Assembly: GCF_900116515.1 (NCBI RefSeq)
Contig: NZ_FPBA01000008.1
Coordinates: forward strand, 124,001 to 188,000
Reading direction: 5' to 3'
DNA length: 64,000 nt
From: Geodermatophilus amargosae
GTDB lineage: Bacteria; Actinomycetota; Actinomycetes; Mycobacteriales; Geodermatophilaceae
The translations under genes and the position numbers were made by a program. The notes below the pieces were generated by a model. The model was not told the DNA's origin and did not search any database. It saw nothing but the letters and a program-made list of their open reading frames with translations. Shown piece after piece: positions 1-64,000 of this stretch (position 1 is the stretch's first letter; each line of letters opens with the position of its first letter).

Positions 1-590
1 GCCGAGGACCGCGCGGCCGGCAGGTCGACCTCGGCCCGGACCGAGGTCAGGACGGCGTCCATCCGGCGCACGAGCGTGCGCGCCACCAGGGCGCGCAGCG
101 CGGCGTCGCGCGCCCGCCCCAGCGGGGTCCGCGCCGGCAGCAGCCCCGTCCCGAACGGCGGTAGGTCCTCCGACGGCATCGACAGCGGGACCAGCGACAC
201 CGACGCCCACGGGGTCCCCCGCCGCTCGGCGACCAGGCTGCAGCCGATCGCCAGCTGGTCGCTGACCAGCAGGTCCACCGGCCCGGCGGCCTCGATGTCG
301 CGGGCCTGCCCGGCGCCGGTGCGCAGGAACACGTGCTCCAGGTTGGTCGCCACCGCCCGCATGCCCCGGCCGTCCCCCACCTGCGGGAAGGTGGCGCGCA
401 GGTCGGCGTCGTCGAAGTCGGGAGCCCGTTCCCAGGGCTGCCACGACGCACCGACGGCGGTGAACCGGTCGGCGTACCGGCGGCCGGTGTAGGCCACCAC
501 CTCGTGGCCGCGGCCGGTCAGCTCGCGGGCCAGCGCGGCCATGGGGGCGGCGTGGCCGGCGAAGGGCATGGCCGCGACCAGGACGCGCAT
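1..590 (-). CDS. UGT/MGT-type glycosyltransferase, N-terminal part (runs off window)
   Basis: The visible N-terminal ~196 residues begin MRVLVAAMPFAGHAAPMAAL, a start typical of the GT-B glycosyltransferases of the macrolide/UDP-glucuronosyl type. These transfer a sugar from a nucleotide donor to a small acceptor. The early glycine/histidine loop (FAGHAAP) and the later segment PVDLLVSDQLAIGCSLVAERRG match the acceptor-binding lobe. The C-terminal nucleotide-sugar lobe lies outside the window, so donor and acceptor cannot be inferred. The ATG at 588-590 starts the protein directly at the first beta strand. Fairly sure of the fold, not of the substrate. Confidence 0.8.
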   Translation of the reverse strand, partial: MRVLVAAMPFAGHAAPMAALARELTGRGHEVVAYTGRRYADRFTAVGASWQPWERAPDFDDADLRATFPQVGDGRGMRAVATNLEHVFLRTGAGQARDIEAAGPVDLLVSDQLAIGCSLVAERRGTPWASVSLVPLSMPSEDLPPFGTGLLPARTPLGRARDAALRALVARTLVRRMDAVLTSVRAEVDLPAARSS

Positions 591-666
591 GGCAGACCTC
601 CGTCCGTGCGAGCCGCAGTCTGCCGCCCCGGACGGACCGGTCGCCAGGCCCGGCGAGGACGGGCCG

Positions 667-1142
667 ATGAGCACCGGCCCGGGGCCCCGCGCCGCGACGA
701 GGCCGCGGCGATGTGGCGGGAGTACGCCGCCACGCTCCCGCCGGGCAGGCCCGCGACATCGAGGCCGCCGGCTCGCCGACGAGCTGATCGCCCTCGTGCT
801 CGCCGGCACCGAGCGGGCCACCGCCGGCCTGGTCGCCGACTGCGCGGGAGGCCGAGCCGCTCCCCCGCATCGGCGGGCACTGGATCGCCTGCGACGGCGA
901 CGGCCGCCCCCGCGCGGTCCTGCGCTCCACCGAGCTGCGGGTGGGCCGCCTCGACAGCGTCGACGGCGCCCTCGCCTGGGACGAGGGCGAGGGCGACCGC
1001 ACCCGGGCGGACTGGCTCGCCGGCCACCTGCGCTACTCCACCCGCACGCTGGCCGCCCGCGGGGAGCGGTGGGACGACGACCTCGAGGTGGTCTTCGAGC
1101 GCTTCCGGGTCGTCCGGCCACGGGAGGTGGCCGACTGGGCTA
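667..1142 (+). pseudogene. ASCH-domain protein, frame-broken remnant
   Basis: Fragments of one ASCH-domain protein lie in order but in different frames. An N-terminal piece has MWREYAATLPPG (ATG at 711). A short piece has QARDIEA (about 745-770). A third has LADELIALVLAGTERATAGL (from 772). A C-terminal piece has REAEPLPRIGGHWIACDGDG through FERFRVVRPREVADW (845 to about 1139). At least three frame changes separate them, and the last frame has no stop before it enters the opposite-strand aspS gene. The C-terminal two thirds are still well conserved, so decay looks recent. ASCH domains bind RNA or modified nucleosides; the intact gene's role is unknown. Some of the indels could be sequencing errors, but three in 150 bases is unlikely. 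Confidence 0.65.
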
Positions 1143-2915
1143 GGCCGTCGGGTCGGTCGGCCCCGGGGCGCCGGGCGGGCCAGGCAGCGCCGGCTCCTCG
1201 GCGACGACGTCGATGCCGGCCTCCTTGCGCTGCGCGTCGCTGATCGGCGTCGGTGCGCCGGTCAGCGGGTCGTAGCCGGCACCGGTCTTCGGGAAGGCGA
1301 TGACCTCGCGGATCGAGTCGACGCCGGCCAGCAGCGCGGTCAGCCGGTCCCAGCCCAGCGCCGCGCCGGCGTGCGGCGGCGGGCCGTAGGCGAAGGCCTC
1401 GAGGAAGAACCCGAACCGCTCGCGGGCCTCCTCGCGCGACATCCCGAGGGTCTCGAACACCCGCTCCTGCAGGTCCGGGTCGGCGATCCGGACCGAGCCG
1501 CTGGCCAGCTCGTTGCCGTTGACGACCAGGTCGTAGGCGTCGGAGAGCGCGTTGGCCTTGTCGTCGGCGAACCCCTCCCGCCACTCCGGTGTGGGCGAGG
1601 TGAACGGGTGGTGCATGAAGGTCCAGTCGCCGTCCTCGGTCTCCTCGAACATCGGGAAGTCGACGACGAACAGGAACGACCAGCTGCCCGGCTCGATGAG
1701 CTCCAGCCGCTTGGCGATCTCGTTGCGGGCGGCACCGAGCAGCTCCTGCGAGGAGCGGCGCGGGCCGGCGGCGAAGAAGACGCAGTCCCCCGGCGCGGCG
1801 CCGACGGCCTCCACCAGCCCGGCGCGCTCGGCGTCGGAGACGTTCTTGGCCACCGGGCCGCCGAGCGTGCCGTCCTCGGCGATCGTCACGTAGGCCAGGC
1901 CGCGGTATCCCCGGGAGCGGGCCCAGTCCTGCCAGGCGTCGAACGCCCGCCGCGGCTGCGACCCGCCGCCGGGCATGACCACCGCGCCCACGTAGGGCGC
2001 CTGGAACACCCGGAACGGGGTGTCGGCGAAGAAGGAGGTCAGCTCGGTGAGCTCGATGCCGAATCGCAGGTCGGGCTTGTCCGACCCGAACCGGTCCATG
2101 GCCTCGCGGTAGGTCATCCGCGGGACCTCGCCCACCTCGTGCGCGGCCAGCTCCGCCCACAGCGCACGGACGACGTCCTCGACCACGGCCAGCACGTCGT
2201 CGCGCCCGACGAAGCTCATCTCGAAGTCCAGCTGGGTGAACTCCGGCTGCCGGTCGGCGCGGAAGTCCTCGTCCCGGAAGCAGCGGGCGATCTGGTAGTA
2301 GCGCTCCAGCCCGCCGATCATCAGCAGCTGCTTGAACAGCTGCGGGGACTGCGGCAGCGCGTACCACTTGCCCGGCTGCAGCCGCACCGGCACCACGAAG
2401 TCACGCGCGCCCTCGGGGGTCGAGCGGGTGAGGTCGGGCGTCTCCACCTCGGTGAAGCCGTTCCGGGCCATCACGCCGCGGGCGATCCGGTTGACCTCGC
2501 TGCGCAGCCGCAGGATCCGGGCCGGGCCCTGCCGCCGCAGGTCGAGGTAGCGGTACTTGTAGCGGACGTCGTCGGAGGCGGCCTGGTCGGTCTCGATCGG
2601 GAACGGCAGCGGCGCCGACGACGACAGCACCCGCAGCTCGGCGGCGGCCACCTCGATCGCGCCGGTGGGCAGCTCCGGGTTCTCGTTGCCGGCCGGGCGC
2701 TGCCGCACCTCGCCGGTGACCAGCACGCAGAACTCGTTGCGGAGGGCGTGCGCCTCCTCCTCGCGGACGACGACCTGGACGTAGCCCGAGGCGTCGCGCA
2801 GGTCGACGAAGACGACGCCGCCGTGGTCGCGCCGGCGGGCCACCCAGCCGGCGAGGGTGACGGTCGAGCCGGCGTCGGAGGCGCGCAGCGTCCCGGCGTC
2901 GTGGGTGCGGAGCAC
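1140..2915 (-). CDS. aspS: Aspartate--tRNA ligase
   Basis: At 591 residues it has the usual length of bacterial AspRS. An N-terminal OB-fold anticodon domain ([11 protein letters not shown], residues 23-33) is followed by the class II core with motif 2 ([19 protein letters not shown]) and motif 3 (GAALGWDRL), with the GAD insertion domain between. Histidine 31 in RDHGG is the residue linked, in work on the Pseudomonas enzyme, to the non-discriminating form that also charges tRNA-Asn. Whether this enzyme does so depends on whether the genome has an AsnRS, which is not visible here. It ends two bases from the stop of the decayed ASCH gene on the other strand. Confidence 0.97.
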
Positions 2916-2961
2916 AGGGGTCTCTCTCTCGGGATGGGGCCTGCGGGGGTGGGCGGTCAGC

Positions 2962-3942
2962 TCACCAGCGGTCGTGCACGTGCTGCCGGATGCGCTCGTC
3001 GTAGAGCCGCTCGAGGTCGGCGAGCTCGGCGTCGGTCAGCGGCGGCAGGTCGGCCGCCGCGGCGTTGGACCGCGCCTGCTCCACCGACCGCGCGCCGGGG
3101 ATGACGCAGGTGACGCCGGGCTGCTCCACCACCCAGCGCAGCGCGACCTGGGCCGGCACCCGGTCGCCGCAGATCGCGGTGAACTCGCGGGCCGCCGCGA
3201 CGCCGACGTCGTAGGGCACGCCGGCGAAGGTCTCGCCGACGTCGAAGGCCTCGCCGTTGCGGTTGAAGTTCCGGTGGTCGTCGGCGCGGAACGTCGTCGA
3301 CTCGGTGTACCGCCCGGACAGCAGGCCGCTCGCCAGGGGCACCCGCGCCAGGATCCCGACGCCGCGTGCGGCCGCGGCGGGCAGCAGCTCCTCCAGCGGC
3401 TTGCGCCGGAAGACGTTGAGGATGACCTGGACGGTCTGCACGCCCGGGTGCTCCAGCGCGGTCAGGCCCTCGGCGACGGTCTCCACCGAGACGCCGTAGG
3501 CCGCGATCGCGCCGTCGGCGACGAAGGAGTCCAGCGCGTCGTACACCCGCTGGTCGGAGTAGACGGCGGTCGGCGGGCAGTGCAGCTGCACCAGGTCGAG
3601 GGTCTCGACGCCGAGGTTGCGCCGCGACCGGTCGATCCACGCCCGCAGGTTCTCGGCCCTGTACTGCCCGGCCTCGAACGGGTCGGCGCGCCGGCCGGCC
3701 TTGGTGGCCACGAACGGCCGGTCCGGCCGGGCGGCCAGCGCCTTGCGGATGCGCTCCTCGCTGCGCCCGTCGCCGTAGACGTCGGCGGTGTCGAGCAGCG
3801 TCACGCCGGCGTCGAGGGCGGCGTCGAGCACGTCGCCGGCGGTCTGCTCGCCGACGTCGCCCCAGTCACCGCCCAGCTGCCAGGTGCCCAGGCCGACGAC
3901 GCTCACGTCCGCGCCGGTCCGTCCGAGGGGTCGGGTCTCCAT
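2962..3942 (-). CDS. Aldo/keto reductase
   Basis: A 326-residue NADPH-dependent oxidoreductase of the TIM-barrel aldo/keto reductase family. The catalytic tetrad is visible: D51 and Y56 in [13 protein letters not shown]81 in VATKAG and H121 in VQLHCPP. The C-terminal cofactor-binding part has [15 protein letters not shown]. Its ATG overlaps the hisS stop by one base (TGATG), so it is probably co-translated with hisS; aspS follows 46 bases downstream. The natural substrate cannot be told from sequence. The closest family style is the oxidoreductase YajO/Tas-like group with the LDLVQLH segment. Confidence 0.92.
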
Positions 3943-5204
3943 CAGATGCTCACCGCAGCCTTCAGCGCCTCGAACAGGTCACCCACGGGGACGGCGCGTT
4001 GCTCCCCCGTGCGCAGGTCCTTCAGCTGGCCGACGCCGTCGACCAGGTCCCGCTCGCCGACGACGACGGCGTGCGTCGCCCCCGACCGGTCGGCGGCCTT
4101 CATGGCGCCCTTGAGGCCGCGGTCGCCGTAGACGGTGTCCGCGGACACGCCGGCCGACCGCAGCTGCCCGACCAGCCGGACCGCCAGCCGCTTGGCCTCG
4201 GCCCCCAGCGGGACGACGAACGCCCGCACCCCGGCGGCCGCCGCGACGTCGAGCCCCTCGGCCTGCACCGCCAGCAGCGTCCGGTCGACGCCGACGGCGT
4301 AGCCGATGCCCGACACGTCCGGCCCGCCCAGCGCCGCCGACAGCCCGTCGTAGCGCCCGCCGCCGCCGATCGCCGACTGCGCGCCGAGGCCGTGGTGCAC
4401 GAACTCGAACGTCGTCTTCGTGTAGTAGTCCAGGCCGCGCACCAGCCTGGGCGCCTCGGTCCAGGTCACGCCGAGGTCGGTGAGGTGCTGGCGGACGGCG
4501 TCGTAGTGCGCCCTGGTGGAGTCCGACAGGTGGTCGACCATCAGCGGCGCGTCGTCGAGCTGGGCCTGCACCTCGGGCCGCTTGTCGTCGAGGACCCGCA
4601 GCGGGTTGATCGCCGCCCGGCGCCGGGTCTCCTCGTCCAGGTCGATCTTCTCGAGGTGGGCGACCAGCAGCTCGCGGTACTGCGGCCGGCAGGTGGCGTC
4701 GCCGAGCGAGGTCAGCAGCAGCTCGAAGTCGCTGAGCCCGAGGTCGCGGAAGCCCTGCACGCCCAGCGCCACGACCTCGGCGTCCAGCGCGGGGTCGTCG
4801 ACCCCGAGCGCCTCCATGTCGACCTGCGTGAAGTGCCGGTACCGGCCGGCCTGCGGGCGCTCGTAGCGGAACGCCGAGCCGACCGTCCACAGCTTGACCG
4901 GCAGCGCCCCGGAGAACAGGCGGTGCTCGATGAAGGCCCGCATGAGCCCGGCGGTGAGCTCCGGGCGCAGGGTGAGCGAGCGGCCGCCGCGGTCGTCGAA
5001 GGTGTACATCTCCTTGGTCACGACGTCGGTGGACTCCCCGACGCCGCGGGAGAAGACCGCGGTCTCCTCGAAGACCGGCGTCTCGACGTAGCCGTAGCCG
5101 GCCCGCCGCAGCGGCGCGGTCAGGGTGTCGCGGACGGCGAGGAAGCGGGCCGAGTCCGGGGGCAGGACGTCGAACGTCCCCTTTGGTGCGCTCAGGCCGG
5201 TCAC
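3942..5204 (-). CDS. hisS: Histidine--tRNA ligase
   Basis: A class II synthetase of 420 residues, the normal bacterial length. Motif 2 is [18 protein letters not shown] (residues 112-129). The histidine-specific motifs follow: [15 protein letters not shown] (about 255-269) and [13 protein letters not shown]-terminal anticodon-binding domain comes after. The start chosen is the GTG at 5204, which overlaps the stop of the upstream metallo-hydrolase gene (GTGA) and puts [14 protein letters not shown] at the N-terminus, as in relatives. The open frame continues upstream, but that part is antisense-like and not family sequence. Confidence 0.97.
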
Positions 5205-5899
5205 AGGCCGCGGCCCTTCGGGGCCGCTGCCCCGGCCTCGGCCAGGTAGGGGTTGGTCGCCCGCTCGCGGCCGATCGTCGTCGCCGGGCCGTGGCCGGGC
5301 AGCACGACGGTGGCGTCGTCGAGGGGCAGGACGACGTCGCGCAGCGAGGTGAGCATCGCCTCCCACGAGCCGCCGGGCAGGTCCACCCGGCCGACCGACC
5401 CGGCGAAGAGCACGTCGCCGGCGAGCAGTCCGGGCGCACCGTCGAACTCGCTGCCGAGGTCGAGGGAGAACACCACCGAGCCCTGCGTGTGCCCGGGCGC
5501 GTGGCGGACGGTCAGCTCCACGCCGGCCAGCGGGAGCACCGCGCCGTCGTCGAGCCGGCGGACCTCCGAGGGGTCGGGCAGGCGCACGCCGGTGATCAGC
5601 GGCGCGAGCGCCGGGCCGTGCCAGCGGGCGGGGTCGGAGAGCATCCCGTTGTCGCTCGGGTGCAGGTAGGCCGGGATGTCGTAGCCCTCGCAGACGGGCA
5701 GCACGGAGAAGGTGTGGTCGAGGTGGCCGTGGGTGAGCACGACGGCGACCGGCTTGAGGCCGTCCTCGGCGAGCATCCGGGCCAGCGGCTCCACCGCGTC
5801 CATGCCCGGGTCGACGACGACGCACTCCTGGCCACGCCCGGGAGCGACGGCGTAGCAGTTGGTGCCGAAGGCGCCGGCCGGGAACGAGCGGATGAGCAC
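5201..5899 (-). CDS. Metallo-beta-lactamase-fold hydrolase, glyoxalase II-like
   Basis: A 232-residue protein of the MBL fold. The dinuclear zinc motif THGHLDH is at residues 56-62; further ligands are suggested by HAPGHTQGS (about 135) and [21 protein letters not shown] near the C-terminus supplies the last histidine. Family members hydrolyse thioesters such as S-lactoylglutathione, or other small acyl thiols in actinobacteria, which use mycothiol. It is first in a coupled unit with hisS and the aldo/keto reductase, and the same MBL-hisS pair is known in mycobacteria. It is divergent from the cyclophilin genes, with a 167-base shared promoter region. Confidence 0.9.
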
Positions 5900-6066
5900 C
5901 CGTGCAGGTTACGCGGGTGATCAGGGGCCCTCCGGTCCGGCAACCGGGCGTCCACAGGAGCGCCACCTACACTCGCGCATCGACCAGCGGGCTGACCGCG
6001 GGACGCGGCCGGAGCCGCGACCCGGCCCCGCGGAACACGTCGTCCGTCCGAGGAGTGCCCGACCCC

Positions 6067-6924
6067 GTGCCGACCAACAAGCAGCAGCGTCTCGCCGCCC
6101 AGCGCCGCCTGCAGCGACAGCTCGAGAAGCGCGCCGAGATGGCCCGCAAGCGCCGCCGCAACCTGCTCGTCGTCGTGACCGTCGTCGCCGTCGTCCTCGT
6201 CGCCGGGGCGGTGGCCCTCGTGGCCGGGCTCAACGGGGGCGACGACGACGCCCAGGCCGCCGCCAGCAGCAGCTCGGCCGCCGCCACCGAGGACACCGAG
6301 GCCACCGCGGCTCCCGCGGTCACCAACGCCGACGGCACGGTCACCTGCACCTACGCCCCCGACACGTCCGGCAACCCGAGCCTGACCGACGTCGGCACAC
6401 CGCCCGACCCGGCCTCGACGCCGGCCAGCGGCACCGTGGGGCTGCTGATGTCGACCGACCAGGGCGACATCCCGCTGACCCTGGACCGTGCCGGGGCGCC
6501 GTGCGCGGCGGCCAGCTTCGCCTACCTGGCCTCGGTGCAGTTCTTCGACGGCAGCATCTGCCACCGCGAGGTCAACCAGCCCACCTTCGGCGTGCTGCAG
6601 TGCGGCGACCCGACCGGCTCGGGCTCCGGCGGCCCCTCGTACACGTTCGCCGAGGAGGTCACGCCGGAGACGACCTACCCGCGCGGGACGATCGCCATGG
6701 CCAACAGCGGCCAGCCCGGCTCCACCGGCAGCCAGTTCTTCCTGTGCTTCGTCGACACCCAGCTCCCGCCGGACTACACCGCCGTCGGCACCGTCGACGA
6801 GGCCGGCCTGGCCGTGCTCGACACCATCGCGGCGGCCGGCAACGACGGCTCCTTCGAGCCCAGCCCCGGCGGCGGCGCGCCCAACCTCCCGGTGACCATC
6901 ACCTCGATGACCGTCGTCGCATGA
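6067..6924 (+). CDS. Membrane-anchored cyclophilin-type peptidyl-prolyl isomerase
   Basis: A 285-residue protein with a basic N-terminus (KQQRLAAQRRLQRQLEKR), one transmembrane helix at about 33-54, an Ala/Ser/Thr/Glu-rich linker and a cyclophilin domain (about 118-283). The domain shows FDGSICHREV with the catalytic arginine, GTIAMANSG and GSQFFL. The topology places the isomerase outside the membrane, where it would help fold exported proteins. The GTG at 6067 (PTNKQQR start) was chosen over the in-frame GTG at 6055 because family members start this way and AGGAG precedes it. It overlaps the next gene by ATGA. Confidence 0.9.
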   Translation: MPTNKQQRLAAQRRLQRQLEKRAEMARKRRRNLLVVVTVVAVVLVAGAVALVAGLNGGDDDAQAAASSSSAAATEDTEATAAPAVTNADGTVTCTYAPDTSGNPSLTDVGTPPDPASTPASGTVGLLMSTDQGDIPLTLDRAGAPCAAASFAYLASVQFFDGSICHREVNQPTFGVLQCGDPTGSGSGGPSYTFAEEVTPETTYPRGTIAMANSGQPGSTGSQFFLCFVDTQLPPDYTAVGTVDEAGLAVLDTIAAAGNDGSFEPSPGGGAPNLPVTITSMTVVA

Positions 6925-7655
6925 GGCCGGCGCGGGCGGGCGCCGGCCGCGTCCTCGGGACGGCTGCCGGCGCCCTGCTGGCGCTCACCGCCTGCACCGG
7001 CACCGTGAGCGGGTCGGCGTCGCCGGTCCCCGGCGGCACCGAGGCCGCTCCGGAGGACACCGACGGCGGCAGCGCGACGGTGTCCTGCGAGTGGGTCGCC
7101 GCCCGCTCGGGCAACCCCTACGCCGTGGAGGTCTCCCCGCCCGACGACGAGGTGCCCGCCGAGGGCACCGCGGCGCTGCGGATGACCACCGGCCTGGGCG
7201 AGCTGGTGCTCACCCTCGACCGGGCCGGCGCCCCGTGCGCGTCGGCGAGCCTGGTCCACCTGGCCGGGCTCGGCTACTTCGACGGCTCGCCCTGCCACCG
7301 CGAGGTCGACACCGCGGGCCTGCAGGTGCTGCAGTGCGGCGACCCCACCGGCACCGGCGCCGGCGGGCCCACCTACGCCTTCCCCACCGAGGTCGACGGC
7401 ACCGAGACCTACCCCCGCGGCACGATCGCGATGGCCAACAGCGGGCAGGGCCTCGACGGCAGCCAGTTCTTCCTCGTGTGGGGCGACAGCGAGCTGCCGC
7501 CGGACTACACCGTCGTCGGGACCGTCGACGACGCCGGCCTGGCGGTGCTCGACGTCGTCGCCGCCAACGGCAACGACGGCTCGCTGGACCCCTCCCCCGG
7601 CGGCGGCGCCCCCACGGTCCCGGTGACCGTGACCGCGATGACCCCGCTGCAGTGA
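6921..7655 (+). CDS. Lipoprotein cyclophilin-type peptidyl-prolyl isomerase
   Basis: A 244-residue paralogue of the preceding gene, with the same domain order and almost the same motifs (LQCGDPTGTG, YPRGTIAMANSG, GSQFFLVWGD, ELPPDYTVVGTVDDAG). Here the membrane helix is replaced by a lipoprotein signal peptide ending in ALTAC, with the lipidated cysteine at residue 25. The pair therefore looks like a local duplication whose copies use two different ways of anchoring to the membrane. The ATG overlaps the upstream stop by four bases (ATGA), and the stop overlaps the GTG of the methyltransferase gene, so three genes are translationally linked. Confidence 0.88.
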   Translation: MRPARAGAGRVLGTAAGALLALTACTGTVSGSASPVPGGTEAAPEDTDGGSATVSCEWVAARSGNPYAVEVSPPDDEVPAEGTAALRMTTGLGELVLTLDRAGAPCASASLVHLAGLGYFDGSPCHREVDTAGLQVLQCGDPTGTGAGGPTYAFPTEVDGTETYPRGTIAMANSGQGLDGSQFFLVWGDSELPPDYTVVGTVDDAGLAVLDVVAANGNDGSLDPSPGGGAPTVPVTVTAMTPLQ

Positions 7656-8279
7656 CCGACCCCTACCGGGGCTTCCCGCCCGGCTTCTTCGCCCGCGACG
7701 ACGAGGGGCCCGACACGCTGTTCTACGGCCCGCCGCGGCTGGTCACCCACATCGACGACGCCGCGATCGCCGCGGTCGGCGACCTCTACGCCGAGCTCGG
7801 CATCGACGGGTCCTCGCCGGTCCCCCGCCGGGTGCTCGACCTCATGTCGTCGTGGATCTCGCACTTCCGCACGCCGCCGGCCGAGCTGGTGGTGCTCGGC
7901 ATGAACGCCGCGGAGCTCGCTGCCAACACCGCGGCCACCGAACGGATCGTGCGCGACCTGAACACCGACCCCACGCTGCCGCTGCCCGACGGCGACGTCG
8001 ACGCCGCGGTGTGCTGCGTGTCGATCGACTACCTGACCCGGCCCATCGAGGTGCTCGCCGAGGCCGGGCGCGTGCTCCGGCCGGGCGGACCGCTGGCGAT
8101 CACGTTCTCCAACCGGTGCTTCCCGACCAAGGCCGTGCACGGCTGGCTGGCCACCACCGACGAGCAGCACGGCGCACTCGTGGCCGAGCTCGTGCGGCGC
8201 ACCGGGCTGTTCGGCGAGCCGGAGGTCTCACTGCGCACCCGCCCCGGCCGCGGCGACCCGCTCTACGCGGTGGTGGCGC

Positions 8280-8290
<11 letters not shown>
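7652..8290 (+). CDS. SAM-dependent methyltransferase-like protein
   Basis: A 212-residue class I methyltransferase-like protein. The usual glycine-rich motif I is reduced to [12 protein letters not shown]. The later features are clear: [35 protein letters not shown] and [22 protein letters not shown]. Several actinobacterial and plant-type proteins with this pattern are annotated as methyltransferase domain 11; the substrate is unknown. The GTG start overlaps the cyclophilin stop. The gene ends 11 bases inside the convergent rel gene, so the two 3' ends share coding sequence on opposite strands. Confidence 0.75.
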
Positions 8291-10739
<2,449 letters not shown>

Positions 10740-10831
10740 GGCGACTCCTGCGTGGGCGGCGGAGGACGGACCCTGACCATGTTAGCCGCGCCGGGTCGGC
10801 GCGAGCCCACGCCGGGCGGGAGAGCTCCCCC

Positions 10832-11428
10832 TCAGGTGGTCCAGAGGGTGTGCACGGCGTGCGGGGCGACCCGCTGGCGCCCGCCGAGGGCAGCCAGCTC
10901 GATCACCACCGACACGGCCGTCACCACCCCGCCGAGCTGCTCGACCAGGGCCACCGCGGCCGCCAGCGTCCCGCCGGTGGCGAGGACGTCGTCGACCAGG
11001 AGCACCCGCTGACCGGGGCGCAGCGAGTCGGTGTGCATCTCGATGGTGGCGGTGCCGTACTCCAGCGCGTAGTCCGCCGCGATCCGCGCGCGCGGCAGCT
11101 TGCCGGCCTTGCGGACCGGGACGACGCCCACGCCGGTGTGCAGCGCGACCGCGGCGGCCAGCAGGAAGCCGCGGGCCTCCACGCCGACGACGACGTCGAA
11201 GCCGGGGTCGCCGGACGGGCCGTCGTCGGTGTGCGCGACCGCCGCCGCCCGCGGGTCGACGAAGGACGGCGCGGCCAGCCCCTCCACCATCCGGCGGAAG
11301 GCCGGGCCGTCGGCGAACACCGGCGTCAGGTCGCGGAAGACGACGCCGGGCTCCGGGAAGTCCGGGACGTCGACGGCCAGGCCGGCGATGACCTCGTCGA
11401 GGGGTGGCAGCGCCTCGGCCGTGCTCAC
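10832..11428 (-). CDS. apt: Adenine phosphoribosyltransferase
   Basis: A 198-residue type I phosphoribosyltransferase that salvages adenine to AMP using PRPP. VPDFPEPGVVFRDLTPVF at the N-terminus and the PRPP motif VLLVDDVLATGGT (about residues 145-157) identify the family. DPRAAAVAHTDDGPSGDPG is a loop insertion that makes it slightly longer than the E. coli enzyme. The GTG start overlaps the secF stop (GTGA). The neighbours secF and rel are its usual companions in actinobacteria. Confidence 0.95.
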   Translation of the reverse strand: MSTAEALPPLDEVIAGLAVDVPDFPEPGVVFRDLTPVFADGPAFRRMVEGLAAPSFVDPRAAAVAHTDDGPSGDPGFDVVVGVEARGFLLAAAVALHTGVGVVPVRKAGKLPRARIAADYALEYGTATIEMHTDSLRPGQRVLLVDDVLATGGTLAAAVALVEQLGGVVTAVSVVIELAALGGRQRVAPHAVHTLWTT

Positions 11429-12816
11429 CGGCGCCTCTTCCCCCCACCGGGCCGCTGCGGGCGGACGCCCGGGCGCGGGGCGGCCGTGGCGCCGTGCGGG
11501 CGGCCCGCGTCGGGGCCGACCGTGGCCGGTGACTCCACGACGACGTCGGCGCGCGCGGGACCGAGCGACCCGGCGTCCCGCTCGGCGAGGGCCACCCCGC
11601 CGCGGGCGGCGCCGCGGGCGCGGCGGGCGCTGGCGACCGGGCCGGCCGCGGCGCGGGTGCCCTGGCGGGCGGCGGCCGACCGCCGGGCGAGCACCCGGCG
11701 GCGCAGTGCCTGCTGCTCGGGCTCGCGCTCCTTGAGGTCGGCGACGATCGGGGTGGCCAGGAAGATCGACGAGTACGCGCCCGCCGCCAGCCCGACGAAC
11801 AGCACCAGCGCGAGGTCCTTGAGCGTGCCCACGCCGAGCAGGCCGGCACCGACGAACAGCAGCCCGGCCACCGGCAGCAGCGCGATGACCGAGGTGTTGA
11901 TCGAGCGCATGAGGGTCTGGTTGACCGCCAGGTTGGCCGCCTCGCCCCAGGTCATCCGGGCGCCCGAGGACAGGCCGCGGGTGTTCTCGTCGACCTTGTC
12001 GAAGACGACGACGGTGTCGTACAGCGAGAAGCCGAGGATGGTCAGCAGGCCGATGACCGTTGACGGCGTGACCTCGAAGCCGATCAGCGAGTAGACGCCG
12101 GCGGTGACCACGAGGTCGTGGATCAGCGCCGCGATGGCCCCGATGGCCATCTTCGGCTGGAACCGGATGGCGAGGAACAGCACGACGGCGACCAGGAAGA
12201 CCACCAGCGCGATCAGCGCCTGGTCGGTGATGTCCTGGCCCCACTCGGCGCTCACCGACTCGGGGCTGACCTGGTCGGTGTCGACGCCGGCGGCCGTGGC
12301 GACCGCGTCGACGACGGCCCGCTCGCCGTCGTTGTCCAGCCCGCCGGTGCGCAGCAGGATCTCGCCCCCGCCGACCACCTGGGCGGAGGCGACGTCCGCG
12401 CCGGCGTCGGTGGCGGCCTGGCGCACCTGCTCGAGCTGCTCGGTGGTGCCCGGCAGCCGGAAGCTGTTGCCGCCGGCGAAGTCGATGCCGAAGTTAAAGC
12501 CGCGGAAGACCATCGAGGCGATGCAGAGCAGCACGACCACCGCGGTGACCTTGTAGATGAGCCTGCTCCGGCCGACGACGTCGAGCCCGGCCTCGCCGTT
12601 GTAGAGGCGGTGCGCCAGCGAGGCCCGCTTCGGCCGGCCGCGGGAGCCGCCCTCGGCCGGCAGGCCCGCGTCGGCGAGCGCGGCGTCGTCGGCGGCCTCG
12701 GCCGCGTCGTCGGCAGCGTCGGCGTCGGCGTCGATGGCGCGCGCCTCGTCGGCCTCGGTGCCCACCGGCACCGGGGTCTCGGTCTCGTGCTCGGTGTCGT
12801 TGCGGCGGTCGCTCAT
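11425..12816 (-). CDS. secF: Protein translocase subunit SecF
   Basis: A 463-residue inner-membrane subunit of the SecDF complex, which uses the proton gradient to help pull proteins through SecYEG. The first transmembrane segment is near residue 90, followed by FNFGIDFAGGNSFRLPG. The periplasmic domain is next, then five more membrane segments that include GFSLYDTVVVFDKVDENTRG. Both ends are extended: an acidic Asp/Ala-rich cytoplasmic N-terminus of about 70 residues and a basic Ala/Arg-rich C-terminus of about 80 residues. The ATG overlaps the secD stop (ATGA). Confidence 0.95.
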   Translation of the reverse strand: MSDRRNDTEHETETPVPVGTEADEARAIDADADAADDAAEAADDAALADAGLPAEGGSRGRPKRASLAHRLYNGEAGLDVVGRSRLIYKVTAVVVLLCIASMVFRGFNFGIDFAGGNSFRLPGTTEQLEQVRQAATDAGADVASAQVVGGGEILLRTGGLDNDGERAVVDAVATAAGVDTDQVSPESVSAEWGQDITDQALIALVVFLVAVVLFLAIRFQPKMAIGAIAALIHDLVVTAGVYSLIGFEVTPSTVIGLLTILGFSLYDTVVVFDKVDENTRGLSSGARMTWGEAANLAVNQTLMRSINTSVIALLPVAGLLFVGAGLLGVGTLKDLALVLFVGLAAGAYSSIFLATPIVADLKEREPEQQALRRRVLARRSAAARQGTRAAAGPVASARRARGAARGGVALAERDAGSLGPARADVVVESPATVGPDAGRPHGATAAPRPGVRPQRPGGGKRRR

Positions 12817-14537
12817 GCCTGGCTCCTGTCCTGCGACGCGCGGGCGCCCGACCCGGCGCCGACCAGCTCGCGCTCGGCGCGCACGGACGGCGCGGCCGAG
12901 CGCCGGGAGCGGTCGACCTGGCCCAGGCCGGAGAACCGGCTGGTGCCGAAGGTGCGGAACCGGGCGAGCACGGCCATCAGCGGGTGGGTGAAGAGGAAGA
13001 CGACGACCAGGTCGAGGACCGTGGACAGGCCGAGGGTGAACGCGAAGCCCTTCACGTCACCGATGGCCAGCCAGTACAGGATCGCCGCGGCGAGAAAGCT
13101 GACCGCATCGGCCGACAGGATCGTGCGGCGGGCGCGGACCCAGGCGCGCGGCACCGCCGAGCGCAGGGTCCGGCCCTCGCGGATCTCGTCCTTGAGCCGT
13201 TCGAAGTAGACGACGAACGAGTCCGCCGTGATGCCGATGGACACGATGAACCCGGCGATGCCGGCGAGGCTCAGCGTGAAGCCGATCTCCCGGCCCAGCA
13301 GCACCAGGCTGGCGTAGACCACGACCGCCGACAGCAGCAGGCTGACGATCATCACCAGGCCGAGCAGCCGGTAGTAGACCAGCGCGTACACGAACACCAG
13401 CGCGATGCCGATGGCGCCGGCGATGAGGCCGGCCTCCAGCTGCTCGGCGCCGAGCTCGGTGGAGATCGACTGCGCGGTCGCCTGCTGGAAGGTCAGCGGC
13501 AGGGCGCCGTAGCGCAGCTGGTTGGCCAGCTCCTCGGCGCTGGCCTGGTCGAACGAGCCGGTGATGGTCGTCTGGCCGTTGATGGCGCCCTGGATGGTGG
13601 GCGCGGAGACCACCCGGCCGTCGAGGGTGAAGGCGACGTTGCTGCCGACGTTGGCGGCGGTGTACTGCGCCCAGGTGTTGCGGCCCTCGGAGTTGAAGTC
13701 CAGCAGCACGACCCACTCGCCGGTGGTCTGCTGCGTGCCGGCGCTGGCGTCGGCGATGTCGGTGCCCTCGATGATCGTCGGGCCGAGCAGGTACTTGGAC
13801 AAGCCGTCCTCGCTGCAGGCGGCGACGAAGTCGTCGGGACGGGCGACCTCGCTCGTGGTGTCCGTGGCGTCGCAGGTCAGCGTCGCGTACTGCGCGGCGG
13901 CCTCCTCCTGCGTCACCGCCGGGCGGTCGGTGTCCAGCGCCGGGTCGCTCACCGCGCCGTCGCTGGGGGTCGCGGCGTCGGTGGCCGTCGCGGCGTCGGT
14001 GGGGGTCGCGGCGTCGGTGGGGGTCGCGCCGTCGGTGGGGGTCGCCGCGTCCGTGGGGGCGGCGGGGTCGGTGGGGGCGGCGGGGTCGGTGGGGGTCGCG
14101 CCGTCGGTGGCCGTCGCGGGGTCGCTCGGCGACGCGCTGTCGGTGGACTCCGCGGGCGCGGCGGCCTCGGGACCGGTCACCACGGGACGGAACCGCAGCT
14201 GCGCGGTCTGGCCCAGCTCGCGGGCCTGCTCGCCGTCGTCGCCGGGCACCGAGATGACGATGTTGGCGTCGCCCTCGGTGACCACCTCGGCCTCGGCGAC
14301 GCCCAGGCCGTTGACCCGCTGCTCGATGATCTGGCGGGCCAGCTCGAGGTCCTCGGGCGCCGGCGCCTGCCCGTCGGGGGTGCGGGCGGTGAGCGTGACC
14401 GTCGTCCCGCCGCGCAGGTCCAGGCCGAGCTGGGGGGTGCGGTCGGAGCCGGTGGAGAAGATCAGGCCGTACAGGGCGGCGATGATCAGGACCAGCGCGC
14501 CGAAGTAACGGCGGGCGGGCAGGGCGCGGTTGGCCAC
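12813..14537 (-). CDS. secD: Protein translocase subunit SecD
   Basis: A 574-residue partner of SecF. The N-terminal membrane segment is followed by TPQLGLDLRGGTTVTL, the P1 head domain with a low-complexity Thr/Asp/Pro/Ala insertion (ten hexapeptides), and a C-terminal bundle of membrane helices with SIGITADSFVVYFERLKDEI. The GTG at 14537 (ANRALPARRYFG) was chosen because it has GGAGG just upstream and starts 10 bases after the yajC stop. An earlier in-frame ATG at 14576 would overlap yajC. The hexapeptide insertion is probably a flexible extracytoplasmic linker. Confidence 0.95.
   Translation of the reverse strand: MANRALPARRYFGALVLIIAALYGLIFSTGSDRTPQLGLDLRGGTTVTLTARTPDGQAPAPEDLELARQIIEQRVNGLGVAEAEVVTEGDANIVISVPGDDGEQARELGQTAQLRFRPVVTGPEAAAPAESTDSASPSDPATATDGATPTDPAAPTDPAAPTDAATPTDGATPTDAATPTDAATATDAATPSDGAVSDPALDTDRPAVTQEEAAAQYATLTCDATDTTSEVARPDDFVAACSEDGLSKYLLGPTIIEGTDIADASAGTQQTTGEWVVLLDFNSEGRNTWAQYTAANVGSNVAFTLDGRVVSAPTIQGAINGQTTITGSFDQASAEELANQLRYGALPLTFQQATAQSISTELGAEQLEAGLIAGAIGIALVFVYALVYYRLLGLVMIVSLLLSAVVVYASLVLLGREIGFTLSLAGIAGFIVSIGITADSFVVYFERLKDEIREGRTLRSAVPRAWVRARRTILSADAVSFLAAAILYWLAIGDVKGFAFTLGLSTVLDLVVVFLFTHPLMAVLARFRTFGTSRFSGLGQVDRSRRSAAPSVRAERELVGAGSGARASQDRSQA
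13944..14123 (-). repeat. Ten 18-bp tandem repeats inside secD
   Basis: Ten consecutive 18-base units encode the hexapeptide pattern D(P/G/A)A(T/A)(P/A)T: DPATAT, DGATPT, DPAAPT twice, DAATPT, DGATPT, DAATPT, DAATAT, DAATPS, DGAVSD. The units keep the reading frame, so copy number changes would lengthen or shorten the SecD insertion without breaking the gene. The units are similar but not identical at the DNA level. Confidence 0.9.
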
Positions 14538-14547
14538 GGGTCCTCCG

Positions 14548-14913
14548 TCAGAGGGTCTTGCCGGACGGGCCGTCACCGGGACGGTCGTCCCGGGCGGAGG
14601 GCTCGTCCACGGTGGGGTCGACCACGGTCTCCCCGTTCACGAGCGGGCCGGGCACCTCGCCGGCTGCCGGGCGCACCTGGATCACCGCCTGCCGCGCGTA
14701 GGTCACGACGACGCCGGGCGCGATCTCGACCTGGATGGTGGCCGGGTCGGCGAGGCCGGCCACGGTGCCGTACACGCCGCCGGCCATGGTGACCGGCACG
14801 CCGATCGCCAGCGCCGACTGCGTCTGGGTCTGCTGGCGCTTGCGCGCCCGCGCCGGCAGCACGATGAGTGCCACGAACGCCAGCGCGAGCAGGAGCAGGG
14901 GGAACAGTTCCAC
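14548..14913 (-). CDS. yajC: Preprotein translocase subunit YajC
   Basis: A 121-residue, single-span membrane protein that associates with SecDF. The N-terminal helix (LFPLLLLALAFVALIVLPAR) is followed by a basic stretch RARKRQQTQTQ and the conserved fold VTMAGGVYGTVAGLADPATI ending in VVVTYARQAVIQV. The last ~40 residues are a charged tail not seen in short homologues. It lies directly before secD, the standard yajC-secD-secF order. Confidence 0.93.
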   Translation of the reverse strand: MELFPLLLLALAFVALIVLPARARKRQQTQTQSALAIGVPVTMAGGVYGTVAGLADPATIQVEIAPGVVVTYARQAVIQVRPAAGEVPGPLVNGETVVDPTVDEPSARDDRPGDGPSGKTL

Positions 14914-15086
14914 GACGGGAGTGCCTCTCTACCGCGCAGGCTGCACGCGGTCGGTGCGGCCCGGGTCGGGACCGCTCGGGTACGTCGGTCGTGGCGCGCG
15001 GGCACCGGCCCACGCCGACACGGGATCGCGCGGCCGGGACCGGTCGGCCCTGGGATGGGCCGAGTTGCGCGCCAGCGGCGATGAGT

Positions 15087-16211
15087 CTAGGCGTCGAAGA
15101 GCGGTTCCGACGACGCCCCCGGGTCACGCGGGACGGCTGTGACACCACCGAGGGGGATCCCGCCGCGCGGCACCGGGTGGCCGAGGTGCAGCCAGGCCGC
15201 CTCGGTGGCCACCCGCCCGCGCGGGGTGCGGGCGAGCAGCCCGGCGCGCACGAGGAACGGCTCGCACACCTCCTCGACGGTGGTCGACTCCTCCCCCACC
15301 GCCACCGCCAGCGTGGAGACGCCGACCGGCCCGCCGGAGAAGCGCATGACCAGCGCCTCGAGCACCGCGCGGTCCAGGCGGTCCAGGCCCAGGTCGTCGA
15401 CGTCGTAGAGGGCCAGCGCGGCCTGGGCGACGGCGCGGGTCACCCGACCGTCGGCCTCGACCTCGGCGTAGTCGCGGACCCGGCGCAGCAGCCGGTTGGC
15501 GATGCGCGGCGTCCCCCGCGAGCGGCCGGCGATCTCCGCCGAGCCGTCGTCGGTGAGCTCGACCCCGAGCAGCGCGGCGCTGCGCGCGAGCACCTGCTGC
15601 AGCTCGGCGGGCTCGTAGAACTCCATCTGCCCGACGAAGCCGAACCGGTCGCGCAGCGGCCCGGTGAGCAGCCCGGCCCGGGTGGTCGCCCCGACGAGGG
15701 TGAACGGGTTGATCTCCAGCGGGATGGCCGTGGCGCCGGGCCCCTTGCCGACGACGACGTCGACGCGGAAGTCCTCCATCGCCATGTACAGCAGTTCCTC
15801 GGCCGGCCGGGCGATGCGGTGGATCTCGTCGATGAACAGCACGTCGCCGGGGCCGAGGTTGGACAGCATCGCCGCGAGGTCGCCGGAGCGCTCGATGGCC
15901 GGGCCGCTGGTGATCTTCACCGCGGTGCCGAGCTCGGACCCGATGATGAGCGCGAGGCTGGTCTTGCCCAGCCCGGGCGGGCCGGACAGGAGCACGTGGT
16001 CCGGCGGCCGGCCCCGGCGCTTGGCGCCCTCGAGCACCAGCGCGAGCTGGCGGGCCACCTTGGGCTGGCCGATGAAGTCGTGCAGCGAGTGCGGCCGCAG
16101 CGCCGACTCGACGACCCGCTCCTCGTCGCCGGCCTGCGGCGAGACGGCGAAGTCGCGGCTGATCCCGGACTCCAGCTCGCCGGTCAGCGACCGGTCGAAC
16201 GGCGCGCTCAC
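15087..16211 (-). CDS. ruvB: Holliday junction branch migration ATPase RuvB
   Basis: A 374-residue AAA+ motor that, with RuvA, drives branch migration of recombination intermediates. Walker A is GPPGLGKT (77-84), Walker B is LFIDEIHR (125-132), sensor 1 is GATTRAG and the arginine finger region is [11 protein letters not shown]-terminal winged-helix domain follows. The GTG start overlaps the ruvA stop (GTGA), making a tight ruvC-ruvA-ruvB unit. It is followed by 173 non-coding bases before yajC. Confidence 0.97.
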
Positions 16212-16846
16212 GACCGGCCCAGCAGCTGGAGGGCCTGCCGCAGCAGCGACGCGACGTCGACCCGGCCGGTGCCTGCGAGCTGCTCGTCGGCGACCGGTGC
16301 CAGCGCGGTGAGCGCGGTGTCGGCCTCGCGGGTGGACCAGCCGAGCCCGACCAGTGCCGAGGACAGCTGGTCGCGCCAGGGCGCCACGGCGGTGATCGGC
16401 GCGGCGCCGGCGACCGGCGGGCCGTCGAGCTGCGTGTCGGTGGTGGTGGCGCCCAGCCGGTCGCGCAGCTCGAGGATCAGCCGCTCGGCGCCCTTCTTGC
16501 CGATGCCCGGGACCTGCATCAGCGCCTTGACGTCGGCCATCGAGACCGCGCGCCGGACCTCCCGCGGCGGGTGGATGGCCAGCACCGCCTGCGCCAGCCG
16601 GGGGCCGACGCCGTTGGCGGTCTGCAGCAGCTCGAACAGCTGCCGCTCGTCGTCGTCGGCGAAGCCGTAGAGGGTGAGGGAGTCCTCGCGCACGACCAGG
16701 CTGGTGGCCAGGCGGGCGTCGTCCCCCACGGTGAGCCGGGCGATGGTGCCCGGGGTGCACTGCACCGCCAGGCCGATCCCGCCGACCTCGACCACCGCGC
16801 CGTCGGGAGAGACGGCGGCGACCCGGCCGCTGACCGAGGCGATCAC
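16208..16846 (-). CDS. ruvA: Holliday junction branch migration protein RuvA
   Basis: A 212-residue DNA-binding subunit of RuvAB. The N-terminal OB fold ([20 protein letters not shown]) is followed by helix-hairpin-helix motifs ([15 protein letters not shown] and [16 protein letters not shown]) and the C-terminal RuvB-contacting domain. The GTG at 16846 was chosen because it overlaps the ruvC stop and gives the family N-terminus. A longer frame upstream is antisense to nothing useful and not family-like. Confidence 0.95.
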
Positions 16847-17409
16847 CGGGACACCCCCTGCCAGCGCGGCAGGGTGCGCTGCACGACCGGTGCGCCGATG
16901 CCGCCGGCGATCGCGGCGACCTCCAGCCGCTGCTGCGCCGGGCCGCGCCACACGTGGCAGACCGCCAGCGCCAGGGCGTCGGCGGCGTCGGCCGGCTTGG
17001 GGGCCGACGCCAGGCCCAGCACCCGGGTGACCATGAGGGTGACCTGCTCCTTGTCCGCCCGGCCGTTGCCGGAGATGGCCGCCTTGACCTCGCTGGGCGT
17101 GTGCCAGGCGACCGGGCGGTCGGCCTGCGCCGCCGCCAGCGCGGCGACCCCGGCGGCCTGCGCGGTGCCGGTGGCGGTGCCCTTGTTGTTCTGGGTGAAC
17201 ACCCGCTCGATGGCCACGACGTCGGGCCGGTGCTCACGCAGCAGCGCGGTGACCTGGGTGTGCAGCTCCAGCAGCCGCAGCTCGAGGTCCAGCTCCGCGG
17301 AGCTGCGGATCACGCCGACGCCCACGGCGGCCGGGCGCGCGCCGGGACGGCCGTCGACCACACCCCAGCCGCACCGGGTCAGCCCCGGGTCGATGCCGAG
17401 CACCCGCAT
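16843..17409 (-). CDS. ruvC: Holliday junction resolvase RuvC
   Basis: A 188-residue endonuclease that cuts four-way junctions symmetrically. Catalytic acid D7 sits in [16 protein letters not shown], the glutamate in [12 protein letters not shown], and the C-terminal acidic pair in [15 protein letters not shown]. The ATG at 17409 is preceded by a GGGGGAG ribosome binding site; a GTG 18 bases upstream would bury that site inside the gene, so ATG is preferred. Confidence 0.96.
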
Positions 17410-17544
17410 GCCCGCTCCCCCTCTCACCGAACGCGTGTTCGACGGTCACCGTAACCGTCCCCGACGACGGCACCGGGACGCAACACGCGGCAGCACGCGG
17501 GCTGCGACCGGAGTCCGGGGCGCCGTCGGGAGCGTTCGGGAGGA

Positions 17545-17572
17545 CCCGGGGCGTCCGGCCGGACGCCCCGGG
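17545..17572. terminator. 28-bp perfect palindrome downstream of the YebC-type gene
   Basis: A perfect 28-base palindrome (14-base arms, starting CCCGGGGCGTCCGG) lies 19 bases after the yebC stop and 136 bases before the ruvC start. A GC-only hairpin at the end of a gene suits an actinobacterial terminator, which often lacks a T-tract. The lack of any loop and the perfect symmetry would also suit a protein-binding site or a cruciform. Confidence 0.55.
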
Positions 17573-17590
17573 GGAAGGCTCGGCGGCCAC

Positions 17591-18343
<753 letters not shown>

Positions 18344-18450
18344 GGCTGTCCTCCCTCGTCCCGGCGCCCGGCACCGGCACCCGGACGCACCGGTCGATCC
18401 TACCGGCGGGGGCGAGGGCCCCGTCCGAGCGGCGGGGGACGCCGACCCGC

Positions 18451-18987
18451 TCAGCCGCGGGCGCCGGCGCCGGTGGTGATCGCGTCCAGGCCGTCCTCGA
18501 CGTCGAAGAAGCGCGGCAGCGGGCGGTCGGCGTGCAGCCGCAGCAGCCGGGGCAGCCGCCGCGTGCGCAGCAGCGCGGTGTCGCGGACGGCGTCGTTGTA
18601 GAAGCGGCGCGCCAGTCCGATGCGGGCCTCGGCCTCGGCCAGGTCGGCCAGCAGCGCCCGCGGGATCCCGTGCACCTCGGGCGGCAGCGCGCGCAGTTCC
18701 CGGCCGAGGGCGTTCTCCGCCAGTTCCCGGTCACCGGCCGGCGTCTCGCGGGCCTCGTACGCGGCGGTCTTCAGCCGGCTCGCACGGTCCTCACCGAGGG
18801 CGGCGCTGTAGCCCGACGCGAGGTCCTCGGCCAGTGCGGCGCGCTGCAGGAGCCGGTCGTCGAGCACCGCCCGCGCCCGGGCCACGCGGGCCTCGAGGCG
18901 GCGGAGCCGGGTGAGCGTCCAGGCCGTCCAGACGGCCAGCAGGAGCACGACCACGCCCACGGCGAGCAGCCAGGCGTCGGGCGTCAC
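18451..18987 (-). CDS. LemA-like membrane protein
   Basis: A 178-residue protein with one N-terminal transmembrane helix (about 5-26), a long helical region ([20 protein letters not shown]) and a C-terminal LemA-like signature, [20 protein letters not shown] followed by FFDVED. LemA proteins are helical-bundle membrane proteins of unknown biochemical role. Family assignment rests on the FYNDAV...FFDVED pattern and is tentative. It lies 11 bases after the PimA stop, so it is probably the last gene of the PIM operon. A Nudix-type gene occupies the equivalent position in mycobacteria. Confidence 0.6.
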
Positions 18988-18998
18988 GACCGGTCACG

Positions 18999-20219
18999 CT
19001 AGCGCCGGACCCGCCTCAGCAGGGAGGGCAACACCCCGCCAGTAGGAGCGGTCACCTCGGCCACCCGTGTCCACGCCTCGTCGTCGGTGGCGGTCACCGC
19101 GCCGGCGCCGGGCAGCACGACGGTCTCGTAGACGGCGAGGACCCGGCGGGCGACCACCTGCCAGTCGTAGGCGGCCGCCGCCTCCCGGCCCGCTGCCGAC
19201 AGCGCCTCCCGGCGGGCGGGGTCGGCGAGCAGGTCCGACAGCGCGCGAGCGAGCGCCGCGCTGTCGCCGCGGCGGACGAGCACCCCCGCCGCGCCGTCGG
19301 CGAGGACCCGGGCGAAGGCGTCGAGGTCGCTGGCCACGATCGGCGCACCGGCGGCCATCGCCTCGATGAGGACCACCCCGAAGGACTCACCGAGCAGGTT
19401 GGGCGCGCAGTAGACGTCCACCGAGCGCAGGAAGGCGGCCTTGTCGGCCTCGGAGACCTCCCCGAGGAGCGCCACGTGCGCGCGCACGTCCTCCCCCACC
19501 GCCTCGCGCAGCGCGTCGGCGTCGCCGCGGCCGGCCACCAGCAGCCGGGCGCCGGGGTGCTCGCGCACGACGGTGCGCATCGCCGCCAGCAGCACCGGCA
19601 GGCCCTTGCGCGGCTCGTCGTAGCGGCCGAGGAACCCGATGGTCGGCCCGTCGACGCCACGCGCGGCACCCGGCAGGGCCGGCCCGTCGGCGAAGACGCC
19701 CACGTGCACGCCGTTGGGGATGATCACGGCGTCGCCGCCGAGGTGCTCGACCTGCAGGCGGCGGGCGAAGTCGGAGACGGCGATCCGGCCGGAGATCTTC
19801 TCCAGCCACGGCCGCACGACCGGACCCCAGGCGGCCAGCCACTTCGACCGCACGCTGGCGGCGTGGAAGGTGGCCACGATCGGCCCGGTGGCGATCATGC
19901 AGACCAGCAGGCCGATGGACGGCGGCGCCGGGTCGTGCACGTGGACGACGTCGAAGTGCCCCTCCCGCAGCCAGCGGCGCACCCGGGCGGCGGAGACCGG
20001 CCCGAACTGCACGCTGGCCATCGAGCCGTTGTAGGGGATCGGCACGGTCCGCCCGGCGAAGGTGATCCAGGGGTCGGTGAGCGACTCCTCGTGCTCGGCG
20101 GGGGTGAGCACCTCGACGTGGTGGCCCAGCCCGCGCAGCGTCTCGGCGAGGTCGCGCACGTGGTACTGGACGCCCCCGGGGACGTCCCACTGGTAGGGAC
20201 ACACCAGCCCGATGCGCAT
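18999..20219 (-). CDS. pimA: Phosphatidyl-myo-inositol alpha-mannosyltransferase PimA
   Basis: A 406-residue GT4 (GT-B fold) glycosyltransferase that adds the first mannose from GDP-mannose to phosphatidylinositol at the inner face of the membrane. MRIGLVCPYQWDVPGGVQYH gives the family start and glycine loop. IIPNGV, LGRYDEPRKGLPVLL and the EX7E-type donor motif ESFGVVLIEAMAAG are all present. The ATG overlaps the stop of the acyltransferase gene by one base. The neighbours PatA and phosphatidylinositol synthase make the specific assignment strong. A tail of about 35 residues is unique. Confidence 0.93.
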   Translation of the reverse strand: MRIGLVCPYQWDVPGGVQYHVRDLAETLRGLGHHVEVLTPAEHEESLTDPWITFAGRTVPIPYNGSMASVQFGPVSAARVRRWLREGHFDVVHVHDPAPPSIGLLVCMIATGPIVATFHAASVRSKWLAAWGPVVRPWLEKISGRIAVSDFARRLQVEHLGGDAVIIPNGVHVGVFADGPALPGAARGVDGPTIGFLGRYDEPRKGLPVLLAAMRTVVREHPGARLLVAGRGDADALREAVGEDVRAHVALLGEVSEADKAAFLRSVDVYCAPNLLGESFGVVLIEAMAAGAPIVASDLDAFARVLADGAAGVLVRRGDSAALARALSDLLADPARREALSAAGREAAAAYDWQVVARRVLAVYETVVLPGAGAVTATDDEAWTRVAEVTAPTGGVLPSLLRRVRR

Positions 20220-21154
20220 CAGCGGCGCTCCCCCGCCGGCGGGTCCGGCGGCACGTCCGCCCAGATCCGGCCGAGCACGTGCCAGTCCTCGGGGCGGACG
20301 GCGAGGTCGGCGGTGAACGAGTCGGCGACGCCCTGCATGCCCGCGGCGACCCGGTCGCGCAGCCGGCCGGGGCCGTCGACCCGCACCTCGGGCCGGATGG
20401 CGAACTCCCAGCCGCGGTCGGTGAAGCGGCAGATCGCCGGGTGCAGGGCGGCGCCGGTCTGGGCGGCCAGCAGCGCGGGGCCGGCGGGCATCGTCGTCGG
20501 CCGGCCGAAGAGGTCGACGGGGACCCCGCCGGGCCCGAGGTCGCGGTCGACGACCAGGCAGCTGAAGCCCCCGCCGGTCAGCCACTCGCGCAGCACGGCG
20601 GAGCTGGGCCGCTCTCCCCCGGTCAGCGGGAGCACCCGGATGCCGAGGGACTCCCGGTACTCCAGGAACCGCCGGAAGAGCGACTCGGGCTCCAGGCGCT
20701 CGGCGACGGTCGTGAACGGCCCGCCGAGCCAGTCGACGAGCCACACGCCCGCGGCGTCCCAGTTGCCGCTGTGCGGCAGGGCGGCGATGAGGCCGCGGCC
20801 GGAGTCCCGGGCCCGCTCGAAGTGCTCGACCCCGGAGTGGACCGTGTCGGCCACGATCCGCTCGCGGGGCAGCCGCGGCAGCCGGAAGGCCTCCTGCCAG
20901 TACCGGGCGTAGGAGCGCAGCGCCCGGGTGGTGAGCTCGTCGAGCTCGTCCTCGGCCAGCTTCCCACCGGTGGCCACCCGCAGGTTGGCCTTCAGCTGCC
21001 GGGCGCCGCGGCCCGCGCGGCCGGCGGCGTACCGGCCGGCGGCGTCGAACGCGCCGCGGGCCACCGGCTCGGGCAGCCGCTGGACCGCCTGCCAGCCCGC
21101 TGCGTAGCCGAGGTCGGTGAGCCGGGCGGCCGCCCGGGCACGGAGACCGCTCAC
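20219..21154 (-). CDS. patA: Phosphatidylinositol mannoside acyltransferase (PatA-like)
   Basis: A 311-residue member of the bacterial lipid A (HtrB/LpxL-like) acyltransferase family. The HX4D catalytic motif is H128-SGNW-D133 in AALPHSGNWDAAG. VVDRDLGPGGVPVDLFGR and PAGPALLAAQTGAAL follow. In mycobacteria the enzyme in this operon position acylates the mannose of PIM1/PIM2. The GTG start overlaps the stop of the phosphatidylinositol synthase gene (GTGA). Confidence 0.9.
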   Translation of the reverse strand: MSGLRARAAARLTDLGYAAGWQAVQRLPEPVARGAFDAAGRYAAGRAGRGARQLKANLRVATGGKLAEDELDELTTRALRSYARYWQEAFRLPRLPRERIVADTVHSGVEHFERARDSGRGLIAALPHSGNWDAAGVWLVDWLGGPFTTVAERLEPESLFRRFLEYRESLGIRVLPLTGGERPSSAVLREWLTGGGFSCLVVDRDLGPGGVPVDLFGRPTTMPAGPALLAAQTGAALHPAICRFTDRGWEFAIRPEVRVDGPGRLRDRVAAGMQGVADSFTADLAVRPEDWHVLGRIWADVPPDPPAGERR

Positions 21155-21783
21155 GAGGCGGGGGCCGACGGCGTCAGCGACTTGCCCTGGGCGCCGCGGC
21201 GCACGGCGACCACGCGCTGGGCGACGGTCACCGCACCGCCCACCACCAGCAGCCACAGCCCCACGTCGACGGCGTGGGGCAGGCCGAGGCCGGTGAGGCC
21301 GGTCCCGGTGAGCACCAGGATCAGCCGCTCGGTGCGCTCGACCAGCCCGACGTCGCAGGGGATCCCGACGCCCTCGGCGCGGGCCTTGATGTAGCTGGTC
21401 AGCACGCCGAGGACCAGGCCGACGAGGGCCAGCAGCGCGAGCAGCCGGTCGCCGCCGGCGCCGGTGTACCACCAGATCAGGGCCCCGAAGACGGCGGCGT
21501 CGACGGCGCGGTCACACGTCGAGTCGAGCACCGCGCCGAACGCCGAGCCGCCGCCGCGGGCCCGCGCCAGGGCGCCGTCGAGCATGTCGAGCAGCACGAA
21601 GACCGTGACGGCGAACGCGCCCCAGAAGAGGACGCCGTGGGCGATGAGCACCACGGACGCGGTGATCGCGCCGACCGTCCCGGTGACGGTGATCGCGTCC
21701 GGCGTCACCCCGGCGCGGGCCAGCCGGGACACCACCGGCGCCCAGAACCGGCCGACGGCCGCCCGGGCGCCCGACCCCAGCAC
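21151..21783 (-). CDS. pgsA: CDP-alcohol phosphatidyltransferase, probable phosphatidylinositol(-phosphate) synthase
   Basis: A 210-residue integral membrane enzyme with the full CDP-alcohol motif D69-G-x2-A-R-x8-G-x3-D87-x3-D91 (DGALARARGGGSAFGAVLDS). It would join CDP-diacylglycerol and inositol phosphate to make the phosphatidylinositol that PimA mannosylates. Membrane helices flank the motif. The GTG at 21783 starts two bases before the end of the HIT gene, with GGGGGA as ribosome binding site inside it. Operon context gives the inositol specificity; from sequence alone a glycerol-phosphate substrate is not excluded. Confidence 0.9.
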   Translation of the reverse strand: MLGSGARAAVGRFWAPVVSRLARAGVTPDAITVTGTVGAITASVVLIAHGVLFWGAFAVTVFVLLDMLDGALARARGGGSAFGAVLDSTCDRAVDAAVFGALIWWYTGAGGDRLLALLALVGLVLGVLTSYIKARAEGVGIPCDVGLVERTERLILVLTGTGLTGLGLPHAVDVGLWLLVVGGAVTVAQRVVAVRRGAQGKSLTPSAPAS

Positions 21784-21785
21784 GG

Positions 21786-22367
21786 TCAGTCCCCCGCCGG
21801 TCGCGGCCGGACGGCGTCCGGCCAGGCCGCGGACAGCAGCGCGCGGGTCTCGGCGAGCACCTGCGGCAGCACCCGGGTCAGGCCGATGACCGGCATGAAG
21901 TTGGTGTCGCCGCCCCAGCGCGGCACCGCGTGCTGGTGGAGGTGGTCGGCGATGCCGGCACCGGCCACCGAGCCCTGGTTCATGCCGATGTTGAAGCCGT
22001 GCGCTCCGGTCACCTGCCGCACCACCCGCATCGCCGTCTGCGTGAACGCGCCCAACTCGGCGACCTCGTCGTCGGTCAGGTCGGTGTAGTCGGGCACGTG
22101 CCGGTACGGGACCACCATGAGGTGCCCGGCGTTGTAGGGGTAGAGGTTCAGCACCGCGAAGACGTCCTCCCCTCGCGCCACCACCAGCCCGTCCTCGTCC
22201 GGCATCGCCGGGATGAGGCAGAACGGGCAGTCGTGCTCGCCGGTCGGCTTGCCCGAGCCGCGGATGTAGGCCATCCGGTAGGGCGTCCACAGGTGCTCGA
22301 AGACAGTGGCCGGGCCGCCGTCGTCGCTGGAGACGGGGACGGTGAACCCGTCCGGGCCGACGGTCAC
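21786..22367 (-). CDS. HIT-domain nucleotide hydrolase/phosphorylase
   Basis: A 193-residue histidine-triad protein with HLHQH at residues 142-146 ([12 protein letters not shown]), zinc-type cysteines in DCPFCLIP (47-50) and the [16 protein letters not shown] strand. The M. tuberculosis homologue in the same position, between thrS and phosphatidylinositol synthase, has been described as an Ap4A phosphorylase. A role next to a synthetase gene fits, because aminoacyl-tRNA synthetases make Ap4A as a by-product. GTG start overlapping the thrS stop. Confidence 0.9.
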
Positions 22368-24421
22368 GGCCGCTCCAGCGGGGTCTCCGCGGTGGGGTCG
22401 GCGTTGTGCCGCGCCGCCACCCAGGCGACGACGGCGTCGACGGCCTCGGCGACGGGCACGCCGTTGCGCTGGCTGCCGTCGCGGTAGCGGAAGGAGACCG
22501 CACGGGCCTCGGCATCGGTGGCCCCGGCGATGAGCACGAAGGGCACCTTCTGCTTGCTGGCGTTGCGGATCTTCTTCTGCATGCGGTCGTCGGAGTCGTC
22601 GACCTCGACCCGGATGCCGCGGGCCCGAAGCTGCAGGGCGACGTCGGTGAGGTAGCCGACCTGGTCGTCGGTGACCGGGATGCCGACCACCTGCACCGGG
22701 GCCAGCCACGCGGGGAACGCGCCGGCGTAGTGCTCGGTGAGGACGGCGAAGAAGCGCTCGATCGAGCCGAACAGCGCGCGGTGCAGCATGACCGGCTGCT
22801 GCCGGGAGCCGTCGGCGGCGGTGTACTCCAGGCCGAAGCGCTCGGGCAGGTTGAAGTCGACCTGGATGGTCGACATCTGCCAGCTGCGGCCGATCGCGTC
22901 GCGGGCCTGCACCGAGACCTTCGGGCCGTAGAACGCCGCGCCGCCCGGGTCGGGCACGAGCTCGAGGCCGGAGTCGAGCGCGGCCCGGCGCAGCGCCTCG
23001 GTGGCCACCTCCCAGCTCTCGTCGGAGCCCACGGACTTCTCCGGGTTGCGGGTCGAGAGCTCCAGGTGGAAGTCGCTCAGGCCGTAGTCGGCGAGCAGGC
23101 CGAGCACGAAGTCGAGCAGGCCGCGCAGCTCCCCGGCCATCTGGTCCGGGGTGCAGTAGATGTGCGCGTCGTCCTGGGTGAAGCCGCGCGCGCGGGTCAG
23201 CCCGTGGACCACGCCGGACTTCTCGTACCGGTAGACCGTGCCGAACTCGAACAGCCGCAGGGGCAGCTCCCGGTAGGACCGGCCGCGGGACCCGAACACC
23301 AGGTTGTGCATCGGGCAGTTCATCGGCTTGAGGTAGTAGTCCTGCCCCTGCCGGCGCACGGTCCCGTCGGCGTCGCGCTCCTCGTCGAGCTGCATGGGCG
23401 GGTACATGCCCTCGGCGTACCAGTCGAGGTGCCCGGAGATCTCGAAGAGGCGGCCCTTGGTGATGTGTGGGGTGTTGACGAAGGAGTACCCGCCCTCCTC
23501 GTGCCGCTGCCGGCTGTAGGCCTCCAGCTCCCGCCGGACGACGCCGCCCTTCGGGTGGAACACCGCCAGCCCCGAGCCGATCTCGTCGGGGAAGCTGAAC
23601 AGGTCCAGCTCCGCGCCCAGCCGGCGGTGGTCGCGCCGCTCGGCCTCGGCCACCTGCTCCAGGTGGCCCTTGTGCGCCTCGCGGCTCTCCCACGCGGTGC
23701 CGTACACCCGCTGCAGCTGCGGGTTCTTCTCGCTGCCCCGCCAGTAGGCCGCCGCCGAGCGGGTCAGGCTGAACGCCGGGATGCCGCTGGTGCGCGGCAG
23801 GTGCGGTCCGCGGCACAGGTCGGTCCACACGCGCTCGCCGGTGCGCGGGTCGAGGTTGTCGTACATGGTCAGCTGCGCGCCGCCCACCTCGACGTCGGCA
23901 CCCTCGGTGTCGTCCGCGCCGCCCTTGAGACCGATCAGTTCGAGCTTGTACGGCTCGTGCGCCAGCTCGGCGCGGGCGTCGTCGTCGCTGATCTCCCGGC
24001 GGGAGAAGCGCTGGCCGGCCTTGACGATCTGCTGCATGCGCTTCTCCAGCGCCTGCAGGTCCTCCGGGGTGAACGGCTTCTCGGGGTCGAAGTCGTAGTA
24101 GAAGCCGTTCTCGACCGGCGGGCCGATGCCCAGGCGGGTGCCCGGGAACAGGTCCTGCACGGCCTGGGCGAGCACGTGCGCGGTCGAGTGGCGGATGACC
24201 GCGCGGCCCTCGGGGCTGGCGGCCGGCACGGGCTCGACCTCGACGTCGGCGCCGGGGGTCCAGGCCAGGTCGCGCAGTTCGCCGGTGGCCGCGTCCCGGA
24301 CGACGACCGCACCGTCGGGGCCCTTGAGCGCGACCCCGGCGTCCTTGAGCGCCTGCTCGGCCGTCGTCCCGGCCGGCACCCGGACGAGGGTGGTTGCGGC
24401 GGGACGGGGCGCGGCGGACAC
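22364..24421 (-). CDS. thrS: Threonine--tRNA ligase
   Basis: A 685-residue class II synthetase. In order it has an N-terminal TGS domain, an editing domain ([18 protein letters not shown], and [14 protein letters not shown] with the conserved cysteine and histidine), the catalytic core with zinc ligands ([33 protein letters not shown]) and a C-terminal anticodon domain. The GTG at 24421 has AGGAGA upstream. No T-box leader fits the 66 bases before the MOSC gene. It heads the PIM operon through a GTGA overlap with the HIT gene. Confidence 0.97.
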
Positions 24422-24487
24422 GGGGTCTCCTGGGGGTCGCGAGGTGCTCGGGACGGCGTCCGGCGGGGCGGACGCGCACCGCTCAGC

Positions 24488-25057
24488 CTAACGAGCGCCC
24501 TCCTCCCGTCCGGGCACCCGACTCCACGGGACGACCTCGTCCCCGACGGCGACCGTCCCGGGCTCGACCACCTCGGCGTAGACGCCCAGGCAGTGCTTCG
24601 GCAGCCGGGTGACCTCGAGCACCGCCGAGCCCACGCGCAGCCGCCGGCCGACCCACGAGCGCTCGTCGTCGGCGAGCAGGTCGAGGAGGAGGTTGGCTCG
24701 CGGGTCCTCGGCGCCGCAGCCGGCCGGGACGATCCCCGCGGCCGCCCGGTCCAGCGCCTGGCGGGAGACCAGGTGCACAGCGGCAGCGCCGTCGGGACGC
24801 CCGGCCAGCGGCTCGAGCCGCACCGGCTCCCCCAGCACGGCGGCGACCGCGGCGGCGTCGGCGGCCGGGTCGCCGGTCACCGCGACGCCGGCCAGCGCGG
24901 GCGCGTGCTTCCCGCGCACGACCTCGCCCGAGGCCTCCGCGACGACGGCCCACGCCCGGTCCCCGGCCAGCCCGGCCGGGCCGACGTCGGCCCGGGGCAG
25001 GACCGTCCCCGCGCAGCCGCGCACGGGGTAGACCGAGATGCCGACGACGGTGCCCAC
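24488..25057 (-). CDS. MOSC-domain protein
   Basis: A 189-residue protein with the N-terminal MOSC-type strand VVGISVYPVRGCAGTVLPRA, GLAGDRAWAVV (the conserved G-x-x-G-D-R-x-W/F) and KHCLGVYAEVVEPG carrying the conserved cysteine. MOSC domains occur in molybdenum cofactor sulfurase C-termini and in amidoxime reductases, and are thought to handle a sulfur or Moco moiety. The protein lacks any aminotransferase-like domain, so it is the stand-alone type. Its substrate is not predictable. Confidence 0.8.
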   Translation of the reverse strand: MGTVVGISVYPVRGCAGTVLPRADVGPAGLAGDRAWAVVAEASGEVVRGKHAPALAGVAVTGDPAADAAAVAAVLGEPVRLEPLAGRPDGAAAVHLVSRQALDRAAAGIVPAGCGAEDPRANLLLDLLADDERSWVGRRLRVGSAVLEVTRLPKHCLGVYAEVVEPGTVAVGDEVVPWSRVPGREEGAR

Positions 25058-25082
25058 GCCGTCACGCTACGGCCGGCCGGGC

Positions 25083-25160
25083 GGCAGGGTCAGGCAGCCA
25101 GATCAGGCAACGAGGTCAGGCGACGGGATCAGGCGGCGGGATCAGGCGGCGGGATCAGGC
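25083..25160. repeat. Six tandem 13-bp repeats
   Basis: Six exact-period 13-base units of the form GGCGGGATCAGGC, with the TCAGGC core at 25090, 25103, 25116, 25129, 25142 and 25155. The units nearest the HNH gene are identical; those nearer the MOSC gene have drifted. Every unit carries TCA, a stop (TGA) on the minus strand, and the last unit supplies the stop codon of the HNH gene. It lies between the HNH stop and the MOSC start. Confidence 0.9.
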
Positions 25161-25535
25161 GGCGAGGGCGCCGCGCCTGCGCAGCCGGCGGAGCTGGGAC
25201 TCCAGGTAGGGCCGGGCCTTGCGCTGCCCGCCACGGACGGCGATCGCCGCGGCCAGGTCGGCGAGGACCCGTGCCAGCCGCGCCTCGTCGGCCGGCCAGC
25301 CGCGGCGCAGGCACTCCTCCAGCCACTCGACCGGCGCGGTGTGCCCCCGCTCGCCGTTGCACCGACCGCAGGCGGCCACCTCGTTCTCCAACCACGACGG
25401 GCCGCCCTTGACCCGCGGCACGACGTGCTCGGTGGTGGCGGGGACCTGCTCGGTGAGGGCGCGGCCGCACCAGATGCAGGTGGGGCCGTCGCGTTCCACG
25501 GCCGCGTCCAGGCGGGCGGCCCTGTCCAGTGCCAT
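25155..25535 (-). CDS. HNH endonuclease-domain protein
   Basis: A small (126-residue) HNH nuclease. Zinc cysteines lie in TCIWCGR and in ACGRCNGERG, with the catalytic histidine in TTEHVVPRVKGG and asparagine in WLENEVAACG: the C-x2-C...EHVVP...N...C-x2-C layout of stand-alone HNH proteins. No methyltransferase or restriction partner is adjacent, so a general DNA nicking or housekeeping role is as likely as defence. An alternative ATG lies nine bases upstream. Its stop codon falls in the 13-bp repeat array. Confidence 0.8.
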   Translation of the reverse strand: MALDRAARLDAAVERDGPTCIWCGRALTEQVPATTEHVVPRVKGGPSWLENEVAACGRCNGERGHTAPVEWLEECLRRGWPADEARLARVLADLAAAIAVRGGQRKARPYLESQLRRLRRRGALAA

Positions 25536-25585
25536 CCCCTCCATGGTGCGCCGGGCCGGGCCGCGGCGCCTGAGGGATCGGCCAC

Positions 25586-26083
25586 TCACCCGCGGCGGCG
25601 CCGCCCGGCCACCCGACGCCGACGCGGCAGCACCGCGGCCGTCCGCGCGCTCTCCCGCCGCCGGCGGACCGCCCGGCGCCACTGCACGCGCCCGGCGCTG
25701 ACACCCGGCGGGTACGCGTACCAGCCGTACTCCTCCGACGGCGGGTCCGGCGTCTCGTCGTCCTCGCGCATCCGGTCGCGCAGCCGCGCCAGGACCGCCT
25801 CGGCGACGGAGTCGTGGGCGAGCACCCGGCGCAGGTCGGTGACCCCCTCGGCCTCCAGCGCCTCGCCGTACCACCGCTGCCAGCCGTGCCCGAACGCCCG
25901 GTCGGCGAGGTCGGTGACGACGGCGTGCGCGGCGTCGACCACCACGTCCGTGTCGAGGGCGAGGTCGAGCTCGACGACCGCCCTCAGCGTGTGCAGGTCG
26001 GGCCCGGGCCACCGCGCGCCGTCGGGGAGGTCGGTCGGCTCCTGGGTCACCGGCGCATCGTCGCAGTCCGGCGAGTCCGCCAC
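25586..26083 (-). CDS. Conserved hypothetical acidic protein
   Basis: Unrecognised protein of about 165 residues. The central part is helical and acidic (LHTLRAVVELDLALDTDVVV, AVVTDLADRAFGHGWQRWYG, LARLRDRMREDDETPDPPSE). The C-terminal 35 residues are very basic (RRAVRRRRESARTAAVLPRR). No signal peptide or membrane segment is visible. GTG at 26083 was chosen because high third-position GC begins there; a GTG at 26050 and an upstream start at 26119 are possible. It ends 50 bases before the HNH gene and may be co-transcribed with it. Confidence 0.55.
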   Translation of the reverse strand: MADSPDCDDAPVTQEPTDLPDGARWPGPDLHTLRAVVELDLALDTDVVVDAAHAVVTDLADRAFGHGWQRWYGEALEAEGVTDLRRVLAHDSVAEAVLARLRDRMREDDETPDPPSEEYGWYAYPPGVSAGRVQWRRAVRRRRESARTAAVLPRRRRVAGRRRRG

Positions 26084-26172
26084 CGATGAGTAACGAGATC
26101 GGCCAGTGTCTAACCCCACGAGACCGACCGACCGGCCGACCGCGGCCGACCGACCTCGCGAGGAGAACAGAC

Positions 26173-26721
26173 ATGGGCGTCATCCGGGTGCACGAGTTCA
26201 CCACCGTCGACGGCGTCGTCGACGCCCCGATGTGGACGATGGACTACGGCTTCCCCGACGACCTGGCCACGTCCATCGGCGCCCTGACCGCGCCGGCCAC
26301 GGGCATCCTGCTCGGGCGCACCACCTTCGAGATGTTCGCCCCCGCCTGGTCGACGCGGACCGCCGAGGAGGACCCGGGCGCGCCGTTCTTCAACGACACG
26401 ACCAAGTACGTCGTCTCCTCGACGCTGACCGACGCCGAGGGGGTGTGGCGGAACTCGACGGCCCTCGGCGGCTACGACGCCGACAGGATCCGCGCACTCA
26501 AGGCCGACCACGACCTCTACGTCAGCGGCAGCGCCACCCTGGTCCGCGGTCTGGTCGATGACGGCCTGGTCGACGAGCTGCACCTCTACGTCTACCCGGT
26601 CGCCGTCGGCTCGGGCATCCGGTTGTTCCCCGAGGGCCGGCCGCAGACGAAGCTGGCCCTGCTCGGCGTCGAGTCGCTGAGCAACGGCGTGGCCCACCTG
26701 ACCTACGGCCCCGCGGCCTGA
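26173..26721 (+). CDS. Dihydrofolate reductase-like (RibD C-terminal domain) protein
   Basis: A 182-residue member of the RibD-C/DHFR-like family: VHEFTTVDGVVDAPMWTMDY, LLGRTTFEMFAPAW, KYVVSSTLTD, DLYVSGSATLVRGLVDDGLV, DELHLYVYPVAVGSGIRLF. Such stand-alone proteins are probable NADPH-dependent reductases of unknown substrate, common in several copies in actinobacteria. The ATG has GAGGAG eight bases upstream. A strong hairpin follows the stop, so it is likely transcribed alone. Confidence 0.9.
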   Translation: MGVIRVHEFTTVDGVVDAPMWTMDYGFPDDLATSIGALTAPATGILLGRTTFEMFAPAWSTRTAEEDPGAPFFNDTTKYVVSSTLTDAEGVWRNSTALGGYDADRIRALKADHDLYVSGSATLVRGLVDDGLVDELHLYVYPVAVGSGIRLFPEGRPQTKLALLGVESLSNGVAHLTYGPAA

Positions 26722-26726
26722 GACGG

Positions 26727-26764
26727 CGGGAGGCCCGGGCGCCCCAGGGAGCCCGGGCCTCCCG
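26727..26764 (+). terminator. Rho-independent-type hairpin after the first DHFR-like gene
   Basis: A 14-base perfect stem (CGGGAGGCCCGGGC and its complement) with a 10-base loop starts five bases after the stop codon. Very stable; no T-run follows, as is usual in this kind of genome. Confidence 0.8.
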
Positions 26765-26881
26765 TGTGCGTGGGCGGTGAGGCGACCGGCCGGCCGGGCG
26801 GCCGCTGAGTTCCGGGTCCTGCGCAGGTCACAGCCTCCAGGACCACCGAGGGACCGACGCCCTCGTACCCGGAGGAGACGC

Positions 26882-27598
26882 ATGGCCGAGCTCATCTACT
26901 CGATGGTCACCTCGCTCGACGGCTACGCCGAGGCAGCGGAGGGCGGCCTCGGCACCGGGGCCGACGACCCGGAGGTGCACACCTTCGTCAACGACCTCTT
27001 CCACTCCGTCGGCACGTACCTCTACGGCCGACGCATGTACGAGACGATGGTGTACTGGGAGAGGGCGCACACCGAGCCCGACCCGCCGCCGCACGTCCTG
27101 CAGTACGCGCGCGACCGGCAGGCCGCCGAGAAGATCGTCTACTCCACGACGCTGGAGTCGGTGTCGAGCGCAAAGACCAGGATCGAGCGGACCTTCGACC
27201 CGGACGCGGTCCGCGAGCTCAAGGCCGCAGCCGACCACGACCTCACCGTCGACGGCCCGGACCTCGCCGCGCAGGCGATCGCGGCCGGCCTGGTGGACGA
27301 GTACCACCTCTTCATCACCACGAGCGTGGTCGGCGGCGGCAAGCGGTTCTTCCCCGACGGCGTGCGCCTCGATCTCGCGCTGGTCGAGGAGCGTGCCTTC
27401 GACTCGATCTCGCGCTGGTCGAGGAGCGTGCCTTCGACAGCGGACCGATCCACGCGCGCTACCGGACCCGCTGAGCCGCTCTCCTCCGGAGGTGGGAGCC
27501 GACACGACGAAGGGCCAGGCTCCCCCGTCTCCGGGTGCACCTGGCCCTACGCGCGAGTGGGCGATACTGGGTTCGAACCAGTGACCTCTTCGGTGTGA
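26882..27598 (+). CDS. Dihydrofolate reductase-like protein with frameshifted C-terminus
   Basis: A second RibD-C/DHFR-like protein: LIYSMVTSLDGYAEAAEGGL, LYGRRMYETMVYWERAH, EKIVYSTTLES, GPDLAAQAIAAGLVDEYHLF, GGGKRFFPDGVRLDLALVEE. The family fold is intact up to EERAFDS. A 35-base tandem duplication (27369-27403 repeated at 27404-27438) then shifts the frame. The ancestral end SGPIHARYRTR, with a stop at 27472-27474, is replaced by about 65 unrelated residues that run antisense through part of a tRNA-Val gene to 27598. Loss of the final strand could impair the protein. An assembly error is possible but leaves no other sign. Confidence 0.75.
   Translation: MAELIYSMVTSLDGYAEAAEGGLGTGADDPEVHTFVNDLFHSVGTYLYGRRMYETMVYWERAHTEPDPPPHVLQYARDRQAAEKIVYSTTLESVSSAKTRIERTFDPDAVRELKAAADHDLTVDGPDLAAQAIAAGLVDEYHLFITTSVVGGGKRFFPDGVRLDLALVEERAFDSISRWSRSVPSTADRSTRATGPAEPLSSGGGSRHDEGPGSPVSGCTWPYARVGDTGFEPVTSSV
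27369..27438. repeat. 35-bp perfect tandem duplication
   Basis: Two adjacent identical 35-base copies (27369-27403 and 27404-27438), beginning TCGATCTCGCGCTGG. The length is not a multiple of three, so the second copy changes the reading frame of the DHFR-like gene it interrupts. Removing one copy restores a natural C-terminus and stop. Confidence 0.97.
27511..27548 (-). terminator. Possible terminator hairpin between the DHFR-like gene and tRNA-Val
   Basis: Inverted repeat AGGGCCAGG ... CCTGGCCCT with a 20-base loop, just beyond the 3' end of the minus-strand tRNA-Val. It could end tRNA transcription, and it would also lie after the ancestral end of the convergent DHFR-like gene. Confidence 0.45.
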
Positions 27599-27629
27599 AC
27601 GAAGCGCTCTACCACTGAGCCAATCGCCC
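27558..27629 (-). tRNA. tRNA-Val (anticodon CAC)
   Basis: A full cloverleaf on the minus strand: acceptor GGGCGAT/ATCGCCC, D arm GCTC/GAGC, anticodon stem CTTCG/CGAAG with loop TTCACAC (anticodon CAC), T arm ACTGG TTCGAAC CCAGT, discriminator A. CCA is not encoded. It differs at only five positions from the tRNA-Val(GAC) at 30.7 kb, all in the anticodon arm. Confidence 0.95.
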
Positions 27630-27655
27630 GCTGCGCCTTCCATGATGCCAGACGG

Positions 27656-28129
27656 TCACCGCCAGAGCGGCACCCACCCCGGCACCCAGTCCGGCACGCC
27701 CATCACGTGCAGCACGACCACCACGACGCCGTAGACGAAGGCCGCCGTCAGCGCGGCGATGCCCAGCCGCACCCACACCGGCTGGCGGCCCAGCCACTCC
27801 GTCCAGGCCCTCACGTTGCGCTTGGTGTACTCCAGCAGCCGCTCGGCCCAGGTGAACTCGGTGGCGAGCACGAACAGGCCGGCGATGACGGTGAGCCAGC
27901 CGGGGCCGGGCAGCGGGATGGTGACCAGGCCGAAGGCGACGATCAGCCCGCCGACGATGCCCACGCAGACGCGGTAAGCGTGGTCGAGCGAGCGGCGGGC
28001 GCCCAGCCACCGGCGCCAGCCGGTGTCGGCGACCCGCTCCCGCAGGCTGTGGTGGCCGTCGACCGCGTACTGCTCCCGCCGCTCCTCCGCGGTCGGTCGT
28101 GCCCGCCGCGCCTGCGCGGGCGGTGGCAC
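27656..28129 (-). CDS. PGPGW-motif actinobacterial membrane protein (TIGR02611-like)
   Basis: A 157-residue protein with a charged cytoplasmic N-terminus and three to four membrane segments. It contains the hallmark IPLPGPGWLTVIAGLFVLATEF of the actinobacterial PGPGW family, whose function is unknown. GTG at 28129 was chosen because AGGA precedes it and no ATG/GTG lies closer to the end of the anti-sigma gene 14 bases upstream. It may be the last gene of the sigma/anti-sigma transcript. The minus-strand tRNA-Val lies 26 bases further on. Confidence 0.8.
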   Translation of the reverse strand: MPPPAQARRARPTAEERREQYAVDGHHSLRERVADTGWRRWLGARRSLDHAYRVCVGIVGGLIVAFGLVTIPLPGPGWLTVIAGLFVLATEFTWAERLLEYTKRNVRAWTEWLGRQPVWVRLGIAALTAAFVYGVVVVVLHVMGVPDWVPGWVPLWR

Positions 28130-28143
28130 CGTGTCCTGTTCGC

Positions 28144-29046
28144 TCAGCTGGTCACCTGCCCGCTCGCCACCACGTCCGTCGGACCCGACGGAGCCTGACG
28201 ACCGGACTCGATGCTGATCGCGTACCCCACGTAACCGTCCAGCCCGGTCGAGGCGGAGCCTACGGTCCGGAGGTCCGTTTGTGGGGACACGACGTCGAAG
28301 GTGCCGAGCGCCACGGGCGCCTCGCCGACCATCCCCCACACCACGTACACGCTGTCGCTGCTGTCGTTGACCTGCAGCCCGTGGGTGACGACCTCCAGCT
28401 GCGCCTCCCGGGCGACGACGGTGGCCACCTGCTCGCCGTCGCCGTCGCGGTAGACGGGCGCGATGGTCGCGCGGCCCGGCTGCAGCAGGGACTCGACGAC
28501 CCGCTGCTGCTCGATCGCGGCCGCCTGCGCCTCGTCGCGGGCGGAGCTGAGCACGACGTTCCAGGTGCCCAGCGCCAGGATCGCGGCCACGGCGGCGGCG
28601 ACCAGCGCGTTGGGGAGCACCCGGCGCCACGCGGTGCGCGTCTCCGGGACGGGCGCCCCGGCCTGCGGCGGGGCGTAGCCAGGGAAGCCGGTGGCCGCGG
28701 GGACGTCGCTGCGGCGCCGTCCGCCGGGGGCCGCGGTGGCCCCGGGCGGCGGCGGGGCGGCGGTCGTGTCGGCGGGCAGCTCGACGCCGGCCGGGGGCGG
28801 CAGCTGCTCGGTCCGCTCGACGGCGGCACGCAGCCCGTCGCGCAGCCCCTCGCTCGGCTCGGCCTGCGGGAGGTCGCCGGCCAGTGCCGACATCACCTCG
28901 GAGGTCTCGGCGACGGTCCGGGTGCAGCGGGGGCAGCTGGACAGGTGCGCGCCGAACAGCGCCTCGTCCTCCGGCTCGAGCGCGTGCAGCGCCCAGCCGA
29001 CGGCGAGCTCGTCGTAGGGCCCGTGGTCGTCCTGGCGCGGGTTCAC
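28144..29046 (-). CDS. Anti-sigma factor, RskA-like
   Basis: A 300-residue membrane anti-sigma factor. The cytoplasmic N-terminal zinc anti-sigma domain has the H-x3-C-x2-C signature AHLSSCPRC (about 33-41). A Pro/Ala-rich linker, one membrane helix (about 146-167) and an extracytoplasmic RskA-type domain (VYVVWGMVGEAPVALGTFDV) follow. It should bind and hold the ECF sigma factor encoded just upstream, to be released by regulated proteolysis. The GTG start overlaps the sigma stop (GTGA), consistent with equimolar synthesis. Confidence 0.9.
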   Translation of the reverse strand: MNPRQDDHGPYDELAVGWALHALEPEDEALFGAHLSSCPRCTRTVAETSEVMSALAGDLPQAEPSEGLRDGLRAAVERTEQLPPPAGVELPADTTAAPPPPGATAAPGGRRRSDVPAATGFPGYAPPQAGAPVPETRTAWRRVLPNALVAAAVAAILALGTWNVVLSSARDEAQAAAIEQQRVVESLLQPGRATIAPVYRDGDGEQVATVVAREAQLEVVTHGLQVNDSSDSVYVVWGMVGEAPVALGTFDVVSPQTDLRTVGSASTGLDGYVGYAISIESGRQAPSGPTDVVASGQVTS

Positions 29047-29693
29047 CGGGCACCTCCGTCGACCGCGGCGGGACCGCTGAGCGCGCCGCCGGCGGTGGCT
29101 CCGCCGACCGCGCCGAGCTCCTCCTTGAGCCGGCGCATCCCGGCGAGCATGCGGGTCTTGACCGTGCCCAGCGGCGCGCGGGTCAGGGCGGCGACCTCCC
29201 GCTGGGTGTAGCCGCCGTAGTAGGCGAGGGTCAGCGCCTCCCGCTGGGCGTCCGGCAGCGTCCCCAGCGCGGAGCGCACCCGCTCGGCGACGAGGCGGGC
29301 CCAGGCGTCGTCCTCGACGTCGCGGGCGCTCGTGGGCGCGCTGAGCACGAGGTCGTCCTCCGCGCGGGCCTGGCGGCGGCGGTGGGACTCCTCACGGCGG
29401 ACGGCGTCGACGGCCTTGTGGTGCACCATCGCCATCAGCCACGAGGAGAAGCTGCCGCGGGCGCCGTCGTAGGCGTGCGGGTCGCGCCACACGGTGAGGA
29501 AGACGTCCTGCACGACGTCCTCGGCGAGGGTGTCGTCGGCCAGGATCCGGCGGGCCAGCGCGAAGGCGGGCCGGCGGAACCGGTCGTAGAGGTCGTCGAC
29601 GGCACCCCGGTCCCCGGCGCGCACGCGCACGATCAGGTCCGCGTCGCCGGAGTCGCCCTCCGGACGTCGTGCCGGACGCGTCACGGCTCCCAT
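29043..29693 (-). CDS. ECF RNA polymerase sigma factor, SigK-like
   Basis: A 216-residue ECF sigma-70 factor. Region 2 has YDRFRRPAFALARRILADDT and AEDVVQDVFLTVWRDP; region 4 has LTLAYYGGYTQREVAALTRA followed by PLGTVKTRM. Pairing with an RskA-like anti-sigma suggests the SigK group, which in mycobacteria responds to redox or envelope signals. ATG at 29693 was chosen because codon use becomes typical there; starts at 29699 (GTG) and 29738 are possible. The target promoters are unknown. Confidence 0.9.
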   Translation of the reverse strand: MGAVTRPARRPEGDSGDADLIVRVRAGDRGAVDDLYDRFRRPAFALARRILADDTLAEDVVQDVFLTVWRDPHAYDGARGSFSSWLMAMVHHKAVDAVRREESHRRRQARAEDDLVLSAPTSARDVEDDAWARLVAERVRSALGTLPDAQREALTLAYYGGYTQREVAALTRAPLGTVKTRMLAGMRRLKEELGAVGGATAGGALSGPAAVDGGAR

Positions 29694-29908
29694 CGTCACA
29701 TGTCGCGTTCGTGGCGGGGAGGCATCATGGTTCACCACGCCGGGTAGTGCCCCTCAGCGGAGGTCCCTGCCCCGACCCGGCGAGGCCTCCGGACCGGTCC
29801 AGAAGGTGACCTCCGGCGGCCCCTGCCCGCACGGGCGACACGCCCGGAGACCGGTCGGCGCAACATCCGGCCGTTCCGGTCGTTCTACGGAACATGGATC
29901 GAGGCGAC

Positions 29909-30355
29909 ATGGCACACCGCTCCTCCCCCGGGTACTCCGTCCCGACGACGCTGTACCTGGTCGGCCCCACCTCCTGGACCGAGGTGCCCGCCGTCCTCAC
30001 CTACGCAGCGTCCGACCCCTTCGCGGTGCGGATCGGCTTCGGCGACGTCGGGGAGCCGGTCGACGACGGCATCACCTGGCTCCTGGGCCGGGAGCTGCTG
30101 ACCGCCGGTCTGGAGCAGCCGGCCGGCGACGGCGACGTGCGGGTCTGGCCGGCCCGCACCAGCGGCGACGTGCTGTACCTGCACCTGCGCGCGCCCTCCG
30201 GCGAGGCGCTGTTCGAGCTGTCCCGCGCCACGGTGGCCGCCTTCCTCCAGCGCACCGAGGAGCTCGTGTCCTCGGGGCAGGAGACCGCGGCGCTCGACGT
30301 CGACGACGAGCTGGCCGCACTCCTCTCGGGCGGCACCGACCCCGGAGCGCGCTGA
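29909..30355 (+). CDS. ssgB: SsgA/SsgB-family sporulation and cell division regulator
   Basis: A 148-residue SsgA-like protein: PTTLYLVGPTSWTEVPAVLT, YAASDPFAVRIGFGDVGEPV, ITWLLGRELLTAGLEQPAGD, DVRVWPARTSGDVLYLHLRAP and TVAAFLQRTEELVSSGQE. In Streptomyces SsgB positions FtsZ at sporulation septa, and single SsgB orthologues occur in many morphologically complex actinobacteria. ATG at 29909 has GAGG four bases upstream; an ATG at 29894 would add MDRGD. The gene is divergent from the sigma factor, so the 215 bases between them may hold both promoters. Confidence 0.88.
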   Translation: MAHRSSPGYSVPTTLYLVGPTSWTEVPAVLTYAASDPFAVRIGFGDVGEPVDDGITWLLGRELLTAGLEQPAGDGDVRVWPARTSGDVLYLHLRAPSGEALFELSRATVAAFLQRTEELVSSGQETAALDVDDELAALLSGGTDPGAR

Positions 30356-30448
30356 CCCCGCAGGAGGACCCCCAGTGAAACCCCTCCCGGGGGTCGGGTA
30401 TCGTCTCCCCTGCACGACAGCGACACGGAGAGACAGCAACACAGCAAC

Positions 30449-30521
30449 GCGGACGTGGCTCAGTTGGTAGAGCATCACCTTGCCAAGGTGAGGGTCGCGG
30501 GTTCGAATCCCGTCGTCCGCT
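30449..30521 (+). tRNA. tRNA-Gly (anticodon GCC)
   Basis: Acceptor GCGGACG/CGTCCGC, D arm GCTC/GAGC, anticodon stem TCACC/GGTGA with loop TTGCCAA (GCC), T arm GCGGG TTCGAAT CCCGT, discriminator T. First of three tRNA genes in a row on this strand. Confidence 0.97.
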
Positions 30522-30564
30522 CGGGACCTCGGGCGCTGGTCGCGAGACCGGCGCCCGTGTGTGC

Positions 30565-30635
30565 GGTGGAGTGGCCGAGAGGCGAGGCAACGGCCTGCAA
30601 AGCCGTCTACACGGGTTCAAATCCCGTCTCCACCT
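30565..30635 (+). tRNA. tRNA-Cys (anticodon GCA)
   Basis: Acceptor GGTGGAG/CTCCACC, anticodon stem ACGGC/GCCGT with loop CTGCAAA (GCA), T arm ACGGG TTCAAAT CCCGT, discriminator T73 as expected for a cysteine tRNA. Confidence 0.96.
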
Positions 30636-30685
30636 CGCCTCCTCGCACCAGCGCGGTGGAGCGGGCCGGTCTGCTGACCGGACTC

Positions 30686-30757
30686 GGGCGATTGGCTCAG
30701 TGGTAGAGCGCTACCTTGACACGGTAGAGGTCACTGGTTCGAACCCAGTATCGCCCA
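30686..30757 (+). tRNA. tRNA-Val (anticodon GAC)
   Basis: Acceptor GGGCGAT/ATCGCCC, anticodon stem CTACC/GGTAG with loop TTGACAC (GAC), T arm ACTGG TTCGAAC CCAGT, discriminator A. It is followed directly by CCA in the DNA (30758-30760), unlike its near-twin at 27.6 kb. Confidence 0.97.
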
Positions 30758-30766
30758 CCAGCAAGC

Positions 30767-30797
30767 AGAGCCCCGGACCCTCGCGGTCCGGGGCTCT
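30767..30797. terminator. Terminator between the tRNA cluster and coaE
   Basis: A 13-base perfect stem (AGAGCCCCGGACC) with a five-base loop lies just after tRNA-Val(GAC) and 34 bases beyond the coaE stop on the other strand. Its position suits termination of both transcripts. A second, weaker GGGGCTCTCGTCCCC hairpin follows. Confidence 0.85.
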
Positions 30798-30831
30798 CGT
30801 CATCCCGGGGCTCTCGTCCCCGGCCACGGGC

Positions 30832-31437
30832 TCACCGCTGCTCCCCCAAGGCCGGCGCCACGCGCTCGTCCCAGAACCGCTCCACCTGCGCAGCCAGGTC
30901 CTCAGGGGCGCCGCTGTTGTCGAGGACGACGTCGGCCACGGCCCGCCGCTGCGCGTCGGTGGCCTGCGCGGCGATGCGGGCGCGGGCGTCCTGCTCGGAG
31001 AGGCCGCGCAGGCCCAGCCGGGCCACCCGCGTCTCCAGGTCCGCCTCGACGACGAGCACGAGGTCGTGGGCGCCCGCCTGGCCGGTCTCCACCAGCAGCG
31101 GCACGTCCTGGACGACGACGGCGTCGGCCGGGGCGGCGCCGATCAGCTCCTGCGCCCGCGCCCGCACCAGCGGGTGGACGATGCCGTCCAGCCGCGCCCG
31201 TGCCTCGGGATCGGCGAAGACGATCGAGGCCAGGGCCGGACGGTCCAGCGCCCCCTCGGCGGTCAGCACGCCGGGGCCGAAGGCCGCCACGACGGCGGCC
31301 AGTCCCGGCGTGCCGGGTCCGACGACCTCACGGGCGATCCGGTCGGCGTCCACCACGAGCGCCCCACGGGCGGCCAGCAGCGCCGCCACCGTGCTCTTCC
31401 CCGACCCGATCCCGCCGGTCAACCCGATGCGCAGCAC
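30832..31437 (-). CDS. coaE: Dephospho-CoA kinase
   Basis: A 201-residue P-loop kinase that makes the last step of coenzyme A synthesis. The Walker A is [12 protein letters not shown] (5-16), the adenine/CoA lid segment is [12 protein letters not shown], and the core continues with [12 protein letters not shown] and [12 protein letters not shown]. The family member in mycobacteria carries a C-terminal extension; this one does not. The GTG at 31437 gives the family N-terminus. It is divergent from the small orphan gene at 31.6 kb. Confidence 0.95.
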
Positions 31438-31529
31438 GTACGGACGGTAACGAGCACGCGGGCGGCGGTCACGGACGGGTAACACCTGCCCGCCCGGCGC
31501 GGCGCGTCGCTCCAGTCACACCAGTCACT

Positions 31530-31587
31530 CCTCTTAACGTCCGCCACGTCGGTTCCCCATGGAGGGGGACGCAGCCGAGAGAGGCAG
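31530..31587 (+). promoter_or_regulatory. Structured 5' leader of the 89-residue orphan gene
   Basis: CCTCT (31530-31534) can pair with AGAGG (31580-31584). Inside is a seven-pair hairpin, GTTCCCC/GGGGGAC with a five-base loop (31552-31570). The 3' strand of the outer pairing overlaps the purine-rich stretch GAGAGGCAGG that is the only ribosome-binding-site-like sequence before the ATG at 31596. Folding could therefore mask translation initiation. No known riboswitch class was recognised. Confidence 0.35.
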
Positions 31588-31595
31588 GCACTCCG

Positions 31596-31865
31596 ATGTC
31601 GCAGTCCCGTACCGCCGTCGCGACGGTCCCCGCCGGTCCCCGCACCCCGGGACGGCACCGGGCGGAGCGCGCCGGGGGCATCCGGGTGGCCGACCTGCCT
31701 GCCGTTCGGGAGCGTCTCGCGGTGCGGCCCGCCACGCCGTCGCGCCGCACCACCTTCCTGCGCTGGCTGCTCGACGCCGCACCGGCCGGCCGGCACACCT
31801 GGCAGGCGCTCGCCGCCGCCGGCGGCCGCCCGCGCTCGGCGTTCGCGATCATCCTCAGCCTCTAG
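31596..31865 (+). CDS. Small basic orphan protein
   Basis: An unrecognised 89-residue, arginine-rich protein (no Lys): an unstructured N-terminus, then VADLPAVRERLAVRP, TTFLRWLLDAAPAGRHTWQA and a hydrophobic end PRSAFAIILSL. No signal peptide is visible, but the C-terminal half could form an amphipathic helix. Third-position GC is as high as in neighbouring genes, and it has its own terminator and an apparently structured leader, all of which argue that it is a real gene. Divergent from coaE and convergent with rpsA. Confidence 0.55.
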   Translation: MSQSRTAVATVPAGPRTPGRHRAERAGGIRVADLPAVRERLAVRPATPSRRTTFLRWLLDAAPAGRHTWQALAAAGGRPRSAFAIILSL

Positions 31866-31870
31866 CAGCC

Positions 31871-31893
31871 CGGGCCCCGCACGACGGGGCCCG
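31871..31893 (+). terminator. Terminator hairpin of the orphan gene
   Basis: A nine-base perfect stem (CGGGCCCCG/CGGGGCCCG) with loop CACGA, starting five bases after the stop codon. Confidence 0.75.
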
Positions 31894-31900
31894 CGAGACC

Positions 31901-31937
31901 GGGTGCCCGCCCGGACGGGGACGGCGGGCGGGCACCC
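31901..31937. terminator. Second GC-rich hairpin in the convergent 3' region
   Basis: A 13-base perfect stem, GGGTGCCCGCCCG with its complement, and an 11-base loop, between the orphan gene and rpsA. With the hairpins on either side it makes three terminator-like structures within 150 bases. Confidence 0.6.
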
Positions 31938-31969
31938 CCCTCCCCTGCGCCTCCTGGCGAGGTACGCGC

Positions 31970-32012
31970 ACGACAGAGGCCCAGGACCTCGCGGGTCCTG
32001 GGCCTCTGTCGT
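31970..32012 (-). terminator. rpsA terminator
   Basis: A 19-base perfect stem (ACGACAGAGGCCCAGGACC) with a five-base loop, 31 bases beyond the rpsA stop. It is one of the longest perfect stems in the window, fitting a highly transcribed ribosomal gene that faces a convergent gene. Confidence 0.88.
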
Positions 32013-32042
32013 CGATCTGACCGTCAGCCGACGGTCAGCGGG

Positions 32043-33506
32043 TCACTCCCCGCCGGCGAGCTTGGCCCGCAGCGCGGCGAGCGCCTCGTCGCTGGCCAGC
32101 GTGCCGCCCGTGGCGGCCTCCGGGCCGGCCTCGGCACCGGAGGTGTAGTTGCCCCCGGCAGCAGCCTCGGCATCGGCCTCGCGGGCCGCGGCGATCTGCT
32201 TGCGGTGCGCCTCGAAGCGGGCCTGGGCCTCGGCGTACTGCCGCTCCCAGGTCTCGCGGGCCTCGTCGTAGCCCTCGAGCCACTCCCCGGTCTCGGGGTC
32301 GAAGCCCTCGGGGTAGATGTAGTTGCCCTGGTCGTCGTAGGACGCGGACATTCCGTAGGCGGCGGGGTCGAACTGCTCCTCGTCGCCGACGACGCCCTCG
32401 TTGGCCTGCTTGAGCGACAGCGAGATGCGGCGCCGGTCGAGGTCGATGTCGATGACCTTGACGAGGATCTCGTCGCCGACCTGCACGACCTGCTCGGGGA
32501 TCTCCACGTGGCGCTCGGCCAGCTCGGAGATGTGGACCAGGCCCTCGATGCCCTCGTCGACCCGGACGAACGCACCGAAGGGCACCAGCTTGGTGACCTT
32601 GCCCGGCACGACCTGGCCGATCTGGTGGGTGCGGGCGAACTGGCGCCACGGGTCCTCCTGCGTCGCCTTCAGCGACAGGGAGACCCGCTCGCGGTCGAGG
32701 TCGACGTCGAGGACCTCGACGGTGACCTCCTGGCCCACCTCGACGACCTCGGACGGGTGGTCGATGTGCTTCCAGGACAGCTCGGAGACGTGCACGAGGC
32801 CGTCCACGCCACCCAGGTCGACGAACGCGCCGAAGTTGACGATCGAGGAGACGACGCCGGTGCGCACCTGGCCACGGGCGAGCTTGTTGAGGAACTCGCT
32901 GCGGACCTCGGACTGCGTCTGCTCCAGCCACTGCCGGCGGGAGAGGACGACGTTGTTGCGGTTCTTGTCGAGCTCGATGATCTTCGCCTCGAGCTCGCGG
33001 CCCACGTAGGGCTGCAGGTCTCGGACGCGGCGCATCTCGACCAGCGAGGCGGGGAGGAACCCGCGCAGGCCGATGTCGAGGATGAGGCCGCCCTTGACGA
33101 CCTCGATGACGGTGCCGGTGACGACCTCGTCGGCTTCCTTCTTGGCCTCGATCGTGCCCCAGGCGCGCTCGTACTGGGCGCGCTTCTTGGACAGGATCAG
33201 CCGGCCCTCCTTGTCCTCCTTCTGGAGGACGAGGGCTTCCACCTCGTCGCCGACCTTGACGACCTCGTTGGGGTCGACGTCGTGCTTGATGGACAGCTCA
33301 CGCGAGGGGATGACGCCCTCGGTCTTGTAGCCGATGTCCAGCAGCACCTCGTCCCGGTCGACCTTGACGATGACGCCTTCGACGATGTCGCCGTCGTTGA
33401 AGTACTTGATCGTCTGGTCGATCGCGGCGAGGAAGTCCTCGGCGGTGCCGATGTCGTTCACCGCGATCTGGGGGGTGCTGTCGGGACGGACCTGAGTGGA
33501 GGTCAT
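32043..33506 (-). CDS. rpsA: 30S ribosomal protein S1
   Basis: A 487-residue, four-S1-domain protein typical of actinobacteria (E. coli has six domains). The repeats are visible as [60 protein letters not shown] and [20 protein letters not shown]. An acidic, Gly/Ala-rich C-terminal tail follows. S1 binds mRNA at initiation. ATG at 33506 starts [20 protein letters not shown], the usual actinobacterial beginning. The gene lies between polA and coaE, a conserved order. Confidence 0.97.
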
Positions 33507-33719
33507 GTGGTCGAGTGCTCCGGACGGGGGGTGCGTAGGGACGGGGGTACCGCGGCCGGGTGACCGCGGGAGCGGGGAGAGCCGGCGCGGGCCGATCCCT
33601 GGCGGGACAGCACTGACAGACCTCTGGCGCACCCTCATGGTACGGACGCGGGCGCACGCGGGTCCACCTGGGTGGGCGGTCTCTGCAGGGCCCCTGCGGC
33701 GTGTCACGATCGGCGTGTC

Positions 33720-34559
33720 ATGGTCCCGCCGCCCGCGCTCCCCCTTGGTCCCGACGGCTATCCCGCCGCCGGCGGGGTCGAGCGCCGGCCGGCCGGATCC
33801 GCGGAGTCGGTCCGCGCCAACCGGGGCTGGTGGGACGCCGCCGCGCCGGCCTACCTCACCGAGCACGGCGAGGACCTGGGCGACGTCGACTTCCTCTGGT
33901 GCCCCGAGGGTCTGCGCGAGGCCGACGCCCACCTGCTGGGCGACGTCGCCGGGCGGCGGGTGCTCGAGGTCGGCTGCGGGTCGGCGCCGTGCTCGCGGTG
34001 GCTGCGCCGGGCCGGTGCCGACGTCGTGGCGCTGGACCTCTCCGGCGGGATGCTCGCCCGCGCCGCGGAGCTCAACCGGTCCACCGGTGTCGGGGTGCCG
34101 ATGCTGCAGGCCGACGTCGGCGCACTCCCGCTGGCCGGGGCGTCCGTCGACGTCGTCTGCTCGGCGTTCGGCGGGCTGCCGTTCGTGGCCGACGTCGAGG
34201 GGGCGCTGGCCGAGGTGGCGCGGGTGCTGCGCCCCGGCGGGCGGTTCGCCGCGTCGGTCAACCACCCGTTCCGCTGGCCGCTGCCGGACTCCCCCGATCC
34301 CGACGACCTGCGCGTCGTCTCGTCCTACTTCGACCGGCGGCCGTACGTGGAGACCGACGGCGGGGGGCGGACGGTCTACGTCGAGCACCACCGCACGGTC
34401 GGCGACTGGGTGCGCGCCGTCGTCGGCGCGGGCCTGGTCCTCGACGACCTGGTCGAGCCGGAGTGGACGCCGGGCCGGACGCAGGAGTGGGGCCAGTGGT
34501 CGCCGGCCCGCGGTGCCCTGGTCCCCGGGACGATGATCCTGGTCGCCCACCGACCCTGA
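33720..34559 (+). CDS. Class I SAM-dependent methyltransferase
   Basis: A 279-residue methyltransferase. [20 protein letters not shown] is followed by motif [16 protein letters not shown], then [34 protein letters not shown] and the motif [20 protein letters not shown]. This head (NRxWWDxxAxxYxxEHG) is shared by a group of actinobacterial small-molecule methyltransferases found between rpsA and polA; the substrate is unknown. Divergent from rpsA, with 213 bases between the starts. Confidence 0.88.
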
Positions 34560-34970
34560 CCCTCGCGGCTGCGGCGACCACGCCTGCTGCGGCACGGTGG
34601 CGGCAGGACGACGGGAGAGCAGTCCGTCGATGCCACGTTCGTGAGGCACGGGAGCGCGGGGTACCCACTGGGTGCGCCCGAGGTCCGCCTGTTCGACGTG
34701 GTCGGAGCAGCCGTGAGGCTCACGGCGGACACCTCCGCACCGACTCCGACGAGGTCGGCAGACGGAAGAGCCCGCGCTCGCGGTCCTACCTGGCTCGCCC
34801 CCGGTGGCGGGTGCCCTCCTCCCGGTGGCGATGCCCGGCGACCCTGACGGCCGCGGGGAGTCGCCGTTCAGCGGCCTGGCCGAGCAGCGACGCCCCCCCA
34901 GTCGAGGTCAGTGGGTGCCCGAGAACCCTCGACCTGGAGTCGACGTCCAGGTCGGCCTCGGATCCGCCGC
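34560..34970. other. Gene-poor 411-bp interval between the methyltransferase and polA
   Basis: No convincing gene. Frames here lack the strong third-position GC of real genes and match nothing recognised. It holds the polA terminator-like hairpin near its right end and a mix of G/C runs. It may be decayed sequence. Confidence 0.5.
34930..34954 (-). terminator. Terminator-like hairpin after polA
   Basis: A nine-base stem CGACCTGGA/TCCAGGTCG with a seven-base loop, 17 bases beyond the polA stop codon. Confidence 0.6.
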
Positions 34971-37709
34971 TCAGTGGGCCGCGGCGTCCCAGCTGGCGCC
35001 CAGACCGACCGAGACCTCGAGCGGCACCGACAGCTGGGCGGCGCCGGCCATCTCGCGGCGGACGACGGTCTCCAGCGCCTCCCGCTCCCCCGGCGCCACC
35101 TCGAGCACGAGCTCGTCGTGCACCTGCAGCAGCATGCGGGAACGCAGCCCCTCGGCCGTGATGGCCCGCTCGACGCCGAGCATGGCGACCTTGATGACGT
35201 CGGCCGCGGAGCCCTGGATCGGGGCGTTGAGCGCCATCCGCTCCGCCATCTGCCGCCGCTGCCCGTTGTCGCTGGTCAGGTCGGGCAGGTAGCGGCGGCG
35301 GCCCAGCGTCGTCTCGGTGTAGCCGGTCTGGCGCGCGTCCTCGACGACGCCGTCGAGGTACTCACGGATCCCGCCGAAGCGCTCGAAGTAGGCGTGCATC
35401 TGCTCGCGCGCCTCCTCGGTGGAGATGCGCAGCTGCGCCGCGAGGCCGTACGCGGACAGGCCGTAGGCCAGGCCGTAGCTCATCGCCTTGATCCGGCGGC
35501 GCATCTCCGGGTCGACCTGCTCGATGGGGATGTCGTAGGCCCGCGAGGCGACGAAGGAGTGCAGGTCCTCGCCGGAGGTGAAGGCCTCGATGAGTCCGGC
35601 GTCCTCGGACAGGTGCGCCATGATCCGCATCTCGATCTGGCTGTAGTCCGCCGTCATCAGCGACTCGAAGCCCGGCCCGACGACGAACGCCTGCCGGATG
35701 CGGCGGCCCTCGGCGCTGCGGATCGGGATGTTCTGTAGGTTCGGGTCGATCGAGGACAGCCGGCCGGTCGCGGCGATCGTCTGCTGGAACGTCGTGTGGA
35801 TGCGCCCGGCGTCGTCGACCATGGGGATCAGCCCGTCGATGACCGTGCGCAGCCGGGTGACGTCGCGGTGGCGCAGAAGGTGCTCGAGGAACGGGTGCCC
35901 GGTCGAGGCCAGCAGGCCGGTGAGCGCGTCGGCGTCGGTGGTGTACCCGCTCTTGATCTTCTTGGTCTTCGGCAGGCCGAGCTCGTCGAACAGGACCGCC
36001 TGCAGCTGCTTGGGCGAGCCGAGGTTGATCTCCTTGCCGATCACGGCGAAGGCCTCGGCGGCCGCGGCGGCCACCCCCTCGGCGAACTCGCGCTGCAGCT
36101 CGTGCAGGAGGTCGGTGTCGACGGCGATGCCGGTCCGTTCCATGCCGGCGAGCACGCGCGTCAGCGGCAGCTCGATCTCGCCGAGCAGGTGGTCGCCGCC
36201 GCGCTGGCCGAGCACCTGCTCGAGGGCGTCGGAGAGGTCGTTGACCGCGACGGCCTTGAGGACGTCGGCGTGGGCGGCCTCGGCGACCAGATCGGCCTCG
36301 CTCGGTCCCAGCCCGTCGAGGGTCATCTGGCCCTCGGGCTCGGCGGTGTCCTTGAGCTCGCGCTTGAGGTAGCGCACCGAGAGGTCGCCGAGGTCGAAGG
36401 AGCGCTGCCCCGGCGTCGCCAGGTAGGCCGCCAGCGCGGTGTCGCTGACCAGCCCCTGCAGGTCCCAGCCGCGCGCCCAGACCGCCAGCAGCGGGCCCTT
36501 GACGTCGTGGGCGACCTTGTCGGTACCCGGGTCGGCGAGCCAGGCGGCCAGTGCCTGCTCGTCGGCGACGTCGAGGTCGGGGCCGAGGTCGACGAAGACG
36601 GAGTGGTCGTCGGCGGCGGCCAGCGCCAGGCCGGTCAGCTCACCGGCGCCCCGCCCCCAGGTGCCGCGGAAGACCACGCCGGTCCGCCCGGTGCGGGCGT
36701 GCTCCTCGAGCCATGCCGACAGCCCGCCGGCGGGGACGTCGTCGGCGGTGACGTCGAAGCCGCCCTCGACCTCGGGCTCGGCGCTGGTCAGCGTGGCGAA
36801 CAACCGGTCGCGCAGCACGCGGAACTGCAGGTTGTCGAAGAGGGTGTGCACCTCGTTGCGGTCCCACGCGCGGACGGCGAGGTCCTGGGGGCCCAGCTCG
36901 AGCGCCACGGACCGGTCGAGCTCGGTGAGCCGCCGGTTCTGCAGCACCGAGGACAGGTGCTCGCGCAGCTTCTCCCCCACCTTGCCCTTGACCGTGTCCA
37001 CCCGGTCGACCAGCTCGTCGAGGGAGCCGTACTCGCGGACCCACTTGGCCGCGGTCTTCTCCCCCACGCTCGGGATGCTCGGCAGGTTGTCGCTCGGGTC
37101 CCCCCGCAGGGCGGCGAAGTCGGGGTACTGCCGCGGCGTGAGGCCGTACTTGGCCTCGACCTCCTCCGGCGTGAACCGGGTCAGGTCGGAGACGCCCTTG
37201 CGCGGGTAGAGCACGGTCACGTGCTCGCCGACCAGCTGCAGCGCGTCGCGGTCGCCGGTGCAGATCAGCACGTCCATGTCCTGCTCGACGGCCTGCACGG
37301 TGAGCGTGGCGATGACGTCGTCGGCCTCGAAGCCCGGCGCGGTGATCACCGGGATGTGCAGGGCGGCGAGCACCTCCTGGATGAGGCTGACCTGCCCGCG
37401 GAAGTCGGTCGGGCTCTCGCTGCGGTTGGCCTTGTACTCGGCGTAGATCTCGCTGCGGAAGGTCTGCCGGCCGACGTCGAAGGCCACCGCGAGGTGGGTG
37501 GGCTGCTCGTCGCGCAGCACGTTGATCAGCATCGACGTGAAGCCGTAGACGGCGTTCGTCGGCTGGCCCGTCGTGGTGGAGAAGCTCTCCACCGGCAGCG
37601 CGAAGAAGGCCCGGTAGGCCAGGGAGTGCCCGTCGAGCAACAGCAGCCGTGGCCGCGTCCCCGGGGTCGTGGGGGCGGCGGACGCTGGGGTGGTGACCGG
37701 AGCGGACAT
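34971..37709 (-). CDS. polA: DNA polymerase I
   Basis: A 912-residue family A polymerase for repair and Okazaki fragment processing. The 5'-3' exonuclease domain starts at LLLLDGHSLAYRAFFALP and includes ICTGDRDALQLV. The middle 3'-5' exonuclease-like domain lacks the catalytic DxE pair (TGVVFRGTWGRGAGELTGLA is in its place), so proofreading is probably absent, as is usual in actinobacteria. The polymerase has motif A DYSQIEMRIMAHL, motif B RRRIKAMSYGLAYG and motif C LLQVHDELVLEV. ATG at 37709 was preferred to a longer frame with poor codon use. Confidence 0.96.
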   Translation of the reverse strand: MSAPVTTPASAAPTTPGTRPRLLLLDGHSLAYRAFFALPVESFSTTTGQPTNAVYGFTSMLINVLRDEQPTHLAVAFDVGRQTFRSEIYAEYKANRSESPTDFRGQVSLIQEVLAALHIPVITAPGFEADDVIATLTVQAVEQDMDVLICTGDRDALQLVGEHVTVLYPRKGVSDLTRFTPEEVEAKYGLTPRQYPDFAALRGDPSDNLPSIPSVGEKTAAKWVREYGSLDELVDRVDTVKGKVGEKLREHLSSVLQNRRLTELDRSVALELGPQDLAVRAWDRNEVHTLFDNLQFRVLRDRLFATLTSAEPEVEGGFDVTADDVPAGGLSAWLEEHARTGRTGVVFRGTWGRGAGELTGLALAAADDHSVFVDLGPDLDVADEQALAAWLADPGTDKVAHDVKGPLLAVWARGWDLQGLVSDTALAAYLATPGQRSFDLGDLSVRYLKRELKDTAEPEGQMTLDGLGPSEADLVAEAAHADVLKAVAVNDLSDALEQVLGQRGGDHLLGEIELPLTRVLAGMERTGIAVDTDLLHELQREFAEGVAAAAAEAFAVIGKEINLGSPKQLQAVLFDELGLPKTKKIKSGYTTDADALTGLLASTGHPFLEHLLRHRDVTRLRTVIDGLIPMVDDAGRIHTTFQQTIAATGRLSSIDPNLQNIPIRSAEGRRIRQAFVVGPGFESLMTADYSQIEMRIMAHLSEDAGLIEAFTSGEDLHSFVASRAYDIPIEQVDPEMRRRIKAMSYGLAYGLSAYGLAAQLRISTEEAREQMHAYFERFGGIREYLDGVVEDARQTGYTETTLGRRRYLPDLTSDNGQRRQMAERMALNAPIQGSAADVIKVAMLGVERAITAEGLRSRMLLQVHDELVLEVAPGEREALETVVRREMAGAAQLSVPLEVSVGLGASWDAAAH

Positions 37710-37798
37710 CGCCGCCGATCCTAGAAGGACCCCGGTGCCCCCCGGCCCTCGCGAGCTCGGGCCGGGACCCTGCACCGGGGCCGACTACCGTGCCGGGC

Positions 37799-38203
37799 GT
37801 GACCTCCGCTCCCCCGGACTGGCTGCCCCCGAGCGCGAGCAGCCCGCTCGACGACAAGCTCGGCATCACGATCGTCGACTACGACCCGGCGCGGATGGTG
37901 GCGACCATGCCGGTGGAGGGCAACCAGCAGCCCTTCGGGCTCCTGCACGGCGGCGCCACGTGCTCGCTGGTCGAGACGATCGGCTCCTGGGCGGCGATGC
38001 TCAACGCCGGGCCGGGCAGGAAGGCCGTGGGCGTGGAGCTCAACGCCAGCTACCTGCGGGCGGCCACGAAGGGCACGGTCACCGCCGTCTGCACGCCGGC
38101 GCGCACCGGCCGCACGCTGTCGACGTTCCTCATCGAGGTCACCGACGACCGGGGCCGGACGACGGCCACCGCGCGGCTGACCTGCGCGATCCTCCCGGCC
38201 TGA
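37799..38203 (+). CDS. Hotdog-fold thioesterase (PaaI-like)
   Basis: A 134-residue single hotdog domain: LGITIVDYDPARMVATMPVE, GNQQPFGLLHGGATCSLVET, GVELNASYLRAATKGTVTAV and TARLTCAIL. The N/Q-x-x-G-x-x-H-G-G helix start and the E in SLVET match acyl-CoA thioesterases of the PaaI/YbgC type such as 1,4-dihydroxy-2-naphthoyl-CoA hydrolase. GTG at 37799 was chosen; a GTG nine bases earlier is possible. Divergent from polA, convergent with the acetyltransferase. Confidence 0.9.
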   Translation: MTSAPPDWLPPSASSPLDDKLGITIVDYDPARMVATMPVEGNQQPFGLLHGGATCSLVETIGSWAAMLNAGPGRKAVGVELNASYLRAATKGTVTAVCTPARTGRTLSTFLIEVTDDRGRTTATARLTCAILPA

Positions 38204-38221
38204 GTCTCCCCTGCGCCTCCC

Positions 38222-38851
38222 CTAGGCCTCCGCGACCACGGGCAGCACCCGCGGCACCGGGCGCCGCCTCGGGAGTGCCCGGCGGGGCACCGGGACGCCG
38301 CCGCGCTGCCAGGCGGCCAGCGACCGGGCCAGCGTCTCGCGCGGCACGATCCGGCGGGTGGTGAGCGGCGCGAACCCCATCCGCGCGAAGAAGCGCTGCC
38401 GCTCGGCCTCGTGCCCGCCGACCGCGGCGACGACGTGCTCGGCGCCGACCTCCGCCGCGTGGGCGGCCGAGGCCGCGAGCAGCGCGGCGCCGGCGCCGCG
38501 ACGGCGGTGCTCGCGGTGCACGACGAGGTTGTCGACGGTGACCTGCGGGACGCCGAGCACCGCCGAGAGCGGGTCCAGCCCCAGGACCGCGAGGCCGACG
38601 ACGACCTCCCCCGCACTGGACGCCGTCGCCGCGTTGGCCCCGGGCAGCACGGCGAGCACGACCCGGTGCGCGGGATCGGCCAGCAGCCGGCGGAACCCGG
38701 CGGCCGCGGCCGCCCCCGGTGTCTGACCCGTGAGGACGCCCTCCGCGTGGGCCTCGGCGCGGTGCTGGCGCACCAGCGCGAGGACGGCGGGCAGGTCGTC
38801 TGGCCGCGCCGTGCGCGTGACGACGCGGGACCGCTGGCCGGTACCTGACAC
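38222..38851 (-). CDS. GNAT-family N-acetyltransferase
   Basis: A 209-residue acetyl-CoA-dependent transferase. RTARPDDLPAVLALVRQHRA begins the fold. VPQVTVDNLVVHREHRRRGA contains the acetyl-CoA pyrophosphate loop (R-R-R-G-A), and AERQRFFARMGFAPLTTRRI gives the C-terminal motif. The last ~45 residues are basic and Pro-rich. GTG at 38851 has GGAGGG six bases upstream. The substrate is unknown. Confidence 0.88.
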   Translation of the reverse strand: MSGTGQRSRVVTRTARPDDLPAVLALVRQHRAEAHAEGVLTGQTPGAAAAAGFRRLLADPAHRVVLAVLPGANAATASSAGEVVVGLAVLGLDPLSAVLGVPQVTVDNLVVHREHRRRGAGAALLAASAAHAAEVGAEHVVAAVGGHEAERQRFFARMGFAPLTTRRIVPRETLARSLAAWQRGGVPVPRRALPRRRPVPRVLPVVAEA

Positions 38852-39112
38852 GGGAACCCTCCCTGGACGGTGCCGCCGAGCGTGCACCCCCGCACCCCCG
38901 GCCGCCACGCCGACGCGCCGGTCCTGGGACGGGAGTGATCACCGCGACAGGGACGTCGGCGCGTCGCTCTTCGGTCACAGTGAGGCGACGAGGGAGCGGG
39001 GACGCAACACGCCTGGGTTACCGTCACGCCCCACTGCCCGCGCGACGCCGATCTGGACGAGCCTGACGATCGGCACCGCCAGTCCCAGCACCGCCACGAC
39101 CAGGGAGGTTGT

Positions 39113-40450
39113 GTGAGGCACCCGTCAGCCACAACGGGGCGACCCGGGCCACACCGGAGCGCGATCCGCCCCGGCCCCGGTGGAGTCGTCCGCGGGGTGC
39201 TGCTGCGGCTCCTGCTGCTGCTCGTGGCCGCCACCGGTCTGGCCCTGCTCGTCCCCGGCATCGCGAGTGCCGAGGGAGAGACGATCGTCGGCACGCTGCA
39301 GACCAGCCGCAGCGGCCCGATCGAGGGCATCGAGGTGACGGTCGCCACCGCCGACGGCGACGAGGTCGACAGCGTGGAGACCGACGAGGAGGGCAAGTTC
39401 GCCGTCGAGGTCCCCGGCGCCGGCCAGTACACCGTCAGCATCGACGCCGACTCCCTCCCCGAGGGAGTCGTCATCACCGGCGAGGACAGCCGGACGGTCA
39501 CGGTCGACGCCGGACGGCGCCAGCCGGTGCAGTTCGGCCTCAACGACGGCAGCCAGGGCTCGGGCAGCGGCAACATCCAGGCCATCCAGCTGCTGGTCGA
39601 CGGGCTGCGCTTCGGCCTGCTCATCGCGATCTCCGCGGTCGGCCTGTCGCTGATCTTCGGCACCACCGGCCTGACCAACTTCGCCCACGGCGAGCTGGTC
39701 ACCATCGGCGCCCTGTTCGCCTGGTGGGTCAACACCGGGCTGGGCGTCCCGCTCCTGCCCGCGGCGATCATCGCGATGATCGGGGGCGCGGCCTTCGGCG
39801 CGCTCAACGAACTCGGCCTGTGGCGGCCGCTGCGCCGCCGGGGCACCGGGCTGGTCGCCGCGCTCGTCGTCTCGATCGGCCTGTCGCTGCTGCTGCGCTA
39901 CCTGATCCAGATCCTCTACGGCGGTGGCTCCAACCCCTACCAGGGGCTGGGCACCTCGCGGGCGGTCGACTACGGCCTGTTCCGGCTGACCAACCAGTCG
40001 CTGGTCTCGATCGTCATCTCGGTCGTCGTGCTGGTGCTCGTCGCGGTGATGCTCCAGCGCACCAAGATCGGCAAGGCGATGCGGGCGGTGGCGGACAACC
40101 GCGACCTGGCCGCGTCGTCGGGCATCAACGTCAACCGGGTCATCCTCGTCGTCTGGATGATGGGCGGTGCCCTCGCGGCGCTCGGCGGGGTCCTGCTGGG
40201 GCTGTCGGACCAGGTCCGCTGGGACATGGGCTTCCAGCTGCTGCTGCTCATGTTCGCCGGCGTCACGCTCGGCGGGCTCGGCACGGCCTACGGCGCCCTG
40301 GTGGGCAGCGTCATCGTCGGTGTCTTCGTCCAGATGTCGACGCTGGTGATCCCCAACGACGTCAAGTACGTCGGCGGGCTGCTGCTCCTCATCGTCATCC
40401 TCGTCATCCGGCCCCAGGGGATCCTGGGCAGCCGCGCACGGATCGGCTGA
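39113..40450 (+). CDS. livH: Branched-chain amino acid-type ABC permease (LivH) with N-terminal exported TTR-like domain
   Basis: A 445-residue fusion. Residues 29-53 form a signal-peptide-like helix ending IASAEG. Residues about 56-143 look like a carboxypeptidase-regulatory/transthyretin-like beta domain (GTLQTSRSGPIEGIEVTVAT, DEEGKFAVEVPGAGQYTVSI). From about 154 it is a normal LivH permease (AISAVGLSLIFGTTGLTNFAHGEL, and LFAWWVNTGLG). The GTG at 39113 has GGGAGG four bases upstream. It heads the livHMGF operon. Ordinary LivH proteins are about 290 residues, so the extra domain is an addition facing the outside, possibly touching the binding protein. Confidence 0.9.
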   Translation: MRHPSATTGRPGPHRSAIRPGPGGVVRGVLLRLLLLLVAATGLALLVPGIASAEGETIVGTLQTSRSGPIEGIEVTVATADGDEVDSVETDEEGKFAVEVPGAGQYTVSIDADSLPEGVVITGEDSRTVTVDAGRRQPVQFGLNDGSQGSGSGNIQAIQLLVDGLRFGLLIAISAVGLSLIFGTTGLTNFAHGELVTIGALFAWWVNTGLGVPLLPAAIIAMIGGAAFGALNELGLWRPLRRRGTGLVAALVVSIGLSLLLRYLIQILYGGGSNPYQGLGTSRAVDYGLFRLTNQSLVSIVISVVVLVLVAVMLQRTKIGKAMRAVADNRDLAASSGINVNRVILVVWMMGGALAALGGVLLGLSDQVRWDMGFQLLLLMFAGVTLGGLGTAYGALVGSVIVGVFVQMSTLVIPNDVKYVGGLLLLIVILVIRPQGILGSRARIG

Positions 40451-40453
40451 CCC

Positions 40454-41452
40454 ATGGGCGACCTCCTCAACGCCTTCGCCGTCGCCGGCAAGTCGGCGCT
40501 CGGCTTCCAGGCCGTCTTCTTCGCGCTGCTGGCCATCGGCCTCAACGTGCACTTCGGTTACACCGGCCTGCTCAACTTCGGCCAGATCGCCTTCGCCATG
40601 CTCGGCGGGTTCGGCATCGCCATCTCCGTGTCCCAGTGGGGGCTCAACTTCTGGGTCGGCGTCCTCGTCGGCATCGTGGCGACCGTCGTCCTCGCGCTGC
40701 TGCTCGGTCTTCCGACCCTGCGGCTGCGCGCGGACTACCTGGCGATCGCGACCATCGCCACGGCCGAGGGACTACGGCTGCTGTTCCGGTCGGTCTCGGC
40801 GAGCGAGGTCACCGGCGGCACGCGTGGCCTCTCGGCGTTCAACGGCGACTTCGTCTCCCTGGCGCCGTGGGACACCGGTCAGCGCTACTCCGTCCTCGGC
40901 ACCCGCTGGAGCGGCGGTGAGCTCTGGGTGGCCCTGGTCGGCTGGCTGCTCGTCGCCCTGCTCTGCCTGCTCGTGTGGCTGCTCATGCGCAGCCCGTGGG
41001 GCCGCGTGCTCAAGGCGATCCGCGAGGACGAGGACGCCGTGCGCGCGCTGGGCAAGAACGTCTACCTCTACAAGATGCAGTCGCTCGTGCTCGGAGGCGT
41101 GATCGGCGGTCTCGGTGGCATGGTGTACGTCATCGGTACCGGCGCCGCGAACCCCGACCAGTTCCAGAACGCGAACACCTTCCTGGCCTACGCCGTGCTC
41201 ATCCTGGGCGGCGCCGCGCGGGTGCTCGGGCCGGTGGTGGGCGCGATCATCCTGCTGTTCGTGATCCAGTTCGCCGACACCGGCCTGCGGGCACTGATCA
41301 ACAACGGCGTCATCCCGGAGGGACTGCTGTCGGCCACCGACGTGGCACAGATCCGGTTCGTGCTCGTGGGCCTGGGCCTGATGCTGCTGCTGGTCTTCCG
41401 TCCGCAGGGCATCTTCGGTGACCGACGAGAGGTGATGCTCGATGCCCGCTGA
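40454..41452 (+). CDS. livM: Branched-chain amino acid-type ABC permease (LivM)
   Basis: A 332-residue inner-membrane permease with about nine helices, the LivM signatures GLNVHFGYTGLLNFGQIAFA and LPTLRLRADYLAIATIATAE, and the coupling-helix region WGRVLKAIREDEDAVRALGK. It pairs with LivH to form the transmembrane channel. It starts three bases after the livH stop and overlaps livG by 11 bases. Confidence 0.94.
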   Translation: MGDLLNAFAVAGKSALGFQAVFFALLAIGLNVHFGYTGLLNFGQIAFAMLGGFGIAISVSQWGLNFWVGVLVGIVATVVLALLLGLPTLRLRADYLAIATIATAEGLRLLFRSVSASEVTGGTRGLSAFNGDFVSLAPWDTGQRYSVLGTRWSGGELWVALVGWLLVALLCLLVWLLMRSPWGRVLKAIREDEDAVRALGKNVYLYKMQSLVLGGVIGGLGGMVYVIGTGAANPDQFQNANTFLAYAVLILGGAARVLGPVVGAIILLFVIQFADTGLRALINNGVIPEGLLSATDVAQIRFVLVGLGLMLLLVFRPQGIFGDRREVMLDAR

Positions 41453-42464
41453 GAACACGCCCACCGGCGCGACGGCGGCCTCGCTGCACAAGGGCGCCGC
41501 CCCCGCCGGCCGCGCCCCCCAGCGGCTGGCCCAGGCCGCGCTGCGCGACATCCCGTGGGAGGTCGGCGTCGCCAAGCCCGACCCGGCGATCGTCGTCGAG
41601 AACGTCACGCGCACCTTCGGCGGCCTGACCGCGGTGTCGGTCGACCACCTGGAGGTCCAGCGCGGCGGCATCACCGGCCTGATCGGTCCCAACGGTGCCG
41701 GCAAGACGACGCTGTTCAACCTGCTCACCGGCTTCGACCAGCCCAACACCGGCACGTGGGCCTTCGACGGCAAGTCGCTGGGCAAGCTCGCGCCGCACCG
41801 GGTGGCCCGGCTCGGCGTCGTCCGCACCTTCCAGCTGACCAAGGCGCTGTCGCGGCTGACCGTGCTGGAGAACATGCTGCTGGGCGCCCAGGGCCAGCGT
41901 GGGGAGAGCTTCCTGCGCGCCCTGGTCCCCGGCATCTGGCGGTCGCAGGAGAAGGCCAACACCGCCAAGGCGATGGACCTGTTGCGGCGGTTCAAGCTCG
42001 ACGCCAAGAAGGACGAGTTCGCCGGCACCCTGTCGGGCGGTCAGCGCAAACTGCTCGAGATGGCCCGTGCGCTGATGAGCGACCCGAAGGTCGTCATGCT
42101 CGACGAGCCGATGGCCGGGGTGAACCCCGCGCTGACGCAGAGCCTGCTCGGCCACGTCAAGGACCTCCGCGAGGAGGGCATGACGGTGATCTTCGTCGAG
42201 CACGACATGGACGTCGTCCGGGACATCAGCGACTGGGTCGTCGTCATGGCCGCCGGCCGCGTGATCGCGGAGGGCCCGCCGGAGTCGATCAGCCAGAACC
42301 AGGCCGTCGTCGACGCCTATCTCGGGGCGCACCACGACGCGCCGCTCACCGTCGAGGAGGAGGACCGGGTCCTCGCCCAGGCGGAGGCCGCGATCGCGCA
42401 GGAGGAGCACGGCGGCGGCGAGGTGCTGGGGACCGACGGCACGACCGGGAGGACCGAGCGATGA
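41442..42464 (+). CDS. livG: ABC transporter ATP-binding protein (LivG)
   Basis: A 340-residue ATPase. Walker A is GPNGAGKTT (82-90), the signature is GTLSGGQRKLLEMARALM and Walker B is VVMLDEPMAG. Compared with E. coli LivG (about 255 residues) it has a 45-residue N-terminal and a 35-residue acidic C-terminal extension. It starts inside livM and its stop overlaps the livF start (ATGA). Confidence 0.94.
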   Translation: MPAENTPTGATAASLHKGAAPAGRAPQRLAQAALRDIPWEVGVAKPDPAIVVENVTRTFGGLTAVSVDHLEVQRGGITGLIGPNGAGKTTLFNLLTGFDQPNTGTWAFDGKSLGKLAPHRVARLGVVRTFQLTKALSRLTVLENMLLGAQGQRGESFLRALVPGIWRSQEKANTAKAMDLLRRFKLDAKKDEFAGTLSGGQRKLLEMARALMSDPKVVMLDEPMAGVNPALTQSLLGHVKDLREEGMTVIFVEHDMDVVRDISDWVVVMAAGRVIAEGPPESISQNQAVVDAYLGAHHDAPLTVEEEDRVLAQAEAAIAQEEHGGGEVLGTDGTTGRTER

Positions 42465-43318
42465 GCGACCCGCTGTTCGAGGTCGACGAGTCCGGCGAGG
42501 ACGTCACCCGCGCCGACGAGGCCGCGGCCGGGAGCACCGAGCTCTCCCCCGCGGAGAAGGCCGCCACCCGCGAGGAGCACCTCCGCCTCGCGGAGGGCGC
42601 CCTGGTGCGCGCCGACGACCTCGTCGCCGGCTACGTGCCCGGCGTCAACATCCTGCGCGGCTGCGACTTCTACCTGCAGGAGGGCGAGCTCGTCGGCATC
42701 ATCGGCCCGAACGGGGCCGGCAAGTCGACGCTGCTGAAGACCCTCTTCGGGCTGATCCCGGTCCGCTCGGGACGGGTGTCGCTGCGTGGCGAGGAGATCA
42801 CCTCGGCGCCGGCACACCGTCTGGTGTCGCTCGGCGTCGGGTACGTCCCGCAGAACAACAACGTGTTCCCCTCGCTGACCATCGAGGAGAACATGCAGAT
42901 GGGCGTCTACCTGCGGTCGAAGACCTTCAAGGAGCGCTTCGACTACGTCATCGACCTGTTCCCCCTGCTCGGGGAGCGGCGCAAGGGCAAGGCCGGGTCG
43001 CTCTCGGGCGGCGAGCGGCAGATGGTCGCCATGGGCCGCGCGCTGATGATGGACCCGTCGGTGCTGCTGCTGGACGAGCCGTCGGCGGGCCTGTCCCCCG
43101 CGTACCAGGACGAGGTGTTCATCCGCTGCCGGCGGATCAACGCCACCGGCGTCTCGATCATCATGGTCGAGCAGAACGCGCGGCGCTGCCTGCAGATCTG
43201 CGACCGCGGCTACGTGCTCGACCAGGGCCGCAACGCCTACACCGACACCGGCCGGTCGCTCATGACCGACCCGAAGGTCATCGAGCTGTACCTGGGGACC
43301 CTCGCCAAGGCCCAGTGA
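42461..43318 (+). CDS. livF: ABC transporter ATP-binding protein (LivF)
   Basis: A 285-residue ATPase, partner of LivG. Walker A is GPNGAGKST (82-90), VGYVPQNNNVFPSLTIEENM is the Q-loop region, and the signature is GSLSGGERQMVAMGRALM with LLLDEPSAGLSP. An acidic 45-residue N-terminal extension precedes the usual start. Last gene of the operon; a terminator hairpin follows 20 bases later. Confidence 0.94.
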   Translation: MSDPLFEVDESGEDVTRADEAAAGSTELSPAEKAATREEHLRLAEGALVRADDLVAGYVPGVNILRGCDFYLQEGELVGIIGPNGAGKSTLLKTLFGLIPVRSGRVSLRGEEITSAPAHRLVSLGVGYVPQNNNVFPSLTIEENMQMGVYLRSKTFKERFDYVIDLFPLLGERRKGKAGSLSGGERQMVAMGRALMMDPSVLLLDEPSAGLSPAYQDEVFIRCRRINATGVSIIMVEQNARRCLQICDRGYVLDQGRNAYTDTGRSLMTDPKVIELYLGTLAKAQ

Positions 43319-43338
43319 TCACCTGAGCGCGACCGGCG

Positions 43339-43370
43339 GAGGCCGGCGTCCCCACGGGGGCGCCGGCCTC
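43339..43370 (+). terminator. livHMGF operon terminator
   Basis: A stem of ten perfect pairs (GAGGCCGGCG/CGCCGGCCTC) that can extend inward through CCCC/GGGG, 20 bases after the livF stop. Confidence 0.82.
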
Positions 43371-43550
43371 AGTCGTTCCGGGGGCGTCCCCTCACGGCGT
43401 AGCAGCGCTCCCGGTCCCCGCGTCACCCGTCCCCCGTGGGCAGGCGGCCCGGCTCCTGCGGTCTGGCAGGTGCTCGTGCGGCGTTGCGGCACCGCAGGAG
43501 CGACCCGGACGCCGCAGGAGCGGCCGGTGCCCTCGGGCGTCGGCAGACGA

Positions 43551-43588
43551 CAGCGGCCCGGCACCCCGGGTGGGGTGCCGGGCCGCTG
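43551..43588 (-). terminator. Terminator of the substrate-binding protein gene
   Basis: A 17-base perfect stem (CAGCGGCCCGGCACCCC) with loop GGGT, 16 bases beyond the stop codon of the binding protein gene. Between this hairpin and the livF terminator lie about 180 bases with nothing recognised. Confidence 0.88.
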
Positions 43589-43604
43589 CCCGGGACGAGC
43601 CGGA

Positions 43605-44945
43605 TCAGCGCTGCGGGCCGATGCCGTTCTCGTTGAGACCCTCGATGATCCGGGAGGACTCGTTGAACCCGATGACGACGATGCCGTCGGGGTTGAGCTC
43701 CACCATCTGCTGGACCTCGGCGTCGAAGTTCGCCGCGTTGGGGTCGTAGATGACGTTCACGACCTGGTCCTCGCTCAGACCGCCGGCGAGGAGGTTCTCG
43801 CGGGTGTTCTCCGCGAGGCCGTTCCCGTAGGAGTCGTTGCGGGCCAGGATTCCGATCGTGTTGTTGCCGTCCTCGGCGAGCAGGTCGGCCAGGGCGCGGG
43901 CCTGCAGGACGTCCGGCGGCGCGGTGCGGAAGTACAGACCGTTGTCGTTGTACGTCGTGAACTGGTCCGACGTGTTGGCCGGGCTGATCTGCATGACTCC
44001 GGCCGCGGTGATCCGGTCGATCACGTTGAGGCTGACGGTCGAGGACGCCGCACCGACGATCGCGTTCACGCCGGCCTGCAGGAGGCGGTCGACGGTCTGC
44101 GTGGCGGTGTCGGTCGTGGCATCGCCCGAGTCACCCTCCTCGAGGCGGACGTCCTGGCCCAGGACACCACCGGCGGCATTGATCTCCTGGACGGCCAGCT
44201 TGGCGCCGGCGACCTCCGGAGGGCCGAGGAAGGCGAGGTCACCGGTCAGCGGCAGCAGGGTGCCCATGACCAGCTGCTCACCGGTGGTGCCGGGGGGCGC
44301 GGGGGGCGGGCCCTCGTCGGTGGTGGCGTTGGCCTCGTCGCCGGCGAGGACGAACTCGGTTTGCGAGTCGTCGATGGTGTTGTCGTCGCCGAACGTCTGG
44401 ATGCCGAAGCTCGCCGCCGCCGGCTCACCGGCGTCGACGAAGGCCAGCGGGCCGCTGATGCCGTCGTAGTCGGGGTTGCCCCCGGCGTTGACGATCTCGA
44501 TGCAGGCCTGGTAGGTGTCGCACTTCTCGCCACCGGTGGTGGTGCCGTTGACGTAGGCCTTGAATACGTTGGCGTCGTTGGTGCCGGCCAGCTGCGCCGC
44601 CAGCGCCGTGATGACGATGGCGTCGTAGGTCTCGCCGGCGTAGTTGAAGGTGTTGCCCAGGTCGGGGTCGACCTGCAGGAGCCGGTCGGTGAAGTCACCG
44701 GACAGCTCGGTCAGGGGCAGCGTGCCGCTCATCCCGGCGAGGGCACCCTCCTCCTCGAAGTCCTCCCCGAGGGTGGACCCCATGTTGCCGTCGGTGCCGT
44801 AGATGTTGACCTGCTTCTCACCGCTGCCCTCGGCGGCCTCGCCGCCCGAGCCGCCGCCGCCGTCGTCCCCGCCACCGCAGGCGGAGAGGGCGACGAGGGC
44901 GGCGGACGTGACGGCGATGCTGCGGGCGTAGGTACGCGTGCGCAT
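43605..44945 (-). CDS. Circularly permuted LivK-type substrate-binding lipoprotein
   Basis: A 446-residue lipoprotein (lipobox LSAC, Cys23) of the branched-chain amino acid binding family, but with halves in reversed order. Residues 44-201 (QVNIYGTDGNMGSTLG through GIQTFGDDNTIDDSQTEFVL) correspond to the C-terminal part of LivJ/LivK. A Pro-rich linker follows (about 202-224, EGPPPAPPGTTGEQ). Residues 225-446 (MGTLLPLTGDLAFLGPPEVA through IVVIGFNESSRIIEGLNENG) correspond to the N-terminal part. The break falls where the chain normally crosses back from the second lobe to the first. Cys142 and Cys148 may form a disulfide. The gene is convergent with livHMGF. A GGGAG ribosome binding site lies within the palindrome CAACTGGGAGTTG, and an eight-pair hairpin is in the leader (44981-45001). 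Confidence 0.9.
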   Translation of the reverse strand: MRTRTYARSIAVTSAALVALSACGGGDDGGGGSGGEAAEGSGEKQVNIYGTDGNMGSTLGEDFEEEGALAGMSGTLPLTELSGDFTDRLLQVDPDLGNTFNYAGETYDAIVITALAAQLAGTNDANVFKAYVNGTTTGGEKCDTYQACIEIVNAGGNPDYDGISGPLAFVDAGEPAAASFGIQTFGDDNTIDDSQTEFVLAGDEANATTDEGPPPAPPGTTGEQLVMGTLLPLTGDLAFLGPPEVAGAKLAVQEINAAGGVLGQDVRLEEGDSGDATTDTATQTVDRLLQAGVNAIVGAASSTVSLNVIDRITAAGVMQISPANTSDQFTTYNDNGLYFRTAPPDVLQARALADLLAEDGNNTIGILARNDSYGNGLAENTRENLLAGGLSEDQVVNVIYDPNAANFDAEVQQMVELNPDGIVVIGFNESSRIIEGLNENGIGPQR

Positions 44946-45106
44946 CCAGCAACTCCCAGTTGTCGTACGTCGGTCCGGCGGGCCCCGGGCGTGCCGGGGC
45001 CCCGTCAGTCCGCAGAACCTAACTGCTGTACTGGGGAGTGGAAGCGGGTGCGGAGAGACCGTGACGAGGTCGTGACCTGCTCTGTTACGGGCCTGTCACG
45101 GCTCAC

Positions 45107-45709
45107 TCAGGAGGGTGCACCCTCCGCCGTGGTCGGGTCCGTGGTCAGGATCCGCTCGGCCAGGGACCTCATCGACGTCCGCTCGTTCATGGCCGTGCGC
45201 TGGATCCACCGGAACGCCTCGGCCTCGGTCATCCCCTGCTCGGCCATGAGCCGGCCCTTGGCCTTCTCCACGACCTTGCGGGCCTCGAGGCGCTCCTCGA
45301 GCGTGCGGACCTCGCCGTCGAGCGCGGTCATCTCGCTGAAGCGGGCGCGGGCGACCTCGATGGCCGGCACGAGGTCGTTCTTGGAGAACGGCTTGACCAG
45401 GTAGGCCATGGCGCCGGCGTCGCGGGCCCGCTCGACCAGCTCGCGCTGGCTGAAGGCGGTGAGCACGATGACCGGGGCGATCCGGGCTGAGGCGATCTGC
45501 TCGGCGGCCGCGAGCCCGTCGAGGACCGGCATCTGGATGTCGAGGATGACCAGGTCGGGGGTCAGCTCGCGCGCACGGTCGACGGCGGTCTGCCCGTCGC
45601 CCGCCTCGGCGACGACGACGTACCCCTCCTCCTCGAGCATCTCCTTGAGGTCGAGGCGGATGAGTGCCTCGTCCTCGGCGATGAGGACCCGGGTCGGCTC
45701 GCTGCTCAC
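45107..45709 (-). CDS. pdtaR: ANTAR-domain response regulator (PdtaR-like)
   Basis: A 200-residue two-component regulator. The receiver domain has the acidic pocket E12-D13, phospho-acceptor D57 (LVILDIQMPVLDG) and the VKPF lysine. A coiled-coil linker leads to a C-terminal ANTAR RNA-binding domain (RKVVEKAKGRLMAEQGMTEA, EAFRWIQRTAMNERTSM). ANTAR proteins act by antitermination, binding two-hairpin RNA targets; the M. tuberculosis homologue is controlled by a histidine kinase encoded elsewhere. GTG at 45709 gives the family N-terminus. No partner kinase is in the window. Confidence 0.93.
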   Translation of the reverse strand: MSSEPTRVLIAEDEALIRLDLKEMLEEEGYVVVAEAGDGQTAVDRARELTPDLVILDIQMPVLDGLAAAEQIASARIAPVIVLTAFSQRELVERARDAGAMAYLVKPFSKNDLVPAIEVARARFSEMTALDGEVRTLEERLEARKVVEKAKGRLMAEQGMTEAEAFRWIQRTAMNERTSMRSLAERILTTDPTTAEGAPS

Positions 45710-45787
45710 GCGCAGGAGCCTAGCGACGACGGGCGGCAGCGGCTGCCCGGTTACGCTGACCGGGCCGTGACCTCGGTCGCGGTGCCG

Positions 45788-45861
45788 GCCCCCGTACCCC
45801 AATCGGCAGAGGGAGCGGATTCAAAACCCGCGCAGTGTGCGTTCGAGTCGCACCGGGGGCA
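45788..45861 (+). tRNA. tRNA with anticodon CAA (Leu by anticodon), atypical
   Basis: 74 bases fold as a cloverleaf: acceptor GCCCCCG/CGGGGGC, T arm GTGCG TTCGAGT CGCAC, anticodon loop TTCAAAA (CAA), discriminator A. It is unusual for leucine: the variable region is only five bases (GCAGT) instead of a long arm, and the anticodon stem GCGGA/CCCGC ends in an A-C mismatch. The D stem pairs over only three bases. It decodes TTG if functional. CCA is not encoded (CC then C). Confidence 0.75.
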
Positions 45862-46148
45862 CCCTCACATCGTCGGCCTACCGGCCGACACCGCGGCCAC
45901 GTGCCGTCCCGGCCTGCGCTGAGCCCGCCCCGGTCCTCGTCGCGGAGGCCTCCCGCCCCCACTCCTCGATCCGCCTCGCGGGGCGGCCCGGCCGACACCG
46001 CGGCCACGTGCCGTCCCGCCTGCGCTGAGCCCGCCCCGGTCCTCGTCGCGGAGGCCTCCGGCCCCCACTCCTCGATCCGCCTCGCGGAGCGGGCCTGGTC
46101 CCGGCGTCCTCGTCCTGCCCACCGTCGGGCACCGCATACGGTGTCGGG
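45862..46148. other. Non-coding interval between the CAA tRNA and the PLP decarboxylase
   Basis: 287 bases with no convincing gene. Most of it is the duplicated 107-base unit listed separately. Frames on the minus strand are open through the repeats, but their product is low-complexity Arg/Gly/Ala sequence with no family match. The right end, just before the GTG at 46149, lacks a clear ribosome binding site (AGGTG-like only). Confidence 0.6.
45881..46093. repeat. Two tandem copies of a ~107-bp unit
   Basis: Copy 1 (45881-45987) and copy 2 (45988 to about 46093) begin CCGGCCGACACCGCGGCCAC and contain CGGTCCTCGTCGCGGAGGCC and CACTCCTCGATCCGCCTCGC. They differ by one deletion and a few substitutions. 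Non-coding by appearance; direct, not inverted. Confidence 0.92.
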
Positions 46149-47822
46149 GTGAGCGAGCCCGTGCCCCACATGACGCCCGAGCAGTTCCGGCAGCACGGTC
46201 ACGAGGTGGTCGACTGGATCGCCGACTACTGGTCGCGCATCGAGTCCTTCCCCGTCCGCTCACGGGTCTCCCCCGGTGACGTCCGCGCCGCGCTGCCGCC
46301 GTCGGCGCCCGAGCAGGGTGAGCCCTTCTCCGCCGTCCTCGCCGACCTCGACCGGGTCGTGCTGCCGGGCGTCACGCACTGGCAGCACCCGGGCTTCCTC
46401 GCCTACTTCCCCGCCAACACCTCCGGGCCGTCGGTGCTCGGCGACCTGCTCTCGGCCGGTCTCGGCGTCCAGGGCATGTCCTGGGTGACCAGCCCGGCGG
46501 CCACCGAGCTCGAGCAGCACGTCATGGACTGGCTGGCCGAGCTGCTCGGGCTGCCGGCGTCCTTCCGCTCCACCGGCACCGGCGGCGGGGTCGTGCAGGA
46601 CTCGAGCTCCGGGGCCAACCTGGTCGCGCTGCTGGCGGCCCTGCACCGCGCCAGCGGCGGGGCCACCGTCCGGCACGGCGTGCTGCCGGACGAGTACACG
46701 GTCTACGTCTCCTCGGAGACGCACTCGTCGATGGAGAAGGCGGTGCGCATCGCCGGCCTCGGCACCGACGCCGTCCGGATCGTGGAGGTCGACGGCGACC
46801 TCGCCATGCGTCCTGCCGCGCTGGCCGCCCGCCTCGAGCGCGACACCGCGCGCGGGTACCGGCCGGTGCTCGTCTGCGCCACGGTCGGCACGACGTCGAC
46901 CACGGCGATCGACCCCCTCGCCGAGATCGGGGCCATCTGCCGGAGGTACGGCGCCTGGCTGCACGTGGACGCCGCCTACGCGGGCGTGAGCGCCGTCGCC
47001 CCGGAGCTGCGGGCGCTGCAGGCCGGCGTCGAGGAGGCCGACAGCTACACCACCGACGCGCACAAGTGGCTGCTCACCGGCTTCGACGCCACGTTGTTCT
47101 GGGTGGCCGACCGCGCGGCGCTGACCGGGGCGCTGGCGATCCTCCCCGAGTACCTGCGCAACGCCGCCACCGACGCCGGCACCGTCGTCGACTACCGCGA
47201 CTGGCAGGTCGAGCTGGGCCGCCGCTTCCGGGCACTGAAGCTCTGGGCGGTCGTGCGCTGGTACGGCGCCGAGGGACTGCGCGCGCACGCCCGGTCCGGG
47301 GTCGCGCTGGCGCAGGAACTGGCCGGGTGGGCCGACGCCGACGACCGCTTCGACGTCGCCACGCCGCATCCCCTGTCGCTGGTGTGCCTGCGGCCGCGCT
47401 GGCCGGCCGACGTGGACGCCGACGTGGCCACGATGACCCTGCTGGAGCGGCTCAACGACGGCGGCGAGGTCTACCTGACCCACACCGCCGTGCGCGGCTC
47501 GGTGGTGCTGCGGGTGGCCATCGGCGCGCCCACCACGACGCGGGCGCACGTGGAGCGGGCGTGGGCGCTGCTGTGCGAGGGCCACGACTGGCTGGCGGCC
47601 GACTTCGCCGAGCAGGCCGCCGAGCGGGCGCGGGCGGAGGCCGAGCGCAAGGAGGCCGAGCGCCGGGCGGCCGAGGAGGAGGCCGCGCGGCGCCGCGCCG
47701 AGGAGCGGGCGGCGGAGCAGGCGGCAGAACAGGCGGCGGCGCAGCAGGTCGCGGAGGAGGCCCCGGAGGAGGCCCCGGCCGACGACGAGCCGGTGGCGGC
47801 TACTCCCCCAGTGACCGGATGA
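46149..47822 (+). CDS. PLP-dependent aromatic amino acid decarboxylase-family protein
   Basis: A 557-residue group II decarboxylase (DOPA/tyrosine/tryptophan decarboxylase family). PEQFRQHGHEVVDWIADYWS and HWQHPGFLAYFPANTSGPSV start the fold; HVDAAYAGVSAVAPE holds the PLP-ring aspartate; K306 in TTDAHKWLLTGFDATLFWVA forms the Schiff base. The likely reaction is decarboxylation of an aromatic L-amino acid to its amine. The substrate is uncertain. The last ~85 residues are an Ala/Glu/Arg-rich coiled coil (EAERKEAERRAAEEEAARRR) ending in an acidic Pro-rich tail, which is not part of the family. The last 23 bases overlap the convergent tesB gene. Confidence 0.9.
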   Translation: MSEPVPHMTPEQFRQHGHEVVDWIADYWSRIESFPVRSRVSPGDVRAALPPSAPEQGEPFSAVLADLDRVVLPGVTHWQHPGFLAYFPANTSGPSVLGDLLSAGLGVQGMSWVTSPAATELEQHVMDWLAELLGLPASFRSTGTGGGVVQDSSSGANLVALLAALHRASGGATVRHGVLPDEYTVYVSSETHSSMEKAVRIAGLGTDAVRIVEVDGDLAMRPAALAARLERDTARGYRPVLVCATVGTTSTTAIDPLAEIGAICRRYGAWLHVDAAYAGVSAVAPELRALQAGVEEADSYTTDAHKWLLTGFDATLFWVADRAALTGALAILPEYLRNAATDAGTVVDYRDWQVELGRRFRALKLWAVVRWYGAEGLRAHARSGVALAQELAGWADADDRFDVATPHPLSLVCLRPRWPADVDADVATMTLLERLNDGGEVYLTHTAVRGSVVLRVAIGAPTTTRAHVERAWALLCEGHDWLAADFAEQAAERARAEAERKEAERRAAEEEAARRRAEERAAEQAAEQAAAQQVAEEAPEEAPADDEPVAATPPVTG

Positions 47823-48675
47823 GCCCCTCCTGGGCGACCGTGGCCACGTGCCGGCCGTCCGCGGTCCAGATGCTGCCGAAGCACAGCGCGCGGCCCTCGG
47901 ATGCGGCCGGGCTGTCGGTCTCGTAGAGGAACCACTCGTCGGCGCGGACCGGCGCGTGGAACCAGATGGCGTGGTCGAGGCTGGCGCCGACGTAGCGCCC
48001 GCCCCAGCCGCCGCCGACCCGGGCCAGGCCCGCCGACAGCAGCGTCAGGTCGCTGACGAAGGTGAGCGCCGCGGCGTGCACCCCGGCGTCGTCGGGCAGC
48101 CGGCCTGCCACCCGGAACCACGCGTGCGCCTGGGTGCGCGGCGGGGACTTCGGCTCCGGGGCGAAGGGGTCGGACAGCGGCCGCTGCTCCACCGCCCGGC
48201 TGATCTCCAGCGCCGGCGCGGCCCGCTCGCCGTACCCGGCGGCGTGGTCGGCCAGGGTGAGCAGCTCGTCGGGGGCGGGGACCTCCGGCATCGCGCGGGC
48301 GTGGGCAACGACGGCCGGCTCGCCGGCGTGGAAGTCCGCCGTCAGGGCGAACACGGCGACGTCCTCACCGCGGCGCTGCTGGCAGGCGATGACCCGGCGG
48401 GTGGAGAAGGACCGGCCGTCGCGGATCCGCTCGACGGTGTAGCGCAGCTCCTCGTTCGGGTCGCCGGGCCGCAGGAAGTACGAGTGCAGCGAGTGCACGC
48501 CACGCCCGCCGGGCACCGTCCGCGCCGCGGCCATGAGCGCCTGCCCGGCGACCTGGCCGCCGAAGATGCGCTGCAGCCTGGTCGTCGGCGTCTGCCCCAC
48601 GAAGAGGCCGGGCGAGCGCTCCTCGAGGTCCAGGACGCCCATCAGCGCGGCGGCCTGGGTCTCCCCACCGCTCAC
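47800..48675 (-). CDS. tesB: Acyl-CoA thioesterase II
   Basis: A 291-residue double-hotdog thioesterase that hydrolyses medium- and long-chain acyl-CoA. TTRLQRIFGGQVAGQALMAA and VHSLHSYFLRPGDPNEELRY mark the first domain. VGASLDHAIWFHAPVRADEW is the second, with the catalytic Asp-His region. The GTG at 48675 overlaps the pyk stop (GTGA); pyk-tesB is a conserved actinobacterial pair. Its 3' end overlaps the decarboxylase gene on the other strand. Confidence 0.95.
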   Translation of the reverse strand: MSGGETQAAALMGVLDLEERSPGLFVGQTPTTRLQRIFGGQVAGQALMAAARTVPGGRGVHSLHSYFLRPGDPNEELRYTVERIRDGRSFSTRRVIACQQRRGEDVAVFALTADFHAGEPAVVAHARAMPEVPAPDELLTLADHAAGYGERAAPALEISRAVEQRPLSDPFAPEPKSPPRTQAHAWFRVAGRLPDDAGVHAAALTFVSDLTLLSAGLARVGGGWGGRYVGASLDHAIWFHAPVRADEWFLYETDSPAASEGRALCFGSIWTADGRHVATVAQEGLIRSLGE

Positions 48676-50087
48676 GAGTCCGTGCCGACTTCGTGCACCC
48701 GGATCAGGTTGGTCGAGCCGACCGTGTTCGGCGGGCTGCCGGCGACGACGACGACGCGGTCGCCGACCCGGAGCCGGCCGATCGACAGCAGCGAGAAGTC
48801 CACCTGCTCCACCATGTCGTCGGTGTGCTCCACCGAGGGCACGAGGAAGGTCTCCACGCCCCAGGACAGCGCCAGCAGGCTGCGCACCCGGCCGTCGACG
48901 GTGAAGGCCAGCAGCGGCTGGCGGGGGTGCAGCGACGCCAGCCGGCGCGCGGTCTCGCCGGTCTGCGTGAAGGTGCACAGCGCCTTGACCTCGAGCGCCT
49001 CGCCGATGTCCTTGGCGGCCCGGACGATGGCGCCCGAGCGGGACCGGGAGCGGCGCACCAGGTCGGGCACGCGCACGTCGTCGCTCTCGACGGCGTCGAT
49101 GATGCGGTCCATCGTGCGCACCGCGGCGATCGGGTAGCGGCCCACCGAGGTCTCGCCGGAGAGCATCACCGCGTCGGCGCCGTCGAGGACGGCGTTGGCG
49201 ACGTCGGAGGCCTCGGCGCGGGTGGGCCGGGAGTTGGTGATCATTGACTCGAGCATCTGGGTGGCGACGATGACCGGCTTGTTGCGCTCGCGGGCGGCCT
49301 GCACGGCGCGCTTCTGCACCAGCGGCACCTGCTCCAGGGCCAGCTCGACGCCCAGGTCGCCGCGGGCCACCATGATCCCGTCGAAGGCCTCGACGATGCC
49401 CTCGAGGTTGGCGACCGCCTCGGGCTTCTCCAGCTTGGCGATGACCGGGACGAAGACGTCCTCCTGCCGCATGATGTCGCGCACCAGCTCGGCGTCGGCC
49501 GGCGAGCGGACGAACGACAGGGCGATGAAGTCGACCGACAGGTGCAGGGCGAAGCGGAGGTCCTCCTCGTCCTTCTCCGACAGCGCCGGGACGCTGACGG
49601 CGACGCCGGGCAGCGACAGGCCCTTGTTGTTGGAGACCTCGCCGCCCTCGACGACCAGGCACCACACGTCCGGGCCGTCGACGGCGACCACCGAGAGGGC
49701 GAGCTTGCCGTCGTCGACCAGCAGCCGGTCGCCGACGCGGGCGTCGTTGGCCAGGCCCTTGTAGGTGGTGGAGACCCGCTCGGCGGTGCCCGGTACGTCG
49801 TCGACGGTGATGCAGACCCGGCTGCCGGTGGCCCAGGCGACCGGGCCGTCGGAGAAGGTGCCGAGCCGGATCTTGGGGCCCTGCAGGTCGGCCAGGACGG
49901 CGACGGCGTGACCGGTGCGGTCGGAGGCCTGCCGCACGTTCTTGTAGGCGGCCTCGTGGTCGGCGTGCGACCCGTGGCTGAAGTTGAGCCGGGCGACGTC
50001 CATCCCCGACTCCACCAGGGCGGTGATCTGCTCGAGGGAGCTGGTGGCCGGACCGAGGGTGCAGACGATCTTCGCGCGGCGGGACAT
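48672..50087 (-). CDS. pyk: Pyruvate kinase
   Basis: A 471-residue enzyme catalysing the last step of glycolysis, phosphoenolpyruvate plus ADP to pyruvate plus ATP. RRAKIVCTLGPATSSLEQIT, MDVARLNFSHGSHADHE, DLQGPKIRLG, the catalytic-lysine region FVPVIAKLEKPEAVANLEGI and the metal site MVARGDLGVELALEQVPLVQ are all present, as is MLSGETSVGRYPIAAVRTM. The C-terminal allosteric domain is complete. ATG at 50087. Confidence 0.97.
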   Translation of the reverse strand: MSRRAKIVCTLGPATSSLEQITALVESGMDVARLNFSHGSHADHEAAYKNVRQASDRTGHAVAVLADLQGPKIRLGTFSDGPVAWATGSRVCITVDDVPGTAERVSTTYKGLANDARVGDRLLVDDGKLALSVVAVDGPDVWCLVVEGGEVSNNKGLSLPGVAVSVPALSEKDEEDLRFALHLSVDFIALSFVRSPADAELVRDIMRQEDVFVPVIAKLEKPEAVANLEGIVEAFDGIMVARGDLGVELALEQVPLVQKRAVQAARERNKPVIVATQMLESMITNSRPTRAEASDVANAVLDGADAVMLSGETSVGRYPIAAVRTMDRIIDAVESDDVRVPDLVRRSRSRSGAIVRAAKDIGEALEVKALCTFTQTGETARRLASLHPRQPLLAFTVDGRVRSLLALSWGVETFLVPSVEHTDDMVEQVDFSLLSIGRLRVGDRVVVVAGSPPNTVGSTNLIRVHEVGTDS

Positions 50088-50126
50088 GCCGCAAACGCTA
50101 GTGGGCTGCCCGGTGCCGCACGGACA

Positions 50127-50163
50127 GGGGCCGGGCCCCGCGGGTGTCGCGGGACCCGGCCCC
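50127..50163 (-). terminator. gltD terminator
   Basis: A 16-pair stem (GGGGCCGGGCCCCGCG on the plus strand) with one position that becomes a G-U wobble in the minus-strand RNA, and a five-base loop, 26 bases beyond the gltD stop and upstream of pyk. Confidence 0.82.
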
Positions 50164-50188
50164 CGGCCGGTGGTGGAGGACCGCGGTG

Positions 50189-51676
50189 CTACCGCAGGGC
50201 GACCGCCGTCGGGGTGACCGGACGGGGCAGCATCGAGCTGCCGGTCAGGTACGTGTCGACCGCGCCGGCGGCGGCGCGGCCCTCGGCGATCGCCCACACG
50301 ATCAGCGACTGGCCGCGGCCGGCGTCCCCGGCCACGAACACGCCGGGCACGGTGGACATGAACTCGTCGTCGCGGGCGACGTTGCCGCGCCCGTCGACCT
50401 CGACGCCGAGCGCCTCGACCAGGCCCTCGCGCTGCACGCCGGTGAAGCCCATCGCCAGCAGCACCAGCTGGGCGGGCAGCTCGCGCTCGGTGCCCTCGAT
50501 CTTCTGGAACCGGCCGTCGACCCGCTCCACCTCGTGGATCACCAGCGCGCGCACGCGGCCCTCGTCGTCGCCGACGAAGCGCTCGGTGTTGACCGAGTAC
50601 AGCCGCTCGCCGCCCTCCTCGTGCGCCGAGGAGACCCGCATGACCATCGGGTAGGTGGGCCAGGGGTTGCCCTCGTCCCGCTTGTCCGGCGGCGCCGGCA
50701 TGATCTCCAGCTGGGTGACCGAGCGGGCGCCCTGGCGGTGCGAGGTGCCCAGGCAGTCCGCGCCGGTGTCGCCGCCGCCGATGATGACGACGTCCTTGCC
50801 CCGGGCGGTGATCGGCGGGTCGTCGAGCTCGCCGAGCGCCTGCCGGTTGCCGAAGGGCAGGAACTCCATGGCGAGGTGGATGCCGTCGAGCTTCCGGCCC
50901 GGGGCGGGCAGGTCGCGGCCGATGGTCGAGCCCGCGGCGACGACGACGGCGTCGTACTCGCCGCGCAGCTGCTCGGCCGACAGGTCGCCCTCCCCCGATC
51001 CGCCGACCTCGACGCCGGTGACGAAGCGGGTGCCCTCGGCGCGCATCTGGTCCAGCCGCCGGTCCAGGACGGACTTCTCCATCTTGAACTCGGGGATGCC
51101 GTAGCGGAGCAGCCCGCCGACCTTGTCGGCCCGCTCGAAGACGGTGACGTCGTGCCCGGCGCGGGTGAGCTGCTGGGCGGCGGCCAGGCCCGCGGGGCCG
51201 GACCCGACGACGGCGACCTTCTTGCCGGTGCGCTGGGCCGGCGTCTGCGGCTCGACGTAGCCGTGCTCGAAGGCCTGGTCGATGATCTCCCACTCGATCT
51301 GCTTGATCGTGACCGGGGAGTCCTGCAGGTTCAGCACGCACGCGCCCTCGCAGGGCGCCGGGCACAGCTTCCCGGTGAACTCCGGGAAGTTGTTCGTGGC
51401 GTGCAGCCGCTCGATCGCGTCGCGCCAGTCGTCCCGGCGGGCGAGGTCGTTCCACTCCGGGATCAGGTTGCCCAGCGGGCAGCCGTGGTGGCAGAACGGG
51501 ATGCCGCAGTCCATGCACCGCGCGGCCTGCTGGCGCAGCGCGGCGACCGGGTAGACGCCGTCCTCCCCGTTCTGGCGGGTGAGGTAGACGTCCTTCCAGT
51601 CCAGGATGCGGACGTCGACCGGCCGCCGGGGCGGCATGGCCCGCTCGTACTTCAGGAACCCCGTGGAGTCAGCCAC
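50189..51676 (-). CDS. gltD: Glutamate synthase (NADPH) small subunit
   Basis: A 495-residue FAD/NADPH and iron-sulfur subunit that feeds electrons to GltB. N-terminal cluster cysteines C54, C57, C62 and C66 lie in ARCMDCGIPFCHHGCP, with more in GKLCPAPCEGAC. The FAD fold is KKVAVVGSGPAGLAAAQQL and the NADPH fold KDVVIIGGGDTGADCLGTSH. The GTG at 51676 lies in a 22-base sequence that is also found at the very end of gltB. It starts 53 bases after the gltB stop. Confidence 0.96.
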   Translation of the reverse strand: MADSTGFLKYERAMPPRRPVDVRILDWKDVYLTRQNGEDGVYPVAALRQQAARCMDCGIPFCHHGCPLGNLIPEWNDLARRDDWRDAIERLHATNNFPEFTGKLCPAPCEGACVLNLQDSPVTIKQIEWEIIDQAFEHGYVEPQTPAQRTGKKVAVVGSGPAGLAAAQQLTRAGHDVTVFERADKVGGLLRYGIPEFKMEKSVLDRRLDQMRAEGTRFVTGVEVGGSGEGDLSAEQLRGEYDAVVVAAGSTIGRDLPAPGRKLDGIHLAMEFLPFGNRQALGELDDPPITARGKDVVIIGGGDTGADCLGTSHRQGARSVTQLEIMPAPPDKRDEGNPWPTYPMVMRVSSAHEEGGERLYSVNTERFVGDDEGRVRALVIHEVERVDGRFQKIEGTERELPAQLVLLAMGFTGVQREGLVEALGVEVDGRGNVARDDEFMSTVPGVFVAGDAGRGQSLIVWAIAEGRAAAGAVDTYLTGSSMLPRPVTPTAVALR

Positions 51677-51750
51677 GTGCGGCCTCCATCGTCTCTAGGC
51701 GGCTCGAGTTGCAGGGTCGGGGGCGCGGGTCAGCCACGTGCGGCCTCCAT
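51668..51750. repeat. 22-bp direct repeat at the gltB/gltD junction
   Basis: The same 22 bases, starting GTCAGCCACGTGCGGCCTCC, occur at 51668-51689 and 51729-51750. On the coding strand one copy is the last codons and stop of gltB (MEAARG, stop). The other carries the GGAGG ribosome binding site and GTG start of gltD. Confidence 0.95.
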
Positions 51751-54700
51751 GACCGCGCGGTCGACGTCGGTGCCGGCGGCCTCGGCGGCCCGCCGGGCCT
51801 CCAGCGCCCGACGGTAGTCGCGCGGCATGATCACGCTGAACTGCTCCGACCAGCGGCCCCAGTCGGCCAGCAGCGCGGTGGCCACCGGCGACTCGGTCTC
51901 GGCGGCGTAGCGCACCAGGACGTCGCGCAGCCACTGCGCGGACTCGCCGTCCAGCGCCTCGACGTCGACCATCTCGGGGTTGACCCGGTGCCGGGCCAGG
52001 TCGAGGACGTAGCCGACGCCGCCGGACATGCCGGCCGCGACGTTGCGCCCGGTGGGCCCGAGGACGACCGCGCGGCCGCCGGTCATGTACTCCAGCGCGT
52101 GGTCGCCCACGCCCTCGACGACGGCCAGCGCCCCGGAGTTGCGGACGCAGAACCGCTCGCCGACCCGGCCGCGCAGGAAGAGCTCCCCGCTGGTGGCGCC
52201 GTAGCCGATGACGTTGCCGGCGACGACGTTGTCCTCGGCGGCGAAGGTCGCCTCCCGGGCCGGGCGGACGACGATCCGCCCGCCGGAGAGGCCCTTGCCG
52301 ACGTAGTCGTTGGCGTCCCCGAACAGCCGCATGGTCATGCCGCGCGGGACGAAGGCGCCGAAGGACTGGCCGGCCGACCCGGTGAAGGTCAGGTCGATCG
52401 TGCCGTCGGGCAGGCCCTCGCCACCGAAGCGGCGGGTGACCATGGAGCCCAGCATCGTGCCGACGGTGCGGTTGACGTTGCGCACCGGCAGCTCGAGGCT
52501 GACCGGCCGCGCGTCGAGCAGCGCGCCCTCGCACAGCTGGATGAGGGTCTGGTCCAGGGCGACGTCGAGGCCGTGGTCCTGGGTGCGCACCGCGCGGCGC
52601 GGGGTGCCCTCCGGCAGCGCGGGCAGCGCGAGCATCCTCGACAGGTCCAGGCCGCGGGCCTTCCAGTGGTCGACCGCCTCCCGGGTGTCGAGCAGCTCGA
52701 CGTGGCCGATGGCCTCCTCGACCGAGCGGAAGCCCAGCTCGGCCAGGTACTGCCGCACCTGCTCGGCGAGGAACTCGAAGAAGGTGACGACGAACTCCGG
52801 CCGGCCGGTGAACCGCTTGCGCAGCTCCGGGTTCTGGGTGGCCACGCCGACGGGGCAGGTGTCGAGGTGGCAGACCCGCATCATGATGCAGCCGGAGACG
52901 ACCAGCGGAGCGGTGGCGAAGCCGTACTCCTCGGCGCCCAGCAGCATCGCGATGACGACGTCGCGGCCGGTCTTCATCTGGCCGTCGACCTGCACCACGA
53001 TCCGGTCGCGCAGGCCGTTGGCCAGCAGCGTCTGCTGGGTCTCGGCCAGGCCGAGCTCCCACGGGGAGCCGGCGTGCTTCAGCGAGGTCAGCGGCGCGGC
53101 ACCGGTGCCGCCGTCGTGCCCGGAGATGAGCACCACGTCGGCGTGCGCCTTGCTGACGCCGGCTGCGACGGTCCCGACGCCGACCTCGGCGACCAGCTTG
53201 ACGTTGATCCGCGCCGCGTCGTTGGCGTTCTTGAGGTCGTGGATCAGCTGCTTGAGGTCCTCGATCGAGTAGATGTCGTGGTGCGGCGGCGGGCTGATCA
53301 GGCCGACACCGGGCGTCGAGTGCCGGGTGCGGGCCACCCACGGGTAGACCTTGCCGCCGGGCAGCTGGCCGCCCTCACCGGGCTTGGCGCCCTGCGCCAT
53401 CTTGATCTGGATGTCGTCGGAGTTGACCAGGTACTCGCTGGTCACGCCGAAGCGGCCGCTGGCCACCTGCTTGATCGCCGAGCGGCGCAGGTCGCCGTTG
53501 GGGTCGGCCACGTACCGGTCGGGGTCCTCGCCGCCCTCACCGGTGTTGGACCGCCCGCCGAGCCGGTTCATGGCGATGGCGAGGGTCTCGTGCGCCTCCT
53601 GGGAGATGGAGCCGTAGCTCATCGCGCCGGTCTGGAAGCGCTTGACGATCTCGCTGACCGGCTCGACCTCCTCGACCGGCACCGGCGGGCGCTCACCCGT
53701 CTTGATCCGGAACAGCCCGCGCAGGGTCGCGGCCTCCTCCGAGAGCTCGTCGACCGACCGCGTGTAGCGCTCGAAGACCTCGTACTGCCGCGAGCGGGTG
53801 GAGTGCTGCAGCAGGAACACCGTCTCGGGGTTGAACAGGTGCACCTCGCCCTCGCGGCGCCACTGGTACTCCCCGCCCGTCTCCAGCCGGCGGTGCGCCC
53901 GCTCGGTGGGGTTCTCCGGGTAGGCGCGCCGGTGCCGCATGGCGACCTCCTCGGCCAGCACGTCCATGCCGACGCCGCCGAGAGGACACGAGGTACCGGT
54001 GAAGTACTCGTCGACGACGTCCTGGGACAGGCCGACGGCCTCGAAGATCTGCGCCATCGTGTACGAGCCGACGGTGCTGATGCCCATCTTGCTCATGACC
54101 TTGAGGACGCCCTTGCCCAGCGCCTTGACGATGTTGCGCACGGCCTGCGCGGGCTGGACGCCGGTGAGGACGCCGTCGCGGATGAGGTCCTCGATGGACT
54201 CGAAGGCCAGGTAGGGGTTGACGGCGGCCGCGCCGTAGCCGAGCAACAGCGCGACGTGGTGCACCTCGCGGCAGTCGCCGGACTCGACGACGAGACCGAC
54301 CTCCATGCGGGTCCGCTCGCGCACCAGGTGGTGGTGGACGGCGGCGGTCATCAGCAGCGACGGGATGGGGGCGCGCTTCTCGTCGCAGTCACGGTCGGAG
54401 AGCACGATGACGCGCGCGCCGGCCGCGATGGCCTTGCTGACCTTGGTCCGCAGGTCCTCGACGGCCTGGACCAGCGCCGGCCCGCCGCCGGTCACGTCGT
54501 AGTGGCCGGTGATCCGGACGGCGGCGAAACCCGGCAGGTCGCCGTCGTCGTCGATGTGCAGGATCTTGGCCAGCTCGTCGTTGTCGATGACCGGGTAGGG
54601 CAGGTGCACCTGCCGGCAGGACGCCGGCGTGGCCGAGAGCAGGTTCTGCTCCGGGCCGAAGGTGCGCCCCAGGCTGGTCACCAGCTCCTCGCGGATGGCG

Positions 54701-56394
54701 TCCAGCGGCGGGTTGGTCACCTGGGCGAACAGCTGCCCGAAGTAGTCGTACAGCTGCCGCGAGCGGTCCGACAGCGCCGCGATCGGGGTGTCGGTTCCCA
54801 TGGAGCCGATCGGCTCGGCACCGCTGGAGGCCATCGGGGTGAGCAGGACGCGCAGGTCCTCCTCGGTGTAGCCGAAGAGCATCTGCCGGCGCACGACCGA
54901 CTCGTGGCTGGGCCGCGCGCGCCGGCGCGTAGGCAGCGAGGGCAGGTGCACCAGGCCGGCGTGCAGCCAGTCCTCGTAGGGGTGCTCGGTGGCCAGGGCG
55001 CCCTTGACCTCCTCGTCGGAGACGATCCGCCCGGAGGCGGTGTCGACGAGGAACATGCGGCCGGGCTGCAGCCGGCCCTTGGCGACCACGTCGCCGGCCG
55101 GGATGTCGAGGACACCGGCCTCGCTGGCGAGGACGACGAGGTCGTCCTTCGTGCGCCACCAACGGCCCGGGCGCAGGCCGTTGCGGTCGAGGACCGCGCC
55201 GATGAGCGTGCCGTCGGTGAACGCGACGCAGGCCGGCCCGTCCCAGGGCTCCATGATCGAGGAGTGGAACCGGTAGAAGGCCCGGCGGGCCGGGTCCATC
55301 TCGTCGTGGTTCTCCCACGCCTCCGGGATCATCATCAGCACCGCGTGCGGCAGCGAGCGGCCCGACAGGTGCAGCAGCTCGAGCACCTCGTCGAAGGTCG
55401 CCGAGTCGCTGAAGTCGCTGGCCGTGACCGGGAAGATCCGCTCCAGGCCGAGCTCGCTCGCCGGGCCGGCGGGGCCGTCGAACAGCCCGGTCTCGAGCTT
55501 GGCCTCGCGGGCGCGCATCCGGTTGCGGTTGCCCTTGATCGTGTTGATCTCGCCGTTGTGGGCGATGAACCGGAACGGGTGGGCCAGCGGCCAGCTCGGG
55601 AAGGTGTTGGTGGAGAACCGGCTGTGCACCAGCGCGATCGCCGACTCGTAGCGCTCGTCGCGCAGGTCGGGGAAGAACGCGGGCAGCTGGTCGGTGGTCA
55701 GCATGCCCTTGTAGGTGATGGTGCGCGAGGACAGCGAGACGACGTAGAGCGAGCTGCCGGCGTCGCGGGCCTCCCGCTCGGCGCGCTTGCGCAGCACGAA
55801 CGAGCGCCGCTCCAGGCGGGTGACGCCGTTGACCTCGCGCGGGCCGCCGAAGGCCGCCGCGTCGGCGCGGGCGCCCATCGTCTCGGCGACGAACAGCTGC
55901 CCGAAGTGCGGCATGACGGCGCGCGCGGTGGGGCCGAGGTCGGCGCCGTCGGGGTCGACCGGCACGTCGCGCCAGCCGAGGACGGTCAGGCCCTCCTCGG
56001 CGGCGATCCGCTCGACGTCGGCGTAGCGGGCGGCCCGCTCGTCGGGGTCGACGGGGAGGAAGGCGATGCCGACGGAGTACTCGCCCACGGGCGGCAGGTC
56101 GAAGTCGACGCCGGCGCGCAGCAGCGCGTCGGGCACCTGGGTCAGGATCCCGGCGCCGTCCCCGGAGTTGGGCTCGGAGCCGGCGGCCCCGCGGTGGTCG
56201 AGGTTGTGCAGCGCGGTCAGGCCGGCGGCCACGATCTGGCGCGAGCGGCGTCCGCGGGCGTCGGCCACGAAGGCGACGCCACAGGCGTCCGAGTCGTTGG
56301 CCGGGTCGTAGAGACCGGAGGCCGGCGGAGTGGCCGAGAAGGGGACCGCCGAGCTGGTGGACGCGCGGCGGGCGGGGGTGGTGGACCCGGACAT
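51730..56394 (-). CDS. gltB: Glutamate synthase (NADPH) large subunit
   Basis: A 1554-residue enzyme making two glutamates from glutamine and 2-oxoglutarate. The nucleophile is Cys38 in [15 protein letters not shown], exposed after cleavage of a propeptide of about 37 residues. The class II amidotransferase domain, the central domain, the FMN-binding synthase domain ([28 protein letters not shown]) and the 3Fe-4S cysteines ([20 protein letters not shown]) follow. A C-terminal beta-helix domain rich in Gly ends it. ATG at 56394 has GGAG five bases upstream; a GTG six bases earlier is possible. Confidence 0.97.
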
Positions 56395-56729
56395 GATCAC
56401 TCCCGTCGTCGGCTCGCGCGCCGTCCCGGGGAGGACGGCGCGGGGCGCGGGGCCCGGCCGGTGGTCAGAGGTGCGGTGCGTCAGCAGATGCGGGGCACGA
56501 CGAGCAGCGGAGGACAGCGGTAGCCGGCGACCGGCCGGGACACGGTGGCCCGGGCCGGTTGGAGGACCGGCGGCCCCACGGGTGGTGCCGCGGGGTCGTC
56601 GTCCCGCGGGGCAGCGCTGGCCCGGTTCCGACGCGTGGACCCACCAGGATCACCGGTGGATCTGAACGGAAGGGTACACAGCCGTAACACCCTGCCCACC
56701 GGTGGAAACGGGTCGGTCAGCGTGTCCGT
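56395..56729. other. gltB upstream region
   Basis: 335 bases between the lgt stop and gltB start. Short open frames on either strand have poor coding character and no family match. The interval holds the candidate gltB promoter (56671-56698) and, close to the start codon, a ten-pair hairpin CGCGCCGTCC/GGACGGCGCG with a six-base loop (56417-56442) that would lie in the gltB leader RNA. Confidence 0.6.
56671..56698 (-). promoter_or_regulatory. Candidate gltB promoter
   Basis: On the minus strand TGGGCA (-35-like, 56693-56698) and TACCCT (-10-like, 56671-56676) are 16 bases apart, about 275 bases before gltB. This is one of the less GC-rich spots in the region. The match to the vegetative consensus is only moderate. 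Confidence 0.3.
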
Positions 56730-57692
56730 TCAGGGCGCTCCCGGCGCGTCGTGAGACCGGTCACTCGCCCGCCCCGGGGCGTGCGCGTCGGTGCTGGTCG
56801 GCGCCTCGCCGGCAGCCGCGGGGACGTCGTCGGCGGTGTCGTCGTCGTCACGTCGGCCGTCGTCGTCGGAGGTGCCGGCGCGGTCGATGACCTCGCGCGG
56901 GCGGCCGCGCTGCCACACCAGGTAGACCACCGCGAGCAGGCCCACCACGATGCAGGTGAAGACGTTGAGCCGGACGCCGAAGAAGCGGTTGGCGTCGTCG
57001 ATGCGCAGCACCTCGATCCACAGCCGGCCGGCGCAGTACAGGGCGACGTAGAGGGCGAAGGCGCGGCCGTGGGACAGCCGGAAGCGCCGGTCGGCCCAGA
57101 CCACGACGGCGGCCGCGGCCAGGTTCCACAGCAGCTCGTAGAGGAACGTGGGGTGGAAGGTGGCGAAGGCCTCGTAGCCGTCGGGCCGGAAGCGCGGGTC
57201 GATCTCCAGGCCCCACGGCAGCGTCGTGGGGCTGCCGAAGAGCTCCTGGTTGAACCAGTTGCCCAGCCGGCCGACGGCCTGGGCCACCAGCAGGCCCGGG
57301 GCGATGGCGTCGCCGAACGCGGGCAGCGGGATGCCCCGGCGCCGGCAGGCGATCCAGGCGCCGACCCCGCCCAGGGCGATCGCGCCCCAGATGCCCAGGC
57401 CGCCCTCCCAGATGGCGAGGGCCCGCAGCGGGTCACCGCCCTCCCCGAAGTAGGGCTGGGGCGTGGTGATCACGTGGTAGAGCCGGCCGCCGATGATCCC
57501 GAACGGCACGGCCCACAGGGCGATGTCGAGCACCTCGCCGGGCCGCCCGCCGCGGGCCACCCAGCGCTTCTCGGTGATCCAGGCGGCCGCGACGATGCCG
57601 GCGATGATGCACAGCGCGTAGGCGCGCAGCGGGAACGGCCCGAGGTGCCAGACGCCCTGGGCCGGGCTCGGGATCGTGGCGAGGACGCTCAC
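56730..57692 (-). CDS. lgt: Prolipoprotein diacylglyceryl transferase
   Basis: A 320-residue integral membrane enzyme that attaches diacylglycerol to the lipobox cysteine of lipoproteins (several are encoded here). It has about seven membrane helices and the Lgt signature QAVGRLGNWFNQELFGSPTT, with IWEGGLGIWGAIALGGVGAW before it and YCAGRLWIEVLRIDDANRFF after it. A charged, Asp-rich C-terminal tail of about 55 residues is an actinobacterial feature. The GTG start overlaps the trpA stop (GTGA). Confidence 0.95.
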   Translation of the reverse strand: MSVLATIPSPAQGVWHLGPFPLRAYALCIIAGIVAAAWITEKRWVARGGRPGEVLDIALWAVPFGIIGGRLYHVITTPQPYFGEGGDPLRALAIWEGGLGIWGAIALGGVGAWIACRRRGIPLPAFGDAIAPGLLVAQAVGRLGNWFNQELFGSPTTLPWGLEIDPRFRPDGYEAFATFHPTFLYELLWNLAAAAVVVWADRRFRLSHGRAFALYVALYCAGRLWIEVLRIDDANRFFGVRLNVFTCIVVGLLAVVYLVWQRGRPREVIDRAGTSDDDGRRDDDDTADDVPAAAGEAPTSTDAHAPGRASDRSHDAPGAP

Positions 57693-58486
57693 GGCACGGC
57701 CACCCGGCGCCGCACGCCCGCGGCGAGCTCCTCCGACAGCGCCCGGACGCCGTCGGGTCCGGTGCCGTCGAGCATGCGGCGCACGTAGGCCGTCCCGACG
57801 ATCACGCCGTCGGCGAAGGCGGCCACCTCGGCGGCCTGGTCGCCGTTCGAGACGCCGAGACCCACGCAGACCGGCACGTCGGTGACCGCGCGCGTCCGGA
57901 CGACCAGCCGCTCGGCGGCGTCGCTGACGGTGGCGCGGGTCCCGGTCACGCCCATGGTGGAGGCGGCGTAGACGAAGCCGCGGCAGGCGGCCGTGGTCGA
58001 GCGCAGGCGGGCGTCGGTGGACGACGGCGCGACGAGGAACACCCGGTCCAGGCCGTGCTCGTCCGACGCCGCCAGCCACGCCCCGGCCTCGTCGGGGATG
58101 AGGTCGGGGGTGATCGCCCCCGCTCCCCCGGCGGCGGCCAGGTCGGCGGCGAACCGCTCGACGCCGTAGCGCTCGATGGGGTTCCAGTAGCTCATGACCG
58201 CCGGCACCGCACCGGCCGCGGCCACCGCCTCGACCGCGCGCAGCACGTCACGCATGCCGACGCCGGCGCGGACGGCGGGCTCGACCGCCTGCTGGATGAC
58301 CGGACCGTCCATGCCAGGGTCGGAGTACGGGACGCCGATCTCGACGACGTCGGCGCCGCCCTCGACCATCGCGGTCATCGCGGCGATCGAGCCGTCGACG
58401 TCTGGGTAGCCGACCGGCAGGTAGGCGACCAGCGCCGCTCGGCCCTCGGCGCGGGCGGCGCCGAGGCGGTCCCCGAGGAGGCTCAC
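57689..58486 (-). CDS. trpA: Tryptophan synthase alpha chain
   Basis: A 265-residue TIM barrel cleaving indole-3-glycerol phosphate to indole. The catalytic glutamate and aspartate are in [50 protein letters not shown] and [20 protein letters not shown] follow. The GTG at 58486 overlaps the trpB stop (GTGA) so that the two subunits are co-translated. Confidence 0.97.
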
Positions 58487-59832
58487 GCCGGGCTTCCCGC
58501 GTCCTGGCCGGGCACCGCGTCGCCGTTGGTGACGGCGCCCTCGGTCGGGTGCTGGTCGGTGTCCATGCCGGCGCCGGGCTCGACGCTCTCCCGGTCGCCG
58601 AGGCCGAACCAGCGGGACGCCGTCTCGACGTCCTTGTCCCCGCGCCCGGAGAGGTTGACCAGCAGCAGCGCGTCCGGTCCGAGCTCCCGGCCGAGCTTCA
58701 TGGCACCGGCCAGCGCGTGCGCGGACTCGATCGCCGGGATGATCCCCTCGGTCCGGCACAGCAGCGCGAAGGCCTCCATGGCCTCGGCGTCGGTGACCGG
58801 GGAGTACTCGGCGCGGCCGATGTCGTGCAGGTGGCTGTGCTCCGGGCCGACGCCCGGGTAGTCGAGGCCGGCGCTGATCGAGTGCGACTCGATGGTCTGG
58901 CCGTTGTCGTCCTGCAGCAGGTAGGAGCGGGCGCCGTGCAGCACGCCCGGCGCTCCCCCGGTGATCGTCGCGGCGTGCCGGCCGGTGCCGACGCCGTCGC
59001 CGCCGGCCTCCAGGCCCACCAGGCGCACGCCCTCGTCGGGCACGAAGGCGGTGAAGATGCCGATTGCGTTGGAGCCGCCGCCGACGCAGGCGAGGACGGC
59101 GTCGGGCAGCCGGCCCTCCCGCTCCAGCACCTGGCCGCGGGCCTCGTCGCCGATGACCCGCTGGAAGTCGCGGACCATCGCCGGGAAGGGGTGGGGGCCG
59201 GCGACGGTGCCGAAGACGTAGTTCGTCGTCTCGACGTTGGTCACCCAGTCGCGGAAGGCCTCGTTGATGGCGTCCTTGAGGGTGCGCGAGCCGGTGGTCA
59301 CCGGGATGACCTCGGCGCCGAGCAGCCGCATGCGGGCGACGTTGAGCGCCTGCCGGCGGGTGTCCTGCTCGCCCATGTAGACGGTGCAGGACAACCCCAT
59401 GAGCGCCGCCGCGGTGGCCGTCGCGACGCCGTGCTGGCCGGCCCCGGTCTCGGCGATGACGCGCTTCTTGCCGATCCGCTTGGTGAGCAGCGCCTGGCCG
59501 AGCACATTGTTGATCTTGTGCGAGCCGGTGTGGTTGAGGTCCTCGCGCTTGAGCAGCACGCGGGCGCCGCCGCAGTGCCCGGCGAAGCGCGGGACCTCGG
59601 TGACCGGGCTGGGGCGGCCGGTGTAGTCGCGCTGCAGGGCGGCGAACTCGGCGAGGAACGCGGGGTCGACCCGCATGGCCTCGTAGGCCTCGGTCAGCTC
59701 GTCCAGCGCGGCGATGAGCGCCTCGGGGACGAAGCGGCCACCGAAGACCCCGAAGTGGCCGGTGGCATCGGGCCAGGTCGGGCGGGCCGGCTCGAGTCGA
59801 TCCTCGGGCGGGTGCACGGCACTGGTCGTCAT
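58483..59832 (-). CDS. trpB: Tryptophan synthase beta chain
   Basis: A 449-residue PLP enzyme joining indole and serine. The Schiff-base lysine is K106 in [36 protein letters not shown] and the phosphate loop [12 protein letters not shown] are present. The C-terminal ~40 residues after [16 protein letters not shown] are an acidic tail longer than usual. ATG at 59832; 63 bases separate it from trpC. Confidence 0.97.
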
Positions 59833-59895
59833 GCGACCAGTGTCCCGCGCCGCGGCGTCACCGTGGTGGAGGGGGTCGGCGGGTGGTGCTCGGCG

Positions 59896-60705
59896 TCAGC
59901 GCGTGGTGCGCGGCACGGCCGGGTGCGACCCGGCGGTGACCAGGTCGGCGACCGCCTGGCGCGGGTCGCCGGCGGTGACCAGGCCCTCTCCGACCAGGAC
60001 GGCGTCGGCGCCGGCGGCGGCGTAGGCGATGAGCTCGCGCGGGCCGCGCACGCCGGACTCGGCGACCTTGACGATGCCCGACGGCAGCCCGGGGGCGATC
60101 CGCTCGAACGTGCCGAGGTCGACCTCGAGGGTGGTGAGGTCGCGGGCGTTGACGCCGATCACCGACGCGCCGGCCGACAGCGCCCGGTCGGCCTCGGCCT
60201 CGGTGTGCACCTCGACCAGGGCGGTCATCCCGAGCGACTCGACCCGCTCGAGCAGGCCGGTCAGGGCGTTCTGCTCGAGCGCCGCGACGATGAGCAGGAC
60301 GACGTCGGCACCGTGGGCCCGGGCCTCGTGCACCTGGTAGCTGCTGACCACGAAGTCCTTGCACAGCACCGGCACGCGGACGGCGGCGCGGACGGCGGCG
60401 AGGTCGGCGTGCGAGCCGCCGAAGCGGCGCCGCTCGGTGAGGACGCTGATCACGCGCGCGCCGCCGGCGGCGTACTGGGCGGCGAGCACGGCGGGGTCGG
60501 GGATGTCGGCGAGCGCGCCCTTGCTCGGGCTGCGACGCTTGACCTCCGCGATGACGCCGACGCCGGGCTCGCGCAGGGCGGCGAGCGCGTCGAGGGCGGG
60601 ACGGGCGTCGCGGGCGGCGGCCTTCACCTCGGCGAGCGGGGTGGCTGCCTCGCGCGCCGCGACGTCCTCACGGACGCCGGCGACGATGTCGTCGAGGACG
60701 GTCAC
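59896..60705 (-). CDS. trpC: Indole-3-glycerol phosphate synthase
   Basis: A 269-residue TIM barrel closing the indole ring from Cd[22 protein letters not shown] has the catalytic lysine and glutamate; [20 protein letters not shown] and [20 protein letters not shown] follow; the phosphate site is [17 protein letters not shown] at 60705 has a GGAGGCGGA-like ribosome binding site. Mono-functional: no TrpF domain is attached. Confidence 0.96.
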
Positions 60706-60759
60706 TCCGCCTCCTCGCTTCTGGGGGTCGGCCGTGCCCGGCCGGACGGTGAGCCCACC

Positions 60760-61443
60760 CTAGCCGCGGCGGCCCCCGTGGTCGGTCGCCGGGTCGGGGG
60801 TCTCCCCCGGGGTCCCGTCACCGGTCCCGTCGCCGGTCCCGTCGTCGGTCGGGTCGTCGCCGCGGTCGAGGGCGCGCCAGGCGTCCAGCGCGCGGTCCTC
60901 GTCGGTGCGGGTCCGCTCCGGGGCCTGGGCCTGGGCCTGGGCTTGGGCCTGGGCCGCGCCGGGCCCGCGCTCGTAGCGCCGCCCCATCGCCGGCCAGCGG
61001 CGGCCGCGGACGGCGACCAGGAGCCCGGTGGCCACCGCGACGACGGCGGCGACCACGACCAGCACCGGCCAGGCTGCGGCGAGGTCGGCCGCGCGCTGCT
61101 CCCCCGGTCCCGCGGCAGCGGTGTCCGGCCCGCCCACGAGGACGCGCAGGGCCGACCACCCGAGCGCGGCCCCGGCGAGGGCGACCAGCAGCCCCACCGC
61201 GATCCGCCCGGCGCCGCGCACCGCGAGGACGGCGACCGCGGCGGCCAGCAGCAGCAGCCCCGCGGCGGTGACCAGCGGTGCCACCGCCGACCCGGTCAGC
61301 GTCTCGGTGACCGGCGGCAGCGGCGGCGTGCGGGTCACCGTGACCGTGGCCCAGGTCTGCCCGCCGGCCGACAGCGCCAGGCCGCCGGCGACCGCGCAGC
61401 CGGCGACCGCAGCGCCCGGCTCGCGCCGGGACGCGCCCTGCAT
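60760..61443 (-). CDS. trp-operon-associated membrane protein (TIGR02234-like)
   Basis: A 227-residue protein with four membrane segments (for example VAPLVTAAGLLLLAAAVAVL and WPVLVVVAAVVAVATGLLVA). QTWATVTVTRTPPLPPVTET in the first extracytoplasmic loop is typical of the actinobacterial family found between trpE and trpC. Its function is unknown; transport or tryptophan-related roles have been guessed from position only. The acidic C-terminus contains an Ala-Gln dipeptide repeat and a Thr-Gly-Asp repeat. Start could be TTG at 61446, which has better spacing to GGAG. Confidence 0.8.
   Translation of the reverse strand: MQGASRREPGAAVAGCAVAGGLALSAGGQTWATVTVTRTPPLPPVTETLTGSAVAPLVTAAGLLLLAAAVAVLAVRGAGRIAVGLLVALAGAALGWSALRVLVGGPDTAAAGPGEQRAADLAAAWPVLVVVAAVVAVATGLLVAVRGRRWPAMGRRYERGPGAAQAQAQAQAQAPERTRTDEDRALDAWRALDRGDDPTDDGTGDGTGDGTPGETPDPATDHGGRRG
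60923..60952 (-). repeat. Five hexanucleotide repeats encoding Ala-Gln dipeptides
   Basis: Five tandem units GCCTGG (one as GCTTGG) encode AQAQAQAQAQ in the cytoplasmic tail of the trp-associated membrane protein. The unit length keeps the frame, so copy number could vary harmlessly. Confidence 0.85.
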
Positions 61444-61513
61444 CAAGGTCCGCTCCTGCGGGGCGCTCCGCTCCTCGCTCGTTCCTCGCTGCGATGCTCA
61501 CGCCCCTGTCCGC
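61444..61513. repeat. Degenerate GAGCGAGGA-type intergenic repeat
   Basis: Between trpE and the membrane protein gene, the plus strand reads CGCTCCTCGCTCGTTCCTCG followed by CTGCGATGCTCACGCC. Within it, CTCCTCG and TTCCTCG are internal repeats. It resembles the short Cys/Ser-like GAGCGAGGA repeats scattered between genes in some actinobacteria. Only one copy is in the window, so dispersal cannot be shown here. Confidence 0.3.
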
Positions 61514-63034
61514 TCAACGCACCTCCCGCATGCCCTCCGCCGTCGCGATGGCCGACAGCACTGCCCGCGCCTTGTGCCGGGTCTCGGCCTCCTCGGTGAC
61601 GGGGTCGCTGTCGGCGACGACGCCGGCGCCGGCCTGCACGTAGGCCCGGCCCTGGTGGAGGACGGCGGTGCGGATGGCGATGGCCATGTCCATGTCGCCG
61701 CTGGCGTCGAGGTAGCCGACGGTCCCGGCGTAGAGCGCCCGCCGGGTCGGCTCGAGGGACTCGATGATCTCCATCGCCCGCGGCTTCGGGGCGCCGGAGA
61801 CCGTGCCGGCCGGGAACGTGGCGTCGAAGACGTCGAGCGCGTCGCGGCCGGGCGCCACCTCGCCGGAGACGGTGGACACCAGGTGCATGACGTGGCTGTA
61901 GAGCTCGATCCGCATGAAGTCGGGGACCTCGACGGTGCCCGGCACGCAGACCCGGCCCAGGTCGTTGCGCGCCAGGTCGACGAGCATGACGTGCTCGGCG
62001 CGCTCCTTGGGGTCGGCGAGCAGGCCCTCGGCCAGCCGCAGGTCCTCCTCCTCCGTCGCCCCGCGCGGGCGGGTGCCGGCCGGCGGGTGCACCACCGCTC
62101 CGGTCCCGGTGACGGTCACCAGCGCCTCCGGCGAGGAGCCGACGACGTCGAAGGGCGTCTCCCGCCCGGCGAAGCGCAGCAGGTACATGTACGGCGAGGG
62201 GTTGGTGGCCCGCAGCACCCGGTAGAGGTCGAGGGCGTCGACGTCGGTGTCGGTCTCGAACCGCTGGGCGAGCACGACCTGGAAGGCGTCGCCGGCGCGG
62301 ATGTGCTCGCGCACCGTCTCGACCCCGGCCTCGTAGACCCCCGGCGCCATCGTGCTGCGCACCGGCGGCGGCTCGGCGGGGGTGAACGTGGCCACGCCCG
62401 GCGGGACCGCCTTGGTGAGGTCGGCGGCCATGGCGTCGAGGCGGGCGACGGCGTCGTCCCAGGCGGCGTCCGGGTCGGCGGTGCCGTCGTGGGTGCCGGT
62501 CAGGGCGTTGGCGATGAGCAGCACCGTGCCGTCGGTGTGGTCGAGGACGGCGAGGTCGGTGACCAGCATCAGCGACAGCTCGGGCATGCCGAGGTCGTCG
62601 GTGGCGGTGCTGGGCAGCCGCTCCAGCCGCCGGACGACGTCGTAGCCGAGGTAGCCGACCAGGCCGCCGGTCAGCCGGGGCAGGTCGGCCCGGCGCGGCG
62701 AGCGCAGCCGGCGGGCCAGCGTGCGGACGGCGGCCAGCGGGTCCGCGGGCAGGTCGTCGGTCAGCCCGGGCAGGTCCTCGCCCAGCCACAGCGTGCGGCC
62801 CTCGCGCTCGCTCAGGACCCCGGCGCTGCGCACGCCGACGAAGCTGTAGCGCGACCAGCGCTTGCCCTGCTCGGCGGACTCGAGCAGCACGGTGCCGGGC
62901 CGGTTGCCGGCCAGCTTGCGGTAGATGCCGACCGCGGTCTCGCCGTCGGCCAGCAGCCGCCGGGTGACCGGCACGACCGGCTGGGCGAGCCCGGCGAACT
63001 CCTCCCGGGAGGGGCTGGTCTCACCGAGCCGCAC
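61514..63034 (-). CDS. trpE: Anthranilate synthase component I
   Basis: A 506-residue chorismate-using enzyme. [20 protein letters not shown] carries the LLES feedback site where tryptophan binds. [59 protein letters not shown] and [20 protein letters not shown] form the catalytic domain. The glutaminase subunit TrpG is not in the window. The GTG at 63034 overlaps hisI by 14 bases, so there is no room for a classical trp leader peptide directly before trpE. Confidence 0.97.
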
Positions 63035-63410
63035 GGGGCACCTCCGTGTTCCGAGCGAGGACGTCGCGGGAGAAGCAGGAGCGGGTGCCGGTGTGGCAGG
63101 CCGGGCCCTCCTGGTCGACGAGCACGAGCAGGGCGTCGCCGTCGCAGTCCAGGCGCACCTCGCGGACCCACTGCCGGTGCCCGGAGGTCTCGCCCTTGAC
63201 CCAGTACTCGCCCCGGCTGCGCGACCAGTAGGTGGCCCGGCCGGTGGTCAGGGTGCGGTGCAGCGCCTCGTCGTCCATCCAGGCGACCATGAGCACCTCA
63301 CCGGTGTCGTGCTGCTGGACGACGGCGGCGACCAGCCCGGCGGGGTCACGTCGCAGCAGGGCGGCGACGGCGGGGTCGAGGGCGGAGTCGACGGCGGGCA
63401 CGGCGGACAT
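63021..63410 (-). CDS. hisI: Phosphoribosyl-AMP cyclohydrolase
   Basis: A 129-residue zinc enzyme of histidine synthesis. [20 protein letters not shown] begins the fold, [20 protein letters not shown] is the signature, [20 protein letters not shown] holds the metal-binding aspartates and a cysteine, and SCFSR a further cysteine. Mono-functional, without the HisE domain. Its 3' end overlaps trpE, linking histidine and tryptophan genes. Confidence 0.96.
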
Positions 63411-63446
63411 GCCGGCGATTCTCCCCCGCCGCCGGGGCGTGCCGGG

Positions 63447-63950
63447 TCAGCGGCCCCGCGCGGCCCTCCGGACGGCGAGCCAGCGTGCGGTGGACGGGGC
63501 GAGCGCGAACGCGCCGGTCGCCACCGCGAGCACACCGAAGACCGCCGCGGCGCCGCCGAGGACGAGCCGGTCGCCGTCGACCGCGCCGAGCGGCCCGGTG
63601 AGCAGCTGGTACAGCCACCACCCGACGAAGCCGAGCTCCGCGACGCTGGTGACCACCAGCGTCCACCGGTCGATGCCGGTCACGACGAGCACCGCGCCGG
63701 TGACCAGCGCCCCTACGGCCGCGAACTCCAACAGCGCGACGACCAGACCCTGCCGGGGCACGGTCGACCCCAGCTCGCCGTAGGGGTCGCTCCAGCCGGA
63801 GGACCACCAGGTCGCCACGGCTCCGGGCACGGACAGTGCGGCCAGCACGCAGGCCAGCACGCACGCGGTGACCGCCGTGCCGGGCCGGCGCGGCGGAGCG
63901 GGCGGGTACGACGCGACCGACGTGACCGGCGCGGGCGCCCAGCCGGTCAC
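63447..63950 (-). CDS. Small membrane protein, unknown function
   Basis: An unrecognised 167-residue protein with four predicted membrane segments: about 26-48, 68-92 (LVVALLEFAAVGALVTGAVL), 94-115 (WTLVVTSVAELGFVGWWLYQ) and 129-150 (VLGGAAAVFGVLAVATGAFA). The Pro-rich N-terminus is cytoplasmic. The GTG start overlaps the stop of an upstream frame at the window edge, and the gene ends 36 bases before the hisI start, suggesting one transcript. Confidence 0.65.
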   Translation of the reverse strand: MTGWAPAPVTSVASYPPAPPRRPGTAVTACVLACVLAALSVPGAVATWWSSGWSDPYGELGSTVPRQGLVVALLEFAAVGALVTGAVLVVTGIDRWTLVVTSVAELGFVGWWLYQLLTGPLGAVDGDRLVLGGAAAVFGVLAVATGAFALAPSTARWLAVRRAARGR

Positions 63951-64000
63951 CGCGCCGCTCCCGCGGGCGGTGCGGCGTCGGTGCCGTCGGCCCAGCGGCG
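63947..64000 (-). CDS. 3' end of an upstream gene (runs off window)
   Basis: The last 54 bases read as 17 codons (RRWADGTDAAPPAGAAR) and a TGA that overlaps the GTG of the next gene by four bases, the coupling pattern seen throughout this strand. Too short to assign. The neighbourhood would suggest a histidine-pathway or membrane gene. Confidence 0.4.
   Translation of the reverse strand, partial: RRWADGTDAAPPAGAAR

Follow-up and report, generated by a model that had tools for sequence, protein, structure and literature searches.

Binding proteins of the LivJ/LivK (HAAT) type, such as E. coli LBP (2lbp) and S. pneumoniae LivJ (4gnr), are homologous to the protein described here (P0002) over both of its modules, and share with it their anchor residues, lipoprotein nature and livHMGF neighbourhood; P0002 differs in having a permuted order, with its new ends inside lobe 2 and its lipid anchor before lobe 2. 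The only naturally permuted binding protein that we found in print, TpMglB-2 (Tp0684) of Treponema pallidum, belongs to another family and has another cut. This lipid-anchored Type I protein ('Type Ic / Cluster Bc') bound glucose in vitro, which shows that such a topology can work, and its authors discuss tethering as a possible reason for the permutation (PMC4990184). Natural permutation, with a proposed duplication route, is also described for saposin/swaposin and DNA methyltransferases (PMC3320104); these have unrelated folds, whereas permutation of the P0002 type has recurred within a single orthologous slot. Natural circular permutations tend to be ancient, one-time events with a blurred history. 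Here we have one orthologous gene with a conserved neighbourhood, found in canonical and permuted forms in related genomes, probably with repeated origins and with two cut sites.

The gene lies in a window of 64,000 nucleotides (the whole stretch analysed) from Geodermatophilus amargosae, contig NZ_FPBA01000008.1. Very probably it is a naturally occurring circular permutant of livK that serves a convergent livHMGF operon and is of a kind that has recurred in Actinomycetota; it most likely arose by tandem duplication in place. Its open reading frame (446 aa) runs on the minus strand from an ATG at 44945 to a stop at 43605; the initial annotation had given the same gene without its strand. A signal peptide (residues 1–22, 44880..44945), read off the translation in a region where pLDDT is below 50 (residues 1–41), is followed by a lipobox, LSA|C23, recognized by pattern only. 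Next comes the family C-terminal module (residues 44–201, 44343..44816), here placed first, and then a Pro-rich linker (residues 202–224, 44274..44342) that connects the old C-terminus with the old mature N-terminus; the family N-terminal module (residues 225–446, 43608..44273) is placed last. In BLASTP comparison with a canonical relative (L154), residues 225–444 pair with 63–282 of the relative (60% identity, E 2e-90) and residues 42–205 with 281–442 (49% identity, E 2e-46), so that the two halves together span its mature chain in swapped order and join at 281/282. Two strong swapped matches that cover the mature canonical chain are the signature of a circular permutation, and P0002 is best read as a LIV-type substrate-binding lipoprotein that has undergone natural circular permutation, as the initial annotation had proposed, with module borders that were correct to within a few residues. 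When the halves are re-ordered, they align end to end with canonical orthologues. Chance similarity of the halves is excluded by the two E values.

Family profiles read order, and therefore detect only half of such proteins. Thus, Pfam Peripla_BP_6 matched P0002 only at residues 227–444 (profile positions 4–217 of 343), scoring 115.8 bits where the cut-off is 31.7. The LivK-type model PRK15404 gave 63.7 bits, below its cut-off of 477, although a canonical relative (L072) also fell below it at 88.8 bits, and no NCBIfam model names P0002. Homology to LIV/HAAT-type proteins (PF13458) extends over the whole chain and both modules, in agreement with phylogeny, but the canonical N-to-C module order of PF13458 proteins is absent; because of this swap we file P0002 as a permuted variant and not as a canonical LIV member. 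Among the 60 of 103 PDB sequences listed that were compared, none matched the permuted order, and none matched outside profile positions 206–439.

On alignment to E. coli LBP, the cut falls at LBP residues 221/222, ahead of the final strand of lobe 2. The crossing from lobe 2 back to lobe 1, where the initial annotation had put the cut, lies (on the LBP lobe borders that we assume) near residues 248–250; the cut is thus inside lobe 2, and it is in a second permuted group, considered below, that the cut comes nearer to the crossing. TpMglB-2 is of the glucose/galactose family; its cut follows the third strand of lobe 1, its moved part is about 70–100 residues long, against about 220 in P0002, and the sequence homology of that part is less clearly demonstrable than for P0002 (PMC4990184). 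P0002 has neither the cut after strand 3 of lobe 1 nor the MglB-type sequence that define Type Ic / Cluster Bc. The literature that we searched, with most subscription journals outside its scope, contained no account of permutation in a LIV-type protein, in agreement with the statement in the initial annotation that no such member of the family had been described, although it did contain the sugar-binding TpMglB-2 just discussed, a permuted protein whose fold is of the same broad class (PMC4990184). A permuted binding protein as such is already known; the surprise is the recurrence.

The gene sits between an ANTAR response regulator on its upstream side (45107..45802, minus strand; Pfam Response_reg and ANTAR) and a convergent livHMGF operon on the plus strand. 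The operon comprises a LivH-type permease with an N-terminal CarboxypepD_reg domain (39113..40450, start codon uncertain; Pfam BPD_transp_2 at residues 161–430, CarboxypepD_reg at 57–142), a LivM-type permease (40454..41452; BPD_transp_2) and LivG-type and LivF-type ATPases (41442..42464, ABC_tran and BCA_ABC_TP_C; 42461..43318, ABC_tran). The regulator, a synteny marker also kept in canonical relatives, adjoins the permuted gene in all 34 named Geodermatophilaceae loci. Convergent livF, livG, livM and livH follow it in 32 of the 34, the other two stopping at a contig edge (LivF was assigned by position in these loci, and by sequence search in others). A canonical livK occupies the same slot in 12 Streptosporangiaceae loci (L073–L077, L079, L081, L082, L084, L085, L090 and L092) and in four loci of families f8 and f15 (L153–L156), which makes the window gene the positional counterpart of canonical livK.

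How might the halves of a gene be exchanged without leaving its slot? Most likely, livK would have been duplicated in tandem in place, the old C-terminal tail would then have been fused in frame to the leader linker of the second copy, and the outer halves would have been lost. At the junctions, what looks like the native C-terminal tail runs on into the linker usually found ahead of the N module, as read-through between tandem copies would give, and tandem canonical livK pairs do occur in the slot (L234, L235 and L262). In one genome (G1482, L252:1287-3911), a permuted and a canonical copy stand in tandem between the regulator and livF. These two are not sisters in the tree, and no fused N–C–N–C double gene was found among all the ORFs classified, so we infer the duplication route, which we consider likely. 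The missing double gene, and the few steps required, would also suit a relocation of the C-terminal segment (a copy inserted behind the leader, with a new stop) or a fission and fusion, in place of whole-gene tandem duplication. Such a history seems to us rather unlikely, though it deserves real weight: it is at odds with the tandem pairs in the slot and with junctions that resemble a native end joined to a native beginning, and free-standing halves were not seen except as contig-edge fragments.

The initial annotation had seen a single case, and was right that it was permuted; several such cases exist, however, and their cut sites are of two kinds at least, and the order sought in other genomes proved common to whole lineages. 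The 80 named loci divide into 36 permuted, 37 canonical and seven undecided, the permuted ones comprising 34 of Geodermatophilaceae (Geodermatophilus, Blastococcus, Modestobacter and Klenkia) and two of Planosporangium. (One of the 34 is in a record under a Bacillus name: that titled Bacillus sp. AZ43, UNVERIFIED_ORG, has a typical Geodermatophilaceae locus, L042.) Matches were present in 95 of the 112 genomes of the window's family (one full-length match in permuted order in 92, fragments in three), with none at E 1e-20 in the other 17, and in 181 of 397 genomes of its taxonomic order. Full-length matches of the same kind occur in at least 67 genomes of family f16 and in one genome of f13 (G087), the ORFs having been read in eight of the f16 genomes and in G087. 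Module profiles run on 136 ORFs (some genomes being represented twice) classed 62 as canonical and 74 as permuted, and all 74 have one common cut position. In G087, the permuted gene is in the slot, with thioesterase and pyruvate kinase genes beyond. No liv genes were found within the stretches read around the permuted copies of f16 and Planosporangium (L146–L152, L164, L069 and L070); in G357, a canonical livK is kept with its operon elsewhere.

We then used a profile of the permuted proteins to search genomes of the class (394) and of the phylum Actinomycetota (396), phyla beyond it being covered only through exact peptide patterns. Two architectures were found: cut 1, that of the window, falls before the strand that holds D52, and cut 2 some 20 residues later, near LBP 238–240 as read from the alignment. 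Outside the window's clade (group A), cut 1 occurs in group B, from families f49 and f39, and in group C, made up of five genomes of genus g125 in f41 (out of 118 searched, 68 of which match). Cut 2 occurs in group D, from f81, f122, f134, f159, f160 and f165, and in group E, made up of two f68 genomes (out of 35 searched, 26 matching). In f81, the match is full-length in 40 of 121 genomes (71 matching), and the ORFs read in 12 of the 40 all have cut 2. In the taxonomic order of G597, long matches occur in nine of 148 genomes (69 matching), all of genus g168, and six were read; in that of G1055 they occur in five of 148 (40 matching), and all five, when read, had cut 2. The permuted genes of groups B, C (L168) and D are convergent to livFGMH. 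In group E, the operon is divergent with livH nearest (L257 being too short to tell). The ANTAR regulator adjoins the permuted genes of group C and part of group B, and was not found in the D and E stretches that were read.

The number of independent events was judged from trees built on 366 columns of the re-ordered modules, with 84 and 94 rows (a further tree had 117 rows), from which the named-locus rows L093–L114 and some near-duplicates were omitted. In the 84-row and 94-row trees, well-supported branches force five changes, of which three concern cut 1 and two cut 2. Group C lies within the canonical genes of its family, beside canonical L193, and trees made from the N module only and from the C module only both give it this neighbour; this agreement excludes a chimera of two unrelated genes. 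Forcing all cut-1 sequences together cost 213 log-likelihood units (AU test, p 0.0006), so that one origin for the cut-1 proteins is rejected; one origin for the cut-2 proteins is rejected more weakly (p 0.0072 and 0.039), theirs being the weakest split. Pairwise, A with B gave p 1e-5 and 2e-7, A with C p <1e-50, and B with C p 0.0005 and 0.007 (the two 'all' sets were defined by architecture, the pairwise groups having been named after the tree was seen). Group A as one clade was not rejected (p 0.317), with weak clade support (91/39 and 91/77); the first trees, with fewer rows, gave two changes for this clade, again without rejecting one origin. To us this indicates at least four, and probably five, independent permutations within Actinomycetota, the two cut sites being separated by about 20 residues.

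Might there instead have been a single ancient permutation (or one for each cut site) that spread by horizontal transfer, canonical genes having been regained along the way? The three cut-1 groups do share one cut position, the f16 copies are distant from any liv operon, as transfer might leave them, and group A is compatible with one origin. Moreover, the single-module trees resolve little, having fewer forced changes (three for the N module, two for the C module), with groups A and D broken up in the N-only tree; and in general L239 and the permuted copy of L252 form long branches. Nevertheless, we consider a single origin improbable in view of the likelihood cost of uniting the cut-1 sequences and the position of group C among its own family's canonical genes, on which both modules agree, and no one event can be common to the second cut site as well.

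AlphaFold2 modelled P0002, in its real order, as one confident chain (pLDDT 85.9, pTM 0.84), in keeping with the initial annotation; fold comparison (VIA-align) gave an alignment limited to residues 212–446. S302 and T325, in the N-terminal module, and D52, in the C-terminal module, correspond to S79, T102 and E226 of LBP, which we take to be anchors of the ligand. As the anchor residues are divided two to one between the halves, these must meet for binding. Counterparts of all three are retained in 54/54 canonical rows and 16/16 cut-2 rows, and S302, T325 and D52 are retained in 23/24, 23/24 and 24/24 cut-1 rows, respectively. In the nearest pair, dN/dS was 0.11 in both modules, and it was 0.20–0.73 in six other comparisons, so that it lay below 1 in both modules in all seven. 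P0002 is best regarded as a putative LivK receptor for amino acids, belonging to an importer of the branched-chain type (HAAT). It would be secreted and lipidated at C23, and would act as an ordinary Venus-flytrap receptor whose chain begins in lobe 2, closing on an amino acid between the two lobes and handing it to LivH/LivM; the lipid tether would then lead into lobe 2 in place of lobe 1.

The orphan copies in f16, and a redundant permuted copy in L252 that lacks two of the three anchor residues (S to T and T to A), might suggest that the permuted proteins have become sensors or decaying genes and are no longer transport receptors. For the window's lineage, which retains all three anchors, the lipobox and the liv neighbourhood, and in which the P0002 gene is apparently the only one in the window's livK slot, this seems very improbable, and the dN/dS values in both modules also speak against it. 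As for an artefact of sequencing or assembly, a worry raised in the initial annotation for which we found nothing beyond the 69 contigs of the window's own assembly, the recurrence of the order in 92 of 112 family genomes, assembled separately and in some cases (G013, G017, G023 and G024) as one contig, leaves it practically no chance.

That the cuts recur within some 20 residues points to a strong structural preference at the least. A further proposal, which we make tentatively and which may well be wrong, is that selection to move the tether from lobe 1 to lobe 2 caused one livK slot to be permuted at least four, and probably five, times in a short stretch of lobe 2. If so, the shift might serve docking geometry or freedom of closure, beyond what neutral drift alone would do. 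Many sensors are built on binding proteins of this class, with permuted forms engineered by hand, and the probably recurrent swap in actinobacteria is an unusual natural experiment in protein evolution, providing matched natural pairs with which the interplay of fold topology, tether position and transporter docking, and also the duplication model, can be tested.

The CarboxypepD_reg domain of the window's LivH (residues 57–142) is extracytoplasmic, and could be a docking platform. By tblastn, the domain was found at 49 of the 55 permuted and 47 of the 63 canonical loci with a LivH match (some loci sharing a genome); since permuted and canonical loci alike carry it, we rejected a correlation with the permutation.

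Several loci have further copies of SBP genes. In G1280 (L237), two cut-2 permuted genes stand in tandem, so permuted forms can also duplicate. Just upstream of an intact canonical livK in G737 is a shortened SBP-like ORF of 257 aa (L204:5471 onward) that resembles a decaying tandem duplicate, and in G1565 (L265) four consecutive SBP genes of canonical order, one with a partial C module, lie within 14 kb.
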